DNA from: Akkermansia muciniphila | Lineage (GTDB): Bacteria; Verrucomicrobiota; Verrucomicrobiia; Verrucomicrobiales; Akkermansiaceae | Direction: 5' to 3' | NCBI GenBank assembly: GCA_945901795.1 | Contig: CAMDLP010000029.1 | Coordinates: 1 to 37,179, forward strand | DNA: 37,179 nt | Shown: piece after piece, positions 1-37,179 of the stretch | Position numbering within the stretch: position 1 is the stretch's first letter | Layout of the letters: each line of letters opens with the position of its first letter | Notes under the pieces: model-generated | The model's input: the letters and a program-made list of their open reading frames with translations, nothing else | Databases searched by the model: none | What the model was told of the DNA's origin: nothing | Made by a program: the position numbers and the translations under genes

Positions 1-359
1 GCTGGCCTGCGTCGCCACGCACCCATGCTACACCCGGAGCGTCACCGCTCCCAGCGTAGGGCTTGTGGCCAGAGCTACTGGCTAGGTTTTCTCTGTAAGA
101 CTCTTTCATTCTCTATTCCAAGCCGGTTTATCCCGGCGCTTTCACTGACGCTTTCGACTGGAGGAGAAGTTGGCGGATGCCCGCCGCGATACGCCCGTGG
201 ACGAGGAAGATCCGGAAAGCCTCGCCTTTCCTTGGGATCTCGCCATCTCACGCAGGGCATGAAGGGACTGTGAAGGCGCGAGGCCCGCCCCATTGAAGTC
301 CATCGTTGAAAATAATACTAAGTATCTTGATCGACTTGAAATCATCCATAGAATCCCCC
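1..359. other. Gene-poor left edge, no confident gene
   Basis: I see no complete gene here. A short reading frame at 149-262 (+) has a protein-like composition, with acidic residues followed by FPWDLAISRRA and then TGA. It has no start codon of its own after the in-frame stop at 146-148, so it could be the tail of a decayed gene or chance. A small GCCGG/CCGGC hairpin lies near 122-138 without a T-run. The stretch directly precedes a degraded toxin-antitoxin module, so it may be more debris of the same kind. Confidence 0.3.
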
Positions 360-443
360 GTAACCTTTGAGGAAGATCCCGATTTCACCGAAAAAGCACT
401 CCGCCTGATCGGTGACGACGGGATTTTCGCGATTCAGATTTAT
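360..443 (+). pseudogene. Remnant of RelE/HigB-type toxin gene
   Basis: The frame here encodes VTFEEDPDFTEKALRLIG followed by DDGIFAIQIY. This resembles the N-terminal part of RelE/HigB-family mRNA interferase toxins, which often begin TFEEDPxFTxxAL. The core glycine/arginine-rich section (consensus GxGGxRKxR) and the C-terminal catalytic strand that should follow are absent. After the QIY residues the frame becomes unrelated sequence, and about 90 codons of a typical toxin are missing. An antitoxin-like helix-turn-helix follows directly, matching the toxin-first order of HigBA modules. I infer an inactivated toxin. The assignment rests on recalled family patterns and a short match. Confidence 0.4.
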
Positions 444-842
444 GAAAGCCATACCACCCACCACGAAGACGGCCAGCCGCGCACCTGCGGCGGTCATGCT
501 CAAGAGCAAGAAGGACGCATTGGAGCGGGGCGCGCGCCCTCCAGGGTGTTCCGCATCGAGAAGCGGCCCGATGTCACGTTCTCCCGCGTCGCGGTGAATC
601 CTGAAACCCAACGCCGCAAATCCGCCAAGGCATGGGAAGCCAAGAGCGTGGTTGCCAAGATCCGCCAGTCCCTCGACCTGACACAGGAAGCGTTCGCCAA
701 TCTCCTCGGAATCGGACTCAGCACCCTCCGCGGTTGGGAGCAGAAGAAGCGCGAGCCTTCCGGGGCGGTCCGCATGCTCATCGCCATCGCGCTCAAACAT
801 CCCGAAGTGCTGCAAGACGCCGGCTCAAAACTCAGTCCATCA
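442..842 (+). pseudogene. Frameshifted HigA/NadS-like antitoxin, XRE HTH
   Basis: A frame starting at ATG 442 gives MKAIPP... up to KDALERGAR near 537. The homologous continuation PSRVFRIEKRP then lies in another frame from 537, so a frameshift seems to have occurred there. The second part has an XRE-type helix-turn-helix: IRQSLDLTQEAFANLLGI, then STLRGWEQKKREPSG. This is the classic NadS/HigA layout, in which the antitoxin binds its operator and neutralises a RelE-like toxin. The frame has no stop of its own and runs into the downstream DUF6807 gene, whose own start and signal peptide begin at 861. With the toxin truncated upstream, I infer a decayed module. Alternatively the HTH could still be made as a short DNA-binding protein. 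Confidence 0.45.
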
Positions 843-860
843 CACCAAGTCTCCAACACC

Positions 861-1796
861 ATGAAACGTCTGCTCACTTTCTTTCACTTCGTCTCGCTGC
901 TTCCCTCTGTCGCATGGCTTCCTGCCGCCGCACGGGCGGATGATGTACGAAGCTGGAAACTCGAATGCGCCAGCGGCGCCGCCGTCGTGAAGAACACCGG
1001 CGGCGCTGAAGTGCTGCGCTACTTTACGACCAGACCAGAAGGCACGCCGCTTAGAGCGAACTCGACCTGCTGCTTTCACCCGTTCACCACGCCGGCGGGG
1101 CACCCGGTGACAGCCTTCGCGCCGGATGACCACAAGCATCACCGTGGCATTTTTCTCGCGTGGGTGGAAATGCATGGAGCGGCGGACGCGGATTTCTGGG
1201 GATGGGGCGCGCACGCGCCGGTCAAGGACCGTGTCATCAAAAATCGCTCGCTCACCAAGGACGGCGCCGCGGCATTCACCGCAGTGAACGACTGGATGGC
1301 TGGCGACGTGAAAATGCTCGAGGAAACGCTGACCGCCTCGGCCCGACAGGAGCACGGCGCCAACATCCTCGACCTCACTTACGCGCTCAAGCCCGCCGCA
1401 GACGTAACACTGGCACGCTGGGCCTTCAGCGGATTCTGCGTGCGGTACCCGAAGCTCGGAGAAGCCGTAGTTCACAATCCACAGGGCATCGTCACGCTGC
1501 CGGAACCCGCCCACGTCAAGCCGGACACGAACTGGCCGGACGCTCCATGGTATGCCGCGACCTGGGAATCAGAAACCGGCGCGCCGGTCGGTGTCGCCGT
1601 GGTGCCGCGCGGCGCGCACCCGCCGAAGACATGGCACTGCCCGCGCAGCATCCGCATGTTGAACCCCGCCATCACTGGTCCCGCTGCTGTGATTCTCAAA
1701 GGTGGCCAGGTGACCACGCTGCGCTACCAAGTCGTCGCCTTTGACGGAGCCGTGCCGGCAGCGATGCTGAACCAGCTTGCGCAGGAAAAGCCATGA
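861..1796 (+). CDS. Secreted DUF6807 (PmoA-like) family protein
   Basis: This 311-residue protein starts with a signal peptide (MKRLLTFFHFVSLLPSVAWL, then an AAARA cleavage region), so it is probably periplasmic or secreted. The mature part matches the DUF6807 family, often mislabelled 'methane oxygenase PmoA'. Its conserved features include HKHHRGIFLAW at about residues 92-102, FWGWG soon after, and late AV..NPQGIV and WHCPRSI segments. The fold is thought to be a carbohydrate-handling beta-sandwich of unproven activity; in Planctomycetes and Verrucomicrobia it usually accompanies sugar-oxidation and cytochrome genes. I chose ATG 861 over the much longer open frame because the signal peptide begins there and the upstream frame encodes a different protein. 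The cytochrome gene starts 25 bp downstream, so co-transcription is likely. Confidence 0.75.
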   Translation: MKRLLTFFHFVSLLPSVAWLPAAARADDVRSWKLECASGAAVVKNTGGAEVLRYFTTRPEGTPLRANSTCCFHPFTTPAGHPVTAFAPDDHKHHRGIFLAWVEMHGAADADFWGWGAHAPVKDRVIKNRSLTKDGAAAFTAVNDWMAGDVKMLEETLTASARQEHGANILDLTYALKPAADVTLARWAFSGFCVRYPKLGEAVVHNPQGIVTLPEPAHVKPDTNWPDAPWYAATWESETGAPVGVAVVPRGAHPPKTWHCPRSIRMLNPAITGPAAVILKGGQVTTLRYQVVAFDGAVPAAMLNQLAQEKP

Positions 1797-1821
1797 ACCG
1801 GCGCAGCATCAATCAACCACT

Positions 1822-4743
1822 ATGAAAATGACATCGGGAATCTTCGGCGCGCTGCTTGCGAGATGCGCCGGCCTTGTGCTCGGAGCATTCGCATGGACGA
1901 GCTCGCTCGCGGAACCGGCATTCGACTACGACGTCTTTCTGAAATCGGTGCGCGTGCCGCCGGAGTTCACCATCGATCTGGCGGCGGGCGAACCCATGAT
2001 TCGGTTTCCCATGTTTGCCTGCTACGACGACGCCGGGCGGCTCTACGTCGCGGAGTCTTCGGGGAACGATCTCTACGCGGGCTTGCAGAAACTCACGCGC
2101 GACTGCCGGGTGTCGCGGCTGGAGGATGCGGATGGTGATGGACGTTTCGATAAGTCGACAGTTTTCGCCTCGGGCGTGACATTTCCGATGGGACTTGCGT
2201 GGCACGACGGGCGGCTTTATCTCGCCGACCCGCCGGAGCTGGTTGCGCTGACCGACACCGATGGCGACGGACGCGCGGACAAGCGCGAGGTGATTCTCAG
2301 CGGGTTCGGCCACACGGACAACGGCAGCCTGCACGGCCTCACCTTCGGGCCCGATGGCCTGCTCTATTTCACGATGGGCGCGCCGGACGGCTGGAAGCTT
2401 CCGCGCGGCGACGGGACATTTCTTGAGGGCGTGGCGGGCGCGCTCTTCCGCTGCCGGCCCGATGGATCCCAGCTCGAGGTCATCAGCCGTGGCTTTCAAA
2501 ATCTGGTCGAGATTGAGTTCATGCCCGGCGGCGAATTCATCGGCACGGACAACTGGTTTCAAAAGCCCGCCGGCGGCTGGCGCGATGCGCTGGTGGATTG
2601 CGCGCCAAGCGGGCTGTATCCGTATGCGCCCGCCAGCGGCACTCCTCTGCCCCGCACCGGTGTCACGCTGCCACCGCTCATTCTGCTGCCGGCGGTCGCG
2701 CACAGCGGGCTGACACGACTGCGCACGACGGGCTTTCCGGAGGAATGGCGAGGCAGTCTATTCGTCGCCGAGCACAACACGCGCAAAGTCGTGCGCCACG
2801 AACTGCGGCGCGAGGGTTCGACCTTTGCCTCGACAAATGTGGACTTCTTAGCGGGCGAACACCCGGATTTCCATCCCGCAGACGTGCTGGAGTCATCCGA
2901 CGGCTCGCTGCTCATCGTGGATACCGGCGGCTGGTATGTGGAACACTGCCCGACGGGTCGGATCCGCGATTCGCGCGCGCCCGGCGGCATTTATCGCGCG
3001 CGCTGGACGAAGGCACGCGAGGTGAAGCCGGCGTCGGACGAGGCGCGCTTCGCGGCCCTTTGGAAAATGAACACGGACCAATTGCGGGCGCGGCTCGCTG
3101 ATGGGGATGTGAACGTCATCTGCGCGGCGGCGCGCGTGCTGGCGTCGCGGCGGGAAAAGTCCGCGGGTGACGCGCTGGTTGCGCTGCTCGATTCCACGCA
3201 GGCTCCCGTGCGTCGCGCCGCCGCTGAAGCGCTCACCTTATGCGGCGCGCGCTCGCACGCCCCACGGCTGGTCGCCGCACTGGCAAAGGCGGGGGACGAT
3301 TTTGAGGAGCACGCTTGCATTGCAGCGCTGCTCTCGCTGGCGGATGAACCGTTCGTGCGCGGCTTGCTTGCGCACGAGACGTCGCGCGTCCGCCGGGCCG
3401 CGTTGCACCTGCTCGACCAACCGCCTTTCGCCACGCTGCGGTTCGCGGACCTCACCGGGCCGCTCGGAGAAAGCGACGCGAACGTAAACCGCGCCGCGCG
3501 GCATTTGCTCGAGGGGCACAACGAGTGGGCTGCGGACGCCCTGCCGTGGCTGCGCCAACAACTGGCAACGTCAGCATCCGAAGCCGGCAGTTTGAATGCC
3601 TTGAGCGCGCTGTTCGTCGCCTTCCAGTCCGATGCCGGGATTCGCGGCTTGATTTCCGAACGGCTCGCTCCCGGCGCGCCGACGCCTGTCGGAGCCCGCG
3701 CGTTCTTGTTGAACCTGCTGCCATCGCTCACGGCGATGAAGCCCGAGGCGGCGTGGTTGCAAGCCATCGGGCCCGCGCTCGCGGACCCAGCCTTGCGCAT
3801 CCCGGCCTTGGGCGCGGCCTCGGCGTATCCGCAACCGGAGTTTGCCCCGCGACTGGCAAAACTCGCCGCAGACACCGGCGTCCCTGCGCCGCAACGATTG
3901 CTTGCCGCGCGCGTTTCAGCGCGGCATCCGACCTTGAGCGAGAGCGTATTCGAGCTCGCCGTAAAGTCGCTGGATGCAAAAGCCGGTGCGGCGGAGCGCC
4001 TCAGCGCTGTGGATTTGCTGGCCCGGACACAACTCACAGCGCCGCAGTTGCAGCGGCTTCTCACTGCCTTGCTACGCAGCGGAGCGGTTGCTCCCGATGG
4101 GTTGCTGCCCACGCTGGCCCGTTCGACCCACAAGGACACGCGCCCAGCGCTCGCCGATTTTTTCAACGCTCAACTCAAGTCCGGCTGGTCGCCTGCGCGC
4201 GCCATACTGGATCAAACGCTCGCGATGTTTCCGGATGAGCCGTCCGTCAGTGCGTCGCTGCTCGCCGCGTGGGAAACGAACAACGCGGCGATGCTGCAGC
4301 GCCTTGCTGAATTCAAGCCACTGCTCGCCGGCGGCGACGCGGAGCGCGGGCGCGTGGCGTTCACCACGGCGACGTGCACGGGTTGTCATCGCATTGGCGA
4401 ACACGGCGGTCTCCTCGGCCCCGACCTCACGCGCATCGGCGCGATTCGTTCCGGCGGGGACTTGCTCGAATCCATTCTCTATCCCAGCAGTTCCCTCGCG
4501 CAGGGCTACGTGCCCTATCTGCTGACGCGGCGCGACGGTGAAGAGATCTCCGGCAGCCTCGTCGAGCAGGGACCGGAAGGCGTGAGCCTGCGCGATGGCG
4601 CGGGCGTGATCCATCGCACGCGGCCCGATGACATCGCCGCTCTCGACCGCCAACAACTGTCCTACATGCCCGCCGGTCTCGAACAAATCCTCTCCCGTGA
4701 ACATTTACGCGACCTGCTCGCCTACCTGCAGAGTTTGAAATGA
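1822..4743 (+). CDS. Large secreted c-type cytochrome with HEAT repeats
   Basis: This 973-residue exported protein has a signal peptide at residues 1-30 (ending SSLAEP). The N-terminal half matches the 'putative membrane-bound dehydrogenase' beta-propeller domain (TIGR02604 type), with FACYDDAGRLYVAESSG and repeated DTDGDGRADK-like acidic loops. The middle, about residues 400-830, is alanine/leucine-rich and HEAT-repeat-like. The C-terminal haem domain (TIGR02603 type) has CTGCH at residues 852-856, LLGPDLTRIG, and a later methionine-containing YMPAGLEQIL that could supply the axial ligand. Family members are thought to oxidise sugars or related substrates in the periplasm and pass electrons to a cytochrome chain; the substrate here is unknown. 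ATG 1822 was chosen because the signal peptide starts there. It follows the DUF6807 gene closely and is probably in the same operon. Confidence 0.85.
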   Translation: MKMTSGIFGALLARCAGLVLGAFAWTSSLAEPAFDYDVFLKSVRVPPEFTIDLAAGEPMIRFPMFACYDDAGRLYVAESSGNDLYAGLQKLTRDCRVSRLEDADGDGRFDKSTVFASGVTFPMGLAWHDGRLYLADPPELVALTDTDGDGRADKREVILSGFGHTDNGSLHGLTFGPDGLLYFTMGAPDGWKLPRGDGTFLEGVAGALFRCRPDGSQLEVISRGFQNLVEIEFMPGGEFIGTDNWFQKPAGGWRDALVDCAPSGLYPYAPASGTPLPRTGVTLPPLILLPAVAHSGLTRLRTTGFPEEWRGSLFVAEHNTRKVVRHELRREGSTFASTNVDFLAGEHPDFHPADVLESSDGSLLIVDTGGWYVEHCPTGRIRDSRAPGGIYRARWTKAREVKPASDEARFAALWKMNTDQLRARLADGDVNVICAAARVLASRREKSAGDALVALLDSTQAPVRRAAAEALTLCGARSHAPRLVAALAKAGDDFEEHACIAALLSLADEPFVRGLLAHETSRVRRAALHLLDQPPFATLRFADLTGPLGESDANVNRAARHLLEGHNEWAADALPWLRQQLATSASEAGSLNALSALFVAFQSDAGIRGLISERLAPGAPTPVGARAFLLNLLPSLTAMKPEAAWLQAIGPALADPALRIPALGAASAYPQPEFAPRLAKLAADTGVPAPQRLLAARVSARHPTLSESVFELAVKSLDAKAGAAERLSAVDLLARTQLTAPQLQRLLTALLRSGAVAPDGLLPTLARSTHKDTRPALADFFNAQLKSGWSPARAILDQTLAMFPDEPSVSASLLAAWETNNAAMLQRLAEFKPLLAGGDAERGRVAFTTATCTGCHRIGEHGGLLGPDLTRIGAIRSGGDLLESILYPSSSLAQGYVPYLLTRRDGEEISGSLVEQGPEGVSLRDGAGVIHRTRPDDIAALDRQQLSYMPAGLEQILSREHLRDLLAYLQSLK

Positions 4744-4850
4744 AGACGACAACGATTCTAGCAGTTCGCCGCGCCCGACCAACGCATGGCATGCCCATTC
4801 TCACAACCTGTTTGAAAGGCAATTCCATGCCGTGGCGGCGGCGCCAATGA
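4740..4850 (+). pseudogene. Orphan coupled start of a lost downstream gene
   Basis: The cytochrome stop codon overlaps an ATG (ATGA at 4740-4743) that opens a 36-codon frame beginning MKTTTILAVRRA, like the start of a signal peptide. It then runs antisense into the 3' end of the convergent ROK gene and stops at 4850. Coupled ATGA starts usually mark a real next gene in an operon. I therefore suspect that a further exported protein once followed and was removed by the rearrangement that placed the ROK operon here. It is short and could be chance. Confidence 0.25.
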
Positions 4851-5724
4851 CTCCTGCGTCGGTGGTGGCGGACACCAAGGGCAGGTCTCGATGGCCCGGC
4901 CACCAGATGTGACGCCGCGCCGTGGCGATGAGCGTGTCGCGATACAGCCCGGTGCTCAGGCCCAGGCCGCCACCTAGAACCACCCGTTCGGGGTCGAGCA
5001 CGTTGACCAGCCCACCGATGCTGGCGCCGAGCGCCTCGGCGGCGGAGCGGATGACCCGGATCGCGCAGGCATTCCCGAGGCTCGCGGCGGCCAGGACCTC
5101 CTGGCCAGACTGCGCGTTGCCGTGCAGCGCGTTGAAACGCGCCACCAGCGCCGGACCCGCGGCGAATTGCTCCAGGCTTCCGGACTCGCGTTCCTGCCAC
5201 ATCTCCGGCAAATGCAGCAGTGGCCCGCTCGCCATTGTCCCTGTCGCTCCGCGAGCGCCAGTGAACGGCTGGCTGTCGATGACGAGACACGACGCGATGC
5301 CGGTGCCAATCGTGACATAGAGAAACACTCGTGCATGGCGACCGGCACCGAATAGCGCTTCGGCCCGGGCGGCGGCGCGCACGTCCGCTTCGATCACCGT
5401 GGGAGCGGTTTTGGACAGACGCTGACGCACGCTGTCACTACTCCAATCAAGGCAATTGGCGCTGGCGATGTTGCCTGACCGATCCACGATCTCGCAGACG
5501 CCGACACCGATGCCTTGCACGGGGTGACCGGCGGCACACGCTTCAGCGGCTAACTCGGACACCAGCCGCTCCATGTCCGCGAGCACCGCTGCGCCGCCGC
5601 GCTGGGGCAACGTTGGAATCTCGCGTCGCGCCCGAACGACGCCCTCTGGAAAAGCCACCACGCCCGCGGCGATCTTGGTTCCGCCGACATCAACGCCGAG
5701 CGCGGTGAACTTGGGCTCGCTCAT
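4801..5724 (-). CDS. ROK-family sugar kinase lacking zinc-site cysteines
   Basis: This 307-residue ROK-family protein is probably a cytoplasmic ATP-dependent kinase for a hexose or hexosamine. The N-terminal phosphate loop GVDVGGTKIAAG (about residues 10-21), the later VTIGTGIASCLVID and GARGATGT segments, and the C-terminal VVLGGG are typical. ROK kinases normally carry CxCGxxGCxE in the zinc-binding region. Here the matching stretch reads EMWQERESGSLEQFAAGPAL, with the cysteines gone but the following LE...AxGPA conserved. It therefore belongs to a zinc-less ROK subgroup or has altered substrate handling. Its ATG overlaps the nagB stop by four bases (ATGA), and it is the last gene of a five-gene minus-strand operon. 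Next to a hexosamine-6-phosphate deaminase, a hexosamine 6-kinase role is the natural inference. Confidence 0.82.
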   Translation of the reverse strand: MSEPKFTALGVDVGGTKIAAGVVAFPEGVVRARREIPTLPQRGGAAVLADMERLVSELAAEACAAGHPVQGIGVGVCEIVDRSGNIASANCLDWSSDSVRQRLSKTAPTVIEADVRAAARAEALFGAGRHARVFLYVTIGTGIASCLVIDSQPFTGARGATGTMASGPLLHLPEMWQERESGSLEQFAAGPALVARFNALHGNAQSGQEVLAAASLGNACAIRVIRSAAEALGASIGGLVNVLDPERVVLGGGLGLSTGLYRDTLIATARRHIWWPGHRDLPLVSATTDAGVIGAAATAWNCLSNRL

Positions 5725-6446
5725 GATTTCAAGGAGAGGTTCACAGCCGCTGCGTTATCGAGGAACACGTGAGTGTTGGGATGACCCTGAAGCAGAGACG
5801 CCGGACATTGTGGTCCGCGCGGGCCTTCGACCATCGCTTTGACTGCCGCCGTCTTGTGCGATCCGTAGGCCATGATGAGAACATGCCGCGCGGCGAGGAT
5901 GGTTTTCATGCCCACGGACACGCCCTTCGCCGGCGCGTAATCGCCGCCAAACCATTTTCGGTTCGCCTCGATGGAGATCGTTTCCAAGTCGAGCAGGCGG
6001 CCCACGGAATCCTCCGCGCTGCCGGGCTCGTTGAAGCCGAGATGCCCGTTCTGGCCGAGGCCGAGAATGATGACGTCGAGTCCGCCGGCCTGGGTGATCT
6101 TGCGTTCGTGTGCTTGAACGCTGGTGAGCGCATTGGCTTCCAGAGAGCTGACGGTGTGAAACTGCGTGGGCGGAATCCCCCACGCCTGCTGCACGCAACG
6201 GCGCATGAGGTTCGCGCAATTGCGTGGCTCTTCGAGCGGCACGCCCACGTATTCATCCAGCGCGAAGACGTTCAGATGCGCGAGCTTCAGCCCGCGTTCG
6301 CCGATGCGACGGTAGAGTTCGATGGGCGTATTGCCCGCCGCAACCATGACGTTGCGGGTCGTCGGTGCGGTGAGCCAAGCCGCCAGGCAATCGGTGGCAG
6401 CGGTATTTGCGATGTCCGCAGATGGATGGGTTCGCGTCCTGTTCAT
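5721..6446 (-). CDS. nagB: Glucosamine-6-phosphate deaminase (NagB/AgaI type)
   Basis: This 241-residue cytoplasmic enzyme of the NagB family converts glucosamine-6-phosphate to fructose-6-phosphate and ammonia. The visible signature is complete: a phosphate loop AAGNTP near residue 37, DEYVG at 64-68 with the catalytic aspartate, LGLGQNGHLGFNEPG at about 128-142 with the ring-opening histidine at 135, then GVSVGMKTIL. The length is typical of the short bacterial NagB/galactosamine isomerase group, which lacks the C-terminal allosteric tail of E. coli NagB. AgaI (galactosamine-6-phosphate deaminase) therefore cannot be excluded. Its start overlaps the permease stop by one base (TAATG) and its stop overlaps the ROK start, so these three genes are translationally coupled. 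It fixes the pathway class of the operon as amino-sugar catabolism. Confidence 0.88.
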   Translation of the reverse strand: MNRTRTHPSADIANTAATDCLAAWLTAPTTRNVMVAAGNTPIELYRRIGERGLKLAHLNVFALDEYVGVPLEEPRNCANLMRRCVQQAWGIPPTQFHTVSSLEANALTSVQAHERKITQAGGLDVIILGLGQNGHLGFNEPGSAEDSVGRLLDLETISIEANRKWFGGDYAPAKGVSVGMKTILAARHVLIMAYGSHKTAAVKAMVEGPRGPQCPASLLQGHPNTHVFLDNAAAVNLSLKS

Positions 6447-7336
6447 TAGCCGGCCTTTTCATCTCCAACAAGCTTAGGAACAGGCGGCTTCTCCCACGCC
6501 AGCGCCACCACGGACACCAGCGCGATGACGATGCCGACGGTTTCGCGTGAGCTGATTTTCTCCCCGAGAAAAGCGATGGCAATGGGCACGCTGACCAGTG
6601 GATAGAGACTCGCCAGCGGTGCGATAATGGACGCCTTCCCCGCGCTGGCGAACGCGAGGAGAATCGCGTAGTTGCCCAGGCTGAAGAACAGTCCGAGCGC
6701 CGCGACGAGCAGCCAGGTCTTGAGCGCGAGTGGTCCGGTGAGCGGCTGAAGGAGGAGCAGCACGACCGACACCGGCACGAACGCGGCCAGAAACCAGAGC
6801 GCGGAGAGCTCGCCGGAAATGTCGTTGGTGGAAATTTTCTGGAGCAGGCCGGAGACGCCCCAGAGACCAATCGGAATCAGCGCGAACATCAGCCACGGAT
6901 TCACCGCGCCCTCGACGCTGGCGACGTTGAAGAAGTAGATCGCGACGAGCGACAGCACCAAGCCGCCGAGTTGGATGGCATTGAGCCGTTCGCGCAGGAG
7001 CAACACTGCCAGCACGATGGTCACGAGCGGATACAGCGCGGTGAGCGGCACGACGGTGGCCGCCTTGGCCCCGGAATTCAGCGCGTGGTAATACGCGACG
7101 TTGCCCGCGCAAGTCAGCGCACCGGCGAGAAAGGCGTTGATGGCTCCACGACGGCGATTGCCGGTGGCAGTGGGCTTCTTCGAGCAGCCGAGCGCGAGCA
7201 TCACGGGAATCAGACCGAGTGTGCAGAGCGCCTGGCTTTGCGCGGCCGTGACCGACTCGCCAATCAGCTTGGACATGACCGCCCACAGTCCCCAACAGAG
7301 GACGGCGAAGGCAGTGAATAGAAACCAGCGTGGCAT
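6446..7336 (-). CDS. DMT-superfamily (EamA) permease
   Basis: This 296-residue inner-membrane protein has about ten hydrophobic segments in two related halves, the EamA duplication. The first half starts WFLFTAFAVLCWGLWAVMSK. The repeat starts around residue 150 with WLMFALIPIGLWGVSGLLQK and ends in EKISSRETVGIVIALVSVVAL. The EK-containing ends of both halves (RERLNAIQLGG and GEKISSRETVG) are typical. EamA members export metabolites or import compounds such as sugars, choline or amino acids, so the direction and substrate cannot be read from sequence. Between a hexosamine deaminase and an oxidoreductase, uptake of the pathway sugar is the simplest inference. It starts 15 bp after the oxidoreductase stop. 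Confidence 0.82.
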   Translation of the reverse strand: MPRWFLFTAFAVLCWGLWAVMSKLIGESVTAAQSQALCTLGLIPVMLALGCSKKPTATGNRRRGAINAFLAGALTCAGNVAYYHALNSGAKAATVVPLTALYPLVTIVLAVLLLRERLNAIQLGGLVLSLVAIYFFNVASVEGAVNPWLMFALIPIGLWGVSGLLQKISTNDISGELSALWFLAAFVPVSVVLLLLQPLTGPLALKTWLLVAALGLFFSLGNYAILLAFASAGKASIIAPLASLYPLVSVPIAIAFLGEKISSRETVGIVIALVSVVALAWEKPPVPKLVGDEKAG

Positions 7337-7351
7337 GAGAATCTGTTGAGT

Positions 7352-8476
7352 TTAATGCTCCCGAGTGCGGTCGTGCTGTCGGTGCGCGGCTTCCTGCCCG
7401 CCCGACTCGGCGAAGACCAGCGGAGCGAAAGTGGTTTCCAATGCGATGGAGCGGCCGTCCCGGCCGGCTTCCTGAGCCTTGAGCATGATTTCCAGAACAT
7501 GCCGCGCGTGCTGCGGCGTCACCAGCGGCTTGGTTCCCGAGCGGATGCAATCGATGAAATGATTCAGCCCATCCGTCCACGGCCAGTCGGGCGCGGTCTC
7601 CTTGAACACCTGCCAGCAGCCGGCGCTGTTTTGGAACAGTTCGTAGCCCTCGGGATCCCAATCATCTCCAAGCATCTGGATGGTGCCGGCGCTGCCATAC
7701 ACTTCGAGCGCCGGCGAACGATACTGCTGCATCGTGAAGCCGCAGGTGACGACCGCGAGCGTCCCCGCTCCGAAATCGAGCAGCACCTGGGCGTTGTCCT
7801 CGGCTTCGACGCGGACCGGACGGCCCTTCACCTCGCGTTCGGGAATGGCCACGCCGGTCATCGCTGTCACGCGTTTCGCCGGCCCCAGCAGGCCGGTGAG
7901 GCTGGTGAGGCAATACACGCCCAAGTCAAAGATGCAGCCGCCACCGGGTTTGTAGAACCAGTCGGTCCAATCAGGACCGGCCCAGCCGTAACGCGCGCGG
8001 GCGGAACAAGGCTTGCCGATGTCGCCATTGCGGATGCGACGGGACATCGTCTGAAACGTGGGGCTGAGGATCGTGAAGGGTGCGCAGACCAACGTGCGTC
8101 CGACGCGTTCGGCCAGTGCGATGAGCGCGTCCGCCTCCTCGAGGGTCATGGCGAGGGGCTTTTCGACCAGCACATGTTTGCCGGCGTTCAACGCGGCCGT
8201 GGCCAGTCGCGCGTGCTCGGGCATGGAGGTGAGAATCAGCACCGCGTCCATGTCCGGTGCCGCGATGACCTCGCGAGCGTCCGTGGTGAACCGCGTCGTA
8301 TGCAGGGCCGCGCTGGCTGACTCGCGTTGGGCTTCACGGCCGCAGGCGAACGTCACCTCCACCGCACCGTTCGCGCGCTGGCGGTCAATGACCATACGGT
8401 AGGCGCTCAGCACGTTGCCGCAGCCGATGACGCCGAGTCGCAACGGCTGTGGGATGGAATGTTCAGCGGAGCTCAT
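7352..8476 (-). CDS. Gfo/Idh/MocA-family NAD(P) oxidoreductase
   Basis: This 374-residue protein has an N-terminal Rossmann fold, LRLGVIGCGNVLSAYR at about residues 12-27. The family hallmark follows: HVLVEKPLAMTLEEA near 100-115, with the EKP lysine that positions the substrate. The C-terminal domain includes GGGCIFDLGVYCL, the place where many members have DxGxH; here a tyrosine stands in the last position. The family oxidises or reduces sugar carbons, often C3 in bacterial sugar dehydrogenases. The nearby DUF1080 protein belongs to a family now linked to 3-keto-glycoside cleavage, so a C3-oxidation step is plausible but not shown. It lies 12 bp downstream of the Rieske gene in the same operon. 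No signal peptide is visible, so it should be cytoplasmic. Confidence 0.85.
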   Translation of the reverse strand: MSSAEHSIPQPLRLGVIGCGNVLSAYRMVIDRQRANGAVEVTFACGREAQRESASAALHTTRFTTDAREVIAAPDMDAVLILTSMPEHARLATAALNAGKHVLVEKPLAMTLEEADALIALAERVGRTLVCAPFTILSPTFQTMSRRIRNGDIGKPCSARARYGWAGPDWTDWFYKPGGGCIFDLGVYCLTSLTGLLGPAKRVTAMTGVAIPEREVKGRPVRVEAEDNAQVLLDFGAGTLAVVTCGFTMQQYRSPALEVYGSAGTIQMLGDDWDPEGYELFQNSAGCWQVFKETAPDWPWTDGLNHFIDCIRSGTKPLVTPQHARHVLEIMLKAQEAGRDGRSIALETTFAPLVFAESGGQEAAHRQHDRTREH

Positions 8477-8488
8477 GGGAGGAGTTTC

Positions 8489-9730
8489 TCAAACCAGCTG
8501 TTCCAGATACCACCGAACGAAGTGCTCAACCCCCCGTTCATCGGGCGCGTAGGGGCCGGGCTCGTAGTAGCGCGAGTTGATGCCAGCCTGGTTGTCCTCG
8601 CACAGTTTCCAATCCTGCTCGCTGGTCAGCCGCCAGAATTCGGTCAGGCGCGGCACCTCGTAATCCACACCTTCGCGCGCGTCGCCCCGCACGAGCCAGG
8701 TTACCCGGGCGCGGGTGACCGTGGGCGAGACGGGGAACATCGCGAGCGTCATGGCGTAATCCGGCGAGACCTCGAGCAAGAGATTGGGCAGTCCCACAAC
8801 GACCAGCATGCCGGTCTCGTAGGCGGGCACGGACCCCATCAGCGGCGCCACGGGTTTGCCGTCCATGCTCTCGGTAACCATGCCCTCGCGCAGAAAAAAG
8901 CGGCGGAATTGAAACCATCCTCCGACAGCGAACGGTATTGGACTGGCGCTAATGCCGTGCCGCGCCAGCAGCGCCTGGCCTGCGGCGTTCATTTTCTGGT
9001 CAGCCTCGGTATCTTCCCGCGAACCGATCGAGGCGGCGAACCCGACGACGTTGCAATACTGCGGATGCCCGGTGCCGCAGTGGTAACATTCGCGGGAGTT
9101 CTCCACGACCAGTTTCCAGTTCGCCTGAATATCGTATTCCGCGACGTGCGCGACCTTCGCGGACGGCAGCGCGTGTTGGGTCAGGCGCGGTTCGACCTGT
9201 TGGGCGAACCGCGAGAAATCGGGCGGCTCCGGTGCGAGGCAGATGAAAATGAGGCCCTGCACCTCCCGCGCGTGGGCGCGACGCAGGCCGAAACGGGATT
9301 TGTCGAAGTCCGCCCCCATCAAGCGGGCGCTGATCAGTCGTCCATCCTGCCCATACACCCACTGATGGTACGGACAGACTAGGCTGCGGGCGTTGCCGGA
9401 GGGCTCGTTGCAGATGCGTGAACCACGATGGCGGCAACTGTTGAACAGGGCATGCACTTCCCCCTTCGCGTCGCGGGTGAGGATGATGGATTCGTCGCCG
9501 ATCTGGACGAGGAAATAGTCACCGGCCTTGGCGATCGCATTGCCGTGGCCGGCGAAAATCCACTGCCGGTGCCAGACGCGTTCCAAGTCGTGATCGAAGA
9601 CACCGGGGTCCGTGTAGAAGGCGCGTTCCAAACTCCATCCCGGCTGCTGGCGTGCGCACAGATCATCCAGACCCACACTCGCGATTCGCCCTGTCGTTCG
9701 GCATGTCTGAGCTTCGGTCGAGGTAGTCAT
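8489..9730 (-). CDS. Rieske oxygenase, GbcA-like (N-demethylase type)
   Basis: This 413-residue alpha subunit belongs to the ring-hydroxylating/Rieske oxygenase family. The [2Fe-2S] site is C99-x-H101 in CRHRG and C119-x2-H122 in CPYHQW. The catalytic domain has NWKLVVENSRECYHCGTGHP, giving mononuclear-iron ligands H217 and H222, with D379 in EDNQAG as the likely third. The ECYHC form, rather than the FxGDxYH form of aromatic dioxygenases, is the pattern I associate with oxygenases acting on quaternary amines, such as glycine betaine monooxygenase GbcA and StcD. I therefore infer oxidative N-demethylation of a methylated amine. No ferredoxin reductase partner is in the window. I chose ATG 9730; a TTG at 9751 would add seven residues. 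It heads the operon and is divergent from the SIS regulator. Confidence 0.85.
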   Translation of the reverse strand: MTTSTEAQTCRTTGRIASVGLDDLCARQQPGWSLERAFYTDPGVFDHDLERVWHRQWIFAGHGNAIAKAGDYFLVQIGDESIILTRDAKGEVHALFNSCRHRGSRICNEPSGNARSLVCPYHQWVYGQDGRLISARLMGADFDKSRFGLRRAHAREVQGLIFICLAPEPPDFSRFAQQVEPRLTQHALPSAKVAHVAEYDIQANWKLVVENSRECYHCGTGHPQYCNVVGFAASIGSREDTEADQKMNAAGQALLARHGISASPIPFAVGGWFQFRRFFLREGMVTESMDGKPVAPLMGSVPAYETGMLVVVGLPNLLLEVSPDYAMTLAMFPVSPTVTRARVTWLVRGDAREGVDYEVPRLTEFWRLTSEQDWKLCEDNQAGINSRYYEPGPYAPDERGVEHFVRWYLEQLV

Positions 9731-9759
9731 TGATTCAGTTGCGACATTCAAACACTTTA

Positions 9760-9795
9760 TTGTTGTGAACGCAACACATTCATATAATTTTTTGC
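9760..9795 (+). promoter_or_regulatory. Sigma70-type promoter giving a leaderless rpiR mRNA
   Basis: A perfect -10 hexamer TATAAT lies at 9783-9788. A -35-like TTGTTG lies at 9760-9765, with an ideal 17-bp spacing. The last base of the -10 is seven bases before the ATG at 9796, exactly where transcription would be expected to start. The mRNA for the SIS regulator should therefore be leaderless or nearly so, which agrees with the absence of any Shine-Dalgarno sequence. Confidence 0.7.
9761..9776. promoter_or_regulatory. Palindromic operator candidate in divergent region
   Basis: TGTTG (9761-9765) and CAACA (9772-9776) form inverted arms around six bases. The left arm overlaps the -35 of the regulator promoter. 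A heptamer ACATTCA is also repeated directly at 9744-9750 and 9776-9782, 32 bp apart, about three helical turns. Both lie in the only intergenic region between the two divergent transcription units, so they are the natural targets of the adjacent SIS regulator and would allow autoregulation plus control of the Rieske operon. This is inference from position and symmetry. Confidence 0.4.
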
Positions 9796-10560
9796 ATGTC
9801 TGTCAGCCAAACCCTGCAAACCCGTCTCGCCGACATGCGCCCCAGCGAGGCGGAGGTGGCGCGCTGGCTGTTGCGCGACCTTGGCCTGGTGGCGGAGAAA
9901 AGCCTGCGCGAGGTCGCCGCCGGGTTGAAGACCAGCGACACCACCGTGGTGCGCGCATGCCGGGCGGCGGGCTTCGACGGTTTTCAAGATCTGAAGTATC
10001 ACGTCCTGCGCGAGCTGACCGGCGGCGGCGACTTGAAGCCCGCCATGAACGGCGAGGCTCATTACGGCAGCGACATCTCGGCCAGCGTGACGGCGGCGGA
10101 TTCCGCGCTGGACGCAGCGGCGGGGTTGGTGCGCGGCGCTTCGCGCGTCGTGCTGGCGGGTGTGGGCGCGTCGCACGGCATCGCGCTGGTGCTGACGGAC
10201 GTGCTGTTCACCATGCGCAAGCAGGCGCTGCCGATTCACGACGCGCAGATGGCGGGTTTTGCCTTCACCCCGCCGGTGGGCGGGTTGGTGTTGATCGCGA
10301 TTTCGCATTCGGGCGAGACGCAGTTTCCGCTGCGCGCCGTGCTGGAAGCGAAGAAAGCGGGCGTGAAAACCATCGGCCTGACCAACGAGCCGGGCAGCGA
10401 GCTGGCGCGAGCGGTGGATGTGCTGCTGCCGACGCAGACGGTGGAGCGCCCGGCGGGCAGCTTCGCCATCGCGCCGCGCATCTGCCAACTGGCGGTGCTG
10501 GACCAATTGCTGACCCGCGTGCGGGAGCAGGGGCTGAAACGGAAGCGGACGAGAAAGTGA
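9796..10560 (+). CDS. RpiR/MurR-type SIS-domain transcription regulator
   Basis: This 254-residue protein has the RpiR architecture. An N-terminal helix-turn-helix (about residues 1-75, MRPSEAEVARWLL and then SDTTVVRACRAAGFDGFQDL) precedes a sugar-isomerase (SIS) domain at about 110-245, with RVVLAGVGASHGIALVL and LIAISHSGETQFPLRAV. SIS domains in this family bind phosphosugars such as N-acetylmuramate-6-P or glucosamine-6-P as inducers. Its position opposite a nagB/ROK operon makes a phosphorylated amino sugar the likely effector. A long overlapping frame on the same strand is a shadow. The start is set by the promoter spacing and the HTH N-terminus. It is followed after five bases by the DUF1080 gene, with which it is probably co-transcribed. 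Confidence 0.88.
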   Translation: MSVSQTLQTRLADMRPSEAEVARWLLRDLGLVAEKSLREVAAGLKTSDTTVVRACRAAGFDGFQDLKYHVLRELTGGGDLKPAMNGEAHYGSDISASVTAADSALDAAAGLVRGASRVVLAGVGASHGIALVLTDVLFTMRKQALPIHDAQMAGFAFTPPVGGLVLIAISHSGETQFPLRAVLEAKKAGVKTIGLTNEPGSELARAVDVLLPTQTVERPAGSFAIAPRICQLAVLDQLLTRVREQGLKRKRTRK

Positions 10561-10565
10561 TTTTT

Positions 10566-12005
10566 ATGAAACGAAACTTATATTCATTAATGGCGATGGT
10601 GGTGGGCGCGGGGCTCTTGGGCTCCGTCAGTGCGGCAGAACCGGCTTACACGCCGCCCAAGTCCGAGTGGAAACATCTCTTCAACGGCAAGGACTTATCC
10701 AACTGGGACAAGTTTCTCGCCACACCCAGCGGGTCCGCTCCCTTGGTGGCGAACGTCGATCCGAAGGGCGTGTTCACCGTGACGAACCTGAATGGCGAGA
10801 ATGTCATCCACGTCTCCGGTCAGAACTATGGTGCCATCACCACGCATGACGAGTTCACGAACTTCCATTTCCGCGTCCAATTCCAGTGGGGCGTGGGCCG
10901 CTTCGGCGGACGCGCCCACGTTGGGCGTGACACGGGTATTCTCTATTGCGGCATCGGCGCGCCGAATCCGCGCACGGGCTGGCTGACCTCAGTCGAGAAC
11001 AACGTGATGGAGAAAGGCGTTGGCCAATGGTGGAGCGTCAACGGCGCGATCATTGACTGCGAAGGCGAATGGATCACCGACGAGAACGAGCTCTACATCC
11101 CCTACAAACGCGAGGGCAAGGGCGAGAAGAACATCGTGTGGCGCAAGGGCGGGCCGCGCATCACCACCACGAGGGGCAACGGAATCACGCCTCCTTTCGA
11201 TGTCGAACAGGTCTTTGGCAATTGGAACACCGTCGAGGTCGTGTTCTGGGGCGGCAACTGCATCCACATCCTCAACGGCCACGTGAACCTCGTGGCGTTT
11301 AATCCGCGTTACAAGCAAGGCGACCAGTGGCGCGCGCTGACTCACGGCAGGATTCAACTCCAGTCGGAGGACGCGGAGGTGTTCTATCGCAAGGCCGAGG
11401 TGCGCTCGCTCTATGAATTGCCGGCGGAGTATCTGGACCAAGTCGTCTCGCCGGTGGGAAGCGAAGAGGGTTTCATTCCGCTGTTGAGCGATGCGGCGTT
11501 GAAGGATTGGAAGCAGTGCGGTCCCGGAAAGTTCACGGTCGCAGACGGTGTCGCCACGGCCGAAGGCGGCATGGGCTTGTGGTGGTATGCCGGCCGGCAG
11601 TTCACGAACTTTGTGATGCGCGGCGAGTTCCTGCAGGAGCAGGACATCGCGGACTCGGGCGTGTTCCTGCGTTTCCCCGATCCGGGCAATGATCCATCGG
11701 TCGCCGTGAAGAATGGTCACGAAATGGAAATCGGCGATCCGAATCCGGAGAAACCGACCTGGCGCACGGGCGCACTGTATCCCTTCCACGCGCCGGTCAC
11801 GGCCAACACCAAGCCCGTCGGCCAATGGAACAGCTACGAGATCGTCGCACGCGGCCACGACTACTCCATCCGCATCAACGGCAAGGTGGTGAACACCTGG
11901 ACCGACACGACGCAGCGGACATTGAGCGGCTTCATCGGCTTGCAGAATTACAACGACGGGAAGACCGTCCGGCACCGGAACCTGCGCGTGAAGGAAGTGC
12001 TGTGA
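10566..12005 (+). CDS. Secreted two-domain DUF1080 glycoside-cleaving protein
   Basis: This 479-residue protein starts with a signal peptide (MKRNLYSLMAMVVGAGLLGS, cleavage near VSAAEP), so it is exported. It has two DUF1080-type concanavalin-like domains. The first, at about residues 35-285, begins EWKHLFNGKDLSNWDKF. The second, at about 300-478, begins FIPLLSDAALKDWKQ and contains DSGVFLRFPDPG, GHEMEIGD and WNSYEIVARGHDYSIRING. DUF1080 has been renamed 3-keto-disaccharide hydrolase because some members cleave 3-keto-glycosides; activity here is inferred. Most members have one domain, so the duplication is worth noting. It follows the SIS regulator by five bases, which suggests that the regulator and the exported enzyme are made together and that the substrate is a glycoside of the sugar handled by the divergent operon. 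Confidence 0.82.
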   Translation: MKRNLYSLMAMVVGAGLLGSVSAAEPAYTPPKSEWKHLFNGKDLSNWDKFLATPSGSAPLVANVDPKGVFTVTNLNGENVIHVSGQNYGAITTHDEFTNFHFRVQFQWGVGRFGGRAHVGRDTGILYCGIGAPNPRTGWLTSVENNVMEKGVGQWWSVNGAIIDCEGEWITDENELYIPYKREGKGEKNIVWRKGGPRITTTRGNGITPPFDVEQVFGNWNTVEVVFWGGNCIHILNGHVNLVAFNPRYKQGDQWRALTHGRIQLQSEDAEVFYRKAEVRSLYELPAEYLDQVVSPVGSEEGFIPLLSDAALKDWKQCGPGKFTVADGVATAEGGMGLWWYAGRQFTNFVMRGEFLQEQDIADSGVFLRFPDPGNDPSVAVKNGHEMEIGDPNPEKPTWRTGALYPFHAPVTANTKPVGQWNSYEIVARGHDYSIRINGKVVNTWTDTTQRTLSGFIGLQNYNDGKTVRHRNLRVKEVL

Positions 12006-12274
12006 TGCCCTTCGTCATAGAAGCGCAGATAGAGGTTCCACCAGTTGAAATTTTCCTTTTTAGGTGAGAGGGGCAGAAGATGAGGCCCGTATTCTAAAGT
12101 CCAAGACGGAACGTGTTGGCTCACTTCTTCGCCGGGAATTGTCACCCCTCAGACTCCATGCTCAAGAGCCTCCATTTTAACGTTTTAACCCAAAAAAATC
12201 CGCTTCCCGAACCCATCGAAATCCAGCAAGCAGATGTCAGCTTGACCACACCCGCCGCCCCTTTCCCAACCGAG

Positions 12275-15240
12275 ATGTCACCGATGATTTTTGTCACCCG
12301 CTGCCTGCCGCTTTTCGCGGGCATGGCCTGCTGCGCTGCGGCGGAAACGGTCAGCTTCAACCGCGAGATCCGGCCCATCCTTTCCGACAACTGCTATGCC
12401 TGCCACGGCTTCGATCCCAAGACCCGCGAGGCGGGCTTGCGGCTCGACACCTTCGAGGGGGCCACGGCGGACAACGGCGGCGTGACCGCCATCGTGCCCG
12501 GCGATGTGAAAAAATCCGAGCTATGGCATCGCATCCACAGCACCGATCCGGACGAGGTGATGCCGCCGCCGAAAACGCACAAGACGATTTCCGCCGAACA
12601 AAAAGCGAAGCTGCGGAAATGGATCGAGCAGGGCGCGCCCTATGAGAGGCATTGGTCCCTCGTGCCGCCCGCCGCAGCCGCGATCCCGGCGGTGAAACAG
12701 ACCGAGTGGCCGCGCAATCCCATCGACCATTTCGTGCTCGCCCAACTGGAGGAGAAGGGACTCAAACCCTCGCCCGAGGCGGTGAAGGAATCGTTGATCC
12801 GCCGCGTGACCCTCGATCTAACCGGCCTGCCGCCGACCCTGCCGGAGATCGACGCCTTTCTCGCCGACACCTCGCCGGACGCCTACGAAAAAGTGGTGGA
12901 TCGCCTGCTGGCCTCACCGCACTACGGCGAGCGCATGGCGGTGGATTGGCTGGACGCCGCGCGCTACGCGGACACGAACGGATTCCAAGTCGATCGCGAC
13001 CGCGAAATCTGGGCGTGGCGCGACTGGGTGATCGGCGCTTTCAACCGTAATCTGCCATTCGACCAGTTCACCATCGAACAGCTCGCCGGCGACCTCTTGC
13101 CAAATCCGACGTTGGACCAGCTCATCGCCACGGGGTTCAGCCGCAACACCATGCTGAACGAGGAGGGTGCGATCGACCCCGAGGAGTTCCTCAACGAATA
13201 TGCCTCCGACCGTGCCGAAACCACGGTTGCCGTCTGGCTCGCGCAGACTCTCAACTGCTGCCGCTGCCACGACCACAAATACGACCCTCTCACGGCCCGG
13301 GATTTCTACTCGATGAAGGCGTTTTTCAACAACGTCCCGGAGCTCGGTGCAGGCAATTATGGCGCGTCGATCCGGGTCAACAGCCCACCGCAGATCAAGC
13401 TGCCCGCGCCGGAGATCGAGGCGGAGATCGCAAAGCTCCGTGCGGAAATGTTGCAGCTCGAAAATGCCAGCGCCGAAGCCGCCAAGGCACCGCAAAATCA
13501 GGCAGCATCGACGGTTGCTTGGACAGTTCTCGCCCCAACAGCACTTCAGGCGGCCGGCGGCGCCACGTTGACGATCCAGCCGGATGGAGCTGTTCTCGCC
13601 AGCGGTGAAAATCCGGCCCAAGAGACATACATGGTCACCGCCCCGGTCACTTTGGGAACCGTCTCCGCGATCCGGGTGGAGGCACTGCCCGACGACTCGT
13701 TGCCAGCCCGCGGCCCAGGACGCGCCGTGAATGGCAATTTCGTGATGACCGATGTCCGCATGGCGGTGGACCCACCGGCGGCGGCCGCTCGACCCGTGGG
13801 TTTCAATGCCGCCGTGGCCGCTTTCAGCCAGGAGCAATTTCCGGCCGCCCATGCCATCGATGCCGATCAAAGCAGCGGCTGGGCGATCCAACCCGAACTC
13901 GGCAAACCGCACGCAGCGGTGTTCGCTCTGGATGCCCCGATCACTGTAGAGCCGGGTTCCACGGTGACTCTTACCCTCGGCTTCCATTCGCCCCATGCCA
14001 ACCATCAGCTTGGACGTTTTCGCTTGGCGCTCACCGATGCCCCGTCTCCCGCAGCGACTGTAGCCAGCCAACTGGCGGCCACGAAATCGCAGGCTGCGGA
14101 TCAGATCGCGGCGCTGAAGAAAAAAATCGGGGAACTGGAACTCACCATCCCTACCACCCTCGTCATGGCGGAAATGCCGAAGCCGCGGCCGACGTTCATT
14201 CTCACGCGCGGTGCTTTCAACCAGCCCGCCGAGAAGGTCGAACCCGCAACGCCCGCCGTGCTGCCGCCGATGACCGCCGACCTCCCGCGCAACCGCCTCG
14301 GCCTCGCGAAGTGGCTCGTTTCCCAGGAGAACCCGCTCACCGCGCGGGTGACGGTGAATCGTTTCTGGCAGCAGGTATTCGGATACGGCCTCGTGAAAAC
14401 CAGCGAGGACTTCGGCTCGCAGGGGCAATCGCCGTCGCATCCCGAGCTGCTCGATTGGCTGGCCATGGATTTCACCGCGAAGGGTTGGGACGTGAAGCGC
14501 CTCATGAAATTGATGGCCACCAGCGCCACCTACCGGCAGGGTGCCGCGTTCACCCCGCAGCTGGTCGAGAACGATCCGGAAAACCGCCTGCTCGCCCGCA
14601 GCGGACGGAACCGTTTGATGGGCGAGTTCATCCGCGACCAAGCGCTCGCCGTCAGCGGGCTGCTGGCAAACAAACTCGGCGGCCCGTCGGTGAAGCCCTA
14701 TCACCCGCCTGGCATTTACGAGCAGCTCACCGGCGGCGGCACCACCGATACCTACGTGCCCGGCACCGGTGAAGACCTTTTCCGCCGCAGCCTCTACACG
14801 TATTGGAAGCGCTCCGTGCCGCACCCCGCCATGCTCTCCTTCGGCACCCCGTTCCGAGAAGTTTGCGCCATCCAGCGCCCCCGCAGCAACACCCCGCTTC
14901 AGGCGCTAAATCTGATGAACGATCCGACCTACGTGGAGGCCAGCCGTTTCCTCGCCGTAAGGATGATGGAAAGCTCCGCCGGCACCCCGCAGCGCCTGGC
15001 GTTCGGGTTCCGCTCCGCTCCGCACTCGCCCGCGCCCCGCGCCCCGCCGAAATGACCATCCTCGAACGCGCCCATCAACGTGCTCTCGCCGATTTCCGAG
15101 CCGATCCGGAGGCCGCGAAAGCCCTGCTCGCGGTCGGCACCAAACCCGCCGACCCGAAATACGATCCCGCCGAACTCGCGGCGCTGGCCAGCGTGGCGGG
15201 CACGATTCTCTGTATGGATGAAACCGTCACCAAGCCCTGA
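12275..15240 (+). CDS. DUF1549/DUF1553 c-type cytochrome, frameshifted near 3' end
   Basis: This is a planctomycete-type PSCyt1-DUF1549-DUF1553 protein, a large secreted haem protein found mainly in the PVC group. After a signal peptide ([20 protein letters not shown]), CYACH at residues 40-44 is the haem site. DUF1549 spans about 145-350, with [10 protein letters not shown] at its end. A discoidin-like insert follows, and DUF1553 starts near 665 with [20 protein letters not shown]. The frame ends early at 15055, but the family's C-terminus ([16 protein letters not shown] through [12 protein letters not shown]) continues in another frame to 15240. Removing one copy of a 5-bp tandem duplication at 15011-15020 restores a 986-residue protein. 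ATG 12284 is an alternative start. It is coupled to DUF1501, five bases downstream, its usual partner. Confidence 0.8.
15011..15020 (+). repeat. Tandem CGCTC duplication causing a frameshift
   Basis: CGCTC occurs twice in a row at 15011-15015 and 15016-15020, inside the DUF1553 coding region. With one copy, the frame reads [17 protein letters not shown], matching the family pattern. With two copies the frame shifts and stops at 15055. Confidence 0.8.
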
Positions 15241-15245
15241 ACGAC

Positions 15246-16685
15246 ATGCACCCTTTTGATCCGCTCAACGTCACCCGCCGCCAGTTCCTCGGGAAAGCCA
15301 GTCTCGGCCTCGGCTCTGCGGCTTTGGCTTCACTGCTGAACCCGCGCCTCTTTGCCGCGGGTGCATCAAGCAGCGCACTTTTACCGCATTTCGCGCCGAA
15401 AGCGAAGCGCGTCATCTGGCTCACCCAGGCGGGCGCACCCTCGCAGTTGGAGACTTTCGATTACAAGCCCGGCCTTGCCGCGATGTTCGACAAGGACATG
15501 CCGGCTTCTGTCCGCGGCGACCAGCGCCTCACCGGCTTCACCTCGGGACAGGGTCGGCTGCCCATCGCGCCGTCGGTTTATAAATTTTCCCAGCACGGCC
15601 AGAGCGGCATGTGGCTCAGTGAGCTGCTGCCGCACACCGCGAAGCTCGCCGACGAGATCTGCGTAATCCGTTCCATGCACACCGAGGCGATCAACCACGA
15701 TCCCGCGATGACCCTGATGCAGACCGGCCATATGAATGGCGGTCGGCCCTCTTTCGGCGCTTGGGTTTCTTACGGCCTCGGCACCATGAACGAGAACCTG
15801 CCCTCGTTCGTGGCCATGGTTTCCCGCCCGAGTGGCAAAACCAACGCGCAGCCGCTCCACGAGCGCATGTGGGGAGCCGGCTTCCTGCCTGCGAAATACC
15901 AAGGCGTGCGCTTCAACTCCGGCAAGAACCCCGTCCTTTTCCTCAACGATCCTCCGGGTATCACCACCGCGCGCCGCCGTGCCATGCTCGATGATCTCGG
16001 AGACTTGAACCACATCACGCTCAACGATTATCAGGATCCGGAAACCCGGAACCGCATCGACCAGTTCGAGATGGCCTTCCGCATGCAGGCCAGCGTGCCC
16101 GAGCTTTCCGACATCTCACAAGAGCCGGAAAAAGTCTTCGAGGCCTACGGCCCGGAATCGAAGAAGCCCGGAAGCTTCGCCGCGAACTGCATTCTCGCCC
16201 GCCGCCTCGCCGAGCGCGGCGTGCGTTTCATCCAGCTTTACCACCGCGGCTGGGATCAACACGATAACCTGCCCTCCGGTATCAAGAGCCAGTGCTACGA
16301 CACGGACCAGCCCACCGCCGCCTTGCTCATGGAACTCAAGGAACGCGGCCTGCTGGAGGACACCCTCGTCATCTGGGGCGGCGAGTTCGGGCGCACCGTA
16401 TTTTCCCAGGGGAAACTCACGGCAGACAACTACGGCCGCGACCACCATCCGCGCTGCTTCAGCATCTGGATGGCAGGTGCCGGCATCAAGCGCGGCCACG
16501 TCCTCGGCGAGACCGACGACTTCAGCTACAACATCGTGAAAGACCCCGTCCACATTCACGATCTCAACGCCACGGCTCTCCATTTGTTGGGAATTGACCA
16601 CACCCGCCTCACCCACCGCTTCCAAGGCCGCGACTTCCGGCTCACGGATGTCCACGGGCATGTTGTGGATAAGATTTTGGTTTGA
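15246..16685 (+). CDS. DUF1501 protein with Tat-like signal
   Basis: This 479-residue protein has an N-terminal twin-arginine-like signal ([20 protein letters not shown]), typical of DUF1501 proteins, which are exported folded. The body has the family's alkaline-phosphatase/sulfatase-like fold markers: [20 protein letters not shown] near residues 52-71, [28 protein letters not shown] around 325-340, then [14 protein letters not shown] and [15 protein letters not shown]. Family members almost always sit beside a DUF1549/DUF1553 cytochrome, as here with a five-base gap, and the pair is presumed to act together in the periplasm. The biochemical role is unknown. The protein appears full length with no missing conserved block. 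Confidence 0.87.
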
Positions 16686-16715
16686 CCTCAAAACGTCCTG
16701 ACCGAAGAAAGGCCG

Positions 16716-16755
16716 CCGTCCGGACGGAGTATCTGGCCGGTGAAGCTTGCCGGCC
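16716..16755. repeat. Palindrome and hairpin downstream of DUF1501 gene
   Basis: CCGTCCGGACGG (16716-16727) is a perfect 12-bp palindrome. GGCCGG (16735-16740) pairs with CCGGCC (16750-16755) around a nine-base loop. No T-run follows, so a Rho-independent terminator is not clear. Lying 30 bp after the DUF1501 stop, they may still mark the end of that transcript. I see no gene in the 252 bp between DUF1501 and hslO. Confidence 0.35.
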
Positions 16756-16937
16756 GAAGTCCAATGCCTCTGAGGATTGGAGCAATATCCCATTTTTCAT
16801 CAATAACCTTTCATCCCGCCATGGCGCGCCGGATGCAGGCGCAGGATCTGATTTTCCGAGTGGCGCGGATTCGCTCTGCGTGATTCGATCTCGCCGCAGG
16901 CAGCTTGATCCCGAGTGCCGCACGAATCACCGCCACC

Positions 16938-17702
16938 ATGGAAGTCCCCGAAGAGTTCACGAAAATCGAATCCATCTTCGTCCGGCACCGCAACGCGCTG
17001 CTGCTGCGCGGCCAGTTCACGCCGATTTACACGGACTACTATCTGCATTTGATGCAGCACGGCATCCGTCCGCCGGGCGAGCTCGACCAGATGCTCAAGG
17101 ACACGCTCGCCATGCTCGCGCTACATCTCGTCGCCCGCCCGTGGGCCGAGTCCATCGCCTGGACCGCGAACCTCCGCGCGCCGCGGATGAACTTGTTCGT
17201 CACCGGCGGCTCGTTTGACGAGGCGATCACCGGCCGGATCTTCACCGAGGACGTCCGCGAGCCGGACCGGAATTTTTTCTACGCCCAGACGACCACCGTC
17301 GATAACAGCACGCCGCGGCTCTCGACCCTAGAAATCAAGGGCAAGGACCCCATCGTCTGGCTCTCCCAGTATTACGACCAGTCCGAGCAACGCCCGGCGC
17401 GCGCCTTCCGGTTAGAAGATGAGAATTTCGCCATCGTCGCCGCCCAGCCGGATTGCGATCTCGAATGGCTCGAATCCCTCGACGCCGACGCGGTCGCTAA
17501 AATCACCGAAACCGAGGAGACCACGATTCTCGAAACCCGCCGCTTCCGTTTCCACTGCGGCTGCACCATCGACAAGATCCTACCCATCCTCGGCGGCTGG
17601 AAGGACCGCCTCGACGATCTCTTCGGCGACGAGGAATCCATCAACATCCAGTGCCCGCGTTGCGCCGCCAAGTATCGCGTCACCCGCGACATGATCGTTT
17701 GA
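16938..17702 (+). CDS. hslO: Hsp33 redox-regulated chaperone
   Basis: This 254-residue Hsp33 family protein is a cytoplasmic holdase activated by oxidative unfolding. The N-terminal domain has RHRNALLLRGQFTPIY and a later YYDQSEQRPARAFRL block matching the YF.RSEQLPTR region of E. coli Hsp33. The C-terminal redox switch is intact: C207-x-C209 (CGC) and C239-x2-C242 (CPRC), the four zinc ligands. In reduced cells they hold zinc; oxidation forms disulfides and exposes the client-binding surface. The protein is about 40 residues shorter than E. coli Hsp33 and quite divergent in the N-terminal domain. I chose ATG 16938 because the upstream TTG extension has no similarity. It converges on argA with a 16-bp gap. 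Confidence 0.85.
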   Translation: MEVPEEFTKIESIFVRHRNALLLRGQFTPIYTDYYLHLMQHGIRPPGELDQMLKDTLAMLALHLVARPWAESIAWTANLRAPRMNLFVTGGSFDEAITGRIFTEDVREPDRNFFYAQTTTVDNSTPRLSTLEIKGKDPIVWLSQYYDQSEQRPARAFRLEDENFAIVAAQPDCDLEWLESLDADAVAKITETEETTILETRRFRFHCGCTIDKILPILGGWKDRLDDLFGDEESINIQCPRCAAKYRVTRDMIV

Positions 17703-17718
17703 TCCGAATCTGTTCCGC

Positions 17719-18801
17719 CTAACCGATCCGGAGCGAGAAAACCAAGGAGTCGCGCCCGCTCGCTTCGAATTGCGCGCGGCGCGAGCGCGGCAGATCCTCA
17801 ACAGTAGCGGGATCGTAACCGAGTTTCCCGGTGAAGAAATTCGCCGCCCGGTTGCTCAGCGCGAACACCCTCGGAATCCCCCGCTCGCGCGCGACCTGCT
17901 CGACGTGGCGCACCAGTTCGATGCCGTATCCCCTGCCCTCGTGCGCCTGTTTCACATACAAACAAGCGGCCTCCGCACAATCCTCCTCGCGGTATTCGTG
18001 CAAGGCCACGCAGCCGACGACGTTGTCGTCGATGGCCATCACGTAAAAATCCCCGATCCGCGACTGGATGTCCTCGTAGGTCCGCTCCACAAGTTTCGTC
18101 CGGCGGACCGAGCGGCCGATCATTCCCAGCAGCTCGGGAATATCCTCCTCGCGCAGCTTGCGGATCAAGCGGTAGCTGTCGGCGTGGACCATGGTGCCGA
18201 CACCTTCGTTAGAGAAAAGTTCGTCCACCAGCACGCCCTGCTGGCGGCCGTTGAGGACATGCACCCGCGGCACGCCGCGATTGCAAGCAGCGGCCGCCGC
18301 CCGCAGCAGCGCGGCTCCGGCCGGATCGGTGCGGCAGGCGAGCGCCTCCGCGTCCGCCGCGCGGATGGCGTGGGCTGGCGCGCCGTCGATGAGAATGGCC
18401 TCTTCTAGCAGCGTGATGATCTTGGCCACGCCGATTCCCTTGGCGAAGTCCACCACCGGAATATCCAGCGGCCCGGTCGCCGAGGCGTCGATGACTGCGG
18501 ACTGGCCGCGGCCGAGAATTTCCAGAACCTCGCGCACCGCCAGCGGGTCCGTGATCGGCCGGGAAACACGGGCGGCCATGATTTCGCACTCCAGCGTCCA
18601 ATCGTAGAGATCCTTCAAATCGCCGCCGAGCACGCCGAGCACCAGCTTCACGCCGAGGTCTTCCAGGACCGCCAGATCCAGCAAGGTTTCCGCCACCGCC
18701 GGCTCCGGCAACAGCCCGGCCTCGATGAGCACGAAAAACACCTTCCCGCGGAATTGAGGAATATACTGGAGGACCTCCCGAACGTCACTTTGCTGCGCCA
18801 C
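17719..18801 (-). CDS. argA: N-acetylglutamate synthase (ArgA type)
   Basis: This 360-residue protein has the ArgA layout: an N-terminal amino-acid-kinase-like domain followed by a GNAT acetyltransferase domain. The start, LQYIPQFRGKVFFVLIEAG, resembles the opening of NAG kinase/synthase proteins. The linker has RVHVLNGRQQGVLVDELF and then EGVGTMVHADSYRLIRKL. The GNAT part (about 215-360) has the acetyl-CoA loop region VKQAHEGRGYGIELVRHVEQ and FALSNRAANFFTGKLGY. The enzyme makes N-acetylglutamate from glutamate and acetyl-CoA, the first step of arginine synthesis, and the kinase-like domain usually senses arginine. At 360 residues it is shorter than E. coli ArgA (443), the reduction being in the kinase-like part. 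The start is GTG, preceded by AGGAAAAGG, one of the few clear ribosome-binding sites here. Confidence 0.85.
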   Translation of the reverse strand: MAQQSDVREVLQYIPQFRGKVFFVLIEAGLLPEPAVAETLLDLAVLEDLGVKLVLGVLGGDLKDLYDWTLECEIMAARVSRPITDPLAVREVLEILGRGQSAVIDASATGPLDIPVVDFAKGIGVAKIITLLEEAILIDGAPAHAIRAADAEALACRTDPAGAALLRAAAAACNRGVPRVHVLNGRQQGVLVDELFSNEGVGTMVHADSYRLIRKLREEDIPELLGMIGRSVRRTKLVERTYEDIQSRIGDFYVMAIDDNVVGCVALHEYREEDCAEAACLYVKQAHEGRGYGIELVRHVEQVARERGIPRVFALSNRAANFFTGKLGYDPATVEDLPRSRRAQFEASGRDSLVFSLRIG

Positions 18802-18846
18802 GGCCTTTTCCTACCAAACTCCGCCCGCCCCGCAAGCGCGGATCAA

Positions 18847-18916
18847 GTGACACACGCATTCCTGCCTGTTCTTTCGGTGGCTTCGGATGAAGAACAGGCA
18901 GGAATGCCTGTGTCAC
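18847..18916. repeat. 70-bp palindromic repeat element
   Basis: Left arm 18847-18873 and right arm 18890-18916 are inverted 27-mers with one mismatch, separated by 16 bp. The outer ends are GTGACACA and TGTGTCAC, and the inner arm contains ACAGGCAGGAATG. It sits two bases past the mnmA stop, in the gap upstream of argA. The form (long perfect arms, small loop, intergenic) fits a REP/MITE-like dispersed element. It would also fold as a strong hairpin in mRNA and could protect or end the mnmA transcript. Confidence 0.75.
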
Positions 18917-18918
18917 GC

Positions 18919-19998
18919 TCACTCCACGGTTTCGAAAACCCCGCCGCCTAGCAGGCGGCCGCCTTCGTAGAGCGCGCAGATCTGGCCGGGGGCGATGGCG
19001 CGTTGCGGACGTTGGAATTTCAGGTGAATCTTCCCGTCGGCGAGCGGCTCTAACGTGGCTGGCTCGGCTTTGGCGCGGTAGCGCGGTTGGGCGTCGATCA
19101 GGCGGCGGGTGTCGAACGGTTCGTTGAGCGCGGTGAGCGTGCCGACGGTGCATCCGGTGGCGTAAAGCCCCGTGGATTCCGGGGTGTCCCAGCCGACGAT
19201 GAGGCGGTTTTTCGCAGGGTCCTTGCCGACGACCACGTAGGCCATGCCGTCGCGCGGCGAGGCGACGCCGTGGCCTTTCCGCTGGCCGAGCGTGTAGAGG
19301 TGCAGCCCGCGATGCTCACCGAGCACCTTGCCGGATAGATCCACGATTTCGCCCGGCGTGTCGGCGACGTAGTGGCGGAGGAAATCACTCATTTTCACCT
19401 GGCCAAGGAAGCAGATTCCCTGACTGTCTTTTTTCTCCGCCACCGGCAGATTGAAGCGGCGGGCGACTTCGCGGACTTCCGGCTTGAGCATTTCCCCGGT
19501 CGGGAAAAGCGCGTGTGCCGCCTGGTGCTGGGTCATCAGCGAGAGGAAATAACTCTGATCCTTGTTAGGATCCGCGCCGCGGAGGATCGCGGCTGAGCCG
19601 TCGCTCAAGGTCCGCCGGCGGGCGTAGTGGCCGGTCGCCACGTGCTCGAATCCTTGCGAGAGCGCGTAGTCAAGGAAGACGCCGAATTTCATCTCGCGGT
19701 TGCACCACACATCGGGATTCGGCGTGATGCCGGAGCGGTAGCCTTCAATCAGATACTCCACGATCCGGTCGCGATACGAGTCGATGAGGTCGATGACGCG
19801 GAACTCGATGCCCAGCGATTTCGCGACCGCGCGGGCGTCCTCGATGTCCTGCTCCCACGGGCAATCTCCCGGAATCCCCTCGTCGTTGATCCAGTTCTTC
19901 ATGTAGCCCGCCGCCACCTCGTGGCCCTGCTCCACGAGCAGCGCCGCCGCCACCGCGCTGTCCACTCCGCCGGAGAGTCCTACCAACACCTTCGCCAT
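18919..19998 (-). CDS. mnmA: tRNA-specific 2-thiouridylase MnmA
   Basis: This 359-residue cytoplasmic enzyme thiolates uridine 34 of Lys, Glu and Gln tRNAs. The PP-loop that adenylates the uridine is SGGVDS at residues 9-14. The two catalytic cysteines are C99 in NPDVWCNREMKF and C196 in DSQGICFLG. ATGHYAR and the KDQSYFLS block are also present, and the C-terminal beta-barrel region ends with GGGVFETVE. All expected motifs are there and the length is normal. The frame is open upstream for another 40 codons, but that stretch translates the long inverted repeat at 20010-20097, so I start at MAKVLVGLSGGVD. It is divergent from yicC, and the repeat occupies the shared promoter region. Confidence 0.93.
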   Translation of the reverse strand: MAKVLVGLSGGVDSAVAAALLVEQGHEVAAGYMKNWINDEGIPGDCPWEQDIEDARAVAKSLGIEFRVIDLIDSYRDRIVEYLIEGYRSGITPNPDVWCNREMKFGVFLDYALSQGFEHVATGHYARRRTLSDGSAAILRGADPNKDQSYFLSLMTQHQAAHALFPTGEMLKPEVREVARRFNLPVAEKKDSQGICFLGQVKMSDFLRHYVADTPGEIVDLSGKVLGEHRGLHLYTLGQRKGHGVASPRDGMAYVVVGKDPAKNRLIVGWDTPESTGLYATGCTVGTLTALNEPFDTRRLIDAQPRYRAKAEPATLEPLADGKIHLKFQRPQRAIAPGQICALYEGGRLLGGGVFETVE

Positions 19999-20009
19999 GC
20001 GGGAGCGTC

Positions 20010-20097
20010 GAACATCGAACATCGAACGTCCAACATCGATCGTTGAATGGACGAAAAATTTCCAGCTTCGATGTTGGACGTTCGATGTTCGATGTTC
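20010..20097. repeat. 30-bp perfect inverted repeat between mnmA and yicC
   Basis: A 30-bp arm at 20010-20039 is repeated as its exact reverse complement at 20068-20097, with 28 bp between. The arm is built from the short unit CGAACAT with small variations. Both neighbouring reading frames stay open through it, which produces false N-terminal extensions with DVGRSMFDV-like residues. Such units occur as dispersed repeats in related genomes, as I recall. Here it fills the whole divergent promoter region of two housekeeping genes. Confidence 0.9.
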
Positions 20098-20108
20098 ATC
20101 CTCCGGCC

Positions 20109-20984
20109 ATGCATTCAATGACAGGATTCGGCCGCGGCTCGGCGGCGACCGCCGTGTGGCAGGCCACCGTGGAAATCAGCGCCGTCAACCGCAAGCAGGC
20201 TGAAGTGGTCGTGCAAGCGCCCCGCGAGCTCAACGAACTCGACGCCCGCATCCGCCAGGCCGTGCTCGCCACGGTCTCCCGCGGCCGCATCCAGGTCGCT
20301 ATCAATCTGGAGCGCGCCCACACCGCTCTCGCCGATTTCCGCATCGACCCCGCGCTGGCCCAGTCCTTCGCCGCCGCCTTCACCGCCTTGAGCGAGGCCA
20401 TCGGCCACCCGGTGGTTCCCGCCGCGGCCGACTACCTCCGCCAGCCCGGCCTGCTCACGATGGGCAGCGGTGAAATCGATGCCCAAGTCGCGTGGCACGC
20501 CATCGAGCCTGCTCTAACCGATGCCCTCGCCCAGCTCGCCGCGATGCGTTCCAGCGAGGGCGAGCACCTCAAGACCGACTTCATCGCCCGCCTCGCCACG
20601 CTCGTTTCCTTCTCCCGAAAAATCGCCGCCGAGGCCCCCGGCCGGCCGGTCCGCCAGCGCGAACTGCTCGCCAAGCGCCTGCGCGACGCCGGCCTGGAAC
20701 TCGATCCCGCCGACGAGCGCGTCGCCAAGGAAATCGCGCTCTTCGCCGACCGCTGCGACGTCAGCGAGGAAATCACCCGGCTCGACTCGCACTTCGCGAA
20801 ATTCCGCGAATACCTCGACGCCGCCGAACCGCCCGGCCGAGCGCTGGATTTCCTCTGTCAGGAACTCTTCCGCGAGTTCAACACCATCGGCTCCAAGGCG
20901 AACGACGCGTCGATCGCGCAGACCATCGTCGAGGCGAAAACTGAGTTAGAAAAAATCCGCGAGCAGGTGCAGAACATCGAGTGA
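20109..20984 (+). CDS. yicC: YicC/YloC-family endoribonuclease
   Basis: This 291-residue protein belongs to the conserved YicC family, recently described as endoribonucleases that act on small RNAs and mRNA. The start MHSMTGFGRG is the family signature. Conserved internal blocks follow: EISAVNRKQAEVVVQAPREL, RGRIQVAINLE, and the C-terminal ITRLDSHFAKFREYLD, GRALDFLCQELFREFNTIGSKAND and IVEAKTELEKIREQVQNIE. The last segment is the most conserved part of the family. The usual length is about 287-295, so it is complete. An upstream extension of 22 codons encoded by the inverted repeat was rejected. The family often precedes gmk; here the next gene is a convergent penicillin-binding protein instead. 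Confidence 0.9.
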   Translation: MHSMTGFGRGSAATAVWQATVEISAVNRKQAEVVVQAPRELNELDARIRQAVLATVSRGRIQVAINLERAHTALADFRIDPALAQSFAAAFTALSEAIGHPVVPAAADYLRQPGLLTMGSGEIDAQVAWHAIEPALTDALAQLAAMRSSEGEHLKTDFIARLATLVSFSRKIAAEAPGRPVRQRELLAKRLRDAGLELDPADERVAKEIALFADRCDVSEEITRLDSHFAKFREYLDAAEPPGRALDFLCQELFREFNTIGSKANDASIAQTIVEAKTELEKIREQVQNIE

Positions 20985-21011
20985 TCGACGCCGCAGCCGA
21001 CGCGTTTGGAC

Positions 21012-21056
21012 TCCGGGCCAGACGCCCGGACCACGATCTGGAGCGAGACGCTCCAG
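21012..21056. terminator. Twin hairpins between convergent yicC and mrdA
   Basis: Two hairpins lie in tandem. TCCGGGC (21012-21018) pairs with GCCCGGA (21024-21030), and CTGGAGC (21038-21044) pairs with GCTCCAG (21050-21056). Both have five-base loops ending GAC (CAGAC and GAGAC). There is no long T-run, so classical intrinsic termination is uncertain. Position between two convergent stops suggests a bidirectional end or a dispersed hairpin repeat. Confidence 0.45.
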
Positions 21057-21065
21057 CTGCTTTGA

Positions 21066-23153
21066 TCAAGGCTCCTCGACGCCTTCCTCGATCACCTCGT
21101 CATCCCTAACCGGGATCGCGCGGATGGGTCGCGGGCTTTCCAACTCTTCCCCGCCCGCATCGAGCGGCTCGACGGGAAGCGCTTTCAGCGGACCTTCGAC
21201 CGGAGTCGCTGCGGGCGGCGTGGGATTGTCAGGATCATTTGGTAGCACCTCACCCGCGGGGGCCGGCGTGCCCTCCGGCATCACGATCAAGGCCTTCTTC
21301 GGCGGCGCGATGTCGTCCTTGATGTCTTCCTCGATGCCTTCGAAAAACTTGCGAACCATCGGCGCCGCCATCCGTCCACCGGAAACCTTCTCGCCGGGGC
21401 GACCTTCGTAGAGCACCGCGAATGAGTAGCGCGGATTGTCTTGGGGTAGAAATCCGGCGAACCACGCGAGGCGCTGTTGCTTGACGGGCGGTCCCCATTG
21501 GGCGGTTCCGGTTTTCCCGCAGAGAGTGGTGTAACTGAGGCCCGCGCCGTGACCGGTGCCGCCGTCGCCGTTGACCACGTCGCTCATGCCCTGGCGGACG
21601 ATTTCCACAGCTTTATGATCGACCCCGAGCCAAGTCTTCCGCTCGGGGACCGCCGCTTGGACCACGCGGCCGCGGGTGTCCTGCGTCTGGCGGATCAGGT
21701 GAAGCTTCGGCAAAGCACCACCGTTAGCGATCCCGGCCATCGCCTGTGCGACTTGCAGCGGCGAGGCGAGCAAACTTCCTTGGCCGATGGATAGATTCGC
21801 CGTGTCGCCGTTGAGAATCCGGCGCTTTTCATGCTTGAGCATCCACTCGTCGCTGGGGACGAGACCGGGGCTTTCGCCGATGAGCGGAAGCCCGCTGCGC
21901 TCGCCGAAACCCAGACGGCGGGCAAGTCCGAGAAAAGCCGACGGCCCGACGTCGATGCCAACCTGATAGAACCAGGTATTGCACGAGCGGGCGAGCGCGC
22001 GCTTCACGTTGATCGAGCCCTCGGGGTTTTTATTCCAGTTGTTGAACGTCGCGTTGCCAATGTTGATGGAGGCGGCGCAGTAAATTTCCGAGTTCTCCGT
22101 CACCTTGCCGTTGTTGAGCGCGGCGAGCGCGACGATGGGCTTGAAGGACGAGGCCGGCGGATAGGCGGACTGGAACGCGCGGCCGAAAAGCGGCTGCGAA
22201 GGATCGGCTTCGAGGGCTTTGAAATCCGTCTCGTTGATGCCGGGGATGAAATTGTTCAGGTCGAACGACGGCCGCGAAGCCATCACCAGCACCTCGCCGG
22301 TCACCGCGTCGAGGACCACGAAAGCACCGCGGCGGCAGCCTTTGAGCAGCGTTTCCTCGGCGAGTTTCTGCCACTTGAGATTGAGGGTGGTGACGAGGGT
22401 TCCGCCGGGGCGCGGGCGCTTGACCTGTTCTTCGAGCAGCTTGTTGCCGCTCTCGTCGAAGAGTAGCCGCTTCATGCCGGGCTCGCCCGTTAGCTGGGTG
22501 TTGAAAAGTTTCTCCAGCCCCGAGCGGCCCTCGGATTCCTCCCACAGCGGCTCGTTGAAATTGATCGGGCCGGTGGGCAGTTTCCCGACGCTGCCGGAAT
22601 AACCGATGATGTGCGACGCGAGCCCGCCCTCCGGATAGAAACGCCGGTAGATCGGATGCAGGACTAGGCCGGACGTGAGTTTCGTCTCGATGTCGCGGGC
22701 CTCTTGCTCGCCAATCTCGCCGATCTGGCCGGTCACCAGCAAGGGCAACCAGCGGCGGTGCCGGTAGTGGTCGAAGAGTTCGTCGTCGGACTTCGGCACC
22801 TGGTTTTTGACCAGCAGTTGGAGCGAATCGAGCCGGGCGCGGGCCCAGTTGATGACGAAATCGCGGTCGGCGTTTTCAAACTGCCGGAACTGCAGAGCGA
22901 CTTGATAGGCAACCCGGTTCTGGGCGATCGGCGCGCCGTTGCGGTCCACGATCTGGCCGCGCGGCGCGGGGATTTTGAGGGTGATGGCGCGGGCGTCCTT
23001 GCGGGTGCTGATGGCGCCGTCCGCCGCGCCGCGGGCGACGGGCTCCTCGGCCGGGGCCGGTGTTTGCGGCGCGGCCAGATTCTGGGCGGAAACCGGCACT
23101 GCCGCGAGACACAGGACCAAGGAAAGTCGAAAGAGGAACGAGGTGCTCACCAT
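21066..23153 (-). CDS. mrdA: Penicillin-binding protein 2 (peptidoglycan transpeptidase)
   Basis: This 695-residue class B penicillin-binding protein cross-links peptidoglycan during cell elongation. An N-terminal hydrophobic segment (SFLFRLSLVLCLAAVPVSAQ) anchors or exports it. The dimerisation domain begins IPAPRGQIVDRNGAPIAQNR. The transpeptidase domain has all three motifs: S335-S-F-K338 in YPPASSFKP, SCN in ARSCNTWFYQVG, and K547-T-G in CGKTGTAQWG. The LNLKWQKLAEETL and ASRPSFDLNNFIPG blocks are PBP2-like rather than PBP3-like. The last 90 residues form a proline/glutamate-rich tail not found in E. coli PBP2, probably disordered. No rodA, mreC or mreD is adjacent, so it sits outside the usual elongasome cluster. 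The symbol is by family; an FtsI-like role is less likely. Confidence 0.87.
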   Translation of the reverse strand: MVSTSFLFRLSLVLCLAAVPVSAQNLAAPQTPAPAEEPVARGAADGAISTRKDARAITLKIPAPRGQIVDRNGAPIAQNRVAYQVALQFRQFENADRDFVINWARARLDSLQLLVKNQVPKSDDELFDHYRHRRWLPLLVTGQIGEIGEQEARDIETKLTSGLVLHPIYRRFYPEGGLASHIIGYSGSVGKLPTGPINFNEPLWEESEGRSGLEKLFNTQLTGEPGMKRLLFDESGNKLLEEQVKRPRPGGTLVTTLNLKWQKLAEETLLKGCRRGAFVVLDAVTGEVLVMASRPSFDLNNFIPGINETDFKALEADPSQPLFGRAFQSAYPPASSFKPIVALAALNNGKVTENSEIYCAASINIGNATFNNWNKNPEGSINVKRALARSCNTWFYQVGIDVGPSAFLGLARRLGFGERSGLPLIGESPGLVPSDEWMLKHEKRRILNGDTANLSIGQGSLLASPLQVAQAMAGIANGGALPKLHLIRQTQDTRGRVVQAAVPERKTWLGVDHKAVEIVRQGMSDVVNGDGGTGHGAGLSYTTLCGKTGTAQWGPPVKQQRLAWFAGFLPQDNPRYSFAVLYEGRPGEKVSGGRMAAPMVRKFFEGIEEDIKDDIAPPKKALIVMPEGTPAPAGEVLPNDPDNPTPPAATPVEGPLKALPVEPLDAGGEELESPRPIRAIPVRDDEVIEEGVEEP

Positions 23154-23259
23154 GGGGATTTGCGGAGGCTAGGCGCGGATACCGTTCAAGGCAACGCTCA
23201 ATCCCAAGCCGGGCAGGCACCCGAGGAGCGCCGCTCTTGTCGGCAGCCGAACGGCGTGC

Positions 23260-24528
23260 ATGATCAGCGCAATGAGCGATTGGAATTTCATGGCGGTGAT
23301 CATCTTGGTGGGGCTTTTCATGCTCTGGAAACTCGAATTCGCCGCGACATTGATGAATCTGAAGGCTTTCCCGACTGCGGTGCCGAAAGTGCTCGCAGAC
23401 CTGATGGATGCCGAAAAACTCGACAAGGCGCGCGACTACCTGCTGATCAACGCCCGCTTCGGCATCCTCCAATCCACCGTCTCGCTGGTCGTTTTACTGG
23501 TGTTCTGGTCGCTCGGCGGCTTCGGTTGGCTCGACGGTTTGGCGCGGTCGTTCGCGACGTCGCCGGTGGTCGCCGGACTGGTTTTCCTGTCGCTGCTGAT
23601 GCTCGGACAGAGCGTAATCTCGCTGCCGTTCTCGGTGTATGACACCTTCGTGATCGAGCAGAAATTCGGCTTTAACCGCTCGACGCCCGCCACCTTTATC
23701 ATGGACCGGCTCAAGGGATTGCTGCTCGGCGCGATCATCGGCCTGCCGCTGGCGGCCGCGGTTTTGTGGATCTTCGGCAACGTCGAAAATGCCTGGCTGT
23801 GGGCCTGGGCGGTGGTGACCATTTTCCAATTGATCCTCACCTACCTCGCGCCGTCGCTGATCATGCCGCTGTTCAACAAGTTCACGCCGATGCCCGAGGG
23901 CGAGCTGAAGCATGAAATCGAAGCGCTCGGCACGCGCTGCGATTTCCCCCTCACCGGCGTTTTCGTGATGGACGGCTCGAAGCGCTCGACCAAGGCGAAC
24001 GCATTCTTCACCGGCCTCGGCAAGCGCAAAAAAATCGCGCTCTTCGACACGCTCGTCGAGAAGAGCAGCACGCCAGAACTGCTCGGCGTGCTCGCCCATG
24101 AAATCGGCCATTTCCGCTGCGGCCACATCAAGCAGCGGCTCTTCGTGGGGATCCTCCAGACGGCGGTGATTTTCTATCTGCTCGGCCTCGCCACCGATCG
24201 GGATGGTCAATTCGCCCGACTGCTGTTCGACGCGTTCGGGGTGAAGGAAATCTCGCCGCACGTCGGGCTGGTGCTTTTCAGCATCCTGCTGGAGCCGGTG
24301 AGCAAGCTGCTCGGAGTCCTCGCCAACGCCTGGTCGCGCCGCCACGAATTCGAGGCCGACGCCTACGCCGCCAAAGTCACCGGCGATGGAGCAGCGCTCG
24401 GCGAAGCCTTGAAAAAGATGACCAGCGACCACCTTTCCCACCCATCCCCCGCCGCGCTGCGCGTCTGGCTCGACTACTCGCACCCGCCGCTGGTGCAGCG
24501 GTTGGAAGCTCTGCGCAACGCGAACTAA
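23260..24528 (+). CDS. Ste24/CAAX-prenyl-protease-like M48 metallopeptidase
   Basis: This 422-residue integral membrane zinc protease of family M48A resembles Ste24. The zinc site is HEIGH at residues 280-284, with the third ligand E365 in RRHEFEADAYA. Several hydrophobic segments precede the site, and a pair follows it (about residues 294-345), as in Ste24. Upstream blocks VYDTFVIEQKFGFNRST and IMPLFNKFTPMPEGEL are diagnostic of this subfamily, as is DGSKRSTKANAFFTGLGKRKKIALFDTL. Bacterial members have no prenylated substrates and are thought to take part in membrane protein quality control. ATG 23260 gives MISAMSDWNF; ATG 23272 is an alternative start four residues later. It is divergent from mrdA with a 106-bp gap. 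Confidence 0.9.
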   Translation: MISAMSDWNFMAVIILVGLFMLWKLEFAATLMNLKAFPTAVPKVLADLMDAEKLDKARDYLLINARFGILQSTVSLVVLLVFWSLGGFGWLDGLARSFATSPVVAGLVFLSLLMLGQSVISLPFSVYDTFVIEQKFGFNRSTPATFIMDRLKGLLLGAIIGLPLAAAVLWIFGNVENAWLWAWAVVTIFQLILTYLAPSLIMPLFNKFTPMPEGELKHEIEALGTRCDFPLTGVFVMDGSKRSTKANAFFTGLGKRKKIALFDTLVEKSSTPELLGVLAHEIGHFRCGHIKQRLFVGILQTAVIFYLLGLATDRDGQFARLLFDAFGVKEISPHVGLVLFSILLEPVSKLLGVLANAWSRRHEFEADAYAAKVTGDGAALGEALKKMTSDHLSHPSPAALRVWLDYSHPPLVQRLEALRNAN

Positions 24529-24550
24529 ACAGCGTCTCTTCAACAAGGAA

Positions 24551-24571
24551 GGGCGGCATCTGAGACCGCCC
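24551..24571 (+). terminator. Possible terminator hairpin after M48 protease
   Basis: GGGCGG (24551-24556) pairs with CCGCCC (24566-24571) around a nine-base loop, about 20 bp after the protease stop. No T-run follows, so intrinsic termination is only possible. Confidence 0.35.
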
Positions 24572-24702
24572 ACGTCCCCGTCGCCTAACACGCAGTGTTT
24601 TCGCCGTGATTCTTTATCCATTCGTAAGGTCCTATTCGGTGCCGCGGACCACATCGACCTCGAACGTGTGCCTGTCGGATCGGAATCCTCATGCCTGAAA
24701 AG

Positions 24703-24716
24703 TGTTCGCTTGAACA
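24703..24716. promoter_or_regulatory. LexA (SOS) box upstream of imuA
   Basis: TGTTC (24703-24707), GCTT, GAACA (24712-24716) form a perfect palindrome 27 bp before the imuA start. As I recall, the LexA motif described for Verrucomicrobia is TGTTC-N4-GAACA, and imuA-imuB-dnaE2 operons are standard SOS targets in many bacteria. The match of motif, position and regulon makes LexA repression very likely. The TTGAAC inside the box could double as a -35 element, so bound LexA would block RNA polymerase. Confidence 0.85.
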
Positions 24717-24743
24717 TTCTGAAGATGCTCTTACGGTCCCGCC

Positions 24744-25379
24744 ATGGCCTCGCCGGCGGTGGAAATTTTACGACAACAATTGCGCGACAAGTTCCCGCAA
24801 GCGCATGGCTTGCGGCCGGAACCCGAGCTGCTTGCGCCGCAGGGAAAACCCTTCCGCGCCGAGGTTTTTCCCCTTGGAGCCATCTCGGAAGTCGTGCCAG
24901 CGGGACCCGGCGCGGGCATCGCTCTGCTGGTGGCCGGACTCCTTGGCGAGCCTGTGGAAACGAGCCCGCACCCGGAGCTGGTGCTCGTCGATGGCGCGGA
25001 CGCCTTCGATCCCGGTTCCTTCACCGGCGCGGCTTGCTCGAAGCTGTTATGGGTCCGCTGCGGCTCGGCGCTGGACATGCTCAAGGCGGCGGATTGGGTC
25101 GTCCATGATGGAAACGTGCCGTTCGTGCTGCTGGATGCGACCGGCGTGGCGCGCCGCGATCTCAACTCGCTTCCCGCGGCGGCCTGGTGGCGGCTGAAAC
25201 AAACCGTCGAGCGCACCGGCGGGCGGCTGGTCGTGCTGGCTCCCTTCCCGCTGGTGCCGTGCGCGAGCCTGCGGCTGTCGCTCTCAGCCGGGCTTTCGCT
25301 GGACGATTTCGACCGCCCGCGCGACGAGCTGCTAGATCGCCTGCAGGCCATCCCGGAAAAAATCCGCCGCGCCACCTGA
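24744..25379 (+). CDS. imuA: ImuA, RecA-like SOS mutagenesis protein
   Basis: This 211-residue protein is the first gene of the SOS translesion operon. It has the weak RecA/SulA-like pattern of ImuA: a start VEILRQQLRDKFPQAHGL, then VFPLGAISEVVPAGPGAGIALLVAG. The glycine-containing segment replaces a proper Walker A loop. It continues with LLWVRCGSALDMLKAADWVV, VVHDGNVPFVLLDATG, and WWRLKQTVERTGGRLVVLAP. ImuA modulates RecA and helps DnaE2/ImuB carry out error-prone bypass synthesis. Homologues vary greatly in sequence, and identification depends partly on the two neighbours, imuB (five bases downstream) and dnaE2. The LexA box at 24703-24716 should control it. Confidence 0.82.
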   Translation: MASPAVEILRQQLRDKFPQAHGLRPEPELLAPQGKPFRAEVFPLGAISEVVPAGPGAGIALLVAGLLGEPVETSPHPELVLVDGADAFDPGSFTGAACSKLLWVRCGSALDMLKAADWVVHDGNVPFVLLDATGVARRDLNSLPAAAWWRLKQTVERTGGRLVVLAPFPLVPCASLRLSLSAGLSLDDFDRPRDELLDRLQAIPEKIRRAT

Positions 25380-25384
25380 CCGCC

Positions 25385-26848
25385 ATGTTCGCCGCGCTCC
25401 ATCTGCCGGATTTCCCGGTCGCCGCCGCCTTGCGGAGCCAGCCCGCAGCGCGGGATTTCCCCTGCGCCATCCTCGCCGTGCGGGGGGCACGTGACCCGCA
25501 GGAAAAACTGCCGCTGTTTTCTATCAACCGCGCCGCGCGGACGGCGGGCATTGCTCCCGGCTGGCCGCTCAACCGGGCGCTCGTCCGCTGCCCGGACCTG
25601 CGGGTAATCCCGCGCGATTTGGCGGCGGAAACCGCCTTGCGCGACGAGCTCGTGTTCCTCGGCGAGTCCCTCACGGCGGATGTCGAGATCACCACGGCGG
25701 ATTCCGTGACACTCGATCTATCATGCCGGACGGCGCCGGTTCGTGCGGCCTTGGACCGGTTGTCGCTGGCCGGCGCGGAAATCCATCACGCCCGCGCGGA
25801 CACGCCCGATCTCGCCCACCTAGCAGCTAGGCACGAAACGACGCGGGGACGCGTCGTCTCACCGGCGGATCTCGCGCCGTTGCCGCTCGGCGTGCTCGGC
25901 TCGCTTTCGCAAGATCCCGCTTCGCTCGCACTGCTGGATTTGTGGGGGCTGCGGACGCTGGGAGATTTCATGAAATTGCCGCGACAAGCCCTGGTCGAGC
26001 GGCTGGGTCCGGAACCGGGGAAATGGCACGACCTTCTCCACGGCAAATCCTGCCGCCTGTTGCGGCTTCACCGCCCGCCGGAATCCTTCGCGCAGTCGTT
26101 CGATTTCGAGGACGCCACGGTCTCCCTCGAGCCGGTGGTTTTCGCCCTCAAACGGCTCCTTCACACCCTCGCTGGGCGGCTCGCGTCGCGCCATCTGGCC
26201 GCGAGCAATCTGGATTTCCGGCTCATCCTGGAATCCGGCGGCGAGCTGGCGCGGCGGATCCGGCTGCCTGAGCCGCAGGCCGCGGTCGAGGGGATGTTAG
26301 CGCCGTTGCAAACCTTGTTGGAATCGCTGCGGCCCGACGCGCCGGTGGCGGCGTTGCAGCTCGATGCCGAGACGACTTTCGCCACGGCGGCGCAGCGCGA
26401 ATGGTTCGGCCGCCACCTGCCGCAGCCGGAACGCTGGGCGGAAACGCTGGCGAAACTCGAAGCGCTGCTAGGCCCGGGACGCGTCGGCATCCCGGTGCCG
26501 GCGGAGTCGTTTCGCCCGGACGCCTTCACGCTCCACCCGGCGGCCGTTTCCGCTCCGCCGACCTATCCGAATTGCCCGGTCCCTTTGCATCGGTTCCGCC
26601 CGCCCCGCGAAATCGCGGTGGCCTACGAATCGCGCGGCCGCCAGCCGTGGCCGATGGCGCTGCTCAACGGCCCGTATCCCGGCGAAATCACCGACCGCCG
26701 CGGCCCCTTCCCCGCGTCCGGCGCGTGGTGGGAACCCGCCGGCGCGTGGCAGCGACTGGAGTGGGACGTCCAGCTGGCGAGCCGCCATCTGCTGCGGCTC
26801 GTTTTCCAAACCCCGGACCGCTGGACCCTCGACGGGATTTACCGATGA
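25385..26848 (+). CDS. imuB: ImuB, inactive Y-family polymerase subunit
   Basis: This 487-residue protein has the Y-family polymerase fold but lacks the catalytic acids, as expected for ImuB. The opening FAALHLPDFPVAAALRSQ corresponds to motif I but without its usual DxDxF. TTADSVTLDLS stands where active enzymes have SxDE. The thumb region (LSQDPASLALLDLWGLRTLGD) and the little-finger-like part (FDFEDATVSLEPVVFALKRL) are recognisable. In known systems ImuB bridges DnaE2 to the beta clamp and to ImuA. A long upstream extension of the same frame overlapping imuA was rejected; ATG 25385 follows the imuA stop by five bases. Its stop overlaps the dnaE2 start (ATGA), so translation of the two is coupled. 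Confidence 0.88.
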   Translation: MFAALHLPDFPVAAALRSQPAARDFPCAILAVRGARDPQEKLPLFSINRAARTAGIAPGWPLNRALVRCPDLRVIPRDLAAETALRDELVFLGESLTADVEITTADSVTLDLSCRTAPVRAALDRLSLAGAEIHHARADTPDLAHLAARHETTRGRVVSPADLAPLPLGVLGSLSQDPASLALLDLWGLRTLGDFMKLPRQALVERLGPEPGKWHDLLHGKSCRLLRLHRPPESFAQSFDFEDATVSLEPVVFALKRLLHTLAGRLASRHLAASNLDFRLILESGGELARRIRLPEPQAAVEGMLAPLQTLLESLRPDAPVAALQLDAETTFATAAQREWFGRHLPQPERWAETLAKLEALLGPGRVGIPVPAESFRPDAFTLHPAAVSAPPTYPNCPVPLHRFRPPREIAVAYESRGRQPWPMALLNGPYPGEITDRRGPFPASGAWWEPAGAWQRLEWDVQLASRHLLRLVFQTPDRWTLDGIYR

Positions 26849-29800
26849 AACCGGAGTTCGCAGAGCTGCACGCGCATTCCGCCTTCTCGTTCCTGCTTGG
26901 CGCGAGCCAGCCGGAAACCCTGGTCCGGCGCGCCGCGGAGCTCGGCTACGAAACCATCGCCATCACCGACCGCGCGGGCTTTTACGGCTCCGCCCGCGCC
27001 CACCACGCCGCCAAGGAATGCGGCGTCCGCGCGGTGGTCGGCAGCGTGCTCGACCTGCCGGACGGGACGCGCTTCCCGGTGCTCTGCGCCTCGCGCGACG
27101 GCTACCGGACGCTGTCGCGGCATCTCACGGACCGCCACCTGCTGCCGGGCGAGGATCACGGGTTTTCTCCAACAGGAAACCATCTGATCGCCCTCACCGG
27201 CGACCGCGACGGCCCGCTCTGCCGCCCCTTGTTAGCGAACGACCGCCAAGGCGCGCTGCTCGCCGCCGAGCGGTTGATCCGGCTTTTCGGCCGGGGCAAC
27301 GTCTATGTGGAAATCAACCGCCACGGCCTGCGGGACGACGGCCGGCTGAACCGCCAGCTCGTCGATCTGGCAGCCCATCTCCGGCTGCCGTTGTTAGCCA
27401 GCAACGCGCCGTTGCACGCGACCCGCGGCGACCGCCGGCTGGCGGACGCCTTCGCCTGTCTCCGCCACCACCTGCCGCTCGACCGGGCGGGCCGCTTGCT
27501 CGCGCCCAACGGCGAGCGGCATTTGAAATCCCCGCGTGAAATGGCCGCGCTGTTTTCCGATCTGCCAGAAGCTGTTGGAAACACGCTGCGACTCGCGGAC
27601 CGGATCGGCTTCACCCTGGAAAACCTCGACTACCGCTTCCCGGATTTCCCGGACGGCCGGGGCAATCCGCTTTCGCTCACCGAGCAAACGACGCTGCTGC
27701 GCCGCCACACCTACGCCGGCGCCTCGCGTCGCTACGGAATTTGCAGCGAGCAGGTGAAAAACCAGCTGGAGCACGAGCTGGCGATGATCCACCGGCTGGG
27801 ATTTCCCGGTTATTTCCTCATCGTCCACGACCTCGTCGAGTTCGCCCGCGGGCGCGGCATCCTCTGCCAGGGCCGCGGCTCGGCGGCCAACTCGGTGGTC
27901 TGTTACGCGCTCGGCATCACCGCCGTCGATCCGGTCGGCAGCGGGCTGTTGTTCGAGCGATTTCTATCCGAAAACCGCAAGATCTGGCCGGACATCGACA
28001 TCGACTTCCCCTCCGGCGAGCGGCGCGAGGAAGTGATCCAGCACGTTTTCAAAAAATACGGCGCGCGCAACGCGGCGATGACCGCCAACGTCATCACCTA
28101 CCGGCCGAAATCCGCGTTCCGGGAAATGAGCAAGGTGTTAGGCTTCCCACCCTCGGTGGCGGAGCGGTTTTCCGGCAGCGCGTCTTCTTCCGAAGGCGGA
28201 AGGGCGGCGTTCGAGGAGCGCGTTGCGGGCATTTTGCCGCCGTCGCACCCGCGACTGCCGGCACTCTGCCATCTCTATCATGCCGTGCTCGGGATGCCGC
28301 GCCACCTCGGCCAGCACTCCGGCGGGATGATCGTCTGCGACCACGGGCTCGACGCGGTGGTGCCCTTGCAGCCCGCCACCATGCCGGGGCGCACCGTCGT
28401 CCAGTGGGACAAGGACGACTGCGAGGACATGGGGATGGTGAAAATCGACCTGCTCGGACTCGGCATGTTAGCCGCGCTGGAACACGCCTTGGAAATCCGC
28501 TCCCGCCTCGGCCAGCCGCTCGATCTGGCGACGATCCCGATGGACGATCCAGCGGTCTTCGAGATGCTTTCTCGCGCCGACACCATCGGCACTTTCCAAG
28601 TCGAAAGCCGCGCGCAGATGGCCACATTGCCGATCATGCGGCCTCGGACGTTTTACGATCTCGCCATCCAGGTCGCCATCATCCGGCCCGGCCCGATCGT
28701 CGGCGACCTCGTCCATCCCTATCTGAACCGCCGCAACGGCCGTGAGAAAATCGACTGCATCCATCCCGCCTGCGAGGAGATCCTGGCGCGCACGTTAGGC
28801 GTTCCGTTGTTCCAGGAGCAAGTGCTGCGGATGGCGATGGCCGTGGCCGGATTCAGCGGCGCGGAGGCGGATGAACTCCGGCGGGCGATGGCCTTCAAGC
28901 GCAGCGACGACCGCATGGAAAACGTCACCGCCAAGCTCCGCCTGCGGATGGGCGAGCGCGGGGTCGCGGCCGAGGTGCAGGAGAAAATCGTCGCGTCTAT
29001 CGGATCGTTCGCGCTCTATGGGTTTCCGGAGAGCCACGCCATTTCCTTCGCGCTCATCGCCTACGCGAGCTGCTGGCTCAAGGTCCACCACCCGGCGGAA
29101 TTCTACGCCGGACTCATCAATCACCAGCCGATGGGTTTCTACTCGGTCAACACGCTGTTGCAGGACGCGCAACGCCACGGCATCCGCATCCGGCCGGTTT
29201 CCTGCATCCGGAGCGGCGAACTAACCGAGGTGGAAAACGCCGTCACCCTGCGCCTCGGCCTTCACCGCGTCAAAGGCCTGTCCGCTGCGACAAGGGGCCG
29301 CATCACCGGCGAAAGGGAGAAATCCGCGTTCTCCTCGGTGGAAGATTTCCTAGCGCGAGTGCGACCCAGCACGAAGGAAAAGCGCGCGCTCGCCCAAGCC
29401 GGTGCTTTGAACGGGCTGCCAGAAATCGGCCACCGGCGCGAGGCCCTGTGGCAAATCGAGCTGCCCTTGCACGACGACCTGCTCCTGCCGCGGCACCCGG
29501 TCCGGCAAGGGGTTCTCCAACTGATGTCACCGGCGGAACGCTTGACCGCCGACTTCGCCACGCAAGGAGCCAGCACCGGCCCGCACCCGATGTTTCTCTG
29601 GCGGGAAAAATCCGGCACACCTAACACCCTCCGCGCCTTGGATTTACAAAATCTCCCCCACGGCATTCCCGTCACCGTCGCCGGCATGGCGATCTGCCGC
29701 CAGCGGCCCGGCACCGCCAACGGCCATTGCTTCATTTCGCTCGAGGACGAGACCGGCATCGCCAACCTCTTCGTCCCGAAAACCAAGTTTCACCGCCTGC

Positions 29801-29949
29801 GCGGCGTGATCACCAGCGAGCCGTTCCTCCGGGTGGAAGGAATTCTCCAGCGCTCGGAGGGCGACCAGCCCACCGTCTATGTTTTCCACATCGAGCCGCT
29901 CTCCGGGATCGAGCCGGAGCACGCCGCGCAGTCGCATGATTTCCACTGA
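26845..29949 (+). CDS. dnaE2: Error-prone DNA polymerase DnaE2
   Basis: This 1034-residue C-family polymerase carries out damage-induced, mutagenic translesion synthesis. The N-terminal PHP domain starts AELHAHSAFSFLLGASQPE. The palm has GRGSAANSVVCYALGIT at about residues 345-361 and the catalytic acids in PDIDIDF (D383, D385, D387). Downstream come the finger block LGMPRHLGQHSGGMIVCD, the FQVESRAQMATLP motif and GFPESHAISFALIAYASCWL. The C-terminus has a helix-hairpin-helix region and an OB-fold (VTVAGMAICRQRPGTANGHC). It is about 130 residues shorter than replicative DnaE, and the missing part is the C-terminal tau-binding extension, as in other DnaE2 proteins. With imuA-imuB ahead and a LexA box, the DnaE2 assignment is firm. 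Confidence 0.94.
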   Translation: MKPEFAELHAHSAFSFLLGASQPETLVRRAAELGYETIAITDRAGFYGSARAHHAAKECGVRAVVGSVLDLPDGTRFPVLCASRDGYRTLSRHLTDRHLLPGEDHGFSPTGNHLIALTGDRDGPLCRPLLANDRQGALLAAERLIRLFGRGNVYVEINRHGLRDDGRLNRQLVDLAAHLRLPLLASNAPLHATRGDRRLADAFACLRHHLPLDRAGRLLAPNGERHLKSPREMAALFSDLPEAVGNTLRLADRIGFTLENLDYRFPDFPDGRGNPLSLTEQTTLLRRHTYAGASRRYGICSEQVKNQLEHELAMIHRLGFPGYFLIVHDLVEFARGRGILCQGRGSAANSVVCYALGITAVDPVGSGLLFERFLSENRKIWPDIDIDFPSGERREEVIQHVFKKYGARNAAMTANVITYRPKSAFREMSKVLGFPPSVAERFSGSASSSEGGRAAFEERVAGILPPSHPRLPALCHLYHAVLGMPRHLGQHSGGMIVCDHGLDAVVPLQPATMPGRTVVQWDKDDCEDMGMVKIDLLGLGMLAALEHALEIRSRLGQPLDLATIPMDDPAVFEMLSRADTIGTFQVESRAQMATLPIMRPRTFYDLAIQVAIIRPGPIVGDLVHPYLNRRNGREKIDCIHPACEEILARTLGVPLFQEQVLRMAMAVAGFSGAEADELRRAMAFKRSDDRMENVTAKLRLRMGERGVAAEVQEKIVASIGSFALYGFPESHAISFALIAYASCWLKVHHPAEFYAGLINHQPMGFYSVNTLLQDAQRHGIRIRPVSCIRSGELTEVENAVTLRLGLHRVKGLSAATRGRITGEREKSAFSSVEDFLARVRPSTKEKRALAQAGALNGLPEIGHRREALWQIELPLHDDLLLPRHPVRQGVLQLMSPAERLTADFATQGASTGPHPMFLWREKSGTPNTLRALDLQNLPHGIPVTVAGMAICRQRPGTANGHCFISLEDETGIANLFVPKTKFHRLRGVITSEPFLRVEGILQRSEGDQPTVYVFHIEPLSGIEPEHAAQSHDFH

Positions 29950-29969
29950 GGATTGGCCTTAAAACGTCA

Positions 29970-30008
29970 TCGGCGGATGTTGAAGGGGGAACCTACAACA
30001 TCCGCCGA
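29970..30008. repeat. Hairpin repeat copy A after dnaE2
   Basis: TCGGCGGATGTTG (29970-29982) pairs perfectly with CAACATCCGCCGA (29996-30008) around a 13-base loop with GGGGGAACC. A G-run of seven follows at 30016-30022. It starts 20 bp after the dnaE2 stop, so it may also act as its terminator, though the T-tract is poor. It is a close relative of the hairpin at 30178-30216. Confidence 0.85.
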
Positions 30009-30177
30009 CTTGTTTGGGGGGGAGTGTGTGTCGTGGTCCGCGTCACTTTGGGGGGAATGTGGCAGCGGCGACACACAAGATGTATCCCATTTCCGGCCGC
30101 AATCCATGACGTGATCGCGTAGCATTGAATCCTTTTCCATCGGCAAATCCACCCCCCCACCGCCCCCACCCGCCGAG

Positions 30178-30216
30178 TCGGCGGAGGTTGGGGGGGGAAC
30201 CCACAACCTCCGCCGA
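30178..30216. repeat. Hairpin repeat copy B upstream of bioA
   Basis: TCGGCGGAGGTTG (30178-30190) pairs perfectly with CAACCTCCGCCGA (30204-30216) around a 13-base loop sharing GGGGGAACC with copy A. The single stem difference from copy A, T-A to G-C, is compensated on both sides. The left arm can alternatively pair with CCGCCGA at 30170-30176 immediately upstream, giving two mutually exclusive folds. A G-run of six follows at 30226-30231, as after copy A. Confidence 0.85.
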
Positions 30217-30225
30217 CTGTTCTTT

Positions 30226-30274
30226 GGGGGGAGATGTTTTCGGGGGGATTTTTTGAGGGGAGATTTTTCGGGGG
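30226..30274 (+). other. Four-run G-tract cluster, possible G-quadruplex
   Basis: G-runs of 6, 6, 4 and 5 bases lie at 30226-30231, 30242-30247, 30257-30260 and 30270-30274, separated by 9-10 base T-rich spacers. Four long runs on one strand with regular spacing could fold into a quadruplex in single-stranded DNA or RNA, although the loops are longer than the seven bases usually required. Confidence 0.5.
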
Positions 30275-30445
30275 AGGAAATCCCCCGCTCACGGCAAGCA
30301 CTGGGGGGCTGCGTTTACCGTGAATCAGGGGATTTTGCTTTCCCTGTTTCCACCCACACGCCGTGACGTGGAGTTTTGCAGGGGCTAGTAATACATCATT
30401 GGTGGCGGATGATTTCAAGATATTTCTGGTAATCAATTTGTCATA

Positions 30446-30470
30446 GGCCGATTCCGGATTGAAGTCGGCC
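30446..30470 (+). promoter_or_regulatory. Hairpin just upstream of bioA
   Basis: GGCCGA (30446-30451) pairs with TCGGCC (30465-30470) around a 13-base loop, ending 22 bp before the bioA ATG. If transcribed it would sit in the 5' leader and could affect translation start. No BirA-type operator is recognisable nearby. Confidence 0.35.
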
Positions 30471-30492
30471 GCGCGATCTTCATTCTCGCCAC

Positions 30493-31770
30493 ATGCGAGA
30501 GGATACCCGCCGATGGATCGAAGGCGATCAAGCCCGTTGCTGGCATCCGTTCACCCGGCAGGCCGAGTGGTGCGGGCGCGGCCACGAGCCGCTGGTGTTA
30601 GTCCGCGGCGAGGGCTCGTGGCTGTGGGATTCCGAGGGCCGCCGCTACCTGGATGGGAACTCCTCGATCTGGACGAACATCCACGGTCACGCGCATCCGG
30701 CGATCAACGCGGCGATCCAGAAGCAGCTTGGAAAAGTCGCCCACACGTCGTTTCTCGGCTTCACCCACCCGCTTGCCGCGGAACTAGCAGAACGGCTCTG
30801 CGGGTTTTTCCCGGCGCCCACCATGGAGCGGGTGTTCTTCTCCGACGACGGCTCGACCGCCGTCGAGTGCGCCTTGAAAATGGCCTTACAATTCCGTCTG
30901 CAAACCGGCCAGCCCACGCGCAACGGCTTCGTCGCCTTTGCTAACGGCTACCACGGCGATACGCTCGGCGCGGCATCGCTCGGCGGCGTCGGGCGGTTTT
31001 TCGAGCACTTCCGCGGCATGGGCTATCCCGTCCACCACGTCGGCTCGATGGATGAGCTCCGCAATTTGCCCACCGAAAACATCGCCGGCGTCGTCATCGA
31101 GCCGCTCATCCAAGGCGTCAACGAAATGCGCCCCTGGCCCGCCGGGATGCTCGCCGACCTGCGGAAATGGTGCGATGCCACAGGCGTCCATTTGATCCTC
31201 GATGAAGTGATGACCGGCTTCGGCCGCACCGGGGAAATGTTCGCCTGCCAGCGCGAAAATGTGATCCCGGATTTCCTCTGCCTCGCGAAAGGCCTAACCG
31301 GCGGTTACCTGCCGCTCGCCGCCACGCTCACCACCGGGAAAATCTACGACGCCTTCCTCGGCGCCGCGGACCGCGCGTTCTACTACGGCCACAGTTACAC
31401 TGCAAACCCGTTAGGCTGCGCTGCAGCCCTCGCCAGCCTCGATGTTTTCGAAACGGAAAAAACCCTCGCTCACCTGCCGGAAAAAATCGCCCGTCTCGCC
31501 AGCGGCCTCGCCGCGTTGAAATCCCGCCACCCGCTCGTCCATGAAACCCGCCAGTGCGGCTTCATCGCCGGCATCGAACTCCGCCGCCCGGATGGCGAGA
31601 AATTCCCGCCCGGCGAGCGCTTCGGCGAGGCCGTCTGCCTCGCCGCGCGCGCCCACGGCCTGCTCACCCGGCCGATCCTCGACACTATCGTCCTCATGCC
31701 GCCGCTCTCCACCCGACTGGAGGAAATCGACCACGCGATCAACGCGCTGGATCTGGCGCTCGGACAATGA
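30493..31770 (+). CDS. bioA: DAPA aminotransferase BioA (biotin synthesis)
   Basis: This 425-residue class III PLP aminotransferase (adenosylmethionine-8-amino-7-oxononanoate aminotransferase) makes diaminopelargonate for biotin. The start CWHPFTRQAEW matches the IWHPYT region of BioA. GSWLWDSEGRRYLDGNSSIW, FFSDDGSTAVECALKMALQ, YHGDTLGAASLGG and LDEVMTGFGRTG, with the PLP-phosphate-stacking aspartate, follow. The PLP lysine is K266 in CLAKGLTGGYLPL. FYYGHSYTANPLGCAAALAS is also BioA-like. The length is normal. No other bio genes are in the window, so it stands alone here. Its 3' end overlaps the convergent ribD 3' end by 32 bp. The upstream region is the unusual hairpin-rich spacer. Confidence 0.93.
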   Translation: MREDTRRWIEGDQARCWHPFTRQAEWCGRGHEPLVLVRGEGSWLWDSEGRRYLDGNSSIWTNIHGHAHPAINAAIQKQLGKVAHTSFLGFTHPLAAELAERLCGFFPAPTMERVFFSDDGSTAVECALKMALQFRLQTGQPTRNGFVAFANGYHGDTLGAASLGGVGRFFEHFRGMGYPVHHVGSMDELRNLPTENIAGVVIEPLIQGVNEMRPWPAGMLADLRKWCDATGVHLILDEVMTGFGRTGEMFACQRENVIPDFLCLAKGLTGGYLPLAATLTTGKIYDAFLGAADRAFYYGHSYTANPLGCAAALASLDVFETEKTLAHLPEKIARLASGLAALKSRHPLVHETRQCGFIAGIELRRPDGEKFPPGERFGEAVCLAARAHGLLTRPILDTIVLMPPLSTRLEEIDHAINALDLALGQ

Positions 31771-32755
31771 GTCCCCGCAGGCGGATGTCGTTTCCGATCT
31801 GTTGGAAATCGATCTCCTGCAAATGGAGCGACTCCTTCAAACCGCCGCCCGCCAGCCCCGGCGAGGGGCCGCCGCAGAGGATGGGCGCGTAGTAAACGAC
31901 GACTTCATCGACCAAGCCGGCTTCGAACATCGCGGCTGAAAACACGCCGCCGGCCTCGATCATCACCGTTAGCACGCCTTGCTCGCGGGCGAGGTTGCGC
32001 AGGATTTCCGCAAGGTCGCCGCGCGGGCGGATGAGGACGCGTTCCATCGATTCATCCAGCGACAAAGTTTCCGGGAAATCTGAAACAACGACGCGCCACG
32101 GTTGTTGGCGGCCTTCCAGCAGCTCCGCCACACGGATCGTTAGAGCGGGTTTGTCGCGGCGGACGGTCTCGCCGCTGGTAAGAATGGCGTCCACGGTGGC
32201 GCGGAGTTTCTGGACGTCGGCGCGGGCGAGTTCGCCCGTTAGCCACTGTCCTTCGCCGGGCGGGCGGGTGATGCGGCCGTCGAGGCTCATCGCGGTTTTC
32301 CAGATCACCCACGGCAGCCCGGTTTCGCGGACTTTGAAAAACGGCCGCAGCAGCTTCTCCGCTTCATCGCGGCAGACCCCGGAAACCACCTCAATTCCTG
32401 CGGCCTTCAACAAACTATCAGCCCTTCCGGCGTGGTCCGGATTCCGGTCCACGGTGGCGTAAACCACGCGGGCGATTCCGGCATCGATCAAACCTTGCGT
32501 GCACGGCGGCGTGCGGCCGCGGGTCGAGCAGGGTTCGAGCGTGATATAAATGGTCGAGCCACGGACATCCTTGCCAGCGGCATCCGCCAGCGCCTCGCGC
32601 TCGGCGTGCGGTTGCCCGGCGGCGCGGTGCCAGCTTTTTCCTAGCAGCTCGCCGTCTTTCACGATCACCGCGCCGACGGGCGGATTCGGCGCGGTTTTAC
32701 CGACTCCCTTGCGCGCCTCCTCCAGCGCGAGCTTCATCCAGTAGGCGTCGTTCAT
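31739..32755 (-). CDS. ribD: Bifunctional riboflavin deaminase/reductase RibD
   Basis: This 338-residue cytoplasmic enzyme performs the second and third steps of riboflavin synthesis: deamination of the pyrimidine, then reduction of the ribose side chain with NADPH. The deaminase domain (about residues 1-140) has the zinc site HAE at 50-52 with C76 and C85 in LEPCSTRGRTPPC. The reductase domain has WKTAMSLDGRITRPPGEGQW around 155-175, DAILTSGETVRRDKPALT, VMIEAGGVFSAAMFEAGLVD and VYYAPILCGG. Both parts are complete. Its ATG overlaps the upstream mechanosensitive channel stop by four bases (ATGA), so the two are co-translated. No other rib genes are adjacent. Confidence 0.93.
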   Translation of the reverse strand: MNDAYWMKLALEEARKGVGKTAPNPPVGAVIVKDGELLGKSWHRAAGQPHAEREALADAAGKDVRGSTIYITLEPCSTRGRTPPCTQGLIDAGIARVVYATVDRNPDHAGRADSLLKAAGIEVVSGVCRDEAEKLLRPFFKVRETGLPWVIWKTAMSLDGRITRPPGEGQWLTGELARADVQKLRATVDAILTSGETVRRDKPALTIRVAELLEGRQQPWRVVVSDFPETLSLDESMERVLIRPRGDLAEILRNLAREQGVLTVMIEAGGVFSAAMFEAGLVDEVVVYYAPILCGGPSPGLAGGGLKESLHLQEIDFQQIGNDIRLRGLIVRAPDPAR

Positions 32756-35112
32756 TCCGGCGGATTGGAGATTTGCACTTGGATCGGCTTGTCAGTGGTG
32801 AGGTGCATGTCGCGCTGCGGGAACGGAATACCGATTCCCGCTTCGGTGAAACGCTTTTCGATCATCAGCCTGAGGTCGCTGCCGATGATCATGGGACTGG
32901 TACTGCCACCGAGTTCGATCCAGAAATAGAGGCTGAAGACAAGCGCGTTGTCGCCGAAGTCCTCGAAAACCGCGAAGGGCTCGGGATGCCTGCAGATCAA
33001 CCCGTGGCGGGCGGCGGACTCGGTGAGAACCACCATCACTTTTTGCGGCTCGGCGCCGTAAGCCACGCCGACGCGGAGGCTGCGGCGCACTTTCGAGCTC
33101 GAGAGAGTCCAGTTAGTCACGCGGTTTTCGAGAAATAGCGAGTTGGGGATCATCGTCTCCACATCGTCCGCGCCGCGGATGACCGACGAGCGGGTGTTGA
33201 CCTCCACGACCGTGCCGACGATGCCGTCCACGTCGACGATGTCACCCACCCTGACCTTGCGCTCGGCGAGCACGATGATGCCACTGATGAAATTCTTGAT
33301 GAGTGTCTGCAGGCCGAAACCCAGGCCGATGGCGAGCGCGCCGCCGAAAAAGGCGAAGACAGTTAGAGGAATCCTCAAAAACGACAGCGTGCCGATGGCG
33401 AGGAAGATCCCGACCACGATCATCAGCCAGTTGCGCAATGTCCTAGCCTGGGCTTCCGCGATGTGGCCGCGGGAAACGACAGTCCGCTGGAGTCGGCCGA
33501 CGATCCTGGAGGCGATCTGATAGCCGACGATGAAGAACAGCAAGGCCCGCAACAACATGCCGAGCGTGACCGGGATGTTTCCGGTGATCGTCTGGCCATC
33601 CACCACGATCTTGTCCTCGAAGCTCATCACTTCGAAGGACCAGATTTTTTTCACGGTTTCCCATGAGGTCGCGCCAAGCGACGCCACCCGCGGGAACATT
33701 CCCGCGTCCCCGGGCTTGGGGGAGTATTCCTCGATCCAGCGTTTGACGAGCTTCCGCTGCGCGCCCACCGTTTTGGAAACCCGCTGGATCATGGTGAGCT
33801 TCTCGCTCTTGGTGGCGCGCTGCTCGTTGAGCAGGCTGAAGCGCGGATTCTCGGTGCTGATAGACACGGCACGCGATTCCAGTTGCCCGAGCCCGGCCTC
33901 ACTGTCGGAAATCTCGCTCACCAGAACATTTTCCCACGCCCCGATGCGATCGAGGATCCGGCGGAGCGAGCCAAGCGCATCAAGTCGCTCCTGCGCGTTG
34001 CGGGCGTCGAGGATCGCGCGGCGGTCCTGATAGGCTTCCAGTTTGATGTTCTCTAACTGAGGAAGCCCCTCCAGCCATTCGGCGATGGACTGCAGGGCGT
34101 CGATGCGTCCCTCGCTCACTTCCAGACGGAATTTCGCCATTTCCAGACCTTCCGGTTCTTTGCCGGCGGGAGCCGAGGCGATCAGCGCGTTCAGCGCGTC
34201 CTGCGCCTGGGTGCGTGGGATTTTCGCCGCCTTGAGTCGTTTCGCGATGACGTCGGACTCCTTGCGAAGGGCTTGTTTCCGTTCCTCCGAAATTTTCCGG
34301 AGCGTCGCCATGTCCTCATCATCGAAGCGGGAGTTCGCGGAGGCGACCTTCACCTTCTTGTCGAGCAGCATGACGCCGGACTTGGCGGCGGCGATGCGGT
34401 CCTTCAGGCTTTTACAATCTCTCTGCAACATGCCGGAGCGGGCGGCCAGCAGCCGGGACTTGGCGCGGGCCGCCTCAAGCCGCCATTTGGCGGCCTCGGT
34501 CTTGCCTTCGCCGGATTTCTGCACCTCGACGATCAGCGCACGAACCGACTCTTCCGCGACTTTGGTTTCCTCAAGAACGCCCGCGATTAGCCGTTCGTAA
34601 TTCGACAGCGACGACTCGTAGGCGGTGAGCTTCGCCCGGACGACGTCGCGCTCGTTGAGTAACTCGTCCACCATCAGGATCGAATAAGGCGGGGGCTCCT
34701 TGAACCCGGTCCACGAGGCGTATTCCGCCCGCGCGTCCTCGCTGTCTTTGCGGACGCCCGCAGCGGCATCGATGTTCTTGATCCACTGGGCGGAGATCAA
34801 AACCATGACGTCCAGACCGCGGCGGCGGTCATCGAGTTCCGCCGCGCTGACGCCCTCCGGCAGGACCGTGTTAGCAGACGGGCTGTCCAGCTTGGCCAAG
34901 GCGTCCTTGGCCTCCAGATGCCACTGGTCGATCTTGGCACGGATGGCTTCGGGTTTTTCGGGAGCAGGAGATTTTGCGGGTTCCGTGGCTTCCACCGCTT
35001 TTTTCAAAGCGCTGATCTGGCAGTGGGCGGCGTGCGGGAAAACCGTTGTGCCGAGGATACCAACAACGAGGATCCGACGAAACGCGCCGGATTTCAAAAA
35101 GGAAAACTTCAT
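32752..35112 (-). CDS. MscS-family mechanosensitive channel, long periplasmic domain
   Basis: This 786-residue protein has a signal sequence (GAFRRILVVGILGTTVFPHA) followed by about 450 residues of charged, helix-rich, coiled-coil-like sequence. Several membrane segments follow, beginning near residue 510 with TLGMLLRALLFFIVGYQIAS. The MscS core is clear: the pore helix AFFGGALAIGLGFGLQTLIKN, then SGIIVLAERKVRVGDIVDVDG and TIPNSLF-like MIPNSLFLENRVTNW. The C-terminal vestibule domain ends IPFPQRDMHL. The layout resembles MscK/MscM-type large channels with an extracytoplasmic domain, though with fewer membrane segments than E. coli MscK. It releases solutes during osmotic downshock. It starts 14 bp after the rhodanese gene and overlaps ribD. 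Confidence 0.88.
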   Translation of the reverse strand: MKFSFLKSGAFRRILVVGILGTTVFPHAAHCQISALKKAVEATEPAKSPAPEKPEAIRAKIDQWHLEAKDALAKLDSPSANTVLPEGVSAAELDDRRRGLDVMVLISAQWIKNIDAAAGVRKDSEDARAEYASWTGFKEPPPYSILMVDELLNERDVVRAKLTAYESSLSNYERLIAGVLEETKVAEESVRALIVEVQKSGEGKTEAAKWRLEAARAKSRLLAARSGMLQRDCKSLKDRIAAAKSGVMLLDKKVKVASANSRFDDEDMATLRKISEERKQALRKESDVIAKRLKAAKIPRTQAQDALNALIASAPAGKEPEGLEMAKFRLEVSEGRIDALQSIAEWLEGLPQLENIKLEAYQDRRAILDARNAQERLDALGSLRRILDRIGAWENVLVSEISDSEAGLGQLESRAVSISTENPRFSLLNEQRATKSEKLTMIQRVSKTVGAQRKLVKRWIEEYSPKPGDAGMFPRVASLGATSWETVKKIWSFEVMSFEDKIVVDGQTITGNIPVTLGMLLRALLFFIVGYQIASRIVGRLQRTVVSRGHIAEAQARTLRNWLMIVVGIFLAIGTLSFLRIPLTVFAFFGGALAIGLGFGLQTLIKNFISGIIVLAERKVRVGDIVDVDGIVGTVVEVNTRSSVIRGADDVETMIPNSLFLENRVTNWTLSSSKVRRSLRVGVAYGAEPQKVMVVLTESAARHGLICRHPEPFAVFEDFGDNALVFSLYFWIELGGSTSPMIIGSDLRLMIEKRFTEAGIGIPFPQRDMHLTTDKPIQVQISNPPE

Positions 35113-35126
35113 GGGCAGGATTAAAA

Positions 35127-35510
35127 TTACTCGGGCTTGACGATCGGCAGCTTGGCTTTTTCCCAGGCGAGGATGCCGCCTTCGACACTACGGACGCCGG
35201 CGAATCCGAGTTTGACGAGGGCGGCGGCGGCTTCCGCGCTGCGGCGGCCGCTGCGGCAGTAAACCAGCACCGGCTTGCCCGGATCGAGTTCTTTCGCCGC
35301 GCGGGTGGCGAAATCCTTGTCCATCCAAGGGATCAGCACGGCCTTGGCCAGGTGGCCGGTGGCGAATTCCTCCTCGGTCCGCACGTCGAGGACCTGCGTG
35401 GCGGGATTGGCGGCGCGCCAGCTGGCTGCGGCCGAGGGTGTCATGGATACGGGTTCCGCGGCGCTGAGGCACCCCGTGATTATGGCAAATGCGATGGCGA
35501 GTGTTTTCAT
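35127..35510 (-). CDS. Rhodanese-like lipoprotein
   Basis: This 127-residue protein has a single rhodanese domain. The N-terminus MKTLAIAFAIITGC contains a lipobox (ITGC, lipidated C14), so it is probably a periplasm-facing lipoprotein. The domain runs from about residue 22 to 122. LDVRTEEEFATGHLAKAVLIP is the CDC25/rhodanese signature, and the active-site loop is C85-R-S-G-R-R in VYCRSGRRS. Such proteins transfer sulfur or handle thiols or oxyanions in the envelope; the substrate is unknown. I chose ATG 35510 over a start 12 codons upstream because the signal sequence begins there. It lies between rsgA (92-bp gap) and the channel gene (14-bp gap) on the same strand. Confidence 0.83.
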   Translation of the reverse strand: MKTLAIAFAIITGCLSAAEPVSMTPSAAASWRAANPATQVLDVRTEEEFATGHLAKAVLIPWMDKDFATRAAKELDPGKPVLVYCRSGRRSAEAAAALVKLGFAGVRSVEGGILAWEKAKLPIVKPE

Positions 35511-35602
35511 GGGAGGCACGATCGCCGGGAACCGGTGTCGGATCAAGTGACAAGAAATTCCGTGTCAGGGTGGTGGTTGCCCCGGATTTGGCGAGAATAA
35601 TG

Positions 35603-36703
35603 TCAGACGTCGCCGCGGTGGTCCTTTTCAAGTTGGATGCGATCCGCAAGATTGCGGGCTTTCAGACTGTTGCGCTTGGCCCAGCGCTCGACGGCCATCT
35701 GGCGTTTTTCAGAGCGCTTTTTCAACGCGGCGATCTCGTTCTCGAGGTTGAGAAAATTCTCGTAACGCGCCGGATCGAGCGTGCCGGCTTCGACGGCGGC
35801 GCGGATGGCGCACTTGGCGTCCTTGCGGTGGCTGCAATCGGAGAACTTGCACTCTGCGGCTAGAGCATCCACGTCGGCGAAACTGTCGCGCAGGGTGGTC
35901 TCGTCGGTCCACATCTGGATCTCGCGCATGCCGGGGTTGTCGATGAGCATGCCGCCGTTGCGCAGCGGGACGAGCTCGCGGGAAGTGGTGGTGTGGCGGC
36001 CTTTGCCGGTGATCTCGTTGACCTCGCTGGTCCACTGCCATTCCTCACCGTAAAGCTGGTTCACCAGCGTCGATTTACCGACGCCGCTAGAACCCACGAT
36101 GCACATGGTGACGCCTTTTTTGATGTATTTCTTGAGCACTTTGAGACCTTGGCCACTAACTGCGCTGGTGACGTGGACGCTGGCGCCGTCCCACAGCGCT
36201 GCGATTTCCGCCGCAGCGGCCTGGCTTTGCTCGATAGGGAAAAGGTCGGATTTATTCACCAGCACCACCGCCTTCGCACCGCTGCGGCCGATGAGCATGA
36301 AGTAGCGCTCCATCCGGCGGATGTTGAAATCCGGGCCCGCGTCGGTGACCACTGCGACGAGGTCGATGTTCGCGCCGATGACTTGGGCCTGCGAACTGTT
36401 GCCGGGCATTTTTCGGGAAAAACACGTCCTCCGCGGCAGCATCGCGCGGATGACGGACGGCTGGTTTTCATCCCCGAGCTCGACCATCACCCAGTCGCCG
36501 ACGGCAGGCAGGTCCGCGTCGCAAGCCGCCTCATGCCAGACGCGGCCGCAGAGGATGACGTCGATTTCCTCGCCGCCTTTGATGAATGCGCCGTAGTTGA
36601 TCACCGTCTCGCGGATCAGGCGTGCGGGCACCCAGCCCTTTCCTGCATAGGCCGCGTGGGCAGTTTCCAATTCCAGGTTCCAGCCGAGTTCCTTCAAATT
36701 CAT
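35603..36703 (-). CDS. rsgA: Ribosome assembly GTPase RsgA
   Basis: This 366-residue circularly permuted GTPase acts late in 30S subunit maturation. The order of motifs is G4-G1-G3, as the family requires: NKSD at residues 150-153, GSSGVGKST at 204-212, DNPG at 255-258. The C-terminal zinc knuckle has C285, C290, H292 and C298. An OB-fold precedes the GTPase domain, with VGDWVMVEL at 68-76. GRHTTTSRELVPL is the switch region. The protein is complete and of normal length. It is the first gene of the minus-strand group rsgA, rhodanese, channel, ribD, and lies downstream of the rRNA operon in the same direction. That position fits its ribosome role but may be coincidental. Confidence 0.94.
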   Translation of the reverse strand: MNLKELGWNLELETAHAAYAGKGWVPARLIRETVINYGAFIKGGEEIDVILCGRVWHEAACDADLPAVGDWVMVELGDENQPSVIRAMLPRRTCFSRKMPGNSSQAQVIGANIDLVAVVTDAGPDFNIRRMERYFMLIGRSGAKAVVLVNKSDLFPIEQSQAAAAEIAALWDGASVHVTSAVSGQGLKVLKKYIKKGVTMCIVGSSGVGKSTLVNQLYGEEWQWTSEVNEITGKGRHTTTSRELVPLRNGGMLIDNPGMREIQMWTDETTLRDSFADVDALAAECKFSDCSHRKDAKCAIRAAVEAGTLDPARYENFLNLENEIAALKKRSEKRQMAVERWAKRNSLKARNLADRIQLEKDHRGDV

Positions 36704-37032
36704 TCGGGGGAAACCCTAGCGCAACTTCCGCTGCTGTCGATTCCTGCGTTTCAGATCTCACGTTGGGGGTGTGGCGCTCGTGCACCCAAACCGTTCGGTT
36801 TCGCAGCGAGGATTTCTTAGTTGCTCAAGACTGCGGGGGTGATTCCAGGGTTGACGGATGTCGGGGGCCTTCGGCGCCGGATCGAGGCACGCTTCGCCTG
36901 ATGGAAAAATTCCAGCGCGTCCTTTGAAGCGCATCGCCGAAAAATTTGATGCGGTGTGATTTGGCTGTCGCCCGCCCGACCGGGCGTATCGTCAAAAAAA
37001 TGCAGCTTAAAAAATCGGCGGGTTTGTCGGGC
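36704..37032. other. Intergenic spacer between rRNA operon and rsgA
   Basis: I see no gene here. Short minus-strand frames of 69-84 codons have arginine/proline-rich translations and no recognisable motif. A small hairpin CGCCC-GACC-GGGCG lies at 36973-36986, in the run-off region of the rRNA terminator. The stretch should contain the rsgA promoter, but I could not identify confident -35/-10 elements. Confidence 0.5.
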
Positions 37033-37069
37033 AAAAAAAGAGCCCGGCTCCAATTGCTTGGAGCCGGGC
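37033..37069 (-). terminator. Intrinsic terminator of the rRNA operon
   Basis: On the minus strand GCCCGGCTCCAA (37069-37058) pairs perfectly with TTGGAGCCGGGC (37053-37042) around a four-base loop, followed by TCTTTTTTT. A 12-bp GC-rich stem with a T-run directly after the 5S gene is a textbook Rho-independent terminator. Confidence 0.95.
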
Positions 37070-37074
37070 ATATA

Positions 37075-37179
37075 CCTGGCGACGACCTACTCTCACAAGA
37101 CCTATCGTCTCACTACCATTGGCGCTGCGGCGTTTCACTTCCGGGTTCGGAATGGGACCGGGTGGTTCCACCGCGCTCT
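37075..37179 (-). rRNA. rrf: 5S ribosomal RNA, 5' end cut by window edge
   Basis: Reading the minus strand gives the conserved 5S sequence: GGTGGAACCACCCGGTCCCA near the window edge, then CCGAACCCGGAAGTGAAAC, CGCCGCAGCGCCAATGGTAG and, at the 3' end, GAGAGTAGGTCGTCGCCAGG. About 105 bases are present and roughly 10-15 bases of the 5' end lie beyond 37179. The 3' end is placed at about 37075 by pairing convention and may be off by a base or two. The 23S and 16S genes should lie to the right. Confidence 0.95.

Follow-up and report, generated by a model that had tools for sequence, protein, structure and literature searches.

Our analysis suggests that two related hairpins lying between dnaE2 and bioA, which we call A and B, form the 3' ends of two tandem, paralogous sRNA genes on the minus strand, belonging to a multicopy family of base-pairing RNAs with C-rich loops that resembles sX13 and 6C RNA. 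We assign this reading a probability of roughly 0.7. The window, i.e., the whole stretch of DNA analyzed, comprises 37,179 nucleotides of an Akkermansia muciniphila contig, in which NCBIfam models named dnaE2 (error-prone DNA polymerase) and bioA (TIGR00508). The units that end in the two hairpins have a conserved anatomy, covary in structure, are spread through a taxonomic family, and occur in tandem copies.

Hairpins A (29970-30008) and B (30178-30216) each consist of a 13-bp stem and a 13-base loop holding GGGGGAACC, and they differ in a single stem pair, which is T-A in the first hairpin and G-C in the second. The sequence, the repeats, and a pattern search all confirmed these stem and loop lengths and the compensatory change, as given in the preliminary description. 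The pattern search returned two matches in the window versus none in 100 shuffles, and both hairpins lie within a 53-nt direct repeat whose copies are 81% identical at a spacing of 208. On the plus strand, each hairpin is followed by a T-rich stretch (TTGTTT and TGTTCTTT) and then by a G-rich stretch. Folded as plus-strand RNA, hairpin A reaches -29.1 kcal/mol (z -7.35) and hairpin B -38.4 kcal/mol (z -5.28); with 20 more upstream bases, the z score of B is -2.98, and 2 of 200 shuffles fold equally well. A switch-like refolding of B with the upstream CCGCCGA, which had been proposed, did not hold up, as both the minimum free energy (MFE) and the centroid structure retain hairpin B when upstream bases are included, and complete CCGCCGA/TCGGCGG pairing would leave a one-base loop.

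Reading the loci of relatives revealed a common order of elements on the minus strand, in which hairpin A or its counterpart is the final stem. A typical unit spans about 120 to 130 nt. Upstream stands CGYGATCRCG, followed after a gap of 11 to 12 nt by GGCCGRAAATGGGATA; then come a 5' stem with a C-run in its loop, a UCCCCCC linker, and a 3' stem that again carries a C-run in its loop. In unit 1, with all features given on the minus strand, the near-palindromic block CGYGATCRCG (CGTGATCGCG on the plus strand) lies at 30110..30119 and may be a regulator site or a distal promoter part, while the conserved block GGCCGGAAATGGGATA at 30083..30098, with its -10-like GGGATA, is a putative promoter. 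The 5' stem-loop, which is the third stem that the MFE fold places between A and B (30027..30075), is supported by covariation as well and exposes a C6 loop, corresponding to the plus-strand G-run at 30050-30055. The G-run that follows hairpin A on the plus strand is, on the minus strand, the single-stranded C-run of the linker (30016..30022). Hairpin A itself (29969..30009) is on this strand a terminator-like 3' stem of 14 bp with a C5 loop, and TTTT (29961-29964) starts 4 nt past the stem. The fold of unit 1 has a z score of -7.55 and leaves all three C-runs unpaired. R2, the full-length covariance model of the unit, matches 29958..30087 with 139.6 bits, unit 1 being one of the eight sequences from which R2 was built.

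In unit 2, the 3' stem, hairpin B (30176..30218), has no minus-strand U-tract behind it, the R2 match of the unit (30166..30285) scores 55.9 bits, and the 5' stem-loop, again with a C6 loop, was placed at 30290..30322 on the minus strand from folds and from an alignment with three relatives. Given that it has neither the U-tract nor the GGCCG block, unit 2 may be read through or may be decaying; a TTGAA-like candidate promoter at about 30413-30418 was considered by eye. On the plus strand, the stretch from B to the 5' stem of unit 2 holds four closely spaced G-runs (30226-30277), which are shorter or absent in the relatives G180, G170, and G076 and could form a long-loop G-quadruplex. A minus-strand open reading frame of 147 amino acids spans both units (29993..30436), and we rejected it as a real gene, judging it spurious because the region contains many indels between relatives.

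A covariance model built from A and B only (R1) found nothing else in the organism's own genome and matched 24 of the 195 genomes of the taxonomic family, 22 of them, own genome included, from the same genus; a DNA query with the spacer matched 16 of the 195. R2 extended this picture, matching 34 of 73 genus genomes at E<=0.01 and three places in the own genome, namely, units 1 and 2 and a further copy on another contig (C9:19773-19912) that precedes a glycosidase-like gene. Just past this third unit, an inverted repeat around CAGGCAGGAATGCCTG (locus L003, about 1310-1375, on G000:C9) may be a REP-like element. Among single-contig genomes, and with opposite-strand matches at one place merged, G131 and G082 have six places each and G036 has five, some of them weak. 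Across the order, R2 matched 22 of 288 genomes from 3 of 50 genera, all within one family. Altogether, 125 matches were reduced to 69 distinct places, 56 being dropped as other-strand, repeated, or identical, and seven places shorter than 90 nt were excluded from the folding-energy, flank, and tail-score counts (n = 62).

A search of named genomes with the upstream-block pattern gave 17 stretches with 19 matches; the pattern was derived from units already seen, and several of its matches are those same units. On reading, 15 of the stretches (17 matches) show the unit architecture, one being cut by a contig end, and the stretches from the Leptospiraceae and Limimaricola records do not. One unit match (locus L078) is in the genome of Luteolibacter pohnpeiensis, a cultured relative. 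The records with units are named Luteolibacter, Akkermansiaceae, Verrucomicrobiaceae, Prosthecobacter, Akkermansia, and uncultured Verrucomicrobia, and "Luteolibacter-like" is our own reading of these mixed labels.

Several lines of evidence point to a conserved RNA structure. In a structure-free MAFFT alignment of 17 units, RNAalifold predicts 25 pairs, of which 10 show two-sided changes; the prediction recovers the 3' stem and misses the 5' stem. For the eight canonical units, whose structure we set by hand and from which R2 was built, 91.9% of cells are paired and eight pairs show two-sided changes; four of five measures were reached by 0 of 500 shuffles and the fifth by 23 of 500. An alignment of 26 units, found by R2 in 25 chosen sources and thus fitted to the model, has 88.3% of cells paired, a value that drops to at most 52.7% when the partners are slid, and none of 500 shuffles reached any of the five measures. 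In this alignment, 22 of 31 pairs show two-sided changes, among them the T-A/G-C pair of the preliminary description, which supports the view that the structure is maintained by compensatory change. RNAalifold's own fold of the 26 units comprises the 3' stem and, of the 5' stem, only the four innermost pairs. Relatives show both further copies and covariation, whose absence would have spoken against the preliminary description. The C-runs are a recurrent part of this element as well: runs of at least five C occur at least twice in 54 of the 69 places and at least three times in 40. In a 437-kb sample of the own genome, runs of at least six G or C are rare (60 in total), and nine of them lie in the three units, which together span 505 bases.

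The strand is a separate matter, and the plus-strand placement after dnaE2 in the preliminary description is probably wrong. Both upstream blocks occur in order at the minus-strand 5' end of 25 of the 69 places, with a gap (8 to 14 allowed) of 11 in 15 and of 12 in 10 of them, and the same two-block search at the other end and on the other strand of the units found them in 0 of 69. Leaving out six places from loci fetched with the block pattern, the count is 19 of 63; a few of these remaining places were obtained with a DNA query covering the block. This conserved block at one end suggests that the minus strand is likely the transcribed one, as does the basal stem pair, which on the minus strand is G-U, G-C, or A-U in all 26 units (G-U in 19) and on the plus strand would pair in only 7 of 26. 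Three other comparisons are neutral: T counts (31 for minus versus 28 for plus), U-tract tail scores (35 versus 27 of 62, p 0.20), and G-U versus A-C cells once the basal pair is left out (40 versus 40). Against the minus strand, 48 of 62 places reach a lower folding energy when read as plus-strand RNA, an advantage that we partly discount because G-rich strands pair promiscuously.

The block GGCCGRAAATGGGATA, at up to two mismatches, occurs twice in the own genome, both times at units; a reversed control pattern occurs twice as well, and this genome count alone therefore proves nothing. CGYGATCRCG occurs 13 times in the 437-kb sample and ranks second among 60 palindromes of the same composition (median, 3); it is possibly a general regulator site or a methylation motif. 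By eye, neither a sigma-54-like nor a standard sigma-70 reading of the upstream block found support.

Could A and B simply be duplicated bidirectional intrinsic terminators, serving dnaE2 on the plus strand among others, with no regulatory RNA involved? The T-rich stretches after both hairpins on the plus strand and the nearly equal U-tract scores of the two strands would fit this idea; many relatives' units have good U-tracts, overall with no strand preference. A consensus terminator scan listed neither A nor B among its results. We consider this account unlikely, since it explains neither the covarying 5' stem, nor C-runs at three places, nor an upstream block at fixed distance, and since the plus-strand gene before the hairpin is codirectional in 27 of the 48 units with a called gene and is not in the other 21. 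A shared terminator is, moreover, compatible with the sRNA reading.

The genes around the units bear on two other explanations. At the 5' end of the unit, where a gene was called for 54 units, that gene is divergent in 42. Counted by distinct flank pairs, the figure is 29 of 36, and the pairs divide into 17 (-,-), 12 (-,+), 4 (+,-), and 3 (+,+). Together with the lower plus-strand folding energy, this arrangement would suit a plus-strand element acting in cis on a downstream gene like bioA, as a leader or as a DNA control region. The neighbors, however, vary widely (the left-hand genes fall into 20 distinct families on one strand and 10 on the other), and a bioA-like gene lies beside only 13 of 62 units, at whose 5' side it is divergent; the unit-to-gene distance ranges from tens to hundreds of bases, and the terminator-like stem would stand first in such a leader. 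We therefore regard a cis element as distinctly improbable. The bioA-like neighbors, assigned by clustering after one of the 14 members of flank family F0 (L021) proved unlike bioA and was dropped, come from 10 genomes, and 10 of the 62 units have a prfC-like gene at their 3' side (by clustering, with one prfC tested by NCBIfam).

Several copies per genome, tandem arrays, and varied neighbors are also what a small mobile or repeat element of the REP or MITE type bearing hairpins might leave behind. Such an origin appears highly improbable to us: copy number is low (three places in the own genome), the internal structure covaries, and the position beside bioA-like genes, conserved in 10 genomes, indicates that the locus is old and does not look mobile. 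The preliminary idea that the hairpin was copied as a foldable unit fared partly well. Tandem units occur in G180, G184, G161, and G207 as well as in this genome, and in G170 the space between dnaE2 and bioA holds one unit only. The left flank of this single unit resembles that of A and its right flank that of B, which points either to a duplication in this genome and G180 or to a deletion in the others. On the far side of the units from bioA, a Y-family polymerase-like open reading frame (ImuB-like by eye) followed by dnaE2 forms a mutasome-like cassette (25187-29949), in which dnaE2 alone was named by family search.

As the preliminary description recognized no known RNA family, so Rfam searches of 1.4 kb of the window gave no family over its cutoff, the six subthreshold matches being judged chance. 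The same was true of 18 loci, where a flg-Rhizobiales match (28.3 bits versus a cutoff of 55) was likewise judged chance. The 6C RNA model (RF01066) matched 0 of 59 relatives, in a search whose sensitivity was limited, as the Corynebacterium glutamicum positive control fell below the cutoff, and it had no match in the 18 loci at E<=1. Searches of the open-access literature turned up no such RNA in Verrucomicrobia or Luteolibacter, and the family apparently has not been described so far. The hairpin loops of 6C RNA contain runs of about six C, a trait shared by the places with at least three C-runs. The units differ from 6C RNA, which is actinobacterial, in phylum, upstream block, and their several copies. 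In C. glutamicum, 6C RNA is reported to be induced about twofold by mitomycin C (PMC6789036), a suggestive but unproven parallel to the location of the units beside dnaE2.

A second precedent is sX13 of Xanthomonas, an sRNA in which C-rich loops on several stable stems are proposed to pair with G-rich mRNA motifs (PMC3771888). Like sX13, the units combine stable stems with unpaired C-rich stretches. The three stems of sX13 end in apical loops, whereas the units carry one C-run in a single-stranded linker; they also occur in several copies per genome. In our reading, the minus strand would be transcribed from the conserved upstream block, hairpin A would terminate the unit 1 transcript, and each typical RNA would expose unpaired C-runs in its 5' loop, linker, and 3' loop. 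By analogy with sX13, these might pair in trans with G-rich mRNA stretches, altering translation or stability. One observation on the other side is that G-runs show no overall enrichment ahead of starts: GGGG occurs at -25..-1 of 15 of 289 guessed start positions, versus 13, 21, and 8 in control stretches. In their arrangement, the related copies, tandem or dispersed, also recall the multicopy or sibling sRNAs LhrC and AbcR1/2, for which shared targets have been proposed.

More tentatively, and with somewhat less than even confidence, we can envisage a network of sibling C-rich sRNAs, tandemly amplified so that a genome may hold as many as about six, governed by a dedicated CGYGATCRCG-binding regulator and of an origin independent of 6C and sX13, which would be the first of its kind known in Verrucomicrobiota.

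If transcribed, the units would add a defined family of sRNAs, together with a covariance model ready for use and a motif upstream, to a phylum with few listed so far; one review gives eight sRNAs for the whole PVC group (PMC9029176). The common upstream block would offer a route to finding the regulator, and the occurrence of C-rich loops in unrelated phyla would point to a way of controlling G-rich mRNAs that arises repeatedly.
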